DNA from: an uncultured Erythrobacter sp.
GTDB lineage: Bacteria; Pseudomonadota; Alphaproteobacteria; Sphingomonadales; Sphingomonadaceae
NCBI RefSeq assembly: GCF_958304185.1
Contig: NZ_OY284433.1
Span: 186,001-250,000, forward strand
Direction of reading: 5' to 3'
Length of the DNA stretch: 64,000 nucleotides
Shown here: positions 1 to 64,000 of the stretch, piece after piece
Layout of the letters: every line of letters begins with the position of its first letter
Numbering within the stretch: the stretch's first letter is position 1
Translations under genes and position numbers: made by a program
The notes under the pieces: model-generated
Databases searched by the model: none
The model's input: only the letters and a program-made list of their open reading frames with translations
What the model was told of the DNA's origin: nothing

Positions 1-154
1 CGTGTTCGACCTCGAAGCAGCCTTCCTGTTCCCCTGGGCGGTGAGCCTGGGTGAGACGGGCTGGGTGGGCTGGAGCGGCATGATGGTGTTCCTGTTCATC
101 CTCGCCGTCGGGCTTGCTTATGAATGGAAGAAAGGGGCGTTGGACTGGGAATGA
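1..154 (+). CDS. nuoA: NADH-quinone oxidoreductase subunit A, C-terminal part
   Basis: Only the last ~50 codons are present; the gene runs off the left edge, with the reading frame starting at base 2. It is a small membrane subunit of respiratory complex I that helps form the quinone-site region. The visible part has the family's [12 protein letters not shown] segment, a transmembrane helix ([16 protein letters not shown]) and a short charged tail ending in WKKGALDWE, as in alphaproteobacterial NuoA. Its stop overlaps the nuoB start in an ATGA, as expected for translational coupling in the nuo operon. The identification is firm despite truncation. Confidence 0.95.
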
Positions 155-729
155 ATACCATCGTTACTCCTCCCCAAGGATTGCCCGATATTTCCGCGCT
201 GACCACCGCCGCTGGCGGTGAGGTGCGGCAGCCGGACGCGTCCTATTTCACCGCGATGCAGACCGAGGTGAATGACAAGGGTTTCCTTGTCACCTCGACC
301 GAGGACCTGTTCCAATGGGCGCGCACCGGATCGCTGTGGTGGATGACCTTCGGGCTCGCCTGCTGCGCGGTCGAGATGATCCACGTCAACATGCCGCGTT
401 ATGACATGGAGCGCTTCGGCGCGGCCCCGCGCGCCTCCCCGCGCCAGTCGGACGTGATGATCGTCGCCGGAACGCTGTGCAACAAGATGGCCCCGGCGCT
501 GCGCAAGGTCTATGACCAGATGTCCGATCCCAAATATGTGATCAGCATGGGCAGCTGCGCCAATGGCGGCGGCTATTACCACTATTCCTATTCCGTTGTG
601 CGTGGCTGTGACCGGATCGTGCCGGTCGACATCTACGTTCCCGGTTGCCCGCCGACCGCCGAGGCGCTGCTTTACGGCGTCATGCAGTTGCAGCGGAAGA
701 TCCGCCGCGTGGGGACGATTGAGCGGTGA
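151..729 (+). CDS. nuoB: NADH-quinone oxidoreductase subunit B
   Basis: NuoB is the peripheral-arm subunit that binds cluster N2, the last iron-sulphur centre before ubiquinone. The tandem cysteines of [10 protein letters not shown], the [11 protein letters not shown] segment, the [17 protein letters not shown] segment and the VPGCPP motif supply the [4Fe-4S] ligands. I chose the ATG at 151 (192 aa) because it overlaps the nuoA stop in an ATGA and gives the usual N-terminus; an upstream in-frame ATG at 124 would lie inside nuoA. It overlaps the next gene by 4 nt. Confidence 0.97.
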
Positions 730-971
730 TTAAGTACTTGCTTGTGGAGCCGCTGTTTGCGGCGATCTTTATTGGCCTGTTCGTGGCAATCGTTTCCGCG
801 CTGATCTGGCTTGGTGAAGCGGCGGGCTGGTTGTCAGAATTTTGGGATAGCTACGGCGGGTTGGTCCTGCAATTGGGCGCTTGGGCCGTGGGCATCACTT
901 TTGTCCTCTTGGCATTTTTGCGACTGGTGGCGCTATTGTCCGGGGCGCTGACAAAGAAGGAATCGGAATGA
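726..971 (+). CDS. Small two-helix membrane protein inserted between nuoB and nuoC
   Basis: This 81-aa protein starts with GTG overlapping the nuoB stop (GTGA), and its own stop overlaps the nuoC ATG, so it is fully embedded in the operon. Two hydrophobic segments (about residues 9-30 and 45-72) flank a short loop, and the tail is charged (TKKESE). It is not one of the 14 conserved complex I subunits and I do not recognise a family. The DNA looks AT-richer than nuoB and nuoC, which hints at later acquisition or relaxed codon use. A role as a complex I accessory or assembly protein is inference from position only. Confidence 0.8.
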
Positions 972-1750
972 TGGTGCACCATTCCGCCCCGAAATTCGCC
1001 TCGAATGAAGGCGTGATTGACGCGATCAGCGAAAGCATCAGCGTGTGGCTGATCGGTGCAGCCGAAGCCCACGGCGAAGTCAGCTTTCGCGTGAAACGCG
1101 ACGATATCGCCCGCGTGCTCCAAACATTGCGCGATGATCATGCTTATCAGCAGCTGATGGAGATTGCGGGCGTCGATTACCCCGACCGGGCCGAACGCTT
1201 CGAAGTCGTCTACATGCTCCAGAGCCTGACCAAGAACCACCGCGTGATGGTCAAATGTTCGGCGAGCGAAGACACGCCGGTGCCGACCGTCACCACGCTG
1301 TGGCCCAACGCAGGCTGGCTCGAACGCGAAGTGTTCGACATGTACGGCGTCACCTTTGCGGGCAACCCGGACCTGCGCCGCATCCTCACCGATTATGGCT
1401 TCGAAGGCCACCCGTTCCGCAAGGACTTCCCGATGACGGGCTACACCGAACTGCGTTACTCCGAGGAGGAAAAGCGGGTGGTGTATGAACCCGTCGAACT
1501 GGCGCAGGAAATGCGCAGCTTCGACTTCCTCAGCCCCTGGGAAGGCGCGGATTACGAACTGCCCGGCGATGAAAAATCGCGCGGTGCGCCGACGGTGAAT
1601 GATGTGAAGACCACGGAAAAGCCCAGTCAGACCGGGGCAGGTGCTGCGGCCAATGCCAACGCCGAGAAGCGTACTTCGGCTGCGCAGAAGGCTAGCACCC
1701 AAGACGCCCCCGGTGCGCCCGATCCCACCTCGAAGGAGGGCGGAAAGTGA
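968..1750 (+). CDS. nuoC: NADH-quinone oxidoreductase subunit C
   Basis: This 260-aa protein is the 30-kDa peripheral subunit. The core contains the signature [28 protein letters not shown] region (described here in parts: [28 protein letters not shown]). The C-terminal ~60 residues, after the [10 protein letters not shown] segment, are low-complexity and rich in Ala, Thr, Lys and Ser, an extension beyond the conserved domain. The chosen ATG at 968 overlaps the preceding stop in an ATGA; the next codon is also ATG (971). Its stop overlaps the nuoD GTG start. Confidence 0.96.
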
Positions 1751-2958
1751 CCATGCAACGCGAAGAATCGCTCACCACCACGGGCGAGGTCATCTCCAAC
1801 TACACGATCAACTTCGGCCCCCAGCACCCGGCTGCGCACGGCGTGCTGCGGATGGTGATGGAGCTTGACGGCGAAGTGATCGAGCGGATCGATCCGCATA
1901 TCGGCCTGCTTCACCGTGGCACCGAAAAGCTGATCGAGCACAAGACCTACCTGCAAGCGCTGCCGTACTTCGACCGGCTCGATTACTGTTCGCCGCTGGC
2001 GATGGAGCACAGCTACGTGCTTGCCATCGAGAAGCTGCTGAACTTGGAAGTCCCGATCCGCGCGCAATATCTGCGCGTGCTGTTCGCCGAGCTGACCCGC
2101 ATCTGCAACCACATGCTCAACATGGGCGCACATATCCTTGATGTTGGCGCGTTCACGCCGAACCTGTGGATCATGGATCTGCGCGAAGATTGCCTCAATT
2201 TCTTCGAGCGGGCGAGCGGCGCGCGGATGCACTCTGCCTATTTCCGTCCGGGCGGCGTCCATCAGGACGTGCCGGAAAAGCTGCTGGTGGATATCGGCGA
2301 CTGGCTCGACAACCGCTTCTTCCAGCTTTTCGAAGACGCGATGAGCCTCGTCCTGGACAATCGCATCTTCAAGCAGCGCAATGTCGATATCGCCATCGTC
2401 AGCCGCGAGGACGCGATTGCCTGGGGCTTCTCCGGCCCGATGATCCGTGCGGCGGGCATCCCGTGGGATCTGCGCAAGAGTCAGCCCTATGACGTCTATG
2501 ACCGGATGGAATTCGACATTCCGGTCGGCACCAATTCGGACTGCTATGACCGCTTCATGGTGCGCGTGAAGGAAGTTTACGAAAGCGCCAAGATCATCCG
2601 CCAGTGCCTGCGCGATATGCCGCAGGGACCGATTGCGAGCGCCGACGGCAAGGTCTCTCCGCCCAAGCGCGGCGAGATGAAGCAGTCGATGGAAAGCCTG
2701 ATCCACCACTTCAAGCTCTACACCGAAGGCTTCCACGTGCCTGCGGGCGAAGTTTACGTGGCGACCGAAAGCCCCAAGGGCGAGTTCGGCGTCTATCTCG
2801 TCAGTGACGGCACCAACAAACCGTACCGCTGCAAGATCCGCCCTACGGCCTTCTCGCACCTTCAGGCGATGGACTTTATGTGCAAAGGCCACATGCTGCC
2901 CGACGCGACCGCCATTCTCGGCGCGATCGATGTGGTGTTCGGGGAGTGCGACCGGTGA
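1747..2958 (+). CDS. nuoD: NADH-quinone oxidoreductase subunit D
   Basis: NuoD is the 49-kDa peripheral subunit that lines the ubiquinone pocket with NuoB. The 403-aa length is typical. Seen motifs are [14 protein letters not shown] near the N-terminus (quinone headgroup loop), [25 protein letters not shown], and the C-terminal [15 protein letters not shown] and [12 protein letters not shown]. The GTG at 1747 overlaps the nuoC stop; an ATG two codons later (1753) is an equally possible start. Confidence 0.97.
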
Positions 2959-3305
2959 GCAATCTCGATACCGCCAAGGCCATGATCGACGCCTACAACG
3001 CGCAAGATGTCGACGCCTATGTCGCGTTCATGACTCACAGCGCTTGCGAGGCCAATTATCGCGGCGATGTCGTCCGGGAAGGCAAGGAAGGCACCCGCGC
3101 AGGGCTGGCCGCAGCCTTTACGCGCTGGCCGCAGAACCTTGCCGAAATCCGTGATGCGCAGGCCATCGGCAATTATGTGCTGATGCGCGAGCATGTGACG
3201 CGCGGCCCGGCAACCGATGGATCGCCATTGGTTGAACCGTTCGATGTCGTCGCCGTCTATTCCTTCGAGGGCGACAAGTGCTCTCGCGTGGAGTTCATCC
3301 GCTAA
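2955..3305 (+). CDS. SnoaL/NTF2-like small protein between nuoD and nuoE
   Basis: This 116-aa protein starts with GTG overlapping the nuoD stop (GTGA), and its TAA overlaps the nuoE ATG (TAATG). The pattern, an N-terminal helix ([21 protein letters not shown]) then beta-rich stretches ending in [19 protein letters not shown], is typical of the nuclear-transport-factor-2-like/SnoaL fold with a cone-shaped pocket. No specific catalytic activity can be assigned. Such folds are not conserved complex I subunits, so any link to quinone or NADH chemistry is inference from the coupled position. Confidence 0.8.
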
Positions 3306-3973
3306 TGGCTGACCGTACCCCCGCTCCCGACACCCCCGAACTGCGCGCCCGCTGGAGCGCGTTCGCGTGGACGCCGGAGAACAAGAAAACCGCCGACTGG
3401 CACATTGCCAAATATCCCGAAGGGCGTCAGCGCTCGGCGGTGATGCCGCTGCTCGATCTCGCCCAGCGGCAGGTCGGCACGGAGACCGATACGCAGGGCT
3501 GGTTGCCGCTGCCGGTGATCGAATATGTCGCGGCCTATCTCGGGATGCCGGTGATCCGCGTGCTCGAAGTCGCCAGCTTCTACTTCATGTATAACCTCAG
3601 GCCCGTGGGCAAATTCCACGTGCAGGTGTGCGGCACCACGCCCTGTATGCTGCGCGGCTCGGACGACATCATCGCCGCTTGCAAGAAGCGCGGGATGGAG
3701 AAGGGCCACGTTTCGGCCGATGGGTTGTGGACTCTCACCGAAGTCGAATGCATGGGCAATTGCGCCACCGCGCCGATGGTCCAGATCAACGACGACAATT
3801 ACGAAGACCTGACGCCTGAACGCCTTGACGCGGTGCTCGATGCGCTGGCAGCGGGCGAGACGCCCAAGGCCGGTACGCAGGAGCCGGGGCGGCACACGTC
3901 TGAGCCTTCGGGCGGGCCGACTACGCTCAAGGACATGGTCAGCGCCAATCACGATTATCGGGGCGAGTGGTGA
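3305..3973 (+). CDS. nuoE: NADH-quinone oxidoreductase subunit E
   Basis: NuoE is the 24-kDa subunit holding the [2Fe-2S] cluster N1a in the NADH-dehydrogenase module, next to NuoF. The four ligands appear as CGTTPC (two Cys) and ECMGNC (two Cys). The N-terminal helical bundle includes SAVMPLLDLAQRQ. The 222-aa form starting at ATG 3305 is used because it overlaps the preceding TAA. The last ~40 residues (Pro, Gly, Thr rich) form an alphaproteobacterial-type tail. The stop overlaps the next GTG start. Confidence 0.97.
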   Translation: MADRTPAPDTPELRARWSAFAWTPENKKTADWHIAKYPEGRQRSAVMPLLDLAQRQVGTETDTQGWLPLPVIEYVAAYLGMPVIRVLEVASFYFMYNLRPVGKFHVQVCGTTPCMLRGSDDIIAACKKRGMEKGHVSADGLWTLTEVECMGNCATAPMVQINDDNYEDLTPERLDAVLDALAAGETPKAGTQEPGRHTSEPSGGPTTLKDMVSANHDYRGEW

Positions 3974-4113
3974 CCGCAGTCGTCTCCATCTTCGGCGCGC
4001 TGCTGCTGGCCTTCATCGCCTACAAGGTCTTGATGGGTCTGGTGCGCGTGGGCGTGATCCTGCTGATCATCGCAGTGCTCGCGGGCCTGTGGCAGTCGGG
4101 AGCGATCGGATGA
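3970..4113 (+). CDS. 47-aa membrane microprotein in the nuoE-nuoF gap
   Basis: A short frame starts with GTG overlapping the nuoE stop and ends in a TGA overlapping the ATG of the next small gene. The product is almost entirely hydrophobic: two helices (about residues 4-21 and 24-41) joined by a short turn, ending WQSGAIG. No family is recognised. The evidence that it is coding is the double 4-nt overlap, which matches the style of the whole operon, and the clean membrane profile. Function unknown. Confidence 0.6.
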   Translation: MTAVVSIFGALLLAFIAYKVLMGLVRVGVILLIIAVLAGLWQSGAIG

Positions 4114-4298
4114 ACCCGGTGACGCTTCTGCTTGCCATCCTCGGCCTGGGCGGCTTCGCGCTGGGCGCGATATTGACCGTGACCGGGCCGCTGGAAATGG
4201 GCGTGATCGTGATGGGTCTGGGCCTTGTGTTTCAAGTGATTTCGCTGGTGCGCATCAAGCGCGCCAAACAAAGGGATGGCAGCAATGCTGGCGGATAA
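4110..4298 (+). CDS. 62-aa membrane protein in the nuoE-nuoF gap
   Basis: This ATG-started frame overlaps the preceding microprotein by 4 nt and the start of nuoF by about 14 nt. The product has two transmembrane segments (about residues 4-24 and 29-47), then a basic tail ([15 protein letters not shown]), which predicts a cytoplasmic C-terminus. It is not a conserved complex I subunit and I do not recognise the family. Together with the upstream 47-aa frame it forms a tandem pair of membrane microproteins in the NADH-module part of the operon. Confidence 0.65.
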
Positions 4299-5577
4299 GG
4301 ACCGCATCTTCACCAACGTCTACGGCTTCCAGGACTGGGGCCTGAAGGCAGCGCAGGCGCGCGGCGATTGGGACGATACCAAGGCGCTGCTCGCGCGGGG
4401 GCCGGAAGCGATCATCGAGGAAATGAAGGCCAGCGGTCTGCGCGGCCGGGGCGGGGCGGGCTTCCCGACCGGGCTCAAGTGGTCCTTCATGCCCAAGGAA
4501 TCGCGCGACGGCCGTCCGAGCTTCCTCGTCATCAACGCCGACGAATCCGAACCCGGTTCCTGCAAGGACCGCGAGATCCTGCGTCACGATCCGCATAAGC
4601 TGGTAGAGGGCGCGCTGGTCGCCGGCTTCGCGATGCGTGCCCGGGCGGCTTATATCTACGTGCGCGGCGAATACATCCGTGAGGCCGAAAGACTTCAGGC
4701 GGCGATCCTTCAGGCTTACGACGCCGGCTTGATCGGCAAGAACGCCTGCGGTTCGGGCTACGATTTCGATGTCTTCATGCATCGCGGCGCGGGGGCTTAC
4801 ATCTGCGGTGAAGAAACCGCGATGATCGAGAGCCTTGAAGGCAAAAAGGGCCAGCCGCGCCTGAAGCCCCCCTTCCCGGCGGGCGCTGGCCTTTATGGCT
4901 GCCCGACCACGGTCAACAATGTCGAGAGTATCGCGGTCGCGCCGACGATTTTGCGGCGCGGTGCTACGTGGTTCTCGAGCTTCGGGCGCGAGAACAACAA
5001 GGGCACCAAGCTGTTCCAGATTTCGGGCCACGTGAACAAGCCCTGCGTCGTCGAGGAATCGATGAGCATCCCCTTCGAGGAGCTCATCGAGAAGCACTGC
5101 GGCGGCATTCGCGGCGGGTGGGACAATCTGCTCGCGGTGATCCCGGGTGGTTCCTCGGTGCCGCTGGTACCCGCCGCGCAGATCCGCAACGCGCCGATGG
5201 ATTTCGACGGGCTGAAGGAACTGGGCTCCGGCCTCGGCACGGCGGCGGTGATTGTCATGGACAAGTCGACCGACATCGTCCGCGCGATCAGCCGTCTCAG
5301 CTATTTCTACAAGCACGAAAGCTGCGGCCAGTGCACCCCCTGCCGCGAAGGCACGGGCTGGATGTGGCGCATGATGGAGCGCCTGCGCACCGGCGACGCC
5401 GCGATCGAGGAGATCGACATGCTTCAGGAAGTCACCAAGCAGGTCGAAGGCCACACCATCTGCGCGCTGGGCGATGCGGCGGCGTGGCCGATCCAGGGGC
5501 TGATCCGCCATTTCCGCCCCGAGCTTGAGCGGCGGATCCACGAGCACAATGCTAGGTTCGCGGAGGCGGCGGAGTGA
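4285..5577 (+). CDS. nuoF: NADH-quinone oxidoreductase subunit F (NADH- and FMN-binding)
   Basis: NuoF is the 51-kDa subunit that oxidises NADH, passes electrons to FMN and then to the [4Fe-4S] cluster N3. Seen: [16 protein letters not shown] (FMN/NADH glycine-rich loop), [21 protein letters not shown], and cluster ligands in [14 protein letters not shown] plus a later Cys in [13 protein letters not shown] start at ATG 4285 (430 aa), where an AAGGG at 4271-4275 sits at normal ribosome-binding distance; ATG 4276 in the same frame is too close to it. A repeat-bearing 117-bp gap follows. Confidence 0.96.
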
Positions 5578-5594
5578 ACCTGCCCTTCCACCTT

Positions 5595-5685
5595 CGTCAC
5601 CCTGAACTTGTTTCAGGGCCCATTTCTCAGTTCGCTCTGTCGGCCCCTGGGGTGCGATGGATGCTGAAACAAGTTCAGCATGACG
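5595..5685. repeat. Palindromic dispersed-repeat element between nuoF and nuoG
   Basis: Two imperfect inverted copies of a ~28-bp arm lie at 5595-5622 and 5658-5685. Each begins or ends with CGTCA/TGACG, and each arm is itself a near palindrome around CTGAACTTGTTTCAG. This is the type of element that litters sphingomonad intergenic regions (established for the group from general experience; copy number here is not visible). It fills most of the nuoF-nuoG gap and its right arm contains an in-frame ATG (5680) that could be mistaken for the nuoG start. Confidence 0.85.
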
Positions 5686-5694
5686 GAGTGTGTT

Positions 5695-7710
5695 GTGCCT
5701 AAAGTCACCGTAGACGGTCAGGAAATCGAAGTCCCGGCGGGCGCGACTGTGCTTCAGGCGTGCGAGCTGGCGGGCAAGGAAATCCCGCGCTTCTGCTATC
5801 ACGAGCGGCTCAGCATAGCGGGCAATTGCCGCATGTGTCTGGTCGAGGTGAAGCCCGGGCCGCCCAAGCCGCAGGCTAGCTGTGCGCTACCGGCCAGCGA
5901 AGGTCAGGAAATCCGCACCGACTCCCCGATGGTCAAGAAGGCCCGCGAGGGGGTGATGGAGTTCCTGCTCATCAACCACCCGCTCGATTGCCCAATCTGC
6001 GATCAGGGCGGCGAGTGCGACTTGCAGGATCAGGCGGTTGCCTATGGCCGCGGCGGCTCGCGCTATCACGAGAACAAGCGCGCGGTGACCGAGAAGTACA
6101 TGGGCCCGCTGATCAAGACGATCATGACCCGCTGCATTCACTGCACCCGCTGCGTGCGTTTCTCGGAAGAGATCGCCGGCGTGGACGAGATCGGCGCGCT
6201 GTATCGCGGCGAGGATATGCAGATCACGACCTATCTCGAACAGGCTGCGGCGCATGAACTCAGCGCCAATGTGATCGACCTGTGTCCGGTCGGCGCGCTG
6301 ACCTCGCGGCCCTATGCGTTCGAGGCGCGGCCTTGGGAGCTGAAGAAGACCCTCAGCATCGACGTCTCCGACGCGGTGGGGGCGAACATCACGCTCCATT
6401 CCAAGGGCCGCGAAGTCATGCGCGCGCTGCCGCGCGTCAATGACGACGTCAATGAAGAGTGGCTGAGTGACAAGGGCCGCTATCAGGTCGACGGCCTCAC
6501 CAAGCGCCGCCTCGACCGCGTGTGGGTGCGCCGTGAGGGCAAGCTTCAGCCTGCCGAGTGGACCGAGGCTTTCGGGATGATCGCGGGCGCTCTGGAAGGC
6601 GACAAGTCTAGCATCGCGGCGGTGGCGGGCGATCTGCTCGATGCCGAGACCATGTTTGCCGCCAAGGCGCTGGTCAACGCCTGCGGCTCGAACCTCACCG
6701 AAGCGCGCCAGACCGGCATGACCTATGACGTGTCGAACCTCGCGGCAGTGAACTTCAACAGCACCTTCGCCGGGATCGAGACCGCCGATGCGATCCTGAT
6801 CGTGGGCAGCAATGTCCGCTGGGAAGCCGCGCTGCTCAACGTCCGCCTGCGCAAGGCGGTGAAGGCGGGGGCGAAGGTCTACATCATCGGGCCGGACTGG
6901 GAGCCGACCTATCCGGCGACCTTCCTCGGCTCAGACCTCAAGCTGCTGAACCGCATCCCCAAGGAATTGAGCGATGCGATGAAGAACGCCAAGCGCCCCG
7001 CCGTGATCCTCGGCGCGGCGGCGCTGGCCAAGGGCGCGCTTCCGGCGGGCCTGAAGCTGATCGACAAGTTCAACCTCGTGCGTGAGGGCTGGAACGGCTT
7101 CAACGTGCTGCACATTTCGGCGGCGCGCATGGCTTCGCTGATGCTCGGCTTCACGCTTCCGGGCGGGATGGGTGATATCGTTCAGGCCGCGCCCAAGGTG
7201 CTGCTCAGCCTCGGCGCGGACGAGATGGATTATGCGGCGTTTCCGAACAGCCTCAAGGTCTATATCGGCCACCACGGCGACAAGGGTGCGCATCACGCTG
7301 ACATCATCCTGCCGGGCGCATCCTATGCCGAGAAGGATGGGACTTACGTCAACGCCGAAGGCCGGGTGCAATTCGCCGAGAAGGCGGTCTTCGCCCCCGG
7401 CGACGCCCGCGAGGATTGGACGATCCTGCGCGCGCTGGCTGACGCACTGGGCGTCACCGTCGGCTTCGACAGCTTCGCCGCGTTGCAGGCCAAGATGATC
7501 GCCGCCGTCCCCCCGCTGGGCGAAGAGGGCCTCGCCGATTACGGCGCGCTGCCCAAGGCGGACTCGGCTGCGAAGTTCGAGGGCGAGCTTGCGGGCTATC
7601 CGATCAAGGACTTCTACCTCACCAACCCCATCGCCCGCGCGAGCGAGGTTATGCAGCGTTGTTCGGACGAGCTGTTGCACGGGGCCGATGTGAAGGAGGC
7701 TGCGGAATGA
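5695..7710 (+). CDS. nuoG: NADH-quinone oxidoreductase subunit G
   Basis: NuoG is the large iron-sulphur subunit of the NADH module. The N-terminus is a [2Fe-2S] ferredoxin domain ([15 protein letters not shown]), followed by the His/Cys cluster motif [17 protein letters not shown] and the CIHCTRC motif, then a molybdopterin-oxidoreductase-like domain without cofactor motifs. I choose GTG 5695 (671 aa): the product starts [15 protein letters not shown], as homologues do, and a GGAG at 5685-5688 is well placed. The in-frame ATG at 5680 lies in the repeat arm. Confidence 0.96.
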
Positions 7711-8840
7711 CCGCCTTCTTCCAATCCCTCGGCCTCAGCTACGAATGGGCCTGGACCGTTGCGACGCTGACCGGGATCATCGTGATCTCGCTGCTCGTCA
7801 TGTTCTCCGTAGCGATGGTGATCTATGTCGACCGCAAGGTGCTGGGTGCGATCATGATGCGGCGCGGGCCTAATGTGGTCGGGCCGTTTGGTTTGCTGCA
7901 ATCCTTCGCGGACGGTCTGAAGGTTTTCCTGCAGGAAACCATCATCCCGTCGGCCGCGAACAAGGGCATCTTCCTGCTCGCGCCGATCATCACCTTTACA
8001 GTCGCGCTGGCGGCATGGGCGGTGATCCCGTTCTCGGCGGGCGTGGTGCTGGCGGATATCAACGTGGGCCTGCTTTACATCCTCGCGATCTCCTCGATGG
8101 GGGTATACGGCGTGGTGATGAGCGGGTGGGCGTCGAACTCCAAATACCCGTTCTTCTCGGCGATGCGCGCCTCGGCGCAAATGATTTCCTACGAGGTGTC
8201 GATCGGCTTCGTGCTGGTGTGCGTGGTGCTGTTTGCAGGCACCTTCAACCTCAGCGGCATCGTCAATGCGCAGAAGGGCTTCGGACTTGGCGTCATCAAC
8301 GCCTATGTGGTGCACCCGCTACTGTTCCCGATGTGGGTGGTGTTCTTCATCTCCTCGCTCGCTGAAACCGCACGCGCGCCGTTCGACCTCACCGAGGCCG
8401 AGAGCGAGCTCGTCGCGGGTTACCAGACCGAATATTCCTCGATGAGCTTCGCGCTGTTCTGGCTCGGCGAGTACGCCAACATCCTGCTGATGTGCTCGCT
8501 GAACACGCTGCTGTTCTGGGGCGGGTGGCTGCCGCCGCTCGACATTCCGGTGCTTTACATGGTGCCGGGCATCATCTGGTTCCTGCTGAAGACCTTCGTG
8601 TTCTTCTTCATGTTCAGCTGGATCTGGGCGACCGTGCCGCGCTACCGTTACGACCAGCTCATGCGCCTCGGGTGGAAGGTGTTCCTGCCGATGAGCCTCG
8701 TGTTCGTTGCAGTCACCAGCGGGTACCTGATGGCGACGGGGCATTTTGAACGCTCGGTAGTGCCGACTGCGCCTGCGACCTCCACCGAAATCGTCCAAAC
8801 CACCCCTGCGCAGCCTGTCGCTGTGAGAGGCCAGTCATGA
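7707..8840 (+). CDS. nuoH: NADH-quinone oxidoreductase subunit H
   Basis: NuoH is the membrane subunit at the junction of the two arms; it forms much of the quinone channel. The 377-aa protein has about eight or nine transmembrane segments and the family motifs [46 protein letters not shown] (given here as shorter pieces [13 protein letters not shown] and [10 protein letters not shown]). The ATG at 7707 overlaps the nuoG stop. A hydrophilic tail ([18 protein letters not shown]) extends past the last helix. Confidence 0.97.
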
Positions 8841-9325
8841 CCACCGTCTCCCACCTCATCAAGAGCTTCACCCTCTGGGAATTCCTCAAGGCGCACGCCT
8901 TGACGCTGAAGTATTTCTTCAAGCCCAAGGTGACGATCAACTACCCCTTCGAGAAGGCCCCGCTCTCGCCGCGCTTCCGCGGTGAGCACGCGCTGCGGCG
9001 CTATCCGAACGGCGAAGAACGCTGCATCGCGTGCAAGCTGTGCGAGGCCGTCTGTCCCGCGCAGGCGATCACCATCGAGAGCGAACCGCGTGAAGACGGC
9101 AGCCGCCGCACGACCCGTTATGACATCGACATGACCAAGTGCATCTATTGCGGCTTCTGTCAGGAAGCCTGTCCGGTGGATGCCATCGTCGAGGGGCCGA
9201 ATTTCGAATACGCCACCGAAACCCGCGAAGAGCTGCTCTACGACAAGGCCAAGCTGCTTTCGAATGGTGACAAGTGGGAACGGGCCATCGCGGCCAACCT
9301 TGAAGCCGACGCCCCCTACCGCTAG
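8837..9325 (+). CDS. nuoI: NADH-quinone oxidoreductase subunit I
   Basis: NuoI carries two [4Fe-4S] clusters (N6a and N6b) that lead electrons to N2. Both ferredoxin motifs are intact: [13 protein letters not shown] and [13 protein letters not shown]. The 162-aa length is standard. ATG 8837 overlaps the nuoH stop (ATGA). Unlike the rest of the operon, it is followed by a 148-bp non-coding gap before nuoJ. Confidence 0.97.
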
Positions 9326-9473
9326 GGCGCGCCGGACGAGGGAATTGGGGTCAACGTAAATGCCGCCCCGGCACCGAGGGATCGGAACCGGGACGGAACT
9401 TGGACTAGGGATCACATTGCCGCTTTTTGAGCTCGGGCGCATGGCCGGGGCTGCTGATCGGCGGAGTAACGTC

Positions 9474-10097
9474 ATGATACAGGCCATCGCCTTCTATTTC
9501 TTCGCGACCATTGTTGTCGCCAGCGCCGTGATGGTCGTCATGGCGCGCAATCCCGTGCACTCAGTGCTGTGGCTGATCATGGCGTTCTTCAACGCGGCCG
9601 GCTTGATGGTGCTGGTGGGCGCGGAGTTCATCGCGATGTTGCTGGTGATCGTTTATGTCGGTGCGGTCGCGGTGCTGTTCCTGTTCGTGGTCATGATGCT
9701 CGACATCGATTTTGCCGCGATGCGCGCAGGGTTCAGCCGCAATGCGCCGCTGGGCCTGCTGATCGCAGCGGTGTTGCTGGCGGAGCTGCTGCTGGCAGTC
9801 GGCGCTTACGGCGCGGGCGGGCTCACGCTTGGCTCGCCCGATGGCAGCGCGATGCAAGGGGCGGACACCAGCAATATCGAAGCGCTCGGCGCGCTACTGT
9901 ATGGCCGCTACATCGTGCTGTTCGAGATCGCGGGGATCATCCTACTGGTCGCGATGATCGGCGCGATTGTGCTGACCTTCCAGCCGCCCAAGCCCGGCGC
10001 GCGCGCGCGGCAGGACGTGGGCAAGCAGATCCGCCGCCGTCCGGAGGACGCAACCGTCATGAAGAACCCGGAGATCGGGCAAGGGGTCGAATTGTGA
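9474..10097 (+). CDS. nuoJ: NADH-quinone oxidoreductase subunit J
   Basis: NuoJ is a membrane subunit with five helices, one with the pi-bulge thought to gate proton coupling. The N-terminal helix ([19 protein letters not shown]), the [12 protein letters not shown] segment and [20 protein letters not shown] are characteristic. The 207-aa form starts at ATG 9474, where CGGAG at 9461-9465 gives a ribosome-binding site; upstream extension to 9360 gives residues unlike the family. The hydrophilic tail is longer than in Escherichia coli. Confidence 0.95.
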
Positions 10098-10399
10098 TCG
10101 GCATCGAACATTATCTGACCGTCGGCGCGATCCTGTTCGTGCTCGGCGTGCTGGGGATTTTCCTCAACCGCAAGAACGTGATCGTCATTCTGATGGCAGT
10201 CGAGCTGATCCTGCTGAGCGTGAACCTCAACCTCGTGGCTTTCAGCGCCTTCATGCAGGATCTGGTGGGTCAGGTCTTCGCCATGCTGGTTCTGACCGTC
10301 GCAGCGGCCGAGGCGGCGATTGGGCTGGCGATCCTGGTGATCTACTTCCGCACCCGTGGTTCGATCGCGGTTGACGATATCAATCGGATGAAGGGGTAA
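10094..10399 (+). CDS. nuoK: NADH-quinone oxidoreductase subunit K
   Basis: NuoK has three helices and two conserved membrane glutamates, seen in [13 protein letters not shown] and [11 protein letters not shown], that take part in proton translocation. The length (101 aa) matches the family. It starts with GTG overlapping the nuoJ stop (GTGA). Confidence 0.96.
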
Positions 10400-10406
10400 G
10401 CGCGAC

Positions 10407-12398
10407 GTGCATACCATCCTCATCATCGTTTTTGCGCCGCTGGTTGCTGCCCTGATCGCAGGGTTGGGCAACCGGATGCTCGGCAATGTGGCGGCCAAGT
10501 CCGTCACCACCGGCGCGCTGCTGCTGTCGGCAGGCCTGAGTTGGCCGATCTTCCTCGGTTTTGTCGGCGGGACGGAAAGCGCCGAGGTCGTGCAGGTTCT
10601 GAAGTGGGTCGAGAGCGGCACGCTCAATTTCGATTGGGCGCTGCGGGTCGATACGCTCACAGCGATCATGCTGGTCGTGATCAACACCGTGTCGGCGCTC
10701 GTGCACCTCTATTCGTGGGGGTATATGGAGGAAGACCCGGATCAGCCGCGGTTCTTCGCTTACCTGTCGCTGTTCACCTTTGCGATGCTGATGCTGGTGA
10801 CGGCTGACAACCTCGTGCAGATGTTCTTTGGCTGGGAGGGTGTGGGCCTTGCGAGTTACCTGCTGATCGGTTTCTGGTTCAAGAAGCCGAGCGCAGGCGC
10901 GGCAGCGATCAAGGCTTTCGTGGTTAACCGCGTGGGTGACCTGGGCTTCATGCTCGGCATCTTCGGCACCTATTTGGTGTTCCAGACGACCTCAATCCCC
11001 GAGATCCTGGCGGCGGCTCCGGGCATGAGCGGCTCCACGATCACTTTCGTCGGGATGCGGCTCTACACGATGGATATCCTGTGCATCCTCCTGTTCATCG
11101 GCGCGATGGGCAAGTCGGCGCAGCTGGGCCTGCACACCTGGCTGCCGGACGCGATGGAGGGGCCGACGCCGGTTTCTGCGCTGATCCACGCCGCGACCAT
11201 GGTGACGGCGGGCGTGTTCATGCTGTGCCGCCTGTCACCCATGTTTGAGACCGCGCCGACCGCGCTGACGATCGTTACCATCGTCGGCGCTGCGACCTGC
11301 TTTTTTGCCGCCACGATCGGCACGACGCAGTGGGACATCAAGCGGGTGATCGCCTATTCGACCTGTTCGCAGCTGGGCTACATGTTCTTTGCCGCAGGGG
11401 TTGGGGCTTATGGTGCGGCGATGTTCCACCTGTTCACGCACGCCTTCTTCAAGGCGCTGCTGTTCCTGGGTGCGGGCTCGGTGATCCACGCGATGCACCA
11501 CGAACAGGACATGCGCTATTACGGCGGCCTGCGTAATGTGATCCCGTTCACCTTCTACGCGATGCTGGCCGGCACGCTGGCGATCACGGGGCTGGGGGTC
11601 TATCACCTCGGGATTGGCTTTGCGGGCTTCTGGTCGAAGGACGCGATCCTTGAAGTCGCCTATGCGCGCCACAATGGTGCGGGGCAGTTCGCCTTCTGGG
11701 CCGGAGCCATCGCGGCGCTGCTGACCAGCTTCTATTCCTGGCGCCTCATGTTCCTGACCTTCTGGGGCAAGCCGCGCTGGATCGAGAGCGAGCATATCCA
11801 GCACTCGGTGCACAAGACCCCTGCCGAAGCAGGCGAGGACACCACGGGCGGTTATCATCCGCATGAAAGCCCGATCACGATGCTGATCCCGCTCGGCCTG
11901 CTGACCATTGGCGCGATCGCGGCGGGGCAGGTGTTTGCACCCAGCTTCCTCGACAGCGCAGCCTTCTGGAACGGGTCGATCTTCTACAACGAAGACCTGA
12001 TCCACGCGATGCACGCGGTGCCTTACTGGGTGAAGTACACCGCGCTGATCGTGATGCTGATCGGCTTTGCGGGCGCCTACGTGGCCTACATCGCCAAGCC
12101 AGAAATCCCAGCGAAGTTCGTCGCGACCTTCGGCGCGCTGCATAACTTCGTCTACCGCAAGTGGTACTTCGACGAGCTTTATGACGCGATCTTTGTGAAG
12201 CCTGCCTTTGCGCTGGGGCGCGCTTTCTGGAAACTCGGCGATATCGGCACCATCGACCGCTTCGGCCCCAACGGCATCGCCTGGGCGGTCGAGCGTTCGT
12301 CGGTCGCCGCCAAGTCGATCCAGTCGGGCTACGTCTACACCTACGCGTTGATCATGCTGCTCGGGCTGGTTGCCGCTGTCACTTTTGTTCTGCTTTAG
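10407..12398 (+). CDS. nuoL: NADH-quinone oxidoreductase subunit L
   Basis: NuoL is the distal antiporter-like subunit with a long lateral helix. The 663-aa protein shows many membrane helices and the conserved [53 protein letters not shown] and [19 protein letters not shown] regions (quoted here as family landmarks: [36 protein letters not shown]). The start is GTG 10407, seven bases after the nuoK stop. A hydrophilic stretch around residues 455-495 carries [14 protein letters not shown]. Confidence 0.96.
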
Positions 12399-12412
12399 GA
12401 GCGCGCTTCGTA

Positions 12413-13978
12413 ATGGAAGGCCTTCCCATCCTGTCGCTGATGATGCTCGCGCCGCTCGCGGGTGCTGCGGCGTGCCTGTTCTCCGGCGCGGCCGCGGCCC
12501 GCTGGATCGCGCTCGGGGCGACGCTTGTCACTTTCGTGCTCGGCGTCGTGCTGTGGTCGAATTACCAGATCGGCGGGCCGCAGTGGCAGTTCACCGAGCG
12601 GGCTGAGCTTTTCGCCGGCTTCTCGTGGGCCTTGGGGATCGATGGTATCGCCCTGATGCTTATCATGCTCAGCGTCTTCCTGATGCCGGTCTGCATTCTG
12701 GCCAGCTGGGAATCGGTGCAGAAGCGCGTCGGCGAATACATGGCCGCCTTCCTGTTCATGGAAGTGCTGATGATCGGCACCTTCGCGGCGCAAGACCTGT
12801 TCCTGTTCTACGTCTTCTTCGAGGCGGGCCTCATCCCGATGTATATGATCATCGGGGTGTGGGGCGGGGACAACCGCATTTACGCCAGCTACAAATTCTT
12901 CCTCTACACCCTGTTCGGATCGGTGCTGATGCTGATCGCGATGTTCTGGATGGTGGCTGAGGCGGGCACGTCCGACATCCCGACGCTTATGCAATACAGC
13001 TTCCCGCCCGAAGCGCAGACGTGGCTATGGCTGGCCTTCTTCGCCAGCTTCGCGGTGAAGGTGCCGATGTGGCCGCTCCACACGTGGTTGCCGGATGCGC
13101 ACGTGCAGGCGCCGACCGCCGGTTCGGTGATCCTTGCAGGCGTTTTGCTGAAGCTGGGCGGCTATGGCTTCATTCGCTTCAGCCTGCCGATGTTCCCTGA
13201 GGCGTCCGCGCAGTTTGCGTGGCTGGTGTTTGCTCTGTCGATGATCGCGGTGGTCTACACCTCGCTGGTCGCGCTGGTGCAGACCGACATGAAGAAGCTG
13301 ATCGCCTATTCCTCGGTCGCGCACATGGCGATTGTCACGGTCGGCCTGTTCGCTTTCAATGTGCAGGGGCTGGAGGGTGCCATGATCGTCATGCTCAGCC
13401 ACGGTCTCGTTTCGGGCGCGCTGTTCCTGTGCGTCGGCGTGATCTACGACCGGCTCCACACCCGTGAGATCGCGCGTTATGGCGGGCTCGCCATCAATAT
13501 GCCCTATTACGCGCTGTTCTTCCTGCTGTTCACAATGGCGTCGATCGGCCTGCCGGGCACCAGCGGTTTCGTCGGTGAGTTCCTGTCGCTCGCGGGCATC
13601 TACCAGACCTCGAGCCTCGTGGCGCTGATCTGCACCACCGGCATCATTCTGGGCGCGGCCTATATGCTCTACCTCTACCGCCGCGTAGCGTTTGGCGGAC
13701 AGGTGAACGAGGACGCTGCGGCCATGCGCGACATTTCCGCGCGCGAGTGGGTGATGATGGCCCCGATTGCGGCGGCGGTGATGTGGATGGGTGTCTATCC
13801 CGAAAGCTTCCTTGCGCCGATGCGCGCCGACATTGCTGTGCTGGATGCGCGACTTGCGGCGGCCGCTCCGGCGGGTGATGCGAAGCTGGCTCCCGGCGCC
13901 CCGCGCGCTGCGGCTGCCAATGCGATGCCACATCATGAGGGCTCCGAGACTTCGAGCGCCAAGGAGGGCGCGCACTGA
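12413..13978 (+). CDS. nuoM: NADH-quinone oxidoreductase subunit M
   Basis: NuoM is an antiporter-like proton-translocating subunit. The 521-aa product has about 14 helices, the conserved membrane glutamate in LFYVFFEAGLIPMYMIIG, the [19 protein letters not shown] loop and the SHGLVSGALFL segment. The last ~55 residues after ADIAVLDARL are an Ala/Pro/Gly-rich soluble tail, longer than usual. The stop overlaps the nuoN start by one base (TGATG). Confidence 0.96.
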   Translation: MEGLPILSLMMLAPLAGAAACLFSGAAAARWIALGATLVTFVLGVVLWSNYQIGGPQWQFTERAELFAGFSWALGIDGIALMLIMLSVFLMPVCILASWESVQKRVGEYMAAFLFMEVLMIGTFAAQDLFLFYVFFEAGLIPMYMIIGVWGGDNRIYASYKFFLYTLFGSVLMLIAMFWMVAEAGTSDIPTLMQYSFPPEAQTWLWLAFFASFAVKVPMWPLHTWLPDAHVQAPTAGSVILAGVLLKLGGYGFIRFSLPMFPEASAQFAWLVFALSMIAVVYTSLVALVQTDMKKLIAYSSVAHMAIVTVGLFAFNVQGLEGAMIVMLSHGLVSGALFLCVGVIYDRLHTREIARYGGLAINMPYYALFFLLFTMASIGLPGTSGFVGEFLSLAGIYQTSSLVALICTTGIILGAAYMLYLYRRVAFGGQVNEDAAAMRDISAREWVMMAPIAAAVMWMGVYPESFLAPMRADIAVLDARLAAAAPAGDAKLAPGAPRAAAANAMPHHEGSETSSAKEGAH

Positions 13979-15456
13979 TGGAATTCGCTGCTTCTTTCGC
14001 GCTTGTGATGCCCGAGCTGGTGCTGATTGCAGCTGGCCTCGTGCTGCTGCTGGTCGCAGCATGGGGCGGGGACACGGCCGCGCGCCCAATCGCCATCGCT
14101 GCCGCCGCCGCGCTGTTCGCCTCTGGGTTCCTGGTGGTGCCGGGCCTTCATTTCGGCGTTGACGGCCCCGCCACGCTGGCGTTCGGCGGATTGATCAAAG
14201 TCGATAGCTTCGCGCTGTTTGCCAAGGCGCTGATCTATCTCGCCGCAATCGGCGCGCTGATGATCGCGCCGCCGTTCTTCGATGGCCCCTCGGCGGGCAG
14301 TGAGCGCGGGATGCGCGCGGAATACCCGGTGCTGATCCTGTTCGCAGCGGTTGGCATGAGCATCATGGTCTCGGCCAATGATTTCATGAGCCTGTACCTC
14401 GGGCTCGAGCTGAACAGCCTCTCGGCCTATGTGCTTGCCGCGATCCTGCGGCGTGATCCGCGCTCGGGCGAAGCGGGGCTCAAGTATTTCGTGCTGGGCG
14501 CGCTGGCATCGGGCATCCTGCTTTACGGGATGAGCCTGCTCTACGGCTTCACCGGCGGCACATCCTTCACCGCTGTGCGCGCAGGCCTGACAGGCGAGAT
14601 GGGCATGGGCGCGCTGTTCGGGGTGATCTTTGTGCTCTCGGGCCTTGCCTTCAAGATCAGCGCCGTGCCGTTCCACATGTGGACGCCTGACGTCTATGAA
14701 GGCGCACCGACGCCGGTCACTGCCTTCTTCGCCACCGCGCCCAAGGTCGCCGCCGTCGCGCTCACCGCGCGGGTGGTGTTCGAAGTGTTCGGCGGGCAAG
14801 TCGCCGCGTGGCAGCAGATCGTGATGTTCATGGCCTTGGCCTCGATCATCTTCGGGGCCTTGGGAGCGATCGGGCAGGAGAACTTGAAGCGCCTGCTCGC
14901 CTATTCCTCGATCAACAATATCGGCTTTATCCTGCTCGGCCTCGCGGTTGCGAACGTCGACGGGGCGAGCGCGATGCTGGTGTACCTGTTCATCTATGTC
15001 GCGATGAGCCTTGGCAGCTTTGTCGCGCTGCTGATGCTGCGCGGCGAGGATGGCGCCTTGTTCGAAACCTTCGCTGATATCCGCGGGCTTTCCGTGACCC
15101 AGCCCGCGATTGCGTGGGCGCTGCTGCTCTTCATGTTCAGCCTCGCCGGCATCCCGCCGCTGCTCGGCTTCTACAGCAAGTTTGTGGTGTTCCAGGCGAC
15201 CATCGAGGCCGGGCTGGTGGCATTCGGCGCGATCGCCATCGCCGCAAGCGTGATCGGTGCGTTCTATTACATCAAGTTCGTCAAGGTGATGTTCTTCGAT
15301 GAGCCTGCGGGCGTGGTCACCGGCAAGAGCGGCGCGGCCCATTGGGTGCTGCTGGGGCTGACGGCCCTGATCGTCTCGCCGCTGGGTTATCTGCTCACCC
15401 CGTCGCTGACCGATCTGGCGGACAAGGCTGCGGCCTCGCTGTTCCTTACGGTTTGA
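13978..15456 (+). CDS. nuoN: NADH-quinone oxidoreductase subunit N
   Basis: NuoN is the third antiporter-like subunit. The 492-aa product has the GLELNSLSAYVLAAI segment, FKISAVPFHMWTPDVYEGAPTP loop (shown in part: PFHMWTPDVYEGAP) and LLAYSSINNIGF. It ends the canonical nuo set, and its TGA overlaps the TTG start of birA, so the transcript probably continues. Confidence 0.96.
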   Translation: MEFAASFALVMPELVLIAAGLVLLLVAAWGGDTAARPIAIAAAAALFASGFLVVPGLHFGVDGPATLAFGGLIKVDSFALFAKALIYLAAIGALMIAPPFFDGPSAGSERGMRAEYPVLILFAAVGMSIMVSANDFMSLYLGLELNSLSAYVLAAILRRDPRSGEAGLKYFVLGALASGILLYGMSLLYGFTGGTSFTAVRAGLTGEMGMGALFGVIFVLSGLAFKISAVPFHMWTPDVYEGAPTPVTAFFATAPKVAAVALTARVVFEVFGGQVAAWQQIVMFMALASIIFGALGAIGQENLKRLLAYSSINNIGFILLGLAVANVDGASAMLVYLFIYVAMSLGSFVALLMLRGEDGALFETFADIRGLSVTQPAIAWALLLFMFSLAGIPPLLGFYSKFVVFQATIEAGLVAFGAIAIAASVIGAFYYIKFVKVMFFDEPAGVVTGKSGAAHWVLLGLTALIVSPLGYLLTPSLTDLADKAAASLFLTV

Positions 15457-16163
15457 TCGCCTTCGCCGAACAGACCGGCTCAACCAACGCCGACCTCGCC
15501 GCCGCCTTGCGCACAGGTGAGGGCTGGGCCGAGGGGCGCTGGCTCGTCGCCCGCCGCCAGACGGCGGGACGCGGGCGGCAAGGGCGTGAATGGTTTGACG
15601 GCGCGGGCAATTTCATGGGCTCGACTGTGGTGACGCTGGGGGAGGGCGGTCCGCCGCCCGCCAGCCTCAGCTTCGTTGCGGCGCTGGCCGTCCGCGATGC
15701 CGCGGCAGCCGCATTGCCCGACGATACCGCGCTGGCTCTCAAATGGCCCAATGACGTGCTGCTGGGTGGCGGCAAGCTGTCCGGCATCCTCTTGGAGATG
15801 GTGCGCGGGCACATTGTCGTCGGGATCGGGGTGAACCTCGCCCGCGCGCCTGACCTGCCTGACCGCAAGACGGCCGCGCTCGCCGATGCGATCCCGCCGC
15901 CGCCGCTGGAAGATTTTGCTGCCAGCCTCGCCGCAGCCTTTGATCGGAGGCTGGAAAGCTGGCGCACTTACGGCCTCGGCGCCACGCTCCAGGCCTTCCT
16001 TAACCGCTCCATCCATGCGCAGGGTTCTCCCGTAACTGTCCACGATACCGATGGCTCAGTGCTGTCGGGCTCCTTTGCTGGCCTTGAGGAAAGCGACGGC
16101 GCTTTGCGGCTACGCTTGGCGGATGGCAGCGAACGTGTCATTCGCGCAGGCGACATTTCGTAA
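15453..16163 (+). CDS. birA: Biotin--[acetyl-CoA-carboxylase] ligase, HTH-less type
   Basis: This enzyme activates biotin as biotinyl-AMP and transfers it to the carboxyl-carrier lysine of acetyl-CoA carboxylase. Motifs: QTAGRGRQGREW (adenylate-binding loop), LKWPNDVLL, KLSGILLEM and a C-terminal SH3-like domain. There is no N-terminal winged helix, so it should not act as the biotin repressor. The only start consistent with the family N-terminus is TTG 15453 (236 aa), overlapping the nuoN stop. Placement directly after nuoN, before coaX and rnj, is a common sphingomonad order. Confidence 0.92.
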   Translation: MIAFAEQTGSTNADLAAALRTGEGWAEGRWLVARRQTAGRGRQGREWFDGAGNFMGSTVVTLGEGGPPPASLSFVAALAVRDAAAAALPDDTALALKWPNDVLLGGGKLSGILLEMVRGHIVVGIGVNLARAPDLPDRKTAALADAIPPPPLEDFAASLAAAFDRRLESWRTYGLGATLQAFLNRSIHAQGSPVTVHDTDGSVLSGSFAGLEESDGALRLRLADGSERVIRAGDIS

Positions 16164-16180
16164 GTTAAGGACTGCCAGAG

Positions 16181-16975
16181 ATGCTGCTCGCCGCCGATGT
16201 CGGGAACACCAATGTCGTCTTCGCCCTGTTCACCTATGGGGAGGGCGGGACGCACCATATTCGTGCGCGCTGGCGCATCGCCACCGATCCGCGCCGGACG
16301 GGCGATGAATATGCGGTGTGGCTGCTCCAGCTACTCAAGATCGAAGGGTTTGAACGCTCGGACATTAAGCAGATTATCGTCGCATCGGTCGTGCCACGCG
16401 CCGATCACAACCTCACTGTATTGTGCGAAAAGTATTTCGGCATCACGCCGCTGTTCGCCGGACAGGGAACGGCGCGCTGGCGCTTTGAGATCGATGTCGA
16501 TCAACCCTCGTCGCTCGGCGCTGACCGTGCGCTCAATATCCTTGCCGCCCACCAGAAGTATGGCGGCGACCTCATCATCGTCGATTTCGGCACGGCCACC
16601 AAGTTCGAAGCGGTCGACTTCACCGGCGCCTACAAGGGCGGATCGATCGCGCCGGGGATCAACCTGTCGCTGGACGCGCTGGTCGGCAAAACCGCCAAGC
16701 TGCCGCGCATCGCGATCCGTGCGCCGTCCACCCGCAGCGTCATAGGCCGCAACACCGAAGACCAGATGCTGATCGGCGTGTTCTGGGGCTATGTCGCGAT
16801 GATGGAGGGCATGGTCGCCAAGATGAAGGCCGAAATCGGCCGCCCCGCAAAGGTTGTAGCCACCGGCGGGCTCGCCATATTGTTCGACGACGCCACCGAA
16901 ATCTTCGACCACGTTGATGCCGACCTCACACTGGACGGCCTCGCCATACTTGCCAGGCAGGCAGAAGCCGCCTGA
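16181..16975 (+). CDS. coaX: Type III pantothenate kinase
   Basis: CoaX phosphorylates pantothenate, the first step of coenzyme A synthesis, and needs a monovalent cation. The 264-aa product has the ASKHA-fold phosphate loop ([12 protein letters not shown]), the [12 protein letters not shown] segment, the [14 protein letters not shown] metal/ATP motif, and [18 protein letters not shown]. It lies 17 nt after birA and 26 nt before rnj, within the same transcription direction. Confidence 0.95.
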
Positions 16976-17001
16976 TCCTCTCTCACAGAACCGGAAATAC
17001 A

Positions 17002-18657
17002 TTGAAGAAAGATTTTACCCCCGAAGACGAACTCCTGTTTCTCGCCCTTGGCGGTTCCGGGGAGATTGGCATGAACGTCAATCTCTACGGCTGCCAGGGC
17101 AAGTGGATCATGGTCGATCTCGGCATGACCTTTTCGGGCAATGAATATCCCGGCGTCGAGCTGGTTTTCGCTGATCTCGATTTCATCGAGGAACGCCGCA
17201 AGGACCTGATCGGGATCGTCCTGACCCACGCGCACGAGGATCACATCGGCGCTGTGCCCTATTTCGCAGGCGAGCTGGGCGTGCCGCTTTATGCCACGCC
17301 GTTCACTGCCGATCTGGTGGCACGCAAGCTGGAAGAGGCCGGGCTGCTCGGCAAGGTCGAGATCATCATCATCGAAGAAGATCACGGTGAGATCGAGCTT
17401 GGCCCGTTCACCATCACCTACCTGCCGCTGGCGCACTCGATTGCCGAGGGCAACGCGCTGCTGATCGACACGCCGCACGGCCGCATTTTCCACACCGGCG
17501 ATTGGAAGCTCGATGACGATCCGATCATCGGCGAACCCACCACCGAGGAAGAATTGCGCGAAATCGGCGACGAAGGTGTACTCGCGCTGGTATGCGATTC
17601 GACCAATGTGTTCAATCCCAATGCCTCGGGCTCGGAAGGCGCGGTCCATAGTGCGCTGATGGAGGAAGTCGCCCGCCACAAGGGCAAGCGCGTCGTCGTC
17701 ACCACTTTCGCGAGCAATGTCGCCCGCCTGCAAACCCTCGGCGAAGTCGCGATTGAGACGGGGCGGCAGTTGTGTGTTGCTGGCCGTTCGCTCGACCGCA
17801 TCATCGAAGTGGCGCAGGACAATGGCTATCTCGCGGACTTCCCCAAGCCGATCAGCTTCGACACCGCGATGGGCCTGCCGCGCGGTGAGGTGCTGATCAT
17901 CGCCACCGGCGGACAGGGTGAGCCCCGCGCCGCCTTGGGCCGCATGGCGGATATGAACCACCCAATTGAGCTGGTCGCAGGCGATGTGGTGCTGTTCTCT
18001 TCGCGCCAGATCCCCGGCAACGAAATCCCGATTGGCAAAATCCAGAACCAGCTCGCCGCGCGCGGAATCCAGATGGTCACTGACCGTCAGGCGCTGATCC
18101 ACGTCTCGGGCCACCCCGGGCGGCCGGAGCTTGAAGCGCTCTACAGCTGGCTGAAGCCTGAAATTCTTGTGCCGGTGCATGGCGAAATCCGCCACATGGC
18201 CGAGCAGGGCCGGGTCGGTAAGGCTGCGGGCATCCCGCATCAGGTGGTGCAGAAGAACGGCGATCTGGTCCGTCTTGCCCCAGGCAAGCCGGGCAAACTC
18301 GCCGAAGTGCGCGCCGGGCGTCTGGTCTTGGATGGCGATATCATCACAGCGGCTGACGGTGAGGCCGTAACGATGCGCCGCCGCATTTCGGGTGATGGTG
18401 TGCTGATCGTGGTGCTGGCGCGCGGCGCTAAGCCCGTGATCGAGGCGATCGGCTTGCCGCTCGATGAGGATTTGCCCGACTTCCTCGAGGAAGCAGCGGG
18501 GGATGTGCTGACCGCGATCAATCGACTGAAGGGCAAGGACGCGCGCGATGTAGCCGTGATCCGAGAGGCCGCCCGCCTTGCGGCTCGCCGTGCAGCGCAG
18601 CGCTGGTCGGGCAAGAAGCCGCAGGTGCGGGTGGTGATGCCGGGGGCGGCGGCCTGA
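17002..18657 (+). CDS. rnj: Ribonuclease J
   Basis: RNase J is a metallo-beta-lactamase/beta-CASP ribonuclease with endo- and 5'-3' exo-activity, and in alphaproteobacteria it matures rRNA and turns over mRNA. The catalytic motif THAHEDHIGA, the HTGDWKLDDDP motif, DSTNVFNP, and the C-terminal HVSGHPGRPEL and PVHGEIRHMAEQ motifs are all present in a 551-aa protein. It starts with TTG at 17002, giving MKKDFTPEDELLF. Its stop overlaps the following ATG by one base. Confidence 0.94.
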   Translation: MKKDFTPEDELLFLALGGSGEIGMNVNLYGCQGKWIMVDLGMTFSGNEYPGVELVFADLDFIEERRKDLIGIVLTHAHEDHIGAVPYFAGELGVPLYATPFTADLVARKLEEAGLLGKVEIIIIEEDHGEIELGPFTITYLPLAHSIAEGNALLIDTPHGRIFHTGDWKLDDDPIIGEPTTEEELREIGDEGVLALVCDSTNVFNPNASGSEGAVHSALMEEVARHKGKRVVVTTFASNVARLQTLGEVAIETGRQLCVAGRSLDRIIEVAQDNGYLADFPKPISFDTAMGLPRGEVLIIATGGQGEPRAALGRMADMNHPIELVAGDVVLFSSRQIPGNEIPIGKIQNQLAARGIQMVTDRQALIHVSGHPGRPELEALYSWLKPEILVPVHGEIRHMAEQGRVGKAAGIPHQVVQKNGDLVRLAPGKPGKLAEVRAGRLVLDGDIITAADGEAVTMRRRISGDGVLIVVLARGAKPVIEAIGLPLDEDLPDFLEEAAGDVLTAINRLKGKDARDVAVIREAARLAARRAAQRWSGKKPQVRVVMPGAAA

Positions 18658-18938
18658 TGCAGATCACCTCGATTGCGGCGATCTACTTTCTGTTCTTCGT
18701 GATGAGCGGCTTCATGATGCTGCCGTTTGGCGTGAAGACGGCGGACGAGGCGGGGATCGAGAAGGTGCCGGGGCAAGCAGATAGCGCTCCAGTCAACTTC
18801 CAGCCGGGCAAGGTCGCCGCGCGTGCTTCGGTGGTGGCGGCGGTGGCGACGGCGCTGTTCGTCGCTAACTACCACTATAGCTGGATTACCGCTGCCGATA
18901 TCGACTTTCTGCCCAAGCCGCCGTCCGCTGCCGCTTAA
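18657..18938 (+). CDS. DUF1467 family membrane protein
   Basis: This 93-aa protein has two helices (about residues 5-24 and 55-75) separated by a loop with FGVKTADEAG and GQADSAPVNF, a pattern that matches DUF1467, a small alphaproteobacterial family often found beside rnj. Function is unknown. The ATG overlaps the rnj stop (TGATG), so the two are probably translated together. It converges on the coiled-coil gene on the other strand, nine bases away. Confidence 0.85.
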   Translation: MQITSIAAIYFLFFVMSGFMMLPFGVKTADEAGIEKVPGQADSAPVNFQPGKVAARASVVAAVATALFVANYHYSWITAADIDFLPKPPSAAA

Positions 18939-18947
18939 GTCTGCCGA

Positions 18948-21479
18948 TTAAGTTCGGAACCGCTGGATCGCCTGAGCCAACGCCACGTAGAGCTTGCCCA
19001 TGTCTGAACCCAGCATCGTCACGCTCAAGACGTGACCATCGCGGGTCGAGAGCGTCTGGCGCAGCATGGCTTCGAAGTCGTGGATGTAGCGGCTGACATT
19101 GGCCTTGAACACTTCATCCGCGCTGTAGAGCGCGGCTATATCCTTGGCGGTGCCATTGTCGATCAGCCGCACCGCGCGGCGGGTGAAGATCCCGCGGTCA
19201 CCCTTGAGATAGGCTTCCCACGCCGTGTCGGCCACCTCATCGGCCAAGGCTCCGGTAATGTCGATCGCGGCTGAATTGAGGCTGTCGGTGATCAGCGCCA
19301 TGCGCCGGGCGAAGTCGTTGTTGACCTGCTCTTCGGCGAGTTCGCGCGCGTGCATCACTCGCTGTTCGAGATTGCCGGTGAGTTCGTTCACCTTCACCAA
19401 CTGATCACGCAGCTGGATCGCCGCCTCGCGCCCGACGCCTGAGGCGTGAGCGGCTGACTGCTCCAGCTTGCCGAGCGTCGCAGCCGCCTCGTTGCGGAGT
19501 GCGCGTTCGAGCACCTCGACCGCTTCGCCGCCGAGGTTGTTCGCCAGCGCCAGCATCTTTTCGCGCGCGCCTTCATCTAGGGTTGCGAAGGCCCGGGTGA
19601 TCGCAGTTTCCAACGCTGAAAGCGATGCGCGAAGGCTGTCCTGCGTTTCGACCGCCAGCGTGCCGCTTTCCTCCGCCAGCCGTGCAAACCCGCCGCGCAG
19701 GCCTTGGAGCCGGGCGAGGGCATCCTCGGTTTCTTCGGCCAGATGCGACTTGAACCCGGCAATCGCAATTTCAGCCGCGTCGATCTCCGCGCGGGTGCGA
19801 AGGAGATAGTCCGACAGGTCGCTGCCTGCTTCGGTGCTGCGCAGCATCAGCGCCTCGACCTTGTCGGCCCGGGCTTCGACCCCTTCCAGAGCGGTATTGG
19901 CCCCGCTGATCGCGGTGCTGAGGTCTTCGTGGCACGTGCGCGCGCCGGACTGCAAAATCTCCAGTAAACGCACGCTGCTGTCGGTCAGTTGCAGCAATTG
20001 CGCTTCGGTCGCGGCGATCACAGCGCGCTTCTCGCCAAGCTGTTGAGCCAACGTGCCAAGGCCCGCGCCAAGGCTTTCGCGCGCAGCCGTGCTTGTCTGG
20101 TCGATTTCTGCCAACACCCGGCCAAGTTCCGCGACCCGCTCGGTCATTGCTTCGCCTTGCACGACCAGCTTTTCGATTTCGGCAACCTGCGCCTCGCGCC
20201 GCTGGGCGAGCGCATCATCGAGCGCCGCCAGTCGCTGGGCCAACACTTCGCTCGCCTGCGCTTCATGCGTTTCAAAGGCCGCCTGCCGCTGTTCGATCAG
20301 CTCGTCGAACTGGCGGTTGCGTGTCGCCAGCTGCTCGTCGAACTGAACCGCTTCATCACGGAGCTTGGCGATCCGTTCGTTTGCAACGATGCCGGTCTTG
20401 CGGTCGAGCTGGTCGACCAGATTGAGCTTCTCGACCAGCGTTTCGTGCAGCGCGGCAATCGCGGCGGCATAGCTCGTGCGCGCGGTCTCTCCCGCTTCGC
20501 GCAGCTGATTGGCGAGCGCTTCGCTTTGGCTCGCGACGGCTTGCGCCCGCTCGCCATGCGCTGCCAGCGCTTCTTCTTCGAGCGAGGCGATGCGGGTGCG
20601 ATAGGCCTCGGCCTCCGTCTGCAATGCGGCAAAGCGCTGCGTGACGATTGCTTCGATCCGGGTCAGCTGCGCCTCATACTGGCCGAGCGTATCGCCCACT
20701 TGCGAGGTCAGGCGCGTGACCTGCGCCTCACTCTCGGCCCCGGCGAACCCTAGCCGGTCAAACCCGCCCGAAAGCCGCGCCAGCTGATCTTCTGCCACCC
20801 GGCCCGCGCCGCCAATCTGGTTGGCGACATCGCGAGCGGCATTGGCGATCACCGGCAGATCGTCGCGCAGTCGGTTCATATTGCCTAGCGCGGTTTCGCT
20901 GGTGGTGCCGATTGCATCGACCTGCGCGCCGTTGGTGGTGATCAGTGCCTGCAATTCGCCGGCATGGGTGGACAAGCGCTCCGCCGCGATCCGCCCAAGC
21001 GCTTCGAGATCGCGGGCTTCGGCCGCCAGAAACTCGCGCGCCAGGCTCAATTCGCGGTTCACCACCTTAAGCCGCGCTTCGAGAGCGGCGCCTTCGCGGT
21101 TCATCATGGCGGCAGTGGCGGCAAACCGCCGGCTCTCAGCATGTGAGGACCGCATCGCCAACAGCCACACGATACCCACCAAAGCTACCGGCACGGCCCA
21201 GTCGACCAGCCATGCAGCCCACTGCGCGGGCACGGCCCCTCCGCGAATGTCAGCAAGGTGAGCCCAGACGAAAAACCCGCTCCATCCGGCAATCACCAGA
21301 ACCGCAAGGCTTGGCGCGAGCCAGCCCGATCGCATGGGGGAGGGCACGACTTCATCATCCTCGGCCCAGTTTTCGGACAGATCGAGCAGCCCTTCGGACG
21401 CCCCATCCTGCGCATCGGCCTCCGTAAAGGCCGTGTCGTCTGCGCCGTCATCGCCGCTCTTGCGCCCCAACGCGCGCAT
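18948..21479 (-). CDS. Large two-helix membrane protein with a very long coiled coil
   Basis: The protein is about 843 aa. An acidic N-terminus (residues 1-50) precedes two transmembrane helices (about 52-74 and 87-109). Then comes roughly 600 residues of Ala/Glu/Gln/Leu-rich predicted coiled coil (many AQR, AEL, LREE-like heptads), and a compact C-terminal domain with YLKGDRGIFTRRAVRLID and FEAMLRQTLSTRDGHVLS. I do not recognise the family. ATG 21479 is preferred because an AGGA lies about 10 nt upstream; ATGs at 21497 and 21509 are also in frame. Size and shape suggest a structural or septum/envelope role, which is inference. It is divergent from the HPt-like gene. Confidence 0.8.
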   Translation of the reverse strand: MRALGRKSGDDGADDTAFTEADAQDGASEGLLDLSENWAEDDEVVPSPMRSGWLAPSLAVLVIAGWSGFFVWAHLADIRGGAVPAQWAAWLVDWAVPVALVGIVWLLAMRSSHAESRRFAATAAMMNREGAALEARLKVVNRELSLAREFLAAEARDLEALGRIAAERLSTHAGELQALITTNGAQVDAIGTTSETALGNMNRLRDDLPVIANAARDVANQIGGAGRVAEDQLARLSGGFDRLGFAGAESEAQVTRLTSQVGDTLGQYEAQLTRIEAIVTQRFAALQTEAEAYRTRIASLEEEALAAHGERAQAVASQSEALANQLREAGETARTSYAAAIAALHETLVEKLNLVDQLDRKTGIVANERIAKLRDEAVQFDEQLATRNRQFDELIEQRQAAFETHEAQASEVLAQRLAALDDALAQRREAQVAEIEKLVVQGEAMTERVAELGRVLAEIDQTSTAARESLGAGLGTLAQQLGEKRAVIAATEAQLLQLTDSSVRLLEILQSGARTCHEDLSTAISGANTALEGVEARADKVEALMLRSTEAGSDLSDYLLRTRAEIDAAEIAIAGFKSHLAEETEDALARLQGLRGGFARLAEESGTLAVETQDSLRASLSALETAITRAFATLDEGAREKMLALANNLGGEAVEVLERALRNEAAATLGKLEQSAAHASGVGREAAIQLRDQLVKVNELTGNLEQRVMHARELAEEQVNNDFARRMALITDSLNSAAIDITGALADEVADTAWEAYLKGDRGIFTRRAVRLIDNGTAKDIAALYSADEVFKANVSRYIHDFEAMLRQTLSTRDGHVLSVTMLGSDMGKLYVALAQAIQRFRT

Positions 21480-21528
21480 CTGGTGCCGTCCTGCCATAAG
21501 CCACGTCATACCACAGCCGAAATCGGGA

Positions 21529-21544
21529 TAAACCCCGCATTAAC
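21529..21544 (+). promoter_or_regulatory. Candidate CtrA box between divergent genes
   Basis: TAAA-N7-TTAAC matches the alphaproteobacterial CtrA consensus TTAA-N7-TTAAC with one mismatch in the first half. It sits 24-39 bp before the HPt-like start and about 50 bp before the coiled-coil gene start, inside their shared promoter region. The match is by eye; no alignment to known CtrA sites was possible. Confidence 0.4.
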
Positions 21545-21567
21545 CCAATTCGGTCTATCTGCCTGAC

Positions 21568-21891
21568 ATGGCTTTCAATCACGGTGCTCTTGATGCGACT
21601 TTAGCGGCAGCGGCCGGCGACGATGCCGCCTTGCTGCGTGAGCTGCGCGCTGCTTTCCTTGAAAGCGCTGCCAAGCAGCTCGATCTGCTCAAGCGCGCGC
21701 GCTGTGATGGCAATTGGCACGTCGCAGCAATGCGGCTGAAGGGGCTTGCGGCTAGCTTTCACGCTGAAGACTTGCTCCAGGCCGCTGAAATCGCGCTCCA
21801 CGCCGCGCCCGGCGAGCCGATGGCGGTTCGCGAGATTGAAGCCGTCCTCGCACGCTTCAACCGCGCGCAGAACCGCAATATCCGTCTCTGA
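21568..21891 (+). CDS. HPt-like helical protein lacking the phospho-accepting histidine
   Basis: This 107-aa all-helical protein has the layout of a histidine phosphotransfer domain: an N-terminal helix pair (LRELRAAFLESAAKQLDLL), then the core LKG motif in RLKGLAASFHAEDLL, and a final helix. In HPt domains the acceptor lies two residues before the Leu of LKG (HxLKG). Here that position is Met55 (M-R-L-K-G), and the nearest histidine, His51, is out of register by four residues. It could therefore bind response regulators or a kinase without relaying phosphate. It reads away from the coiled-coil gene. Confidence 0.65.
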   Translation: MAFNHGALDATLAAAAGDDAALLRELRAAFLESAAKQLDLLKRARCDGNWHVAAMRLKGLAASFHAEDLLQAAEIALHAAPGEPMAVREIEAVLARFNRAQNRNIRL

Positions 21892-22004
21892 TTCGCCGCG
21901 CCGTGCGCTGCGTCGGGGCAAACCGCGCACTGCCGCTTGAACCGCTGCTATGAAACCGCCAATCCATGGTCGCCAGCTGGCGGATCGAGGGAAGGGGGTT
22001 TGGA

Positions 22005-23201
22005 ATGCGCATCGGCCTCATCGCGGCACTCCGGCGCAGCGCGGATGGTAGACTTCGCGCTGAGCTCCCGCTCGCCGGGCGCAGCGTACTCGCCTGGCAA
22101 TCGGATTTGCTGCAATCCTTGGGTGCCGAGCGGGTGCTATGCCTGACCGAGACCACGTCTGACGAAGTGCTGCGATTGCAGCACAGGATGGAAGCGGGCG
22201 GTGCGGCGTTCCATGCGCTGCCGAACTTTGCCGCTCTGCCGGCATTGGTGCGGGCGGAGGATGATCTCATCATCCTGCGCGATGGTCTGGTGCCCGATCC
22301 CGTGGTCGTGCGGGCTGTGCTCGGGGGAGACGTTGCGCTCCAAAGGGTGATCGCGGCCATCCCGGCGGACCACGCGCTCGCTGCTGCTTACCCCGATGAT
22401 TTCGAACGGATCGATGCCGCGCGCCACTGGGCGGGTGTGCTGGTGATGCGCGGCGCGCCGGTGCAGCAGCTGGCCGAGTTCCCGGATGATGCCGACGCCG
22501 TCTCTCTGCTGCTACGACTTGCCTTGCAGGCCGGAACCCCGTGCCGCGACCTCGCTGCGCGCGAGCTGGTGCCGGAGCGCTGGTTGTTGGCCGATGGCGC
22601 AGTTGCCGTTGCCGAGGCCGAGCAGGCGCTCATCGCCGATGCCGCTGCGCCGACAGATTGGCGCGCGCCGCTTGCGACACTTGCGTCCATGCTCGTGCGC
22701 GCCTTGGCTCCGAGGGGGTTTGAACAGGGCGGGCTTGTGGCAGGTGGGCTGGCCTTGGCGCTGCTGCTGATCGGCGTGATGATTGCAGCCTTTGGCCCGG
22801 CGGTTGCGGGATTGGCGCTGGCGGGGATGGGGGCCTTCGCCGCGCGGGTGGCGATCGACTATACCGCGCTGGCCGCAAGGCTCAGGCGGGCGGGCGATCC
22901 CGGGCGCGGCCCAGCCGTGCTGGCGGTGGCGGTCGACGGACTGGCGGCGCTCACCATCTGGTTTGCGCTGTCGCCCTGGCCTGAATGGCAACCGCTCGCG
23001 GTTCTGGGGCCAGTGGTGGTCGGTCTCACTCGCCTTACCGCAGCGCAGCCCGGCGCAATGTTGGCTGCTGCCGCATCTGACCGCGCGAGCTTGCTGCTGC
23101 TGCTGGCGATAGCTGCTGCCTTTGGCGTTTTGCCCGAAGGATTGGCCTGTCTCGCCTTGGGGCTACTCCTAGCTTTGCTACTGCGTCCAGGCCGGGTTTG
23201 A
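22005..23201 (+). CDS. Nucleotidyltransferase-like domain fused to a membrane domain
   Basis: The protein is about 398 aa from ATG 22005, which has an AAGGGGG about 10 nt upstream. Residues 1-200 resemble a GT-A/nucleotidyltransferase core: RIGLIAALRR, then ELPLAGRSVLAWQSDLLQ (like the LPLAGKPVL turn of sugar-nucleotide transferases), and a DDLIILRDGLVPDP strand. The usual G-G-x-G-T-R/K motif is not evident. Residues ~235-398 contain four to six transmembrane helices without the D-x2-DG-x2-AR motif of CDP-alcohol phosphotransferases. I do not recognise the full-length family; the fusion could act on a lipid-linked substrate (inference). Confidence 0.7.
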   Translation: MRIGLIAALRRSADGRLRAELPLAGRSVLAWQSDLLQSLGAERVLCLTETTSDEVLRLQHRMEAGGAAFHALPNFAALPALVRAEDDLIILRDGLVPDPVVVRAVLGGDVALQRVIAAIPADHALAAAYPDDFERIDAARHWAGVLVMRGAPVQQLAEFPDDADAVSLLLRLALQAGTPCRDLAARELVPERWLLADGAVAVAEAEQALIADAAAPTDWRAPLATLASMLVRALAPRGFEQGGLVAGGLALALLLIGVMIAAFGPAVAGLALAGMGAFAARVAIDYTALAARLRRAGDPGRGPAVLAVAVDGLAALTIWFALSPWPEWQPLAVLGPVVVGLTRLTAAQPGAMLAAAASDRASLLLLLAIAAAFGVLPEGLACLALGLLLALLLRPGRV

Positions 23202-23202
23202 T

Positions 23203-23218
23203 CTAACGCCGTCTTAAC
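23203..23218 (+). promoter_or_regulatory. Candidate CtrA box before the helical protein gene
   Basis: CTAA-N7-TTAAC has one mismatch from the CtrA consensus TTAA-N7-TTAAC. It starts two bases after the stop of the membrane nucleotidyltransferase gene and ends just before the first in-frame ATG (23220) of the next gene, so a promoter here would favour a downstream start (23259). It is a visual match only. Confidence 0.4.
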
Positions 23219-23258
23219 TATGTGGGCGCTATGGCCTGCAAGGATGGGCGAAAAGACG

Positions 23259-24179
23259 ATGGACCTGGCCGCCGGCGCTGATGTCGAGGCGATCCTCACG
23301 GATGAACTCGCGCGGGAAGCCCGCGCGCTGGCGGCGGTCGTCCCCGTTCTGCGCCATCTTTTGAGCAGCGATGCTGAAGCGCTGGTGAGCGAGGCGATCC
23401 TCGCCCGAGTCCGAGGCATGATCTTCGATCTCGCCGCACAATTGCTGGCCGCGCTGGCGGGCCGCGATCCTGCCACCTGCGCGCACGCCTCCGCCGACCC
23501 CGCCGTGCTCGACCGGCTTGCCGCGACCCTGATGGCGGACGAGGCGCTGCTCGGCTTCTGCCATGCCCTCGCGGCCGAGGGGCTGATTGCCGAACGCTTG
23601 CACCAACGCCACGCGATTGATCCGGTGCTGAGCCCACTCTTGCAGGAGTTGATCGCCTCCGAAGACCCCGCCATCGCCAGCCTCGCCATGAGCACGCTCG
23701 CGGCGCAATCGCGGTTCGTCCAACGCCAGCGTCGGATGGAGTTGCCGCTGGGCGAATTGCCGGCCGAACTGTTCCACCGCCTGATCGGCAGGGCCCAGAC
23801 TGAAGCGCAGGACGCCGCGGCGTTGGGGCGTTTGCAGGCGGGCTATGACGAGGCGACCGGGCGGCTCGGCCTGCTTGCACGGTTGGTCGCAGCGATGCGG
23901 CACGGGGCGCTTGCCGCGCTGGCGCTGGATCATGCGGGTCTGGCGCTGTTTGCGAGCGCGCTCGCGATTACCACACGCCAACAGCGCGGAGACGCGGTGC
24001 TCGCTTGCCATGAAGGGCAGGGCTTGCGGCTCGCCTTGATGCTGCGGGCGGGCGAGCTGTCTCCTGCCGGGATTGAGCGTCAGCTGCTGCTGGTTGAGCC
24101 GTCGGGCCGCTTGCCGCGCGGCTTTGGCGGAGTTTCGGCCGAACGCGCGGCTGCGCTGCTGGGCGGCGGCGGGCTGTGA
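23259..24179 (+). CDS. Helical-repeat protein of unknown function
   Basis: The protein is about 306 aa from ATG 23259; in-frame ATGs at 23220 and 23244 are alternatives but sit on or against the candidate CtrA box. The sequence is Ala/Leu-rich and almost wholly helical, with blocks such as RALAAVVPVLRHLLSSDAEALVSEAIL suggesting HEAT-like repeats, and a charged turn SRFVQRQRRMELPLGELPAELF. It is loosely reminiscent of DUF2336 proteins, but I cannot confirm this. Its stop overlaps the GTG start of the kinase-like gene, so the two products are probably made together. Confidence 0.7.
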   Translation: MDLAAGADVEAILTDELAREARALAAVVPVLRHLLSSDAEALVSEAILARVRGMIFDLAAQLLAALAGRDPATCAHASADPAVLDRLAATLMADEALLGFCHALAAEGLIAERLHQRHAIDPVLSPLLQELIASEDPAIASLAMSTLAAQSRFVQRQRRMELPLGELPAELFHRLIGRAQTEAQDAAALGRLQAGYDEATGRLGLLARLVAAMRHGALAALALDHAGLALFASALAITTRQQRGDAVLACHEGQGLRLALMLRAGELSPAGIERQLLLVEPSGRLPRGFGGVSAERAAALLGGGGL

Positions 24180-25588
24180 TCGACACGATGGACCGCACCG
24201 ACGGCCTGCTGGGCGCCTATGGCCTCACCGATGCGCGTGACCGGCTGCTGAGCGCCGATGCGCCGCTCGCGGAATTGCAGGAGCGGTGCGGCGGCGATCT
24301 GCCCGGCACGCTGGCAATCCCCGAGCTTTTGGCGCTGGTGCAGCAGGCGCGGCGCATGGGCTTAAAGATCGCGCGGGCCTTCAGCGCCTTTGACGGGGAT
24401 GCCGAAATTTCTGGCTTTGCCCGCATTCACCCGCTGGCCGAGAGTGATGGCGGCGGGTGCGAGGTGCTGGTCGAGAACTGGCAGCGCAACCCGCTCACGC
24501 CCCCAAGTGCCCGCGAATTCGCCGAGAAAATCGACGCGATTGACCGCGCCACCGCCGAAGTCAGCGCCCGGCTCGATGCCCGCCAGCGCTTGCAGGTGTT
24601 GAGCGCCCGCGCGCCCGATACCGCCGCGCTTCAGGTCGCCGCTCTTGCCGCGCCCGGCACAGTATGGAGCGAGCTGGTCGAATTGATCGGCATCGCCCAC
24701 CACCAGCCCTTGCATTGGCGGCTACTCGACGGGGCGACCTGCCGCTTTGCCGGATCGCAGCGCCATTGGCGCGTGCGGCTGATCCCGCTGGGGACGGATG
24801 TGCAGAACCCGGCGGGCTTTGAATTGCTGCTGATCGCCGAGGAGCCGCTCTCCGCGCCGACCGAGCCTGATCCGGCTGAGGACGGCGCACTCGAAACATC
24901 GCCCACGCGGCTTGTCGGTACTGCGCTCACCCCGGTGCTGCGCCAGCCGGTCGCGCGGATCATCGCCAATGCCGAGACGATCCGCGCGCGGCTCGCCGGG
25001 CCGTTGCGGGATGAATACAGCGAATATGCCGGCACCATCGCCAGCGCGGGGCAGCACCTTGCCGCGATGCTGGACGATCTCGCCGACCTCGAAGTGGTCG
25101 AGACCCCCGGCTTTGCCACGGCGAAGGAGCCGGTCGATTTGGCAGATGCTGCCGTGCGCGCGGCGGGGATTCTCGGCGTGCGCGCTCGCAACCGTGACAC
25201 CGTGCTGGTGACCGAGGGCATGCATGGCGAGGCGGTTGCCACGGCCGAGTTCCGGCGGGTGCTTCAGATACTCATCAACCTGATCGGCAATGCGATTGCC
25301 TATTCGCCCGCGGCGAGCACAGTCACGATCACGGCGCACGGAGCGAGCGAGGGCAAGGTGGCTGTGACCGTTGCCGACGAAGGCCCCGGCGTCGCCCCCG
25401 AACAGGCTGAGCGGATCTTTGACAAGGGCGAACGCCTTGGCCGCGATAATGATGGCGGGCGAGATAGGGGTTCAGGCCTCGGCCTCTATATCTCGCGCCG
25501 TCTGGCCGAGGCGATGGATGGCAGTCTGACGGTGGCGAGCGCACCGGGCGGAGGGGCGCTGTTCCGGCTCGAATTGCCGCGCGGCTGA
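24176..25588 (+). CDS. Histidine-kinase-like protein with an intact ATPase domain but no H-box histidine
   Basis: This 470-aa soluble protein has an N-terminal sensory region (1-240) with no transmembrane helix. A dimerisation-helix region follows, then a HATPase_c domain. The H-box SHELRTPL aligns with TPVLRQPV (252-259), so the phospho-acceptor His is Pro253. The ATP site looks complete: N box NLIGNAIAYSP (from Asn368), G1 DEGPGVAP (401-408), G2 GSGLGLYIS (432-440). It could bind ATP and signal allosterically or phosphorylate elsewhere. The GTG at 24176 overlaps the upstream stop; ATG 24188 is an alternative. Confidence 0.85.
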   Translation: MIDTMDRTDGLLGAYGLTDARDRLLSADAPLAELQERCGGDLPGTLAIPELLALVQQARRMGLKIARAFSAFDGDAEISGFARIHPLAESDGGGCEVLVENWQRNPLTPPSAREFAEKIDAIDRATAEVSARLDARQRLQVLSARAPDTAALQVAALAAPGTVWSELVELIGIAHHQPLHWRLLDGATCRFAGSQRHWRVRLIPLGTDVQNPAGFELLLIAEEPLSAPTEPDPAEDGALETSPTRLVGTALTPVLRQPVARIIANAETIRARLAGPLRDEYSEYAGTIASAGQHLAAMLDDLADLEVVETPGFATAKEPVDLADAAVRAAGILGVRARNRDTVLVTEGMHGEAVATAEFRRVLQILINLIGNAIAYSPAASTVTITAHGASEGKVAVTVADEGPGVAPEQAERIFDKGERLGRDNDGGRDRGSGLGLYISRRLAEAMDGSLTVASAPGGGALFRLELPRG

Positions 25589-25623
25589 GGAAGACGGCGT
25601 TTCGCCAATCCCATGCCCCGGCG

Positions 25624-25818
25624 TCACTTGCCCTGCCGGTAATGAGCAAACCCAAGAAGGGCGCCGCCGATAGCTGCCGTCGCAAGTCCGCGCAGCACCC
25701 AGTCAGCCTGACCGAGCATGAAGCTATCCGCTGGCCACGCCAATAATCCGGCGCCCTGCAAGGCCCAGATGATGCCCATCGCGATCAGGAATATGCCTGC
25801 CGCGCGGAGCATCATCAT
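25624..25818 (-). CDS. Small two-helix membrane protein downstream of gltA
   Basis: This 64-aa protein has two transmembrane segments (about 4-22 and 42-58) joined by a loop WPADSFMLGQADW. The first three codons are all ATG, so the exact start is uncertain by two residues. It lies 15 nt after the gltA stop on the same strand, so it is probably the last gene of a gltX-gltA transcript. No function is recognised, but the clean profile and its spacing support coding. Confidence 0.7.
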   Translation of the reverse strand: MMMLRAAGIFLIAMGIIWALQGAGLLAWPADSFMLGQADWVLRGLATAAIGGALLGFAHYRQGK

Positions 25819-25833
25819 GGGTATTTACTCGGC

Positions 25834-27120
25834 TTATCGTTGATCGAGCGAGATGTAATCGCGCTCAGGCGGCCCAGTGTAAAGCTGGCGCGGGCGCCCG
25901 ATTTTCTGGCCGGGATCGCTGATCATTTCGTTCCACTGCGCCACCCAGCCCACGGTGCGGGCCAGTGCGAAGAGCGCGGTGAACATGGTGGTCGGGAAGC
26001 CGATCGCCGAGAGGATGATGCCCGAATAGAAATCGACGTTCGGGAACAGCTTCTTCTCGATGAAGTAGGGATCGTTCAGCGCGATCTCCTCCAGCCGCAG
26101 CGCGGTTTCGAACAGCGGGTCGGTGACCTTCAGCGCTTCGAACACCTCACGCACAGTCTTCTGCATCACCGTCGCGCGCGGGTCGTAGTTCTTATACACG
26201 CGGTGGCCGAAGCCCATCAGGCGGAACGGATCGTTCTTGTCCTTCGCGCGCTCGATATAGTGCGGGATCTTATCGGGCGTGCCGATTTCCTTGAGCATGT
26301 TGAGCGCTGCTTCATTCGCGCCGCCATGCGCCGGGCCCCACAGGCAGGCGATACCGGCCGCGATGCAGGCAAACGGGTTCGCGCCCGAGGAACCGGCGAG
26401 CCGCACGGTCGAGGTCGAGGCGTTCTGTTCGTGATCGGCGTGGAGGATGAAGATGCGGTCCAGTGCGCGTTCAACCACCGGGTTCACAATGTAGGGCTCA
26501 GCCGGAACGCCGAAGGTCATGCGCAGGAAGTTGCCGGTGTAGCTCAGCGAGTTGTCCGGATAGACGAATGGCTGGCCGACCGAATATTTGTACGCCATCG
26601 CCGCAATTGTCGGCATCTTGGCGATCAACCGGTGCGAGCTGATCGTGCGGTGGGTGGGATCGGAAATGTCGGTGCTGTCGTGATAGAACGCCGACAGCGC
26701 GCCGACCACGCCGCACATGATCGCCATCGGGTGCGCATCGCGGCGGAACCCGCGGTAGAAGGTCATCAGCTGCTCGTGCAGCATTGTGTGGCGGGTGATG
26801 GTGTAGCTGAAGTCGTCGAGCTCGTCCTTGCTCGGCAACTCGCCATTGAGCAGCAGATAGCTGACTTCCATGAAGCTGGAATGTTCGGCCAGCTGGCCGA
26901 TCGGGTAGCCGCGGTGCAGCAGCACGCCTTCATCGCCATCGATATAGGTCAGCGCGCTTTCGCAGCTGGCGGTCGAGGTGAAGCCCGGATCGAAGGTAAA
27001 GGCCCCGGTTTGTGCGTAGAGCTTGCGGATGTCGATCACATCCGGCCCGGTGCTGCCTTCGAGCACGGAATAGTCGAAGGATTTCCCCCCGATTTCGAGT
27101 TTCGCCAGCTTGTCTGCCAC
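25834..27120 (-). CDS. gltA: Citrate synthase (type II)
   Basis: GltA condenses oxaloacetate and acetyl-CoA to citrate, entering the TCA cycle. The 428-aa product has the active-site segments [23 protein letters not shown] and [14 protein letters not shown], plus an N-terminal beta domain typical of Gram-negative type II enzymes. The start is GTG 27120, with AGGAGA about 8 nt upstream; longer in-frame extension to 27228 has no family resemblance. It follows gltX by 43 nt. Confidence 0.97.
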
Positions 27121-27163
27121 GATGTTTCTCCTGTCCAAGTTTTCTGCCCCCGCAGCGGCGCGG

Positions 27164-28600
27164 CTACGCAGCCTGTGCGTCGAGCCGAGCGAGAGCTTCG
27201 TCCCGGCCCAGAAGGACCAGTACGTCAAAGATACCGGGTGAGGTGGTCGTCCCGGTCAGCGCCGCGCGCATCGGCTGCGCCAGCTTGCCAAGTCCCAATC
27301 CCTGCTCCTCGGCGAGCGCCTTCGTAGTGGCTTCGAGCGCCTCGCTTGTCCAGTCGTTTTGCGCAGCCAGATGGTCGTGAATTGTGCGCAGGATCGCGGG
27401 CGCTTCGCCTTCCAGTAGGGCAGCTGCCTTCTCAGTCATGGTGAGCGGACGTTCGGCGAACAGAAATGCCGCGCCTTCAACCACTTCATTGAGGTTCTTC
27501 GCGCGCACTTTGAGCACCGGCATCGCGCGGGCGAGCAGGGCTTCATCAGCCGTCTCGCCAATCCGCGCGGCGACCAATGCTGCGAGGCGGGCATCCTCGG
27601 CTTCACGCAGGTAATGGCCGTTCAGGTTTTCGAGCTTCTTCATGTCGAAGCGCGACGGGCTCTTGCCGACACCGGCCAGATCGAACAGCGCGACCGCTTC
27701 GTCGCGGGTGATTTCCTCGCGGTCGCCGTGGCCCCAGCCCAGACGCAGCAGGTAGTTGAACAGCGCTTCAGGCAGGATGCCGAATTCGTCGCGATAGGCC
27801 TCAACCCCCAGCGCACCGTGGCGCTTGGACAGTTTCGCCCCGTCGCTGCCGTGGATCAGCGGGATGTGGGCATAGACCGGATCGGGCCAGTTACCCTCTA
27901 TAGCGTTCATCGCGCGGTTGATCGGCAGCTGGCGGAAGGCGTTGTTGAGGTGATCGTCGCCGCGGATGACGTGGGTCACGCCCATGTCGTGATCATCGAC
28001 CACCACCGCGAGCATATAGGTCGGCGTCCCGTCCGCGCGCAGGATGATGTAATCGTCGATTTCCTCGTTCCTCACCGTCACCGCGCCCTGCACCTGGTCG
28101 TGGATGGTGACTTCGCCCTCGGTCGGAGTCTTGAGGCGGATGGTGAAAGGCGCGCCTTCCGGGGCCTCCGACGGATCGCGGTCGCGCCAGCGCCCGTCAT
28201 AGCGCAGGGGTTGCTTGTTCATGCGCTGATCGTTGCGCATCGCTTCTAGCTCTTCCGGGGTGGCAAAGCACTTGTAAGCGTGGCCTGCTTTCAGCAATTG
28301 CCACGCGACTTCGGCATGGCGCTCGGCCCGGTCGGACTGGAACACCGGCGGCGCGTCGTAATCGAGCCCGAGCCAATCGAGCCCTTCGATGATCGCGTCA
28401 ATCGCCGCCTGCGTGGAACGCTTGGCGTCGGTGTCCTCGATCCGCAGCAGCGTGCGACCGCCATGGTGCCGAGCATAGAGCCAGTTGAACAGCGCGGTGC
28501 GCGCGCCGCCGATATGCAGGAACCCGGTGGGTGAGGGGGCGAAGCGGGTCACGACTTCGCCCTGCGCGCTTGCGAGGGGGGTGCTGCTTTCGCTTGCCAT
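27164..28600 (-). CDS. gltX: Glutamyl-tRNA synthetase
   Basis: This class I aminoacyl-tRNA synthetase charges tRNA-Glu (and in many alphaproteobacteria tRNA-Gln, followed by amidation). The 478-aa protein has the HIGH motif in [20 protein letters not shown], the KMSKS-equivalent KLSKRHGA, and a C-terminal helical anticodon-binding domain. I use ATG 28600, giving [20 protein letters not shown]. It starts a leftward run with gltA and is divergent from comEC. Confidence 0.96.
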
Positions 28601-28615
28601 TGGCTTCGACTTCCT

Positions 28616-28628
28616 GTTCAATTTGAAC
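28616..28628. promoter_or_regulatory. 13-bp palindrome in the gltX-comEC divergent promoter region
   Basis: GTTCAA-T-TTGAAC is a perfect 6+6 palindrome with a single central base in the 67-bp gap between the divergent gltX and comEC starts. It could be a regulator operator. The direct-repeat spacing of the LexA box is not present, so I do not call it an SOS site. Confidence 0.35.
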
Positions 28629-28667
28629 GGCTTGGGCGCCTTCCGGGCCGGTCGGGGGGACAAGCCG

Positions 28668-31040
28668 ATGCGCGATGTGCCGATCATTCCGATGGGGGAG
28701 GATCCGGATGGCCTGAATGGCCCCGGAGAACCGACGCCGCGCCCTTGGCAAACCATGCGCCGATTGTCCAGCACCCGAGGCCTCGGCGGGTGGCTGCTCG
28801 ACGGGGCGGAGCGCTTCCTAGGTGAGGCTGGCTTTGACCGTGCGCCGTGGCTGGCGGTGGTATTCGCGCTCGGGATCATCACATGGTTCGTTCTACCCGA
28901 GGCGTGGCAATGGATCGCGGCGATGGCAGGCGGCGCGGTGCTCGCCCTCGGCGCGCTGGTGGTATGGCCGACCGGGAGTAGCGCTGATGAGGCCCGCGCT
29001 AATCTGCGCCTCGCGCTGGTCGTGTGCGGGCTGGTGTTTGCGGGCGGGATTGCGACTGTGTGGGCTCGCTCGGCGATTGTCGGGGCCCCGCCGATCCCCG
29101 CGCCGGTTGTCACCTTGCTCGAAGGCCATGTGCTGGCACGCGAAGACCAGCCTGCGGATGAGAGGTTGCGGCTGACGCTAGCGGTGCGGCTGCCGGCGGA
29201 GGGCGCTGAGGACGGAGCGGCGCGGAAGGTCAGGGTCAACGTGCCCTTGGCGGCGCTGGGTGAGGGGGGCGTGCCTGCGGGCCTTACCGAAGGTGCAGTG
29301 GTGCGCCTGCGCGCCCGGTTGATGCCACCGGCGAGCCCGATGCTGCCCGGGAGCTATGACTTTGCGCGCGCGGCATGGTTCAAGAGCTTGGCGGCGACCG
29401 GCACGATGGTTGGCCGGCTGACGCTCGTTCGCCCCGCGTCGGAAGACAGTGGAATCTCCAGCGTGCAGCGGTGGCTTTCGACCTATGTCCGCGCGCGGGT
29501 CGAGGGTTCGCCGGGGGCCATCGCAGCGGCCTTTGCCAGCGGCGACCGCGGCGGGATTGCCGAGGCGGACGAGGTGGCGATGCGCGATTCGGGCCTCACC
29601 CACCTGCTATCGATCAGCGGGTTGCACGTCAGCGCGGTGATCGCGGCGGCCTATTTCGCCGCGCTGCGCCTGCTGGCGCTGTGGCCCGCGCTGGCCTTGC
29701 GGGTGCGGCTGCCGGTAGTCGCGGCGGGGGTCGGCGCGCTGGCCGGGATCGGTTATACGCTGCTGACCGGCGCGGAGGTGCCCACGGTGCGCAGCTGCAT
29801 TGCCGCGCTGCTGGTGCTGGGTGCACTGGCGCTGGGGCGGGAGGCGCTGTCCCTCAGGATGGTGGCGGTGGCGGCGGGCTTCGTGTTGCTGCTCTGGCCC
29901 GAGAGCGCGATCGGCCCGAGCTTCCAGATGAGCTTTGCTGCGGTGCTAGCGATCATCGCCCTGTCGAATAGCGCGCCGGTCCGCGCCTTTCTTGCTGCAC
30001 GCGAGGAGGGGTGGTTTGTGCGGCTAGGGCGTCAAGGTGTGATGCTGTTTGTGACCGGGGTGGTGATCGAACTGGCGCTGATGCCGATCGTGTTGTTCCA
30101 TTTTCATCGGGCCGGATTGTATGGCGCGGTCGCCAATGTGGTTGCGATTCCGTTGGTCACCTTCGTCTCCATGCCGTTGATTGCTCTGGGATTGTTGTTC
30201 GATCTGATTGGCTTGGGCGGTCCGGCGTGGTGGCTGGTCGAGCGCTCGCTCGCGCTGCTGCTCGCCATCGCCCATGCCACAGCGGGGCAGGCGGGCGCGG
30301 TGACGTTGATGCCGCAGATCAGCGGCTTTGCGGTTGGGCTGTTCGCGGCGGGGGGGCTGTGGCTCGGGCTCTGGAGCGGGACGGTGCGGCTTGCGGGGTT
30401 GGTGCCAGTAATGCTGGCGAGCGTGTTGGTGGCGCTGACCCCGATCCCCGACTTACTGGTCGCAGGTGACGGGCAGCAGGTGGGCATCACTGTCCCTGGT
30501 CCTGATGGATCGCCGCGTCTGCTGTCTCTGCGCGATAGCCGTTCGTCCTATACCCGCGATAATCTGATGGAGATTGCCGGTGTCGCGGCTGAGCCTGCAC
30601 CGCTGGCGGATTGGGACGGGGCACGCTGTTCCTCGGCGTTTTGCACGCTGATCTTGAACCGCGGCGGGCGGGACTGGGTGCTCTTGCTGGGGCGGGGGCG
30701 CGAGCAGGTCGAGGAGCGCGCCTTGGCCGCGGCCTGCGCCGAAGCGGATGTGGTTGTTTCGGAGCGGTTTCTCCCCCGCTCCTGCCGGCCGCGCTGGCTC
30801 AAGGCAGATCGGCGATACCTGCGCCAGAGCGGGGGGCTTTCTATCGATCTCGCCAGCCAGACGATCACCACAGTCGCAGCGGGGCAGGGTTCGCATGGCT
30901 GGTGGCGGATCGAGGAAGATCGCCCGCGCCGGTCCGAACCGCACGCCGCAATGAGCCCTAATATAGGTGGACCTAACGGCCCCCCAGCGCAGCCTGGAGG
31001 GGGACTGGAACCAGCGAGGCCGTCTCAAGCGAACCCCTGA
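28668..31040 (+). CDS. comEC: ComEC/Rec2-family membrane protein
   Basis: ComEC forms the inner-membrane channel for DNA uptake in transformable bacteria. This product (about 790 aa from ATG 28668, with a GGGGGGA about 8 nt upstream) has an N-terminal region with two or three helices, a DUF4131-like domain, and the competence core with [18 protein letters not shown] and many membrane helices. The C-terminal domain keeps fold remnants ([19 protein letters not shown]) but I see no HxHxDH metallo-beta-lactamase motif. It may be a divergent or partly degenerate ComEC. It is divergent from gltX and convergent with lexA. Confidence 0.88.
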
Positions 31041-31049
31041 AGCGGCCTC
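31016..31049 (+). terminator. Weak hairpin over the comEC stop
   Basis: GAGGCCG (31016-31022) pairs with CGGCCTC (31043-31049) across a 20-nt loop that includes the comEC stop codon, followed by a pyrimidine-rich tract (CATTTCTCTACTC). The long loop and lack of a U run make it a weak intrinsic terminator candidate between convergent comEC and lexA. Confidence 0.3.
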
Positions 31050-31127
31050 ACATTTCTCTACTCATTTGCAATCGCAGGGCATTCATGACAGCGGACACAC
31101 GCGGCATCCGCAAACCGCGCTAACGAC

Positions 31128-31820
31128 TCAATGATAGCGCCGCAGCAAACCTGCTAGCTTGCCTTGCACCTCAACCTCGTCAGGGCGGTAGAATTGCGGA
31201 TCATAGGCCGCATTGGCCGGATCGAGCCGCACCTGACTGCCTTCGCGCCGCAAGTACTTGAGCGTCGCTTCCTCGCCGCGAACCAGCGCGACCACGATCT
31301 CGCCGTCACGCGCGGTGTTTGTCCGCCGCACTAGCGCGAAATCGCCGTCAAAGATCCCGGCCTCGACCATCGAGTCGCCCGACACTTCGAGCGCATAGTG
31401 CTCACCCGGCCCCAGCAGTGCAGCCGGCACCGGCAAGGTTGTCTGGCCTTCCAGCGCCTCAATCGGGGCGCCAGCCGCGATCCGGCCATGCAGCGGGAGT
31501 TCGATCACATCGTTAGCGGCGACCGCTTCCGCCACGCGCGTGGCGGGCGGGACCATTGGCACCACGTTGTCACCCGCGGAAACCGCGGCGCGTGCAGGGG
31601 TGGCATCTTCAGGCTGGCGGATCACTTCCAGCGCCCGCGCCCGGTTGGGCAGGCGGCGCAGGAAACCGCGTTCTTCCAGTGCGGAAATCAGCCGGTGCAC
31701 GCCCGACTTGCTCTTCAGTTCGAGCGCTTCCTTCATTTCCTCGAAACTCGGCGAGATCCCGGTCTCCTCCAGTCGCTGCTGGATGAAACGGATCAACTCG
31801 TGCTGCTTGGCCGTCAGCAT
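31128..31820 (-). CDS. lexA: SOS repressor LexA
   Basis: LexA represses DNA-damage genes and cleaves itself when RecA is active. This 230-aa protein has an N-terminal winged helix ([20 protein letters not shown]), the cleavage pair Ala116-Gly117 in [11 protein letters not shown], the nucleophile Ser150 in [10 protein letters not shown] and the general base Lys188 in TLKYLRR. All catalytic residues are present. An alphaproteobacterial LexA box lies about 130 bp upstream, so autoregulation is expected. It is the last gene of the leftward ppiD-trp-moa run. Confidence 0.96.
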
Positions 31821-31951
31821 GGATCAAATCTCCCTTGGTCGCATTCACACTCGGCCCATCGGCTCGGCGTCAGTCCCACTTGTGCTCCAAGAGGCACCGG
31901 CGCCGGTCAGCGCGTGGTGCGTTGCATGCACGTTCGATCCGCCATTAAGGT

Positions 31952-31966
31952 GAACGAACAAGGAAC
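31952..31966 (-). promoter_or_regulatory. LexA (SOS) box upstream of lexA
   Basis: On the minus strand this reads GTTC-CTTGTTC-GTTC, an exact GTTC-N7-GTTC, the established alphaproteobacterial LexA site. It lies between moeA and lexA, about 131 bp before the lexA ATG, in the promoter orientation of lexA. Autoregulation of lexA by such a box is well known in this class. Confidence 0.85.
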
Positions 31967-32021
31967 AATTAGGCAACTCAATGTCAGGTGTCAAGCGCGC
32001 CTTGCGCCAAACCCCCGCAAT

Positions 32022-33203
32022 TCAGCCATTTTGGAGCTTGAACACCGGAACAGGTTCGCCCGCGCGCAGGGCGGGAGAATGCGCCGTGCGGTCAATCAGG
32101 CAATCGGCCTCGGCCAATGCGGACAGCGCCGAGGAGTCCTGCGATCCGGCCAATCGCACTTTGTCGCCCTCGCGGACCGCGCGCAGGAACTCGCGCCGGG
32201 GCCCGACCGCAGGCAGATCCTCGCCCGCGTGCAGCGTCTCAGGCTTGGGCAGCGGATCGGGATCGCCCTGGCTCGCGCGGATCAGTGGCAGGGCGAACAG
32301 GAGCGCGGTGACGAAGCTGGACACCGGATTGCCCGGAAGGCCCAGCACCACCTGCGAGCCGCGCGTGGCGACCAGCAGCGGCTTGCCCGGCTTGATCGCG
32401 ATTTTCCAGAAGGCGATTTGCGCGCCCCAATCGGTCAGCGCGGGCTTGATGAGGTCATGATCGCCGACCGACGCACCGCCCGAGGTGATGAGGATGTCGG
32501 CCGCTTCGGCCTGTGCCAGTGCTGTGGCGAGCGCGGCGCGGTCATCGGGGACGGGACCGATGCGGGTCACCTCGCAGCCCAAGGGCGCGATCAGGGCGGC
32601 GATCATCGCACCGTTGCTGGCGGGGATCTGGTGGGGGAGGCAGTGGGCCGGGTCGCTCGCCAGTTCGTCCCCGCTGTCCATCACCGCGACGCGGACGGGG
32701 CGGGTGACTGTGACTTGCCCATGCCCAGCGGCGAGCGCCAGCGCCATGCGGCCCGCGGTGATGCGGGTGCCGCGCGTCAGCAGCAGGTCGCCGCTGCGAA
32801 AGTCGAACCCGGCCAAGCGGATATGGCGGCCGGGCGGAGGCAGTTCGGTGGCGGTGATGGTGGTTTCGTCTCGCACCGCGTCTTCCTGTAGCAGCACCCG
32901 GTCCGCGCCTTGGGGCACGATCGCACCGGTTGAGATCCGCACGCATTCGCCTGGGGAAAGCGTGCCGGGGAAGGGCGCACCGGCACGGCTCTCGCCAACC
33001 AGCGTCCACGGCCCTTCACCGCGGGTGAGGGCATAGCCGTCCATCGCCGACAGGTCGGCAGCGGGCTGGGTACGGGCGGCGCGGATGTCCTCGGCAATGA
33101 TGCGGCCGAGCGCCGCCTCGGTCGGGATCGACTCCAGCGGCAGCAGCGGGGCCAGCGCCAGCAGACGAGCCTGCGCTTGTTCGAGGCCCAGCAGGTCGGT
33201 CAC
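32022..33203 (-). CDS. moeA: Molybdopterin molybdotransferase
   Basis: MoeA inserts molybdenum into adenylylated molybdopterin. The 393-aa protein has SAMDGYAL near the N-terminus, the [19 protein letters not shown] segment, the MoaB/Mog-fold motif [13 protein letters not shown], and [24 protein letters not shown] (landmarks GGASVGDHD and GLPGNPVSS). The start is GTG 33203, overlapping the moaC stop by 4 nt. Confidence 0.95.
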
Positions 33204-33685
33204 AGGGGGGCGTTCCAGTCGCCCGACTTGCCACCGGACTTGGCGATCAGGCGGATGTCGGAGATGACCATGCCTTTGTCGATCGCCTTGGCCATGTCAT
33301 AGATTGTGAGGAGTGCAACAGAAGCCGCTGTCATCGCTTCCATTTCCACGCCCGTTCGTCCGGTCAGCGAGGCGGTGGCGGTGGCGCGGATGCCGGTTTC
33401 CTCATATGCGAAATCCACGCTCACCGCTTCAAGCCCGAGCGGGTGGCACATCGGGATGAGGTCGCCCGTTCGCTTGGCCGCCATGATCCCGGCGATGCGC
33501 GCGGTGCCCAGCACATCGCCCTTGGGCGCGTTGCCCTGCCGGATCGCGGCAAGCGCCTGCTGTGACATGGTGATCCGGCCCGACGCCACAGCGCGCCGCG
33601 CGGTGGCGGGCTTGCCGCCGACATCGACCATGCGGGCCGCGCCGTCTTCGCTCAGGTGAGTGAGTCGCGCACCGCTATCGTTCAT
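33200..33685 (-). CDS. moaC: Cyclic pyranopterin monophosphate synthase
   Basis: MoaC converts the MoaA product into cyclic pyranopterin monophosphate in molybdenum-cofactor synthesis. The 161-aa protein has [39 protein letters not shown] (landmarks [17 protein letters not shown]), [10 protein letters not shown] and the final [17 protein letters not shown] motifs. It overlaps moeA by 4 nt, and lies 177 bp after trpC. Confidence 0.96.
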
Positions 33686-33862
33686 CGTGAAGCCCCACTA
33701 GCTTGCCGAACCACCGTGTTGGAGACACAGGAGACACCGTCCAGAAGCGAAAAGCCCGGCGAGGCGCAGGCACGGTTGTGGACTTGGCTAAGGGGGCGGG
33801 GCGGCTGTGTCATGGCTGATGCCTTGCCCGAATTTCACCAAGTAGGACAGTCAGCGCTTTGA

Positions 33863-34657
33863 TCAGGCAGACCCGCTCAGCAGCACGGCGGTGGCGGCAG
33901 CGATATCGTCAGCGCGCATCAGGCTTTCACCGACCAAGAAGGTACGCACGCCTGCGGCTTCCAGCCGGGCGAGATCTGCGGGGGTGTTGATCCCGCTCTC
34001 GCCCACCAGCAGCGTGCCTTGCGGCGCGAGCGGGGCGAGGCGTTCGGTGACGGCGAGGCTGGTGGTGAAAGTCTTCAGATCGCGATTGTTGACCCCGATC
34101 AGCCGCGATTTAAGCACTCGCGCGGCGCGCTCCAGCTCGGCTTCGTCATGGACTTCGACGAGCACGTCCATGCCGTGATCACGCGCCGCGCTCTCGATCT
34201 CGGCCATAACGCTGTCCTCCAGCGCGGCGACGATGATCAGGATCGCGTCGGCCCCGATGCTTCGGGCTTCAAGACATTGCCACGGGTCGACCATAAAATC
34301 CTTGCGCAGCACGGGCAGCGCGCAGGCGGCGCGGGCAGCGATGAGGTAATCCTCATGGCCCTGGAAATAGGGCGCGTCGGTCAGCACCGAGAGGCACGCC
34401 GCACCGCCAGCTTCATAGGCGGCAGCGTGAGCGGCGGGATGGAAATCGGCGCGGATCAGGCCTTTGGACGGGCTCGCCTTCTTGATCTCGGCGATCAGGG
34501 CGTAGCCGTTTGCAGCGCGCGCGCGCAGGGCAGCCTCGAACCCGCGTGGTGCAGATTGCAGACGGGCGGCTTCTGCCAGCTGCGCGTCGCTTACGGCGTG
34601 TTTACGCGCCGCGACTTCCTCGCGCTTGGTGGCGCAGATTTCTTCGAGCTTGTTCAT
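33863..34657 (-). CDS. trpC: Indole-3-glycerol phosphate synthase
   Basis: TrpC is a TIM-barrel enzyme that closes the indole ring in tryptophan synthesis. This 264-aa form starts at ATG 34657 ([15 protein letters not shown]); a GTG at 34669 is also in frame. Motifs: [25 protein letters not shown], and [12 protein letters not shown]. It follows trpD across a 112-bp gap that holds a palindromic repeat. Confidence 0.95.
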
Positions 34658-34679
34658 TTCGACTTTCACTATCTGAATT

Positions 34680-34765
34680 CGTCATCCCCGCGAAGGCGGG
34701 GATCCATCTACCGTCTGGTTGCTAGCGCGGGTCCGGATGGGCCCCTGCCCGCGCAGGGGTGACGG
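34680..34765. repeat. Palindromic dispersed-repeat element between trpD and trpC
   Basis: A left arm (CGTCATCCCCGCGAAGGCGG and following bases, 34680-34706) and a right arm (about 34738-34765) are imperfect inverted copies. Each contains its own hairpin: CCCCGC/GCGGGG and CCCCTGC/GCAGGGG. Ends read CGTCA and TGACG, the same architecture as the element before nuoG but a different core. Repeats of this sort are common between genes in sphingomonads. Confidence 0.8.
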
Positions 34766-34769
34766 GGAA

Positions 34770-35762
34770 CTATTTGGCCAGCGCAATCCATTTGTCGAGC
34801 AGCCCCATCGCCGCGCCCGAATCCAGCGCCTCGCCTGCCATTGCCGCGCGTTCCGTCCAGTTGCTGCCGCGCCCGGCGACCGTCAGCGCACCGGCCGCGT
34901 TGAGCAGCACAGCATCGCGATAGGGGCCGGGGGTGCCCATCAGCAGCGCTTTCAAGGCCGCCGCATTGTGCTTCGCGTCATCGCCGCGGATCGCTTCGAT
35001 CGGGGCGTGGGGCAGTCCGGCGATGCTCGCGTCCAAGCGCTCCATCGTGAAGGCATTGCCCGTGACCACCGCCACCTCGTTACCGCCCGCGAGGCTCAAT
35101 TCGTCGAGCCCTTCGTCGCCCGAGACGATCAGCGACTTGCCGGTGCCGAGCCGCGCCATCGCACCGGCATAGATCGGGACATAGGCCGGACGCGCAATGC
35201 CGATCAGCTGGCTGGTCACTTTCGCGGGGTTCGACAGCGGGCCCATCAGGTTGAAGATCGTGCGTTTGCCGATTTTCAGGCGGATGGGCTGGATGCGCGC
35301 CATCGCGGGGTGGTGGTTCTTGGCGAACAGGAAGCAGATGCCGATTTCGGCGAGAGTGCGTTCCGCCGTCCGCCCGGCAGCGTCCATGTCGAGGCCGAGC
35401 GCCTCCAGCGTATCCGCCGCGCCCGCTTTCGACGACGCCGCGCGGTTGCCGTGCTTGGCGACCGGCACACCGCAGGCGGCGACCACGAGGCTGACGGCGG
35501 TCGAGACGTTCAAAGTGTGATGCCCGTCGCCCCCCGTGCCGCAGACGTCGATTGCGTCTTCGGGGGCGTTGATCGGGATCAGCCGTGCCCGCAGCGCCCG
35601 CGCCGCACCTGCGATTTCGTCCGCCGTCTCCCCGCGCGCCGACAGGGCGACGAGGAAGGCTTCAATCTCGCTTTCGGACGGTGCGCCATCGAGCAGCACG
35701 CCGAAGGCCGCTTCGGCCTCGGCCTCGCTGAGCGGTGCGGCGACATCGGGGAGGGTGCTCAT
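34770..35762 (-). CDS. trpD: Anthranilate phosphoribosyltransferase
   Basis: TrpD couples anthranilate to PRPP. The 330-aa protein has the PRPP-binding [19 protein letters not shown] loop, [21 protein letters not shown] (landmarks [10 protein letters not shown]), the anthranilate-site [10 protein letters not shown] and the metal-binding GDEGLDEL. It overlaps trpG by 4 nt, so the two are translationally coupled. Confidence 0.96.
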
Positions 35763-36370
35763 GCCGTCAGCCTTGCAGGCATCACCGGCTCCAGACCGCA
35801 GAGCCGCACGAAGTTGGCCAGCAGCGCGTGGCCATGTTCGGTGGCGATGCTTTCGGGGTGGAATTGCACCGAGTGGATCGGGAGGCTTTCATGGCGGAAG
35901 CCCATCACGCTGAGGTGATCCGCGCCGGGCGTTTCGGCATGGGCATTGGCGATCAACGCGGGCGGCACATTCACAACCTCAAGGCTGTGATAGCGCGTGG
36001 CGATGAAGGGCGAGGGCAAGCCGGCGAACACGCCCGTCCCGTCATGCGTGACCGGCGAGGTCTTGCCATGCATCAACCCGCCGCGTTGCACTGTCCCGCC
36101 GAAATGCTGCCCGATCGCCTGATGCCCGAGGCACACACCCAACAGCGGCTTGCCCGCATCGGCGCAGGCCGCGACCAGATCGAGGCTGATGCCCGCCTCG
36201 GTCGGCGTGCAGGGACCGGGCGAAATGAGGAACCCGGCCGCATTGGTGCGCAAGGCATCTCCGATCGTTATTGCGTCGTTGCGTTCGACGCGCACCTCGG
36301 CCCCCAGCTCCATCAGGTAATGGACGAGGTTGAAGGTGAAGCTGTCGTAATTGTCTATGACGAGGATCAT
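35759..36370 (-). CDS. trpG: Anthranilate synthase glutaminase subunit
   Basis: TrpG is the class I glutamine amidotransferase that supplies ammonia to TrpE. The 203-aa protein has the oxyanion strand [11 protein letters not shown], nucleophile Cys80 in [10 protein letters not shown], and the His171/Glu173 pair in FHPESIAT. In many bacteria the same glutaminase also serves 4-amino-4-deoxychorismate synthase; that is possible here. The next gene upstream is an unrelated small membrane protein. Confidence 0.95.
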
Positions 36371-36388
36371 GGGTGCACGCTGCCTAAA

Positions 36389-36712
36389 TCACTTCTTCTT
36401 CATGAGGAACAGCCAACCCTGCTCACCTTGATGCAGGAATGCACCGATCAAGACAGCCACTAAGCTCCCATGGAGATAATTGGCGTTTTCTGCCCCCCGA
36501 AAAAGGTAACAGCCAAGCAAGCCCAGCCAGATTACCGCAAGGCCGCCAAACCGGAAGAACTTTCCATATGTCTCGAAGAACACCTGCACGCTCGGATTTA
36601 GGGTGTGGTTGGCGAAGAAATCGGGCGAGAATCGAAAAAGAGACCTGTAGTAATGGTCGAAGGCTGCCAGCGTGAAGGTGATCAGCAAAACCCAGAGAAC
36701 ATGAATTGCCAT
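36389..36712 (-). CDS. AT-richer small membrane protein in the trp run
   Basis: This 107-aa protein begins MAIHVLWVLLITFTLAAFDHYY and has three hydrophobic segments (about 3-20, 55-72 and 80-95) with an amphipathic linker (FFANHTLNPSVQVFFETYGK) and a tail ending in Lys-Lys-Lys. No family recognised. Base composition is visibly lower in GC (near 50%) than in its neighbours, consistent with acquisition. It sits 18 nt before trpG and 10 nt after the glycosidase gene. Confidence 0.75.
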   Translation of the reverse strand: MAIHVLWVLLITFTLAAFDHYYRSLFRFSPDFFANHTLNPSVQVFFETYGKFFRFGGLAVIWLGLLGCYLFRGAENANYLHGSLVAVLIGAFLHQGEQGWLFLMKKK

Positions 36713-36722
36713 TGCAAGTGAT

Positions 36723-37598
36723 CTAGTCTGCTGGCGATGAAGAGTCGCCCGGCGCCGATTCCGGAGATGTTGTCTGTCGCTTCATCACCACGATGATTGG
36801 CCCCACGCGGCCTTTATCCTGCCGACCGGTCGCCGGGTCCCATAGGCTCGACACCTGCCCGTCGAGGTAGAGCGCGGTCGACACCTTCAGCTCATCGCGG
36901 AAGAAGCGCGCCAATTGCCCGAAGCTGACCGGCGCGTCGGAAATCACGAAATGCGCCTTGCCCGACGCGTCGACGCCCACGCCATTGCGGATCGCCTTTG
37001 ACGGGCCGTCGTCCTGAATTTCCGGGTGGAGCTTGCCGTCGATCAGCAGCAGCGGGCCGGATTGTGTACCGAAGTCCGGCCGGTCGCCCACGGTCTCAAA
37101 GAAGGTGTTGCTCCCCAGCACGCGCCATGTGTTGCCGGTGCCGAAGAACACCCCGTTGGGCTTCATGTAGAAATTGCCGTCGCCGTCTGCGCGGTTGAGC
37201 TCGCCCGTCCGCTCGCTGTTCTGGACGTAGTAGCCGATGGGCTTGAGGTCATCGCCATACATCCCGCCATTGACGGCGAAGGCGATACCTTCGGGATCAA
37301 CGCTGCCCGCGAAGGCGGAGAGCGAGCCGAAGGGCTGCTTGTCCGCGCCGAGGTTGGCCATGGTGATCGCGTGCGTGGCAGGATCGGCAATGCAATGTGT
37401 GAGCGCGACCGTCTCAAAGGTCACGCTGCGGCACGCCGACGGCCCGGCAGCCACACTTGGCGTCGGAGAGGGCGAGCTGCTTTGCGTGACCGGCGACCCA
37501 TCAAGGTTGACGGTGACCACCGCATCACCCGCTGGCGCCTCGGAACAGGCGGAGAGGGCGAGGATCAGTCCGGCGGCAAGGAGAGCTGCGCGCGTCAC
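36723..37598 (-). CDS. Phosphodiester glycosidase family lipoprotein
   Basis: This 291-aa protein starts with a lipoprotein signal peptide (LILALSACSE; predicted lipidated Cys18), then a Ser/Pro/Thr linker, then a domain resembling the phosphodiester glycosidase/NAGPA family (formerly DUF2233). Family-like features are IAFAVNGGMY, KPIGYYVQN, NGVFFG, SGPLLLIDGKLHP, FVISDAPVSF and TALYLDGQVSSLW. It should act in the periplasm or at the outer membrane on a sugar-phosphate linkage; the substrate is unknown. Its start overlaps the trpE stop by 4 nt, an unexpected place for a cell-envelope gene. Confidence 0.88.
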   Translation of the reverse strand: MTRAALLAAGLILALSACSEAPAGDAVVTVNLDGSPVTQSSSPSPTPSVAAGPSACRSVTFETVALTHCIADPATHAITMANLGADKQPFGSLSAFAGSVDPEGIAFAVNGGMYGDDLKPIGYYVQNSERTGELNRADGDGNFYMKPNGVFFGTGNTWRVLGSNTFFETVGDRPDFGTQSGPLLLIDGKLHPEIQDDGPSKAIRNGVGVDASGKAHFVISDAPVSFGQLARFFRDELKVSTALYLDGQVSSLWDPATGRQDKGRVGPIIVVMKRQTTSPESAPGDSSSPAD

Positions 37599-39148
37599 TG
37601 GCCATACCCCGGTTCGCCCGCAACCCGCACGGCCTCACGCGCGGCGGCGATCAGCGCGCCGGACTTGGCGCGGCATTCGGCGAGTTCGTAATCGGGATCG
37701 CTATCGGCGACGATGCCAGCGCCTGCTTGCACATGCATCACGCCGTCTTTTACCACCGCAGTGCGCAGCACGATGCAGCTATCAAGGCTACCATCCGGCG
37801 CGAAATAGCCCACGCCGCCCGCATAGGCGCCGCGGGTCTCGGGTTCGAGCTCAGCGATGATTTCGCAGGCGCGGATCTTGGGCGCGCCTGACACGGTGCC
37901 TGCCGGGAAGCCTGCAAACAGCGCGTCGAGCGCGTCTTTGTCAGGCGCCAGATTGCCGATGACATTGCTGACGATGTGCATGACGTGGCTGTAACGCTCG
38001 ATCGTGAAGCTGTCGGTGACCTCCACCGTCCCCGCTGCCGCGACCCGGCCCACGTCGTTACGCCCGAGATCGAGCAGCATCAGATGCTCGGCGCGTTCCT
38101 TGGGATCGGCGAGCAGGCTTGCCTCATTGGCGATATCGTCTTCGCGTGTGGCCCCGCGTGGGCGCGTCCCGGCGATGGGGCGGATGGTGACTTCGGCATC
38201 GCCCTTGTCGTTGGGACGCACTCGGACGAGAATCTCCGGGCTCGACCCCACCAGCGCGAAGCCCGGGAGGTCGAGGAAATAGAGGAAGGGCGACGGGTTC
38301 ACCCGCCGCAGCGCGCGGTAAAGCGCCAGGGGGGGCAGGGTGAAGGGGCAGGTGAAGCGCTGGGCCAGCACGACTTGGAAGATGTCGCCCGCGAGGATGT
38401 AGTCCTTGGCGCGCAGGGCCATCGCCTTGTAATCGTCGGGCGCGATTACGGGGGCGAGATCGGGCAAGCTGCCGGGCACCGCATCGGTGGGGGCCGCTGG
38501 CATGGCCTGACCAAGCTGGCTGAGGGTCGCGTCAATCCGCTCGCCCGCGCGTTCAACTGCTGCGGCAGGATCGCTCGCCTCCCAGATCGGCGCGATGGCG
38601 AAAAGCGCGTTGGTCAGCCCGTCGAACACCAGAATGACCGTGGGCCGCACGAACAGCATGTCGGGAAGGTCGAGCGGGCTGTCGGCGGCGCGGGGCAGGG
38701 TTTCGACCAGCCCGATGGTCTCGTAACCGAGATAGCCGACAAGGCACGCGAGCGCGGGCGGCAGGCCTTCCGGCATCGGGTCGATGCGGCAGGTAGCCGC
38801 CAAGGCGCGTAATTCCGCCAGCGCATCGCCCGGGCAGGAGCTGAAAGCCTCGCGGTCAGCGCGCCAGTCGGGGTTGATCTCGGCCGCGTTGCCTTTGGCC
38901 CGGAACACCAGATCAGGATCGAGGCCCAGCAGGCTGTAACGCCCGCGCACTTCGCCGCCTTCGACCGATTCGAGCAGGAAATCGCCGCGTCCCGGCACAA
39001 TCAAGCGCCGCGCTGCGCCCACGGGCGTGTCGCTGTCGGCGATGATCCGCCGCCACACCAGCGCCGCGCGGCCCTCGGCCAGTGTGGCTGCGGCCGCGGC
39101 GGCGTTTTCGGGCAGGCCTGTGGCAGCGCCGGAGAGGGGTGCAGTCAC
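37595..39148 (-). CDS. trpE: Anthranilate synthase component I
   Basis: TrpE makes anthranilate from chorismate and ammonia. The 517-aa protein has the feedback-site region SVEGGEVRGRYSLLGLDP (LLESVEGG), and the catalytic half with IFQVVLAQRF, GSSPEILVRV, IRPIAGTRPRG, DLGRNDVGRVA and the C-terminal GGVGYFAPDGSLDSCI. It starts 20 nt after ppiD, and no leader peptide or attenuator is visible between the two, so control by transcription attenuation at this junction is unlikely. Confidence 0.95.
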   Translation of the reverse strand: MTAPLSGAATGLPENAAAAAATLAEGRAALVWRRIIADSDTPVGAARRLIVPGRGDFLLESVEGGEVRGRYSLLGLDPDLVFRAKGNAAEINPDWRADREAFSSCPGDALAELRALAATCRIDPMPEGLPPALACLVGYLGYETIGLVETLPRAADSPLDLPDMLFVRPTVILVFDGLTNALFAIAPIWEASDPAAAVERAGERIDATLSQLGQAMPAAPTDAVPGSLPDLAPVIAPDDYKAMALRAKDYILAGDIFQVVLAQRFTCPFTLPPLALYRALRRVNPSPFLYFLDLPGFALVGSSPEILVRVRPNDKGDAEVTIRPIAGTRPRGATREDDIANEASLLADPKERAEHLMLLDLGRNDVGRVAAAGTVEVTDSFTIERYSHVMHIVSNVIGNLAPDKDALDALFAGFPAGTVSGAPKIRACEIIAELEPETRGAYAGGVGYFAPDGSLDSCIVLRTAVVKDGVMHVQAGAGIVADSDPDYELAECRAKSGALIAAAREAVRVAGEPGYGQ

Positions 39149-39168
39149 GAAGCCAGCCCGCCAGTCGC

Positions 39169-41100
39169 TTACTGTTCGCCCGAGAGCCGCTTGCGCACCG
39201 CCGCGATGGCGGGCTCGTTGCGGGTCACGCCCAGCGACTTGCGCATGGCAGCGGCCGCCTGCGCGCGGTATTCATCGCTCAGCGCCGTGCCAAGCTGCTG
39301 GCGGGTCTGGGCGACGAGATTGGGTTCCTGGTCGAGCGGCAGGGTGCTGATGTCCTCCAGCGCGACGACATACCAGCCGAGCCCGCGCGGACCTTCGAGC
39401 GATTTCACCGTGCCTTCAGCCATGCTGAACAGCAGCACCAGCGGCGGCGCAATCCGCTGACGCTGGCTGGCGAGCAGTTCGCGGCGTTCCAGATTGATCG
39501 CCTCACGCTCGAACCCGGGCTTGTTCTCGGCAGCCATCGCCGCAGCCAGCGGCGTACCGGCACGCACCTTGGCCATGATCCGGTCAGCCGCCTGCTTGGC
39601 GAGGACCGCACCCTGACTGCGCTTCCACCCGGCAATCGCACTTTCGCGCACTTCGGCGAGCGGCGCGGCGCGGGCTTCATCGACGCGGGCGACTTCGAAA
39701 ATCACGAATTGTTCGGCTTCGACCTGCGCCAGCTGCGGCTCGCTTTCTTCCATCTGGAAGGCGGTGTTGAGCAGCGGAGCGAGCTGCGGCACGATCTGCA
39801 CCTGCGGCTGACCAAAGGCGCGCCCATCCGCCAGCAGCGCCGGCGTGGTCTCGACCTTCAGCCCATAGGCTTCGGCCACTTCGGCCAGCGCCGTGCCGCC
39901 ATCAATCTCGGCTTCGATTTCCGAGGTGAGATCGGCGATTGCGGCGGCGCGCTTTTCGGTGGTGAGCTGTTCTGTCAGCTCTGGCGTCACCTGCGCCAGC
40001 GTTCGGGCGGGCGCGCGTTCGATTGTGTCGACCCGTGCCACATACCAGCCGAGCGTGCCCTGCGCCGGATCGACCACGCCGCCCTCGCTTGCCTTGAAAG
40101 CGGCCTGGGCAAAGGCAAAGCTGGTGGCGCTCGCCATAGCTTCGCGGGTGCGCGCCGGGGAGCGCGAGGCGGTGAAGTTCGCCTCGCGCGCAACCGCCTC
40201 AAGCGAGGCTCCGGCGCGGATGCGGGCGGTAAGCGCCTTGGCCGCGTCTTCGGTGGGCACCACAAAGCTGGAGACGATGCGGCTCTCAGTCGCTTGATAT
40301 TTGGCGGCATCGCGCTTGAACCGCTCGGCGATTTCGGCCGGAGTGGGCGCGGCGTTGACCTTGAGCGTGTCCGTACCGAACACCGCAAAGCGCAGCGTGC
40401 GCCGCTCGGGCCGGACGAACTGGGCACGGTTGTCGCTATACCACGCGGTCAGCTGGCTTTCGGACGGGTTCCCGGCGGGAGCAAAGGCTGCACTGGGGAT
40501 CAAAGCGATCTCGCCTTTGCGCTTTTCCAGCACCAGCGCGGCATATTGGCGCGCGACCTTTTCGGGCAGCTGCGGCGAGGCAACGGCCGAGCGCAGCAAT
40601 TGCTGTTCGATCAGGTCAATCGCGAGGTCGCGGCGGAAGGTCGCGTCGGTCAGGCCGCGCTGGCCGATGGCGGCAAGATAGGCCTGCTGATCGAACTGGC
40701 CGGTTAGGCCCTGGAAGGCCTGAATCTGCAAAATCTCACTGTTCACGAGGTTTTCGCCAGCGCGCAGGCCATAGTCCTTGCCATATTGGCCCACGGCGAA
40801 ACGGTCGATCATCTGCTTGACCACTTCGTCAAGCGAACCCTCGGCGATGAATTCCGACATGGTCAGCGTCGGGTTGCTCTGGCGAACCTGCGCCAGCGCA
40901 TTGTTCGCTGAGACGGTAAGATCGGAAATCGGGATCGCCTCGCCGCCCACCACAGCCATACGGTCGGTATTGGTCACGCCGCCGAAATTCGTATTACCGA
41001 GGTCAGAAGCCACGAAGGCCAACGCCATCAGGCCAAGGAACGCAAGAAAGATCGGCAGCCCGATCTTCGACTGGAAAAAGCGGCGGAAAAACGAAAACAT
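39169..41100 (-). CDS. ppiD: Membrane-anchored periplasmic peptidyl-prolyl isomerase (PpiD/SurA type)
   Basis: This 643-aa protein begins MFSFFRRFFQSKIGLP, with one transmembrane helix (about 13-33), so the bulk lies in the periplasm. A SurA-like N-terminal domain (40-220) is followed by parvulin-like regions (RIVSSFVVPTEDAAKALTARI, GTLGWYV) and a second parvulin-type repeat (RGLGWYVVALEDI). It probably helps fold exported proteins. ATG 41100 is chosen; upstream extension to 41169 lacks family features. It heads the leftward trp-moa-lexA run. Confidence 0.92.
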   Translation of the reverse strand: MFSFFRRFFQSKIGLPIFLAFLGLMALAFVASDLGNTNFGGVTNTDRMAVVGGEAIPISDLTVSANNALAQVRQSNPTLTMSEFIAEGSLDEVVKQMIDRFAVGQYGKDYGLRAGENLVNSEILQIQAFQGLTGQFDQQAYLAAIGQRGLTDATFRRDLAIDLIEQQLLRSAVASPQLPEKVARQYAALVLEKRKGEIALIPSAAFAPAGNPSESQLTAWYSDNRAQFVRPERRTLRFAVFGTDTLKVNAAPTPAEIAERFKRDAAKYQATESRIVSSFVVPTEDAAKALTARIRAGASLEAVAREANFTASRSPARTREAMASATSFAFAQAAFKASEGGVVDPAQGTLGWYVARVDTIERAPARTLAQVTPELTEQLTTEKRAAAIADLTSEIEAEIDGGTALAEVAEAYGLKVETTPALLADGRAFGQPQVQIVPQLAPLLNTAFQMEESEPQLAQVEAEQFVIFEVARVDEARAAPLAEVRESAIAGWKRSQGAVLAKQAADRIMAKVRAGTPLAAAMAAENKPGFEREAINLERRELLASQRQRIAPPLVLLFSMAEGTVKSLEGPRGLGWYVVALEDISTLPLDQEPNLVAQTRQQLGTALSDEYRAQAAAAMRKSLGVTRNEPAIAAVRKRLSGEQ

Positions 41101-41344
41101 GGCGTAATTGACCCATCCGAGGCTGGCTGATGGCAGGACGCAAGCGCCCTTAGCGCACACCGCGATCACTCGCGTTGCCCGGGCGCTTTAGAGGCCCTGC
41201 GACCACACGGCAACAGGTGGCTGCGCGTTTTGACTAGTCCGGCTTCCTCGGCTAGCGGACGCGGGCCCCGGGCACTAGAGCAAGCACAGAATCATAACCC
41301 GCCCAGGGCTATCCCTCTCAATTATATAAAGTGCAGGACAAGTC

Positions 41345-42118
41345 ATGACCCGCCGACCCTACATCGTCGGAAACTGGAAGATGCACGGCACCCGTGCGAT
41401 GCTGTCCGAAGCGCGTGCGATCGACCGTGCGGCCCAGCGTCACATGAAGGTAGAGGTGGCGCTCGCGCCGCCTTACACCCTGATCCATCCGATCCACCGC
41501 GAAGCCGAACAGATCGGCGTTGGCGCGCAGGACTGCCACCATGAAGATGGCGGCGCGCATACCGGCGATATCTCGGCGGCGATGATTGCCGATGCGGGCG
41601 CGAAGTTCGTTATCCTTGGCCATTCCGAACGCAGAACCGGACATACCGAAAGCGATGCCCGTGTGCGTGCCAAGGCCGAAGCCGCGCTGGCGGCGGGCCT
41701 GCGGATCATCATGTGCTGCGGCGAAAGCGCGGAAACCCGCGAGTCGGGCAAGGCGGCCGCCTTCGTGAAGAAGCAGCTCAAGGCCTCGCTCCCGCCAGCG
41801 GACCAACTGCCCGCCGACATTGGTGACAAGCTGACGGTCGCCTATGAGCCGATCTGGGCGATCGGCACCGGCAATGCCGCCACTACCGATGATATCGCCG
41901 AGATGCACGGCGCGATCCGCGCACTTTTGATCGAGTTGTTCGGCGAGGAGCATGGGCGCGACGTGCGCATCATCTATGGCGGCTCGGTCAAGCCAGAGAA
42001 CGCCGCCGCGATCTTCGCTGTCCCCGATGTCGGCGGCGCGTTGGTGGGCGGGGCGAGCCTGACGGCGGATAGCTTCATGGGCATCGCCCTCGCTGCAAGC
42101 GAGCCGTTCGAGAACTGA
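41345..42118 (+). CDS. tpiA: Triosephosphate isomerase
   Basis: TpiA interconverts dihydroxyacetone phosphate and glyceraldehyde 3-phosphate. The 257-aa TIM barrel has catalytic Lys12 (GNWKMHG), the electrophilic His in ILGHSERR, the catalytic Glu in AYEPIWAIGTG, and the phosphate loop YGGSVKPENA and VGGASL. It is divergent from ppiD with a 244-bp shared upstream region and leads to secG and pyrG. Confidence 0.97.
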   Translation: MTRRPYIVGNWKMHGTRAMLSEARAIDRAAQRHMKVEVALAPPYTLIHPIHREAEQIGVGAQDCHHEDGGAHTGDISAAMIADAGAKFVILGHSERRTGHTESDARVRAKAEAALAAGLRIIMCCGESAETRESGKAAAFVKKQLKASLPPADQLPADIGDKLTVAYEPIWAIGTGNAATTDDIAEMHGAIRALLIELFGEEHGRDVRIIYGGSVKPENAAAIFAVPDVGGALVGGASLTADSFMGIALAASEPFEN

Positions 42119-42240
42119 GCGCGCCAATGCTGTGATGGGCGTGAAGGCGGTGCGGGCTTGCCGCGCAGGCCTTGCGCCCCTACATGGCGCGCAAGCAATG
42201 CAACCGGGCGGTCAATCGCCCTCGGCCACGAGAATCGTTC

Positions 42241-42636
42241 ATGTCTCTGTTCATCTTCCTCACCGTGATCCAGGCCATTGTGGCCGCCGCGCTGGTCGGC
42301 GTCGTGCTGATGCAGCGCTCCGAAGGCGGCGGGCTCGGTATCGGCTCCAGCCCCGGCGGGGCATTTGGCGCGCGCGGTGCGGCGGATTTCCTGACCCGGT
42401 CGACCAAGTGGCTGGCGGTGGCCTTCGTGACGCTCTCGATCGTTCTGGCTGCGCTCGCCGTGCGGGAAAGCCGCGTGGGCGGAGTGACGACCACGCTCGA
42501 CCGCAATGCGCCCGGCGCGGCGGCTCCGGCAGTGCCTGACCTTCTCGCCGATCCCGTTCCGGCACCTGCTCCGGCCCAGAACGAAGCGGCGCCTGCGCCC
42601 GCTGCACCGGCACCTGCGGCTCCGGCCGGCCAGTAA
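42241..42636 (+). CDS. secG: Preprotein translocase subunit SecG
   Basis: SecG is the small accessory subunit of the SecYEG channel. The 131-aa protein has two helices (about 3-22 and 52-71) with the family segment VLMQRSEGGGLGIGSSPGGAFGARG (landmarks QRSEGGGLG and FGARGAADFLTRSTKWLA). The tail is Ala/Pro-rich and low complexity. ATG 42241 is used because it gives the normal N-terminus. The tpiA-secG-pyrG order is common in alphaproteobacteria. Confidence 0.93.
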   Translation: MSLFIFLTVIQAIVAAALVGVVLMQRSEGGGLGIGSSPGGAFGARGAADFLTRSTKWLAVAFVTLSIVLAALAVRESRVGGVTTTLDRNAPGAAAPAVPDLLADPVPAPAPAQNEAAPAPAAPAPAAPAGQ

Positions 42637-42763
42637 TCGCCCGTAAGGGGCAGCGTAATGCTGTCCCGCGGCCCTAAAATCTACGTGACTGTGGATGGCA
42701 CGCATCCTGTGCGGCGCAATTCGCTTGCTCCGAATCCCTCCTGTTGCTTAAGGCCCAAATCCC

Positions 42764-44401
42764 ATGGCGCGGTACATTTTCATCACCGGCGGCGTGGTCT
42801 CCTCGCTCGGCAAAGGTCTCATGGCAGCCTCACTGGCTGCCCTTCTTCAGGCGCGCGGCTTCAAGGTCCGCATCCGCAAGTTCGATCCCTATCTCAACGT
42901 CGATCCGGGCACGATGAGCCCGTACCAGCATGGTGAGGTCTATGTGACCGATGACGGGGCCGAGACCGATCTCGACCTCGGGCATTACGAACGCTTCACC
43001 GGCGTCTCCGCGCGGCAAAGCGACAACATCACCTCGGGCCGGGTTTACCGCGACATCATCGCGCGCGAACGGCGCGGTGACTATCTCGGCGCGACGGTGC
43101 AGGTGATCCCGCACGTCACCGATGAGATCAAAGCCTTCGCGCTCGCCGATCAGGACGATCACGATTTCATCCTGTGCGAGATTGGCGGCACGGTAGGCGA
43201 CATCGAATCGCTGCCTTTCATGGAAGCGATCCGCCAACTCCGGAACGAGCTGGAACCGCTCCAGACCCTCTCGGTCCACGTCACGCTGGTCCCCTACATC
43301 AAGGCCGCGGGCGAGCTGAAGACCAAGCCGACCCAGCACTCGGTGCGTGAATTGGCGAGCCTTGGTATCAAGCCCGACATTCTGCTGTGCCGCGCCGAGC
43401 ATCCGATCCCGGAGAGCGACCGCCGCAAGATCGCGCAGTTCTGCAACGTGCGCGCCGAAGCGGTGATCCAGGCTCTGGATGCGCCTTCGATCTATGCGGT
43501 GCCGCAGCAATATCACGCCGAAGGTCTCGACGCCGAGGTGCTCCGCGCGTTCGGGATCACCGATGCGCCTGCACCCGACCTTTCGGCGTGGGAGGATGTG
43601 ACCGACCGCCAGTTCAACCCGGAAGGCGAAGTGACGATCGCTGTGGTCGGCAAATATGTCGGTCTTCAGGACGCCTATAAAAGCCTCAACGAAGCGCTGG
43701 TGCATGGCGGGCTCGCCAACCGGGTGAAGGTCAACATCCGCTGGATCGACGCCGAAATCTTCGAAGGCGACGACGAATCGCAGATCATCGCCGCATTGGA
43801 GCCGATGCACGGCATTCTCGTTCCCGGCGGCTTTGGTGAGCGCGGGAGCGAAGGCAAGATTGCCAGCGTCCGCTTTGCGCGGGAACGCAACGTGCCGTTC
43901 TTTGGTATCTGCCTCGGAATGCAGATGGCCTGCATCGAAGGCGCGCGCGCGGCTGGCTTTGCCGATGCCTCGTCGACCGAGTTCGGCCCCACCGAAAGCC
44001 CGGTGGTCGGCATCATCACTGAGTGGATGAGCAAGGAAGGCCTCCAAAGCCGCGCTGAAGGCGGCGATCTCGGCGGCACCATGCGTCTGGGCGCCTATCC
44101 AGCCAAGCTCAGCCCCAACAGCCACACCTCGCAGATTTATGGCGGGGCCGAGGTCATCTCCGAACGCCACCGCCATCGTTACGAGGTCAACAGCGCCTTT
44201 ATCGAGCCGCTGGAAAAGCAGGGCCTGATCTTTGCCGGGATGTCACCTGACGGTCTGCTGCCCGAAATCGTCGAGCGGCCCGACCACCCGTGGTTTGTTG
44301 GTGTGCAATTTCACCCGGAGCTCAAATCGCGGCCCTTTGATCCGCACCCGCTGTTCGCCGGGTTCATCGCAGCTGCGCTGGAACAGTCGCGACTCGTCTA
44401 A
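42764..44401 (+). CDS. pyrG: CTP synthase
   Basis: PyrG makes CTP from UTP, ATP and glutamine. The 545-aa enzyme has the synthetase half with [19 protein letters not shown] and [15 protein letters not shown], and the class I glutaminase half with [11 protein letters not shown], nucleophile Cys in GICLGMQMA and the His/Glu of [13 protein letters not shown] 42764 follows a 127-bp gap after secG, so it may have its own promoter. A structured gene-free gap follows. Confidence 0.97.
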
Positions 44402-44460
44402 GCCATTATCCTGTCACTTTTCGCAGTGCTGGACTTGATCTGCGAGGCACGTCGTTTCCC

Positions 44461-44566
44461 GTCTGCGGAGCAGACTAGGTCGGCGTTTAGCAAGGCTTTG
44501 CAATCCTTTGTTTCATAAGCGGGACTTGCCATGTCCCTTCCTTACAAGGATTGCAGATAAGCCTTG
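44461..44566 (+). other. Highly structured non-coding element after pyrG
   Basis: A perfect hairpin GTCTGC-GGA-GCAGAC lies at 44461-44475. It is followed by a long nested stem-loop: CAAGGCTT (44491-44498) with AAGCCTTG (44559-44566), TGCAATCCTTTG with CAAGGATTGCA inside it, and GGGAC/GTCCC at the tip (44521-44537). No U run follows, so it is not an obvious intrinsic terminator. It begins about 60 bp after the pyrG stop. It could stabilise the pyrG 3' end, be part of a small RNA, or be a palindromic repeat. Strand is assigned by the pyrG direction only. The rest of the 44402-44829 gap outside this and the next element shows nothing I can name. Confidence 0.55.
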
Positions 44567-44703
44567 CGCCTTGTTGCCTTTACGCATTAGACGGAGCTTG
44601 GATTTAACTATTTTCTAGGGACAATTGCGCTGAGTCTACCGAATTGCTGCTGTACAACCGAACAGTGATTCGATCCGGCTTTGGCGGGTCTCTATGAAAC
44701 AGG

Positions 44704-44800
44704 CTTGTCTGGTCTTGTCCGTCTTCTGCGACCCGGACGGATAGGTTCAGACGAGGCGGCGCAAGCCGCGGGGGCGGATCGCAAGATCCGCCCCCTTTCA
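44704..44800 (+). ncRNA. Candidate small RNA with three hairpins and an intrinsic terminator
   Basis: Outer stem CTTGTCTG (44704-44711) pairs with CAGACGAG (44748-44755), enclosing TCCGTC/GACGGA (44718-44723 with 44736-44741). Next is GCGGC-GCAA-GCCGC (44756-44769), and then an 11-bp terminator hairpin with a GCAA loop. The stack of stable hairpins ending in a terminator on the + strand, with no open reading frame in front and pyrG ending about 300 bp earlier, argues for a separate non-coding transcript. The 5' end is not determined and I cannot match it to a known RNA family. Confidence 0.5.
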
Positions 44801-44805
44801 TTTTC
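44770..44805 (+). terminator. Strong intrinsic terminator
   Basis: GGGGGCGGATC (44770-44780), loop GCAA, GATCCGCCCCC (44785-44795): a perfect 11-bp stem, followed by TTTCATTTTC. The T-rich side is on the + strand, so it ends rightward transcription (the candidate small RNA or pyrG readthrough). On the minus strand it also stands just beyond the hsp20 stop, but no U run follows there. Confidence 0.8.
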
Positions 44806-44829
44806 ATTATCGGTTTGAACCGGCGTGCC

Positions 44830-45309
44830 TCAGGCAGCGCTGGCGGTATCGTCACCTTCGTTGGTCGGCACGGCGGTGAGCGTAGTGGTGCCGCCAATCG
44901 CGATTTTGCGGGGCTTCATCGCATCGGGCACTTCGCGCACGAGATCGATGATCAGTAGGCCATCGGCCAGATCAGCACGCTCGACCCGAACGAAATCAGC
45001 CAGTTCGAACCGGCGTTCAAAGCCGCGGTTGGCTATGCCGACATGGATCAGTTCGGAGCCATCCTCAGCCTCGTCGCGCTTGCGACCCTGCACCACCAGC
45101 AGGTTCTGCTGGGCGGTGATGTCGATATCCTGCGAGCGGAAACCGGCCACCGCGAGGGTGATGCGGTAATTGTCCTCGCCCCGGCGCGAGATGTTGAAGG
45201 GGGGATAATTGTCGCCAGCATTCAGGCGCGCCTGATTTTCGAGCAGGTCGAACAGGCGATCAAAGCCCACAGTGGAGCGGCGGTAGGGGGTGAAATCGAA
45301 ACGGGACAT
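44830..45309 (-). CDS. Small heat-shock protein, Hsp20/alpha-crystallin family
   Basis: This 159-aa ATP-independent holdase has the N-terminal MSRFDFTPYRRSTVGFDRLFD (landmarks TPYRRSTVGFDRLFDLLE), the YPPFNISRRGEDNYRITLAVAGF alpha-crystallin entry strands and the LLVVQGRK segment, as in IbpA-like proteins of alphaproteobacteria. ATG 45309 has GAGGA about 10 nt upstream. It is divergent from grxC. No ROSE-type thermosensor could be confirmed in the leader. Confidence 0.93.
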   Translation of the reverse strand: MSRFDFTPYRRSTVGFDRLFDLLENQARLNAGDNYPPFNISRRGEDNYRITLAVAGFRSQDIDITAQQNLLVVQGRKRDEAEDGSELIHVGIANRGFERRFELADFVRVERADLADGLLIIDLVREVPDAMKPRKIAIGGTTTLTAVPTNEGDDTASAA

Positions 45310-45472
45310 AGTTGCAAATCCTCTTGGTTGAGCAATTTGGTTCGGATGCGGGCCTGCCGGATGCAGCACCCGCCTTGTCACCGTGCCGTTTCCCAAGACT
45401 GGCGAAACGCGGCGACACCGCCTATCTGGTTTATCCACCCGCGCTTTCAAGAGCATTTGGCAAGAGGGACCT

Positions 45473-45736
45473 ATGGCCAGCCCACAGATCGATATCTACA
45501 CCAAGTTCGCCTGCCCCTTCTGCGTGCGTGCCAAGCGGCTGCTGACGCAAAAGGGCGCCGATTTCACCGAGCATGACATCACGATGGGCGGGGCACGACG
45601 CGACGAGATGCTCGCCCGCGCGCCGAACGCGATGACGGTGCCGCAAATCTTTATCGGCGATGTGCACGTTGGCGGGTCCGATGACCTCGCCGCGCTGGAA
45701 GCCGCGGGCAAGCTCGACGCGTTGCTGGCGGGTTGA
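45473..45736 (+). CDS. grxC: Glutaredoxin 3
   Basis: This 87-aa dithiol glutaredoxin has the CPFC active site (Cys14, Cys17), the cis-Pro TVPQIF and the GSDDLAALE glutathione-binding turn. It reduces disulphides and glutathionylated proteins in the cytoplasm. ATG 45473 has GAGGGA upstream; the long extension to 45383 is discarded. The stop shares a base with the ATG of the next gene. Confidence 0.95.
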   Translation: MASPQIDIYTKFACPFCVRAKRLLTQKGADFTEHDITMGGARRDEMLARAPNAMTVPQIFIGDVHVGGSDDLAALEAAGKLDALLAG

Positions 45737-46557
45737 TGCCGAAGATCGCGGTCTTGCAGATTTGCTCGGGGGTTGATCCTGAGGCGAATTTCCGCGCGAT
45801 TGCTGATGCAGTGCGGACGGCGGCGGGGGAGGGGGCGGCGATGCTCTTTACTCCAGAAATGTCGCTGTTGCTTGACCGCAACCGTTCTCGGGCGGCAGAG
45901 CATATCGTGTCCCAGGACCAGTCGCCTTTTGTGCCCCTGCTGGCCGATCTGGCGCGCGATACGGGGCTGACTATCGCGCTTGGTTCCATGGCTGTGGCTG
46001 TGCCGGGCGGCAAGAACGCCAACCGCTCAATGCTATTCGCCCCCGCCGCCGCGCAGCCGGTGACCTACGACAAGATCCATATGTTCGATGTCGAACTGGC
46101 GACGGGTGAGACCTGGCGGGAAAGCAATGCCTATGAACCGGGGCGCGAGGTTGTAAGCGTCGAAAATACCCCCATCGGGCGGCTTGGCCTTGCGGTCTGC
46201 TATGACTTGCGCTTCCCCGCACTCTTCGGCGAACTCGGCAACCGGCGCTGCGATGCGATTGCCGTACCAGCCGCCTTCACCAAGCCCACCGGGGCTGCCC
46301 ATTGGCACGTGATGCTGCGCGCCCGCGCAATTGAGGCGAGCGCCTTCGTGATTGCGGCCGCGCAGGTTGGGAGCCATGAAGACGGCCGCGAGACCTATGG
46401 CCACAGCCTCGTCGTCGATCCGTGGGGCGAGATTTTGCTCGATATGGGCGGCGATGCGCCCGGCTTGGCGTTCTGTGACATCGACCTTGCCCGGATCGCC
46501 GAAGTTCGCGCGCAGGTGCCCGCTCTTGCCAACCGTCGCCAAATTGCCACATCTTGA
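45736..46557 (+). CDS. Carbon-nitrogen (nitrilase-superfamily) hydrolase
   Basis: This 273-aa protein carries the Glu-Lys-Cys triad: Glu41 (FTPEMS), Lys113 (YDKIHMF) and Cys155 (AVCYDLRFP). It belongs to the branch of Nit1-like amidases, which includes deaminated-glutathione amidase. The dGSH-repair role fits its coupling to a glutaredoxin gene, but substrate specificity cannot be read from the sequence. ATG 45736 overlaps the grxC stop by one base (a TTG at 45733 is an alternative). Confidence 0.9.
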   Translation: MPKIAVLQICSGVDPEANFRAIADAVRTAAGEGAAMLFTPEMSLLLDRNRSRAAEHIVSQDQSPFVPLLADLARDTGLTIALGSMAVAVPGGKNANRSMLFAPAAAQPVTYDKIHMFDVELATGETWRESNAYEPGREVVSVENTPIGRLGLAVCYDLRFPALFGELGNRRCDAIAVPAAFTKPTGAAHWHVMLRARAIEASAFVIAAAQVGSHEDGRETYGHSLVVDPWGEILLDMGGDAPGLAFCDIDLARIAEVRAQVPALANRRQIATS

Positions 46558-46563
46558 TCTGCG

Positions 46564-47031
46564 ATGATCGTTTTCGACCTCTCCTGCCATGAAGGCCACC
46601 GCTTCGAGGGCTGGTTTGCCTCATCGACCGATTACGCGGAACAGCAAGCGCGCGGATTACTCGCCTGCCCGTCATGCGGCTCGGCCGATGTGAGCAAGGC
46701 GCCGATGGCCCCGGCTGTGCCGGCCAAGGGCAACACCCGGCAGGAGGTCCTGCCGCCAGAGGCACCGCGACAGGTCGCCAACACGCCGATGCCGCCCGAG
46801 GTGCAAAAGGCGCTCGCCGCATTGGCCAAAGCGCAGGCTGCGGCGCTTAAGAACAGCACATGGGTCGGCGACAAGTTCGCCGAGGAAACCCGCAAGATGC
46901 ATTATGGCGAGCGTGACGAAGCCCCGATCCACGGGCAGGCGAGCCTTGCCGAGGCCAAGGCGCTGATTGAGGAGGGCGTGCCGGTCGCCCCGCTGCCGTT
47001 CCCCGTGGCGCCGCCCGAAAAGTTGAATTGA
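46564..47031 (+). CDS. DUF1178 family protein
   Basis: This 155-aa protein starts MIVFDLSCHEGHRFEGWF, with a C-x-x-C pair (CPSCGS, Cys35 and Cys38) that with Cys8/His could bind zinc; this is the DUF1178 pattern seen in alpha- and betaproteobacteria. The middle (Pro/Ala-rich) leads to a helical part with STWVGDKFAEETRKMHYGE. Function is unknown. It starts six nt after the hydrolase stop, in the same run as grxC. Confidence 0.9.
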   Translation: MIVFDLSCHEGHRFEGWFASSTDYAEQQARGLLACPSCGSADVSKAPMAPAVPAKGNTRQEVLPPEAPRQVANTPMPPEVQKALAALAKAQAAALKNSTWVGDKFAEETRKMHYGERDEAPIHGQASLAEAKALIEEGVPVAPLPFPVAPPEKLN

Positions 47032-47044
47032 AGAGATGTTTGTG

Positions 47045-47135
47045 CGCACGCCTTCGGCGTGCGGTGTCCTCGCTCATGCGACCTGAAGGTCGCGTCGGTG
47101 CGGGCGCCTAGTCAGGCTTGCGGCCCTGTGGGCCG
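47045..47135. repeat. Three consecutive perfect hairpins before tRNA-Arg
   Basis: CGCACGCC-TTC-GGCGTGCG (47045-47063), GCGACCT-GA-AGGTCGC (47078-47093) and CGGCCC-TGT-GGGCCG (47121-47135) follow each other in the 144-bp gap between the DUF1178 gene and the tRNA. No U run follows any of them. They look like repeat-family palindromes rather than a terminator, though the first could act on the DUF1178 transcript. Confidence 0.5.
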
Positions 47136-47175
47136 ATATTGCGCCATGCAGTGGTGATGCTATGAAGCGCCTCGG

Positions 47176-47252
47176 GACCCCGTAGCTCAGCCGGATAGAG
47201 CATCAGATTCCTAATCTGGGGGCCGCGCGTTCGAATCGCGCCGGGGTCACCA
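47176..47252 (+). tRNA. tRNA-Arg (anticodon CCT)
   Basis: The acceptor stem GACCCCG (47176-47182) pairs with CGGGGTC (47242-47248), followed by A and an encoded CCA (47249-47252). D arm (GTAGCTCAG), anticodon loop TTCCTAA giving CCT, and T loop GTTCGAATC are all normal. It reads AGG arginine codons. Its 3' end abuts the stop of the MFS gene on the other strand. Confidence 0.95.
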
Positions 47253-48452
47253 CTATGCTTGCAGCCGCTGCCAGCGCCGCTCGGCATAGAGGGCGAGCCC
47301 CAGCACCCCGCTCGACATGGCGAGCATCAGCGCACAGGTGCCGCCCCAGCCACCAAAATCATACACCGCCGTGCCCAGCGCGCTGCCGATTGCGCCTCCG
47401 ACAAACATCGTCACGATATAGGACGTGGTCAGCCGGGTGCGGATTTCCGGGGCGAGGGTGAACAGGGTCATTCGCCCGGTCACATCAATGGTGGGCCCAA
47501 CCATGTTGACCACCAGAAGCGGCACCAGCACGCCCCAGATGCTGAAGCCGAGCGGATAGAACAGCGCGATGCCGAAAATCTGCACGGCCGCAGCCGTCAG
47601 CCGGGCCTTGCGCGGGCCGACTTTGTCCGCCCAGCGCCCCAGCCGCGGCGTGCTGAAGACGCTGATCGCCGCAACGCCCGCGAGATAGCCGACATCATCC
47701 GTGCCGTAGCCCATCGCCGGGCTGGTGAGATGCAGCGCCAGCGCCAGCCAACTGGCGGTGAAGATCGCAAAGTTCAGGCCCTGAATCGCGGCTGAAATCC
47801 GCATATCGGGGTGCTTGGCCGCCAGTGTGAAGACCGAAGCGATCAGCGCGCCGTAGCGGGCCTGCGATTGCTTGGGCGCGGCCGGCTCGCTGCGCATGGC
47901 GATAGGCAGGAAGGCCGTCACCGCCGCCATCAATCCGAACGCACCGACATAGACCGTGTGCCAGTCGGCGTGCTCGGCAATGATCCCGGCGCCGACCCGC
48001 GCAACCAGAATGCCGAAGATCACCGCCGCGGTCAGCTGCGCCGTCACTTGCCCCAGCCGCTCGGGCGCGACGCGTTTTGAGGCAAAGGCGGGGATCAGAT
48101 AGGGCGCGATGGTGACAAAGCCGAGCAGGGTAGAAGCTGTGGTGAACAGCACCAAATCCTGCGCCAGCACCATGCCGCCAAGGCACACAGTCTGCGCGGC
48201 GACGAAGACCATGCACAGCCGCCGGTTCGAATAGAAATCGCCCAGCGGCAGCAGCAGCAGAATGCCCAGCGCCAGCGCCAACTGGTTGAGCGCCGGGACC
48301 AGCCCGATCTCCGCCTCGCCGACACCGAAGGCCCGAGCAACCTCGCCGATGATCGGGTGGATGTAATAGGCGTTGGCGGTCACCACCGCGATGGTGAGCG
48401 CCAGCGCCCGCTCTTGCGTGCGGGTGAGATAGGCAGGGGAGGGGGATGACAT
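47253..48452 (-). CDS. Major facilitator superfamily transporter
   Basis: This 399-aa protein has about 12 transmembrane helices in two halves and the loop 2-3 region (GDFYSNRRLCMVF) where the A-motif lies. It resembles drug/sugar-type exporters of the DHA1 class (for example YnfM-like), but no substrate can be named. The stop at 47253 touches the tRNA-Arg 3' end, and it is divergent from the acyl-CoA dehydrogenase gene across 157 bp. Confidence 0.88.
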   Translation of the reverse strand: MSSPSPAYLTRTQERALALTIAVVTANAYYIHPIIGEVARAFGVGEAEIGLVPALNQLALALGILLLLPLGDFYSNRRLCMVFVAAQTVCLGGMVLAQDLVLFTTASTLLGFVTIAPYLIPAFASKRVAPERLGQVTAQLTAAVIFGILVARVGAGIIAEHADWHTVYVGAFGLMAAVTAFLPIAMRSEPAAPKQSQARYGALIASVFTLAAKHPDMRISAAIQGLNFAIFTASWLALALHLTSPAMGYGTDDVGYLAGVAAISVFSTPRLGRWADKVGPRKARLTAAAVQIFGIALFYPLGFSIWGVLVPLLVVNMVGPTIDVTGRMTLFTLAPEIRTRLTTSYIVTMFVGGAIGSALGTAVYDFGGWGGTCALMLAMSSGVLGLALYAERRWQRLQA

Positions 48453-48609
48453 GATTGGCGGCTTGGTCTCTGCTTTGCCGCGCGCCCTATCGGATCGCAG
48501 CCTCTCTGTCAGCGCGCAAGTTTCTTAGGGGCTGGCATGTTGGGCAGGTGGACAAGCGCAAGGCCAGCGGGCTAGCAGCCGGAGCGCATTCGAGGAGAGA
48601 TCGCCAGCC

Positions 48610-49773
48610 ATGCCCAGCCACGAACCCGAGGAAATCGCCGAAATCCGGCGCGCTGTGCGCAGCCTGTGCGATGGCTTTCCGGGAGACTATTGGCGCGCCA
48701 AGGATGCGGTGCGGGAATACCCGGCGGAATTCGTTGATGCGCTGACCAAGGCGGGCTTTCTCGCCGCGCTGATCCCGGTCGAACACGGCGGCAGCGGCCT
48801 CAGCTTGGAGGCGGCCTGCGTGATCATGGAGGAGATTCAGGCGTCAGGGTGCAACGGCTCCAGCGCCCATGCGCAAATGTACATCATGAACACGCTGCTG
48901 CGCTACGGCTCCGAGGCGCAGAAGGCCGCCTATCTCCCCCGCATCGCCAGCGGTGAATTGCGGTTGCAGGCGTTTGGCGTCAGCGAGCCAACCAGCGGCA
49001 CCGATACGCTCAGTCTGAAGACCCGCGCAGTCCGAGACGGGGACGAATACATTATCACCGGCCAGAAGATCTGGACTAGCCGCGCCGAACACTCCGACCT
49101 GATGCTGCTGCTCGCCCGCACCACCCCGCGCGAGGAGGTGGCGAGCAAGACTGAGGGGCTTTCGATCTTCCTCGTCGACATGCAGGCCGCGCTGGCGGGC
49201 GGCATGACGGTCAAGCCGATCCGCACGATGATGAACCACTCGTCCTGCGAAGTGTTCTTTGACGACCTGCGCATCCCGGCATCGGCGCTGGTGGGTGAGG
49301 AGGGGAAGGGCTTCCGCTACATCCTGTCGGGGATGAACGCCGAACGCATTCTGATCGCCGCCGAGTGCATCGGCGATGCCAAGTGGTTCATCGAGAAGGC
49401 CACCGGCTATGCAAAAGACCGCTCAGTCTTCGCCCGGCCCATCGGCCAGAACCAGGGCGTGCAGTTCCCGATCGCGCGCTGCTACGCGCAGATGCGCGCC
49501 GCTGAGCTGATGGTGTACCACGCCGCGCGGGTTTACGACGAGGGCGGCAATCCGGGCGAGGAGGCCAACATGGCCAAGCTGCTCGCGTCCGAAGCCAGCT
49601 GGGCCGCAGCCGATATGTGCGTGCAGACCTTTGGCGGCTTCGGGTTCGCGGAAGAATATGATGTCGAGCGCAAGTTCCGCGAGGCGCGACTCTATACCGT
49701 GGCGCCGATCTCGACCAACCTCATCCTCTCCTACCTCGCCGAACACGTGCTGGGGTTGCCGCGAAGCTACTGA
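48610..49773 (+). CDS. Acyl-CoA dehydrogenase family protein
   Basis: This 387-aa flavoprotein has the FAD segments FGVSEPTSGTDTLSLKT and ITGQKIWTSRAEHSDLM, RILIAAECIGDAKWF, and QTFGGFGFAEEYDVERKFRE (landmarks GGFGFAEEYDVERKFREARL). The usual catalytic Glu near the C-terminus (in an IYEG turn) is absent: the corresponding stretch reads LYTVAPIS. Glu245 (MNAERILIA) occupies the alternative position used by isovaleryl- and long-chain-type enzymes. It probably oxidises an acyl-CoA, but the substrate is not predictable. Confidence 0.9.
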   Translation: MPSHEPEEIAEIRRAVRSLCDGFPGDYWRAKDAVREYPAEFVDALTKAGFLAALIPVEHGGSGLSLEAACVIMEEIQASGCNGSSAHAQMYIMNTLLRYGSEAQKAAYLPRIASGELRLQAFGVSEPTSGTDTLSLKTRAVRDGDEYIITGQKIWTSRAEHSDLMLLLARTTPREEVASKTEGLSIFLVDMQAALAGGMTVKPIRTMMNHSSCEVFFDDLRIPASALVGEEGKGFRYILSGMNAERILIAAECIGDAKWFIEKATGYAKDRSVFARPIGQNQGVQFPIARCYAQMRAAELMVYHAARVYDEGGNPGEEANMAKLLASEASWAAADMCVQTFGGFGFAEEYDVERKFREARLYTVAPISTNLILSYLAEHVLGLPRSY

Positions 49774-49800
49774 AACCTGCAATCCCCAACGAATTTCACG

Positions 49801-49828
49801 CATTGTGTCCCATTGTGTCGCATTGTTC
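49801..49828 (+). repeat. Three tandem ~10-bp repeats upstream of the ftsB-like gene
   Basis: CATTGTGTC occurs at 49801 and 49811, with a third, shorter copy CATTGTTCT at 49821, so the period is 10 bp (about one helical turn). The array starts about 27 bp after the acyl-CoA dehydrogenase stop and ends about 60 bp before the ftsB-like start. It could be a multimeric operator or simple tandem slippage. Confidence 0.5.
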
Positions 49829-49889
49829 TTGCAGAGGGCGAGCAGATATGATTCTGTTCAATTTAACGGACGAGGGATCATTCGCGGCA

Positions 49890-50189
49890 ATGCGCAAACC
49901 AGGATCAGAAAACAGGCTGAAGCGGTTTGGCGCCTTGGGTGCCTTGCTGCTGCTGACGGGCGTGGCTGTTGCCGGTCCGACAGGCCTGCTCGCCTGGAGC
50001 GAAAATGCCGCCGCGCTTGAAGTGCGCGAGAGTGAAATCGCCAAACTCACGGCCAAGCGCGATGCACTGCGCAACCGCGTCATGCTCCTTGATCCCGAGG
50101 CCGCTGATCCCGATCTGGCCAGTGAGCTGGTGCGCGATCAGCTTGGCGTGATGCGCGAAGATGAGGTGGTGATCACGCTCGAAGACTGA
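49890..50189 (+). CDS. ftsB: FtsB/DivIC-family septum formation initiator
   Basis: This 99-aa protein starts MRKPGSENRLKRFG, with one transmembrane helix (about 15-33) and then a short coiled coil (LEVRESEIAKLTAKRDALRNRV) and an acidic C-terminus (LRDE-like MREDEVVITLED). This is the layout of FtsB/DivIC, which recruits the late divisome with FtsL and FtsQ. ATG 49890 is preferred by family length; an in-frame ATG at 49848 has a better ribosome-binding site (AGAGGG) and would add 14 residues. It stands before pdhA as in many alphaproteobacteria. Confidence 0.85.
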   Translation: MRKPGSENRLKRFGALGALLLLTGVAVAGPTGLLAWSENAAALEVRESEIAKLTAKRDALRNRVMLLDPEAADPDLASELVRDQLGVMREDEVVITLED

Positions 50190-50254
50190 CTTCGGGTAGC
50201 CGGCTTGGCTCACCTGATTTCGTATGCGTGAGCAATTACCGTTACGGCTTGGCG

Positions 50255-50284
50255 TTGCGCGGGCCTTATCTCCCTGCCTATAGA
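50255..50284 (+). promoter_or_regulatory. Candidate sigma-70-like promoter for pdhA
   Basis: TTGCGC (50255-50260) and TATAGA (50279-50284) are separated by 18 bp. The start would be near 50292, about 45 bp before the pdhA TTG codon. It is in the 148-bp gap after ftsB. Confidence 0.4.
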
Positions 50285-50337
50285 ACCATGATGCGCTTCT
50301 CCTCCCCATGAGTGCGCCAGAGAGAGGGATACTTGTC

Positions 50338-51405
50338 TTGGCCAAACAGCCTGCAAAGAAGTCCGCAACCGCTGCGGACGACGCCGATTTCATGCTCCAC
50401 TCGTTGCAAGCCGCCTTCGAGGCCAAGAAGCGCTATGACGCTTCGCCGGGAGAGATGCTGGAATTCTACCGCCAGATGCTGCTGATCCGGCGCTTTGAGG
50501 AAAAGGCCGGCCAGCTTTACGGCCTCGGTCTGATCGGCGGCTTTTGCCACCTCTATATCGGGCAGGAAGCTGTCGCGATCGGTTTGCAGAGCGCGCTCGA
50601 TAATGAGCGGGACAGCGTCATCACCGGCTACCGCGATCATGGCCATATGTTGGCCTATGGGATCGATCCCAAGGTGATCATGGCCGAGCTGACGGGCCGC
50701 GAAGCCGGGATTTCCAAGGGCAAGGGCGGGTCGATGCATATGTTCTCGACCGAGCACAAATTCTACGGCGGCCACGGCATCGTCGGCGCGCAGGTGGCGC
50801 TGGGCGGGGGACTTGCGCTGGCCCACCAGTATAACGAGGACGGCGGACTGTGCCTCGCCTATTTTGGCGACGGCGCTGCCAACCAGGGTCAGGTCTATGA
50901 GACCTTCAACATGGCGGCCTTGTGGAACCTCCCCATCGTCTTCGTGGTCGAGGACAATCAATATGCGATGGGCACCGCGAGTTCGCGCTCGTCGGCCGAA
51001 ACCCGGTTCCACCGCCGCGGCACCGCGTTCCGCATTCCGGGGATGGAAGTGAACGGCATGGACGTGCTCGAAGTGCGCGCTGCGGCCGAAGTCGCTTTCG
51101 CCCACGTCCGCGCGGGCAAGGGCCCGGTGCTGATGGAGTGCAACACCTATCGCTATCGCGGACATTCGATGTCCGATCCGGCCAAGTACCGCACCCGTGA
51201 GGAAGTGCAGGAACAGCGTGACCACCACGATCCGATCGAGGGGCTGAAGAAGACCCTGATCGAAGCAGGCAAGACTGAGGACGATTTGAAAGCGATCGAC
51301 AAGGCGATCCGCGCCGAGGTGGCATCCGCTGCCGACTTTGCGGAATCCTCGCCCGAGCCGGGTGCGGCCGAACTCTACACCGACGTTCTGGTGGAGGCCT
51401 ATTGA
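50338..51405 (+). CDS. pdhA: Pyruvate dehydrogenase E1 component, alpha subunit
   Basis: PdhA with PdhB decarboxylates pyruvate using thiamine diphosphate. The product is about 355 aa. Motifs: GFCHLYIGQEAVAIG, YRDHGHMLAYG, the HGIVGAQVALGGGLALA segment, the ThDP/Mg site GDGAANQGQVYETFNMAALWNLP (landmark GDGAANQGQ), and the phosphorylation-loop-like YRYRGHSMSDPAKYRTREE. I choose TTG 50338 because it gives MAKQPAKK, with AGAGGG upstream; TTG/ATG-type starts further up to 50308 are possible. Confidence 0.94.
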   Translation: MAKQPAKKSATAADDADFMLHSLQAAFEAKKRYDASPGEMLEFYRQMLLIRRFEEKAGQLYGLGLIGGFCHLYIGQEAVAIGLQSALDNERDSVITGYRDHGHMLAYGIDPKVIMAELTGREAGISKGKGGSMHMFSTEHKFYGGHGIVGAQVALGGGLALAHQYNEDGGLCLAYFGDGAANQGQVYETFNMAALWNLPIVFVVEDNQYAMGTASSRSSAETRFHRRGTAFRIPGMEVNGMDVLEVRAAAEVAFAHVRAGKGPVLMECNTYRYRGHSMSDPAKYRTREEVQEQRDHHDPIEGLKKTLIEAGKTEDDLKAIDKAIRAEVASAADFAESSPEPGAAELYTDVLVEAY

Positions 51406-51408
51406 GCC

Positions 51409-52782
51409 ATGGCGATTGAACTGAAGATGCCGGCGCTGTCGCCGACTATGGAGCAGGGCACGCTTGCCAAGTGGCTCAAGCAGGAGGGCGACCGGATCGA
51501 ACCGGGCGATATCCTCGCCGAGATCGAGACCGACAAGGCGACGATGGAATTCGAAGCCATCGATGAAGGCGTGCTGGAGAAGATCCTGATCGCTGCTGGG
51601 ACGGAAGATGTCGCGGTGGGCGCAGTGATCGCGCTGATCGCGGGGGAAGGGGAGGAACCGTCTGCGGCCCCCGCACCCGCTCCCGCCAAGGCGGAAGCGC
51701 CTGCTGCTGCACCTGAGCCCGCTCCCGCTCCGACGCTCAAGGCGCCAGCACCGGCGCGCGCGCCTATGGTTGCCGACCCCGCCATCCCTGCGGGCACCAC
51801 TCTCACCAGCACTACAGTGCGCGAGGCGCTGCGCGATGCCATGGCCGAGGAAATGCGCCGTGACCCGCGCGTCTTCGTGATGGGTGAGGAAGTGGCCCAA
51901 TACCAAGGCGCCTACAAGGTCACTCAGGGCCTGCTGGCGGAGTTCGGCCCCAAGCGCGTGATCGATACGCCGATCACCGAATATGGCTTTGCCGGGATCG
52001 GCACGGGAGCGGCGATGGGGGGCCTGCGCCCGATCGTAGAATTCATGACCTTCAACTTCGCAATGCAGGCGATTGACCACATCATCAATTCGGCGGCGAA
52101 AACCAACTACATGAGCGGCGGCCAGATGCGTTGCCCCATCGTGTTTCGCGGCCCCAACGGCGCGGCCTCTCGCGTCGGCGCGCAGCACTCGCAGAACTAC
52201 GGTCCGTGGTATGCCAGCGTTCCGGGCCTGATCGTGATCGCGCCGTTTGATGCAGCCGATGCCAAGGGCCTGATGAAGGCCGCGATCCGCTGCGAGGACC
52301 CGGTGGTCTTCCTCGAAAACGAGCTGGTCTATGGCCGCAGCTTCGATGTGCCGGACATGGATGATTACGTCTTGCCCATCGGCAAGGCGCGGATCATGCG
52401 CGAAGGGAGCGATGTGACCATCGTCACCTATTCGATCGGGGTTGGCATGGCGCTCGAAGCGGCAGCGACGCTGGCGGACGAGGGGATCGATGCCGAAGTG
52501 ATCGACCTGCGCACCCTGCGCCCGCTCGACAAGCAGACCGTGCTGGAAAGCCTCGCCAAGACCAACCGGCTGATCGTGGCCGAAGAAGGCTGGCCGACCT
52601 GCTCAATCGCAAGCGAGATCATTAGCATCTGCATGGAGGAGGGCTTCGACCACCTCGATGCGCCAGTGCTGCGGGTGTGCAACGAAGACGTGCCGCTGCC
52701 CTATGCCGCCAATCTCGAAAAGCTGGCGCTGATCGATCCGGCCCGCATCGCGGCTGCGGCGCGCAAGGTCTGCTACAAGTAA
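51409..52782 (+). CDS. pdhB: Pyruvate dehydrogenase E1 component, beta subunit, with N-terminal lipoyl domain
   Basis: This 457-aa protein has a lipoyl domain at residues 1-80 ([13 protein letters not shown], lipoyl Lys43 in [13 protein letters not shown]), a Pro/Ala linker, and then the E1-beta fold ([36 protein letters not shown]). The lipoyl-domain fusion is typical of alphaproteobacterial PdhB. Four nt separate it from pdhA. No E2 (pdhC) or lpd follows: the next genes are on the other strand. Confidence 0.96.
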
Positions 52783-52787
52783 CGGAC

Positions 52788-52803
52788 GGCGGCACACACC
52801 GCC
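52788..52803. terminator. Short hairpin between convergent pdhB and the Tad operon
   Basis: GGCGG-CACACA-CCGCC lies in the 30-bp gap between the two convergent genes. The stem is short and no U run follows, so it is a weak candidate for a bidirectional terminator. Confidence 0.3.
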
Positions 52804-52812
52804 CGGCCTGGG

Positions 52813-53508
52813 TCAGGTCGGGCGGGCTGCTGAAAAGACGTTACAGCGCGCAACCGGGCCACCGGCGTACAGCCGGGTCAGGTCGCGGTTATCGCGGACA
52901 TTGAATGCAGCAGTGTAGACGATGCGGCGGTTCTCAAACACGGTGATTGGCGTGATCGGTTCGTAATCGAACGCCACTTCCACAAACATCACAGCAGTGC
53001 CTTGGGATGCGGTTATGTAGCGACCGGGCACACCCATGCCGGGGAAGCTGGTTCCGGTCGCGCCGTTGCCTTCTACCCCGTAGCTAGAGTTATGCACGGC
53101 CGCCCCGCGGCACCGCTGCCATGCAATCCACTGACCGCCCGATGCATTGCGCTGCAAGCTGGAAATGATGACCCGTGCGTTGTCATAGAAGTCGAGGTTC
53201 TGGCCGAGCTTTTCCGCACCGATCAGCGTTTCGGCGATGTCACGCTCGAACACTTTGCGCGCGGTCAGCACGTCCTGCTCACCCACGCGCGAGGCGTTGT
53301 CGGCGACCTGCATCGCGATCTGGCTAATCTGCATATGGGTGATAACCAGAAAGGCCGTATCGGTACCGAGCATCCCCATGCCGAGCACGAGCGGTGCAGC
53401 AAAGGCGAATTCGATCAACGCAAGGCCGGATGTGTCACCCGAAAGCCGACGGGCGAGGCTGCGCACGCGGCTACGCAGCGGTTTCCTAGTGGTGCTGGTC
53501 ATGGGCAA
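52813..53508 (-). CDS. TadE-like pseudopilin family protein
   Basis: This 231-aa protein has an N-terminal basic segment, then a single transmembrane helix in GLALIEFAFAAPLVLGMGMLGTDTAFLV (the Glu in IEF is the conserved pseudopilin Glu), and an exported C-terminal domain with EPITPITVFENRRIVY. This is the TadE/TadF pattern of minor pseudopilins in tight-adherence systems. It is the last gene of a three-gene operon and overlaps the previous gene by 10 nt. Confidence 0.82.
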   Translation of the reverse strand: MPMTSTTRKPLRSRVRSLARRLSGDTSGLALIEFAFAAPLVLGMGMLGTDTAFLVITHMQISQIAMQVADNASRVGEQDVLTARKVFERDIAETLIGAEKLGQNLDFYDNARVIISSLQRNASGGQWIAWQRCRGAAVHNSSYGVEGNGATGTSFPGMGVPGRYITASQGTAVMFVEVAFDYEPITPITVFENRRIVYTAAFNVRDNRDLTRLYAGGPVARCNVFSAARPT

Positions 53509-54116
53509 TTTCCCGGAGTGGTGACACGGTCATTCTGTTCGTCGAACGGTTGATTGCGCAGCACAGTCGATGCCTCAATCGTGACGTTGTTCGGCATGCC
53601 GGCCATGGAATACATCGGGAACAGGCGCGGGTAGGTTACTGTGGCGGTGTAGAGAACCACATCGCGTGCGCCCCCGATCCCGTCTCTGCCACGGTCCTCA
53701 TCCCAGCTGCCATTCTCGTTGGCATCAATGTAAGGTTCGTTGTTGTTGCAGATGCCGTCATTGTTCTGGTCGGTGAATTCCTCCGGCTCGCTAACGTCGG
53801 CGAATTCAAAGAACGACATCTTCTCAAGCTCGATCGTCGCGCCAGGGGGCATAACCGTTGTGATTTGATTAGTAACACGCTGATCAATATTGACTTGCTG
53901 GCTGTTGGCATTCTCAAGCGTCAGGTCGCGGCCCGCTTTTTGCATCGCGCCGCGCAGAACCGAGCTCGAGTATTGCGTGTGAGCCATGTCGAACAGCCCC
54001 ATGATCATCAGGCACAGGACCGGCGCGACGAAGGCGAACTCGATCAAGGTCGCTCCGCCGCGGTCGGCGTGCAGGCGGCGCAGCAGCGCGCCTATGCGTG
54101 AGAACCGGCCGATCAC
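53499..54116 (-). CDS. TadE-family protein with two calcium-loop-like motifs
   Basis: This 205-aa protein has the TadE signature GGATLIEFAFVAPVLCLMIMG (pseudopilin Glu in LIEF) and a helix up to residue 45. The exported part contains two Asp/Asn-rich loops, DQNNDGICNNNE (116-127) and DANENGSWDED (131-141), that look like EF-hand or dockerin-type calcium sites. This is unusual for the family. It overlaps the VWA gene by 4 nt. Confidence 0.85.
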   Translation of the reverse strand: MIGRFSRIGALLRRLHADRGGATLIEFAFVAPVLCLMIMGLFDMAHTQYSSSVLRGAMQKAGRDLTLENANSQQVNIDQRVTNQITTVMPPGATIELEKMSFFEFADVSEPEEFTDQNNDGICNNNEPYIDANENGSWDEDRGRDGIGGARDVVLYTATVTYPRLFPMYSMAGMPNNVTIEASTVLRNQPFDEQNDRVTTPGNCP

Positions 54117-56125
54117 GAGGTGAGCCTCAGCGCGGCGATCTTCTGCGCGATTTCCTGGAACCGGGCATTCAGGGTCGCGGAGTCGCTGGCCTGGAAGGCA
54201 CGGCCGGGTGAAGCACAGTCGATCAGGTTCTGGGTCAGCGCGGTGCCGAAGGCCACGACCCAGACGGTGATGTTTTCCTGCTGGGCAGCGCGGCAGATAG
54301 CTTGCAGACGAGCCGCACGCCGGGTCGCTTCGCGGTTCGCGTCAGCGTTGCCCGTGACGCGGCGATCCCACCATTCGACGCCTTGGGTCGAATAGTTCTC
54401 GATGCCAGTGACAAGCACACCGTCCGTCATGAACACAATGTGGCGGGCAATCGCGTCGCCATTCGGCGCGGTGGTGTTTTCCGAAGCGAACATACCGCGC
54501 GGCGAAATGAAGCGCGCGCCCCACACCATACCAATGTCGTGATAGGTGTTGCCGCTGGCAGCTAGGCCATTGACGTAGGTTTGCAGATCAGTGCGGTTGA
54601 TTTCAGTCAGTTTGCGCGCTGCCGCAGGGCAGACCCAGCCGGGACGGTCCTGATTGGTCGACAATCCGGCGGCGAGCCGGTCCGAATCGGACACTGGGTT
54701 GGTTGTCCGGTTGTTACTGCCGTCGCGGCGTTCATAGGCCGCCGTGTTGAGCGCCGGCTTCCACTTCTGCGATTCGTTTGCCGGCACCAGATTGATGTTG
54801 ATGTCGTGGGCCGCGGCAGGAATGGGACTGTAGTTGCCGGTGGTGTCCATCCACACCGGCTCCTCAATGCAGCCGGTCCAGTTCTGCGGGGTCATTGCAC
54901 CACCGGTGCCGACCGGGATTTGGAGCGTGTTGTTGGCATAGATCGACGCAAGGTTGACCGACTCCCAGCCAGCGGGGCTACGGGGCGGGTTGTTTACATT
55001 GCACGGATTGGCCGTGCCCGGCGTAACCTCGCAATAGATCCACTCGCGGAACTGTGGGATCACGTCAGCGGCGGTCGCAGTACGTGTCTTGCGCACCCGA
55101 CCGCGACAGCCGGCGCGATTGTTTGAGGCGCCGCCTGACCACTGGTTGAGAACGATCTGCGGCGTTGCAAAAACCTGCCAGCTTTGGGTCTGGCCACTGA
55201 CCGTCACGTTGCGTGTCCCCGGTAGCGTGTTCCTACAGAAGTTAGTCGCGGTCGTTCCGTTTGAGCCATCGGTACGGAAGCGGTAATCGTCAGTGTTGGT
55301 GGAGTTGAACCGCGACGTGTTCCGCGGCAACCATTCGTCCTGATCCGAAATCAAAATCGTGTCGCCGATCTCGTCGACGTCCGGGTAGTTGGAATTGGGG
55401 AACGGCGCGGGATTGTACCGTGCTACTCGCGTTTCGTAATTGTGCGTATCGGCCATGTAGGCGCGCGGGATCGAGAAGCCGACATTCACCTGCTGCGAAT
55501 AGGGCACGAAGCCATAGCGCACCTGCGCGCTGGTCGAGGTTGCCGCTTCAACGGTGTCGTAGAAATTCATCACCGCGCTGCGTAGCGCGACGATCTTCGA
55601 ACTAGAGTTCGAGTTGCACTGGGTGCCATTGGGACATTCCGACATGGAGCCCGTTACGTCGAGCACGAACATGATGTCGGAGTTGGAGATGTTGATTTCA
55701 GCCGTACAGCTGACCTCGATGTTGAACTCACCGTAGCCGAACGCGTCCATGATCGTGGCCGGCAAGGTTGCGCTGGCATCGCCGATGACCATGCCGTCGC
55801 CGTCGGTGGTGTAATCGCGGGTCCGGTTCTCGGTGCCGAAGATGCCGTCGTTGAAGTTCTGATCGAAGAAGTTGAGCCCAATCGTGCGATGCGCTGATGT
55901 GAACGTGTCATTCGTCATCGCGCGCCGCGCGGCGAGTGCGCCTGCGTCGCACGCGGCCTGCATCCGCGCAGCGGCCATGTAATAGCGGCTCGCATCGACA
56001 CCGCCGCCCACCATTGCCATGATCGGAACCAGCGCAGCGGCTGAAATCACGAGCGTGTTTGCGGTCTTGTCGCGCGCCAGTTTGCGCATGAACGACATCT
56101 TGGCCTGCTTTTCTCGCCCCATCAC
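54113..56125 (-). CDS. TadG-like pilus-assembly protein with a von Willebrand A domain
   Basis: This 670-aa protein has an N-terminal basic segment and a hydrophobic helix (TANTLVISAAALVPIMAMVGGGVDASRYY), then a VWA domain with the metal site starting at Asp156 (LDVTGSMSECP) and a later HIVFMTDGVL strand. A long hydrophilic insert (about residues 170-500), rich in Asn, Thr and Gly, separates the strands. TadG-like proteins support Tad pilus assembly or adhesion. It is the first gene of the operon. ATG 56125 has GGAAGGG about 10 nt upstream, with in-frame alternatives to 56098. Confidence 0.85.
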   Translation of the reverse strand: MMGREKQAKMSFMRKLARDKTANTLVISAAALVPIMAMVGGGVDASRYYMAAARMQAACDAGALAARRAMTNDTFTSAHRTIGLNFFDQNFNDGIFGTENRTRDYTTDGDGMVIGDASATLPATIMDAFGYGEFNIEVSCTAEINISNSDIMFVLDVTGSMSECPNGTQCNSNSSSKIVALRSAVMNFYDTVEAATSTSAQVRYGFVPYSQQVNVGFSIPRAYMADTHNYETRVARYNPAPFPNSNYPDVDEIGDTILISDQDEWLPRNTSRFNSTNTDDYRFRTDGSNGTTATNFCRNTLPGTRNVTVSGQTQSWQVFATPQIVLNQWSGGASNNRAGCRGRVRKTRTATAADVIPQFREWIYCEVTPGTANPCNVNNPPRSPAGWESVNLASIYANNTLQIPVGTGGAMTPQNWTGCIEEPVWMDTTGNYSPIPAAAHDININLVPANESQKWKPALNTAAYERRDGSNNRTTNPVSDSDRLAAGLSTNQDRPGWVCPAAARKLTEINRTDLQTYVNGLAASGNTYHDIGMVWGARFISPRGMFASENTTAPNGDAIARHIVFMTDGVLVTGIENYSTQGVEWWDRRVTGNADANREATRRAARLQAICRAAQQENITVWVVAFGTALTQNLIDCASPGRAFQASDSATLNARFQEIAQKIAALRLTS

Positions 56126-56227
56126 TTAGGTGCCCTTCCCCTGATGCCCGCACGGACTTACCGCGGACAATCCAGATGCAGCCTTTGCCCTTAAGCGGTT
56201 CTGGTAAGCGGAGTGCGAAAGGACATG

Positions 56228-56244
56228 GTTAGCAAAGTCCTAAC
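56228..56244. promoter_or_regulatory. Palindrome GTTAG-N7-CTAAC upstream of the Tad operon
   Basis: A 5+5 palindrome with a 7-bp spacer lies about 105 bp before the tadG-like start, and about 90 bp before the squalene/phytoene synthase-like start. It matches the CtrA consensus TTAA-N7-TTAAC with two mismatches on either strand, so it could be a CtrA-like site or another regulator's operator. Confidence 0.35.
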
Positions 56245-56334
56245 GGCCTGCTGAGCGGTTCCGGAAACGGCGACGTCCCGGCACGGGACAGTTTGCTTGC
56301 CAAGCGTGTGAATGCTTGGCTACGCGCTGGAAGC

Positions 56335-57000
56335 GTGACGAACGAGACCCCAGAACCCCTATCGCCCGAAGCTGATCTGGCCCTTGCATGGAGCAGCCCA
56401 AAGGTTCGCGGGCCGTTAAGCATAGCTCTTCAGCTTGACCGGCGGCTGGCGCGGATCGTGATGCGTACCAGCGAGCCGATGTTGGGTCAGATGCGGCTGG
56501 CGTGGTGGCGTGACGCTCTTGCCAAACCTGTCGCGGAGCGCCCGCGCGGCGATCTGGTGCTCGATGGCATCGGGCTGCATTGGGCCGGGCGCGAAAGCTC
56601 TCTGGCAGCGATGGTCGATGGGTGGGAAGTCCTGCTGAGCGCCGAGCGGTTGGGGCCGGACGAAGCCGAAGCCTTCGGCTCAGCACGCGGGGCGTTCTTT
56701 GCAACCTTGGCTTCAGATAGCTCTCCCGCCGTGGCCACGCGTCTGGCGGCGGTAGGATCACGCTGGGCGCTGGCCGATGCTGCCGCTGCCGTCTCGGATG
56801 AGAAAGAGCGGGCTGCATTGATCGCTGCTGGTCTTGCGGCAGCGCAGGGCGGCACAGCCACACGCCTTCCGCCGGGTTTTCGCGGTGTCGCCGTGCTCGA
56901 TGTCTTGGCTACGCGAGCGCTTCAGCGCGGCGGACGGCCCTTGATGGAGGGGAGGGGGGCCTCGCTTGCGGCACTCAAGGGCGCTATCTTTCTGAACTGA
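56335..57000 (+). CDS. Squalene/phytoene synthase family-like protein
   Basis: This protein of about 221 aa contains the family segment SEPMLGQMRLAWWRDAL and an Ala/Leu-rich helical body. The Asp-rich DxxxD prenyl-diphosphate motifs are not seen, so it is unlikely to make carotenoids itself. The closest functional class is that of NDUFAF6, a complex I assembly factor in this family; a complex I role is inference. GTG 56335 is used from family length; a TTG at 56293 in frame would add 14 residues, and ribosome-binding support is weak for both. Confidence 0.65.
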   Translation: MTNETPEPLSPEADLALAWSSPKVRGPLSIALQLDRRLARIVMRTSEPMLGQMRLAWWRDALAKPVAERPRGDLVLDGIGLHWAGRESSLAAMVDGWEVLLSAERLGPDEAEAFGSARGAFFATLASDSSPAVATRLAAVGSRWALADAAAAVSDEKERAALIAAGLAAAQGGTATRLPPGFRGVAVLDVLATRALQRGGRPLMEGRGASLAALKGAIFLN

Positions 57001-57046
57001 TTGGGTATATTCACGCAGGGGTGTTGAGCAAAAGGGGGGCAGACCT

Positions 57047-57508
57047 TTGCGACAAGCCGTGCTGGGAGGTGTAGGGGCCTTGGCCCTCGCCGGGATTGGA
57101 ATGTTCTGGTGGCAGGGCCGCGCTGCGGTTGAACAGAGCGCGCCGCCGCCGCCCATAGCCGCACCGGCGCCGGATCCCGAGGCGCTCCCGCTTGCCGATC
57201 CCGGCAATATGTCTGGCCCGCTGCCGCCCGAGATGAGCGATCTCAGCCGCGAGGAGCAGCGCTTCTTCCGCTATGATCGCAACCGCGACCGGCTCATCAC
57301 CCGCAACGAAATGCTCAGCACCCGGACAGAGGGTTTCCGCGCGCTCGACAAGGATGGCAACAATCTGCTGACCTTTGAGGAATGGGCGGTGTCGACGGTC
57401 AACCGGTTCGAGAAAGCCGATGTGGATGGCGACGAACGCCTGACCCCGCGCGAGTTCGCAGCGACTGCGCCCAAGCCTGTGACGAAGAAGCCTGCCTGCA
57501 AATGCTGA
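57047..57508 (+). CDS. Membrane-anchored EF-hand protein
   Basis: This 153-aa protein has a hydrophobic N-terminal segment (residues 5-23) serving as signal anchor, a Pro-rich linker (SAPPPPIAAPAPDP), and three EF-hand-like loops: DRNRDRLITRNE, DKDGNNLLTFEE and DVDGDERLTPRE. It probably binds calcium outside the cytoplasm. The start is TTG 57047, with a GGGGGG tract about 8 nt upstream. It lies 46 nt after the squalene-synthase-like gene and may be co-transcribed. Confidence 0.85.
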   Translation: MRQAVLGGVGALALAGIGMFWWQGRAAVEQSAPPPPIAAPAPDPEALPLADPGNMSGPLPPEMSDLSREEQRFFRYDRNRDRLITRNEMLSTRTEGFRALDKDGNNLLTFEEWAVSTVNRFEKADVDGDERLTPREFAATAPKPVTKKPACKC

Positions 57509-57511
57509 GGC

Positions 57512-58897
57512 TTAGGCCGGGATGGCCTCGCGGGTTTCGCTGATCCAGCGTGCGAGGTCTTCCTTGGCTCTGCCGGTATAGGCTTCCTTGCGGACTTTCT
57601 TGCCGATGTCGTGAAGCGGTGGGAACAGCCCGAAATTGACGTTCATGGGCTGGAAGGTCTCAGCCTCGGCATCGCCGGTGATATGGCTCAGCAGCGCACC
57701 GAGCGCCGTCGTGGCGGGCAGGGGCCGCCAATCATGTCCGGCGATTTCGGCAGCGGTCATCATTCCAGCCACAAGGCCGATGGCGGCGCTTTCGACGTAG
57801 CCCTCGCACCCCGTCACCTGCCCGGCAAAGCGGATATACGGCGCAGCGCGCAGCCGCAGCTGGCGGTCGAGCACCTGCGGCGAATTGAGGAAGGTGTTGC
57901 GGTGCAACCCGCCGAGCCGCGCGAACTCCGCATTCTCCAGCCCCGGGATGGTGCGGAACAGCTCAATCTGCGCGGCGTATTTGAGCTTTGTCTGGAAGCC
58001 GACCATGTTCCACAATGTGCCGAGCTTGTTATCCTGCCGCAGCTGCACCACGGCATAGGGCCAGCGGCCTTGCGGAAACTCAGGCGTGGTATCGAAGGGA
58101 TTATCCAGCCCGACGCCTTTCATCGGGCCATAGCGCAGCGTCTCCCAGCCGCGTTCGGCCATGACCTCGATCGGCATACAGCCGTCGAAATAGGGCGTGT
58201 CCTTTTCCCACTGCTTGAACTCGGACTTTTCGCCTTCCATCAGCCCGCGATGGAAGGCGCGGTATTGCTCCTCGTTCATGGGGCAATTGATGTAATCGCC
58301 GCCTTCGTTCGAGGCCTCGGTGCGCTTGTTCCAGCGCGACTGGATCCAGCATTTCGTCATGTCGATGCTGTCGCGGTGGATGATCGGCGCAATCGCATCG
58401 AAAAAGGCGAGCCGCTCGGCCCCAGTGGCGCGCACGATGCTGCCCGCCAGCGCTTCGGCCGTCAGTGGCCCGGTGGCAATGATGGTGAGGCCTGCTTCGG
58501 GCAGAGCATCGACCCGCTCACGCACGATGGTGACATTGGGGTGGCTGGAGAGCGCCTTTTCGACTTCGGCCGAGAAGACATCGCGGTCCACAGCCATCGC
58601 ACTACCCGCCGGGACCCGCGCGACATGGCCAGCGCGCATGACCAAGCTGTCGAGCTCTCGCATTTCGTGATGCAGCAGGCCGACGGCGTTCTTGGTATCA
58701 TCGTCCGAGCGGAACGAGTTGGAGCAAACCAGTTCGGCCAGCCCATCGGTCTGGTGCGCCGGGGTCATCTCCCCGCTGCCGCGCATCTCCGACAGGCGCA
58801 CTTTCACGCCGCGCTGGGCGAGCTGCCAAGCCGCCTCGCTCCCAGCGAGGCCGCCGCCAATGATGTGCACATCGTGATTTGTCGGGTTTCCGGTCAT
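57512..58897 (-). CDS. trmFO: Methylenetetrahydrofolate-tRNA-(uracil-54-C5)-methyltransferase
   Basis: TrmFO uses methylene-THF and FAD to make m5U54 in the tRNA T loop. The 461-aa protein has the Rossmann motif [17 protein letters not shown] and family segments [35 protein letters not shown] and [14 protein letters not shown] 58897 is chosen, since residues upstream of it lack family features. It is convergent with the EF-hand gene and divergent from the lysoplasmalogenase. Confidence 0.95.
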
Positions 58898-58974
58898 GGC
58901 AGGGCAGGTAATTGCGTGATAGCTCCGCGGCAAGCCCCAAGGGGCGCGGCACATCCGGCAAGGGAAGGGCGGAC

Positions 58975-59640
58975 ATGGCAAAGCAGGCGCTGATCGAACA
59001 AAGGCCGTGGCTGCTGGCGAGCATCACGGCGGCGACCGCGTTCTATTTTCTGAGCGACAATCCGGTGTTCGAAGGCACTTGGGGCTTGCTCGCCAAGGGG
59101 GCCTCGGTCGGGCTATTGGCGCTCTATGTGCTGCTGCGCCTGCCGCATGGTCGCCGGGGGCTGGATGGCACGCTGGTGGTCGCAATGCTGGTGCTGGCGG
59201 CGGCGGGCGATGTGGCGATCGAGCTGGATTTTTTCATCGGCGGCGCGTTCTTCGCAGCCGCGCATTGTGTTTCGGTGGGGCTTTATCTCCGCAACCTGCA
59301 CAAGCGCCCGTCGCCAACCCAGAAGATGACGGCCGTAGCTCTGCTGATCGGCACCCCGCTCATCAGCTATCTGCTGAGCGGGCAGGCCCAGATCGCGCTT
59401 TACGCCAGCTTCCTTGGCGCGATGGCTTCGGCGGCGTGGATGAGCCACTATCCGCGTTACCGCGTCGGCACCGGGGCGGTGCTGTTCGTGCTGAGCGACT
59501 GGCTGATCTTTTCGCGCATGGGCGCCTTCGATCTGGCGCCGCTGCCCGATCTGCTGATCTGGCCGCTTTACTACGCCGGACAGGTGATGATCGCGACCGG
59601 CATCGTGCAGTGCTTGCGGGGCGAACAACCCGTCAGGTGA
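58975..59640 (+). CDS. Lysoplasmalogenase (YhhN family) membrane protein
   Basis: This 221-aa protein has about seven or eight transmembrane helices and motifs of the YhhN/TMEM86 family, such as [24 protein letters not shown] (landmark AAGDVAIEL) and [13 protein letters not shown]. Family members hydrolyse the vinyl-ether bond of lysoplasmalogens, but the substrate in plasmalogen-poor proteobacteria is unclear. ATG 58975 has AAGGG upstream. Its end overlaps the gyrA end on the other strand by 8 bp. Confidence 0.85.
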
Positions 59641-62443
59641 CGGGCGGCTCGCCAGCATCAGGCGCGGCATTCATTTCGGCGGCAATCGCTTCTTCGGCCG
59701 GGTTTTCCGGCTCGGTCGTCTCATCGATCAGCGCCGCACCGACGATGTGTTCGCCCTTGGCAACGTCGAAGATGCGGATGCCCGAAGACCCGCGCCCGGA
59801 AATCGAGAAGCCCTTGAGGCTTTCGAACCCGCCTTCGATCATGTGCCGCAGATCGATGCCTAGGCGGATCAGCTTGGCCTGATCGGTCACTAGCATCAGC
59901 TGCGATCCGTGCTTGACCGGGAAGCTGGCAACGACCGGGCCGTTACGATCCGGGTTGCTTTCAGGGGTGCCGATATTGGTAATGCCTTGACCCCCACGCG
60001 ATGTGGTGCGGTATTCGTAAGCCGAGGAGATCTTGCCATAGCCATTGGCGGTGATGGTGAGGATGAACTCTTCCCCTTCCGCCATGGCCGCCACTTGTTC
60101 GGCGGGCAGAGCGGAGACGGCTTCGTTGTTCTTCCAAGCGGCGGCGCGCAGATACGCCTCGCGCGTCTCCATGTCGGCGGTGAGCGGATCGAGCACCGCC
60201 ATGCTGACGACCTTGCCGCCCTTCTTGAGGCTCATCCCGCGCACGCCGATGCCGGTGCGGCTCTTGGTTTCGCGCGCATCGGTGGCCGAGAAGCGGATCG
60301 CCTTGCCGGTGTCGCTGGCGAGGAAGATTTGCTGGTCTTCGGTGAGCAGTTGCACCCCGATCAACCGGTCGCCCGACCCCTCGACGAAGCCCATCGCATA
60401 TTTGCCCGCAGTGGGGATATTGGCGAAGGCGTCCATCGAGTTGCGGCGGACCATGCCTTGTTCGGTCGCGAAGACGATGTTGAGGTTATCCCACGAGGCC
60501 TCGTCCTCGGGCAGCGGCAGCACGTTGGTGACGCGCTCCTCGTCGCCCAAGGGCAGGAGGTTGACCATCGGGCGGCCCTTGGTCTGCGGTCCGCCTTCGG
60601 GCAGCTTCCACACCTTCATCCGGTAGACGCGCCCCGTATTGGTGAAGAACAGCACCGGATTGTGGGTCGATGTGACGAAGAGTTCGACCACCGCGTCCTC
60701 GTCCTTGGTCGCCATGCCGGAGCGGCCCTTGCCGCCGCGCGCCTGCGCCCGGAAGGTGTCGAGCGGTGTCCGCTTGATATAGCCGCCGTGGGTGACGGTC
60801 ACGACCATGTCCTCGCGCTCGATCAGGTCCTCGTCTTCGAGGCCATCCCAGGCGGGGGCGATTTCCGACAGGCGCGGGGTGGCGTAGGTCGCGCGGATTT
60901 CGACCAGTTCTTCGCGCATCAGGGCGTAGAGCTTCACCCGGTCAGCGAGGATCGAGAGGTATTCCTCGATCGCAACCGATAGCCCTTGCAGCTCGCCGCC
61001 GATTTCGTCGCGGCCCAGCGCGGTCAAACGGTGGAGGCGCAGTTCGAGGATCGCCTTCACCTGCCGTTCGGACAGGCGATAGGTTCCGCCTTCCTGATCT
61101 GCGGAAGGCTCAATCGCTTCGACCAGTTGAATATATTGCGCGATGTCGCCGATCGGCCATTCCTTGGCGATCAACCGCCGGCGTGCTTCGGCCGGGTTGG
61201 GCGCGCTGCGGATCATCGCCACGACCTCGTCGAGGTTGGAGACCGCGACCACCAGGCCGAGCAAGATGTGCGCCCGCTCCCGCGCCTTGGCGAGTTCGAA
61301 CTTGGTGCGCCGCGTGATCACTTCCTCGCGGAAGGTGATGAAGGCGGCGATGAAATCGCGCAGACGCAGAGTTTCCGGGCGTCCGCCGCGGATCGCCAGC
61401 ATATTCGCCGGGAAGGAGGATTGCGCCGGGGTGTGCCGCCAGATCTGGTTGAGCACCACATCGGGTGTGGCATCGCGCTTCAGATCGATCACCACGCGCA
61501 CGCCTTCACGCGAGCTTTCGTCGCGGATGTCGGAAATGCCTTCGATCCGCTTTTCCTTGGCGGCATCGGCGATCTTCTCGACCAGCGCGTTCTTGCCGAC
61601 CTGATAGGGGATCGAGGTGAAGACGATGCTTTCGCGGCCTTCGCTCTTGGCACCGCGCGTGCTTTCGATCTCGTGCCGGCAGCGCATCAGGATCGACCCG
61701 CGCCCGGTGGTGTAAGCCTGCCGCGCGCCGTGCATGCCGAGGATCAGCGGCGCGGTGGGGAAATCGGGGCCTGGGATGTATTCGATCAGCTCTTCCGAAG
61801 TGATTGCCGGGTTGTCCATATAGGCAAAACAGGCATCGATTACTTCGCCCAGATTGTGCGGGGGCACATTGGTCGCCATGCCGACCGCGATCCCGCCCGC
61901 GCCGTTGACGAGCAGGTTCGGGAAGCGCGCCGGCAGCACCGTCGGCTCCTTGCGGCTGCCGTCGTAGTTGTCGGTGAAGTCGACCGTGTCCTTGTCGAGG
62001 TCGTCGAGCAGCGAGTTGGCCACGCGCGCCAACCGCGCTTCGGTGTAACGCATTGATGCTGGCGGATCAGGGTCCATCGAACCGAAGTTGCCCTGACCAT
62101 CGATCAGCGGCACCCGCATCGACCACGGCTGCGTCATGCGGGCGAGGGCGTCGTAAATCGCGCTGTCGCCGTGTGGATGGTAGTTACCCATCACGTCGCC
62201 GACGATCTTGGCGCTCTTGCGGTACGGCCTGCCCGCGACAAAGCCGCCTTCCTGGCTGGCGAACAAAATGCGGCGGTGCACCGGCTTCAACCCGTCACGC
62301 ACATCGGGCAGCGCACGGCTGACGATCACGCTCATCGCATAATCGAGATAGCTCGACTTCATCTCATCGACGATGTCGATGCGTTCAAAGCCGCCCATCG
62401 GTGCTGGCGCGGGGGAATCGATAATGTCGCTGTCGTCGCTCAA
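59633..62443 (-). CDS. gyrA: DNA gyrase subunit A
   Basis: GyrA with GyrB introduces negative supercoils. The 936-aa protein has the catalytic Tyr133 (MRYTEARL), an N-terminal winged-helix region with the quinolone-determining segment [12 protein letters not shown] in which Ser94 and Asp98 have the wild-type residues, the GyrA box QARGGKG (needed for wrapping), and a C-terminal beta-pinwheel. The acidic tail is Glu/Ala-rich. A GTTC-N7-GTTC box lies 116 bp upstream. Confidence 0.97.
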
Positions 62444-62558
62444 GGTCTGGGCCGTTTCTAATTGTGTTCTGGTGCCGCTGCGGCAGTTCGAGCCCTATCG
62501 GGGCCGATGATCCCCTTCTATCTAGGCGCATGCCGGGGCTTTCGCCACCTTGGGCAGA

Positions 62559-62573
62559 GAACACACCAAGAAC
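62559..62573 (-). promoter_or_regulatory. Candidate LexA (SOS) box upstream of gyrA
   Basis: On the minus strand this reads GTTC-TTGGTGT-GTTC, an exact match to the alphaproteobacterial LexA consensus. It is 116 bp before the gyrA ATG and about 190 bp before the TPR-like gene, in the same relative orientation as the box before lexA. Roughly one random exact match would be expected in a window of this size at this GC, so the position matters more than the match. Confidence 0.5.
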
Positions 62574-62660
62574 CTGACGCATTTTTCCACATTTGCGGGG
62601 CTGATTAGCCGACCCTGTGCTTCGCGGGCATTCAAAGCTCGTTCAGCACGGCACACCTAG

Positions 62661-62713
62661 CGGGAATTGCAAATCCCGTGCGAGCCGTTCAAAGGCTCTC
62701 CCGGAATTCGGGC
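62661..62713. other. Hairpin cluster in the gyrA-TPR gene gap
   Basis: CGGGA...TCCCG (62661-62678), GAGCC-GTTCAAA-GGCTC (62682-62698) and CCCG-GAATT-CGGG (62701-62713) are consecutive inverted repeats just before the TPR-like start. They could form a leader structure or belong to a repeat family. The rest of the 320-bp gap (62444-62763) shows only the SOS box. Confidence 0.4.
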
Positions 62714-62763
62714 AGCGTCCGGGCCACATCTGGCACGCCGCTGCACTACTTGTGGAGGATGCA

Positions 62764-64000
62764 GTGACCAATATGTCTTCGCCCCGTCGCCCCAAACTTC
62801 TGGCCGCCAGCTTTGCGCGCCAGCTTGCTCTGGCTGTGGCGCTCGCCAGCGGCACAGCAGTGCTCGCCGTTCCGGGCTTCACTGATGCGGCTCACGCCCA
62901 AAAGAAGAAAAAGAAGGACGAGCAGGCCCAGGCCGCCGCGCCGGTTTATGCCAAGGAATTCGTGGCCGCTTACACGCCGGTCGAAACTGCACTGAAGGAC
63001 CCGGCCGCCAATGTGGCTGCTCTGAAGCCACAGATCGAAGCCATCGCGAATATGGCGGCGTCGCCTGACGAACAGCTTGCGGCTGGCGGTATGCTGTTCA
63101 ACGCCGGGATCACTGGCAAGGACTTGACGCTCCAGCTGCGCGGTGCCGAGCTGATGCTGGGGAGCGGCAAGGTCAAACCCGAAGATACCGGCCGCTTCGC
63201 CTTCGTCGCGTCGCAGCTGGCTACGGCGCAAAACCAGTTCAGCAAGGCAGAGACCTATCTCCAGAAGGCAATCGACCTGAACTACAGCGCGCCGAACCTC
63301 AGCAACTATGATGTGCGGATGAACATGGCCGAGCTCTACTTCTCGCAAGAGCGTTTTGCCGAAGGCGTGACTTACATCAGCCAGCTGATCGCTGCCCGCA
63401 AGGCCGAGGGCCAGCCGGTCAATCCCAACTGGTATCGTCGCGGGGTGCAGATCGCTTACAACAACGAGCTTGTGCCGCAGATCTATGACTTTGTGCAGGG
63501 CTGGGTGATCGACGTTCCGACCCCGGAAAACTGGCGCGATGCGGTGAACCTGACGCGTAATCTCAATGATTACGACGGTCCGGTGCTGCTCGACTTGCTG
63601 CGTCTCGGCAAGCGGGTGGGGACGCTCAAGGAGAAGAACGACTACGTCTTCTACGTCGAGGCCGCCGATACCCGCCGCCTGCCGATGGAAGTGAAGTCGG
63701 TGATCGAAGAAGCCAATGCTACCGGCGCGATTCCCAAGGGGAGCGATCCGTGGGTGGACGAGCAGCTCGCAACAGCCAACAGCCTGATTGCCGAGGATCG
63801 GGCCGCGCTTCCCGCGCTTGAGCGTGATGCCAACGCGTCGGCTGCCAAGCTGCGCACCGTGCTGGCGGCGGGCGACACCTTCCTCAGCTACGGCGAGTAC
63901 GCCAAGGCGGCTAGCTTCTACGAGCGCAGCCTGACCATGCCCGAGGTTGATCGCAATCTCGCGCTGACCCGACTTGGCATCGCCCAGATCGGCGCTGGCA
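62764..64000 (+). CDS. Exported TPR-like repeat protein (partial)
   Basis: The frame is open to the right window edge (412 codons shown). A signal peptide (SFARQLALAVALASGTAVLA, ending DAAHAQ) is followed by a Lys-rich stretch and helical repeats with TPR-like spacing (AETYLQKAIDLNYSAPN, MAELYFSQERFAEGVTYI, YGEYAKAASFYERSLTM). No enzymatic domain is seen in the visible part. GTG 62764 with GGAGGA at 62754-62759 is the better start than ATG 62773. It is divergent from gyrA. Confidence 0.85.
   Translation, partial: MTNMSSPRRPKLLAASFARQLALAVALASGTAVLAVPGFTDAAHAQKKKKKDEQAQAAAPVYAKEFVAAYTPVETALKDPAANVAALKPQIEAIANMAASPDEQLAAGGMLFNAGITGKDLTLQLRGAELMLGSGKVKPEDTGRFAFVASQLATAQNQFSKAETYLQKAIDLNYSAPNLSNYDVRMNMAELYFSQERFAEGVTYISQLIAARKAEGQPVNPNWYRRGVQIAYNNELVPQIYDFVQGWVIDVPTPENWRDAVNLTRNLNDYDGPVLLDLLRLGKRVGTLKEKNDYVFYVEAADTRRLPMEVKSVIEEANATGAIPKGSDPWVDEQLATANSLIAEDRAALPALERDANASAAKLRTVLAAGDTFLSYGEYAKAASFYERSLTMPEVDRNLALTRLGIAQIGAG

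Follow-up and report, generated by a model that had tools for sequence, protein, structure and literature searches.

Gene content of the locus

The window, which is the whole 64,000-nucleotide stretch of DNA that was analysed, lies in a 3.29-Mb genome; among its named matches, Erythrobacter and Porphyrobacter come closest. Four forward-strand genes and a fifth, divergent from the first of them, are considered here, together with the acceptor position and ATP-site motifs of the kinase-like protein:

18948..21509, reverse strand: 853-aa coiled-coil membrane protein, divergent from the HPt-like gene, with hydrophobic segments at residues 63-83 and 97-120 and a conserved C-terminal domain (residues ~700-850)
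21568..21891, forward strand: HPt-like protein, 107 aa, with five predicted helices and Met55 (21730-21732) at the acceptor position
21966..23201, forward strand: ntp, with a MobA-type nucleotidyltransferase-like domain and, beyond it, hydrophobic segments (residues 251-293, 315-337, 364-384 and 386-407)
23220..24179, forward strand: all-helical protein, DUF2336 by its syntenic relatives, with a start possibly at 23244 or 23259
24176..25588, forward strand: histidine-kinase-like protein, 470 aa, with a family-specific N-terminal region, a HisKA domain without the acceptor His, and HATPase_c
24932..24934, forward strand: Pro253 codon, occupying the phospho-acceptor site of the kinase-like protein (LTPVLRQPV versus SHELRTPL)
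25277..25303, forward strand: N box, NLIGNAIAY, residues 368-376
25376..25390, forward strand: G1 box, DEGPG, residues 401-405
25469..25495, forward strand: G2 box, GSGLGLYIS, residues 432-440

The divergent coiled-coil gene was omitted from a preliminary description of this DNA, in which the helical protein was called unknown. Its syntenic relatives suggest a DUF2336 protein instead: PF10098 (DUF2336) is matched by 5 of 39 syntenic alignment members (best 8e-17), with no match for the window protein itself. The structure model of the window protein has a pLDDT of 93.6, and its comparison with solved folds gave no match. Among openly licensed PubMed Central full texts, no paper on DUF2336 was found, and the cluster would supply a context for this domain. 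For ntp, relatives suggest a true start at 22005. The kinase-like protein matches HATPase_c at 92.3 bits (cut-off 26.4) and HisKA at 28.4 bits (cut-off 26.9), and a scan of it for hydrophobic segments found none. The HPt-like protein scores 14.8 bits against PF01627, below the gathering cut-off of 24.6, and its structure model has an HPt-like fold in which a four-helix bundle is present.

Loci compared

With the kinase-like protein as query, 69 loci were recovered; 48 (L009-L056) were retained, and 21 with matches of 27-40% confined to the kinase domains were discarded. Wherever the retained loci cover them, the sequences around both acceptor sites show strong conservation. The main count comprises 158 loci, namely these 48, 90 from an order-level search (60 of them with ~7 kb flanks), and 20 centred on the HPt gene; loci were fetched on the strength of a match to the HPt, kinase or DUF2336 protein. 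Score floors applied before counting were 230 bits for the kinase, 60 for HPt, 60 for ntp, 30 for DUF2336 and 100 for the coiled-coil protein, and a gene described as absent or undetected among the 158 loci is one with no match above these floors. Long loci are those of more than 9000 bases (127 of 158). After removal of HPt rows gapped at the acceptor site, the kinase set had 147 rows, 135 of them distinct, and the HPt set 125, of which 123 are distinct. Distinct-sequence counts were used because genomes carrying G labels may share species with the named loci and because L084 comes from the genome of the window itself. A separate sample of low-scoring kinases held 30 rows, of which one from another family with a canonical SHELRTPL (L267) was excluded, leaving 29 family rows.

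Loss of the acceptor histidines

The preliminary description reported that both expected phospho-acceptor histidines are missing, with TPVLRQPV in place of SHELRTPL in the kinase-like protein and Met in the HPt-like protein. Both readings are borne out at Pro253 and Met55. In the main kinase set, His occupies the acceptor column in none of 147 rows, and addition of the low-scoring rows brings the count to 2 of 176, both from the same genus; the HPt-like acceptor column has His in none of 125 rows. The outcome that would have told against the earlier reading, histidines in most orthologues, is thus not what was observed. The residue that replaces the kinase histidine is Pro in 123 of the 135 distinct sequences, followed by Arg (4), Ala (3), Ser (2), Gln (2) and Asn (1), while the 29 low-scoring family kinases are more mixed (Arg 9; Gly 6; Asp 3; Glu, Pro and His 2 each; Gln, Asn, Thr, Ser and Ala 1 each). 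The acidic residue that follows the acceptor is also lost: it is Val254 in the window kinase, and the 135 distinct kinases have Val 90, Ala 38, Leu 2, Ile 2, Gly 2 and Ser 1 at this position, with no acidic residue. Other parts of the motif are retained, with Arg at +3 in 129 of 135 and Pro at +5 in all 135. Additionally, the N, G1 and G2 boxes, previously noted as complete in the window kinase, are near-invariant among the distinct kinases.

In the HPt-like family, nine kinds of residue are found at the acceptor site among 123 distinct sequences (Met 68, Leu 25, Gln 10, Trp 7, Glu 5, Ala 4, Tyr 2, Ser 1, Arg 1). The motif around the site reads RCDGNW(x)VAAMRLKGLAASF, and the column of Met55 is His in all six canonical HPt relatives that were aligned, drawn from eight weak matches in the class. 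A misaligned acceptor was considered and rejected: the only other columns in which more than a fifth of the proteins have His are 65 (84/123) and 51 (29/123), and neither is constant. The flanking residues are largely kept (Arg+1 in 121, Lys+3 in 102 and Gly+4 in 113 of 123), as would be expected if the HPt-like protein still docks receivers. Therefore, the suggestion that the Met and Pro replacements are themselves conserved holds for the absence of His and not for the specific residues, Pro being typical of a part of the family only. Because the replacing residue varies, Pro and Met are lineage features, and the common trait is the lack of a working acceptor. Just before the HPt acceptor helix, an RCDxNW motif (21700-21720) is present in most lineages and has been lost in putatively Sphingomonas-like ones.

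The two His-bearing family kinases are at L268:8279-9748 (IDHSFKPPL) and L269:7898-9337. Neither has an acidic residue after the His, and a search of the two loci for an HPt match found none.

Gene order and separable modules

The expectation of a conserved gene order was confirmed, as 93 of the 127 long loci have the divergent coiled-coil gene, HPt, ntp, DUF2336 and kinase in exactly that order. In 13 long loci the coiled-coil gene, ntp, DUF2336 and kinase are kept and HPt is undetected, and in two further loci (L046 and L138) HPt, DUF2336 and kinase are kept and ntp is undetected. The coiled-coil gene is the divergent neighbour of HPt in 20 of 20 HPt-centred loci, and is thus its most constant neighbour; in 8 of these 20, ntp, DUF2336 and kinase are undetected within ~8 kb. 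HPt and kinase are over 200 kb apart in two genomes, G174 and G005. HPt and the coiled-coil gene are therefore separable from ntp, DUF2336 and kinase, and the cluster is best described as two linked modules. The 13 loci without HPt and the 8 without the other three genes do not support the earlier view of the two degenerate proteins as an obligate pair.

Housekeeping genes around the cluster are kept in place as well. Among 60 loci (L108-L167), gltA was found in 58, gltX in 57, rnj in 48, DUF1467 in 48 and coaX in 46. For instance, the citrate synthase gene gltA (25834-27228, reverse strand, in the window) is convergent with the kinase gene and no more than 1 kb from it in 53 of the 60. Since such neighbours are also kept in place, adjacency alone proves no joint function, and the pattern of separation is stronger evidence than adjacency for a link between HPt and the coiled-coil gene.

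Distribution and origin of the kinase-like family

A profile of the kinase-specific N-terminal region matched 219 of 297 genomes of the order. Within the GTDB family of the window, 218 of 236 genomes were matched, a few of them weakly (counted by hand from the listing), and in the class 11 of 241 were matched, comprising four strong matches from the same family and seven weak matches from others. Of the 297 genomes of the order, 172 have the HPt-like protein, six of these as weak matches outside the family; a class-level search matched it in 14 of 387 genomes, with six strong matches, all from the same family, and eight weak ones.

To place the kinases, a tree was built from 56 catalytic regions chosen from a pool of 197 (40 of the family, 11 from kinases of the same genome and 5 from another family of the order). 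The 40 sampled family kinases form one side of a branch with support of 98/100. This grouping fits a single origin, in a tree that is unrooted and has several ordinary kinases on long branches. The His-bearing pair falls somewhere inside the family. The placement of the nearest ordinary kinase, f4_L270, has weak support (48/77). It is a PAS-type kinase with an intact SHELRTPL, encoded in another family of the order directly downstream of a DUF2336-like gene (L270:7166-10097). This arrangement, seen in one genome and weakly supported in the tree, would agree with a DUF2336-kinase pair whose acceptor disappeared in the ancestor of the Sphingomonadaceae. The loss looks ancient and maintained rather than a sign of decay. 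A second helical gene of similar appearance lies at 12104-13210 of the same locus.

The kinase-like protein was also considered as the DivL of this genome, and this was ruled out. The genome encodes another kinase, of 787 aa (L174, G000:C1:534500-538500), whose SYEFRTPL has the DivL-type Tyr in place of the acceptor; it falls outside the family group, in a tree that contained no named DivL.

Proposed function and alternatives

With the histidines gone from most of the family, a conserved gene order and a retained ATP site, decay is unlikely, and a phosphorelay through both acceptor sites would, judging from the sequences, be very unlikely. The reading that we favour, with somewhat less than even confidence, is an ancient pseudo-two-component cluster whose ATP-binding pseudokinase acts by docking and allostery, much as DivL does. 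As a pseudokinase, the kinase-like protein would form dimers and bind ATP or ADP but, as both the acceptor His and the following acidic residue are missing, would be unable to phosphorylate itself. A partner, most probably a receiver domain, may dock on its retained HisKA dimer surface, and either its shape or the partner that is held would switch with the bound nucleotide, in the manner of DivL. Among candidates for a direct partner, DUF2336, which adjoins the kinase in most loci, would be the likeliest. The HPt-like protein, being non-phosphorylatable, may dock a receiver or a kinase and would be tied to the divergent membrane coiled-coil protein, presumably a scaffold; it is likely to be an accessory with no obligate pseudokinase partner. 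Signalling by binding or allostery is what we infer from these features. Against this interpretation count the same-genus kinases with His in the acceptor column, the separate loss or relocation of HPt and kinase in some loci, and the similarly conserved housekeeping neighbours.

A more far-reaching version, which we regard as rather unlikely, is that nearly all Sphingomonadaceae possess a complex of enzyme folds that perform no chemistry save ATP binding. It would comprise the pseudokinase, a pseudo-HPt in many lineages, a membrane pseudo-nucleotidyltransferase, a DUF2336 adaptor and a coiled-coil membrane scaffold, with the ATP-driven shape change of the pseudokinase replacing phosphotransfer as the signal.

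The separable modules could also be read differently. Arabidopsis AHP6 is a pseudo-HPt and negative regulator that is thought to compete with working HPts (PMC7402358). By analogy, the HPt-like protein may be a decoy that is placed by the coiled-coil protein and blocks the receivers or hybrid kinases of working phosphorelays, the kinase-like protein being a mere chromosomal neighbour. The 8 HPt-centred loci that keep HPt and the coiled-coil gene with no kinase operon nearby, the 13 long loci that retain that operon without HPt, the HPt-like fold of the model and the AHP6 precedent all agree with such a role. So do three other HPt matches above the Pfam cut-off in the window's genome. However, the genes are contiguous and co-directional in most loci, the five-gene order prevails, and the kept Lys+3 and Gly+4 fit docking but are silent on the partner. 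On the whole, a decoy of this kind is doubtful.

It is less probable that the acceptor has moved, such that the kinase-like protein phosphorylates its own His294 or a residue of a partner, e.g. DUF2336. His294 lies in the second HisKA helix and might serve as acceptor instead, which would count against the pseudokinase reading: 131 of the 135 distinct kinases and all 29 low-scoring family rows have it, and the near-invariant ATP boxes are also as this explanation would have them. However, the residue after the lost His is never acidic. Moreover, His is found at the equivalent position in an ordinary kinase of the window's genome (L168), which has a normal acceptor His too, and in the hybrid kinase 6qrj, and His294 may therefore be structural.

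A role in membrane or polysaccharide metabolism, with ntp as the business end under regulation by the pseudokinase and DUF2336, is more improbable still. In most loci ntp precedes DUF2336 and kinase, which would suit such a role. The preliminary description called ntp a nucleotidyltransferase-like membrane protein; it has hydrophobic segments, and PF12804 is weakly matched by 6 of 11 alignment members (best 2.3e-4), with no match for the window protein itself. Against the role, no catalytic glycine loop was visible in the ntp alignment, ntp is the least identical of the four proteins in most loci, and it is undetected in the two loci that have HPt, DUF2336 and kinase without it.

Finally, that the genes are decaying, functionless remnants is extremely improbable: the residues at both acceptor sites drift among lineages and HPt is missing from some, but the frames are open, the order is kept, the ATP boxes are near-invariant family-wide, the HPt-like protein is 63-98% identical to the window copy over the matched stretch (L009-L056, where found), and the kinase profile occurs in most genomes of the order, so that a pseudogene was rejected here as it had been, for the kinase, in the preliminary description.

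Comparison with known systems

The favoured pseudokinase reading has its closest parallel in Caulobacter DivL, which according to PMC4211667 has Tyr at the acceptor site and no autokinase activity, senses DivK~P in a phospho-specific manner and binds ATP weakly. The two share HisKA, HATPase_c and a family-wide replacement of the acceptor His, and DivL signals by docking to a response regulator instead of through kinase activity (PMC4211667). In contrast, DivL has Tyr (Ala in one species) where the cluster kinases have Pro, Arg, Gly and others, and the ATP boxes of the cluster kinases are near-invariant whereas DivL binds ATP weakly. Because of that weak binding, the strongly kept ATP boxes suggest a function that DivL is without, which counts against the favoured reading. 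The cluster would be a natural test of the role of the ATP pocket in a bacterial kinase unable to autophosphorylate.

AHP6 and the HPt-like protein are alike in being HPt proteins with the acceptor His replaced; the latter is bacterial, has a variable replacing residue, and adjoins the genes of a membrane coiled-coil protein and a pseudokinase. The HmrABCX cluster of Caulobacter likewise combines a kinase with a membrane protein and an HPt candidate of 108 aa that is atypical in lacking HxxKG (PMC11481889). However, HmrB is predicted to be a dimerising helical hairpin and requires its His50 and His74, whereas the HPt bundle of the present cluster is complete in one chain and without an acceptor. 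Single pseudokinases (DivL) and single pseudo-HPts (AHP6) are already known, and the present case is a family-wide cluster that holds both. No description of the cluster was found among the literature matches listed, as judged from titles and abstract openings.

TipN has a two-segment architecture, and the 853-aa neighbour, with a pair of hydrophobic segments near its N terminus and extended stretches resembling coiled coil, is taken here to be a possible relative on the basis of architecture. Many genomes of the class encode the C-terminal domain, so that identity with TipN is no more than a possibility: the profile of the 853-aa protein matched 56 of 241 genomes (E <= 1e-10), mostly via that domain, in ORFs of ~500 to 2400 codons. 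TipN itself is a coiled-coil protein with a polar scaffolding role (PMC7083601). The same paper describes a cell-cycle role for Caulobacter citrate synthase that emerged from work on tipN mutants, and the presence of a citrate synthase gene next to this cluster is probably a coincidence.
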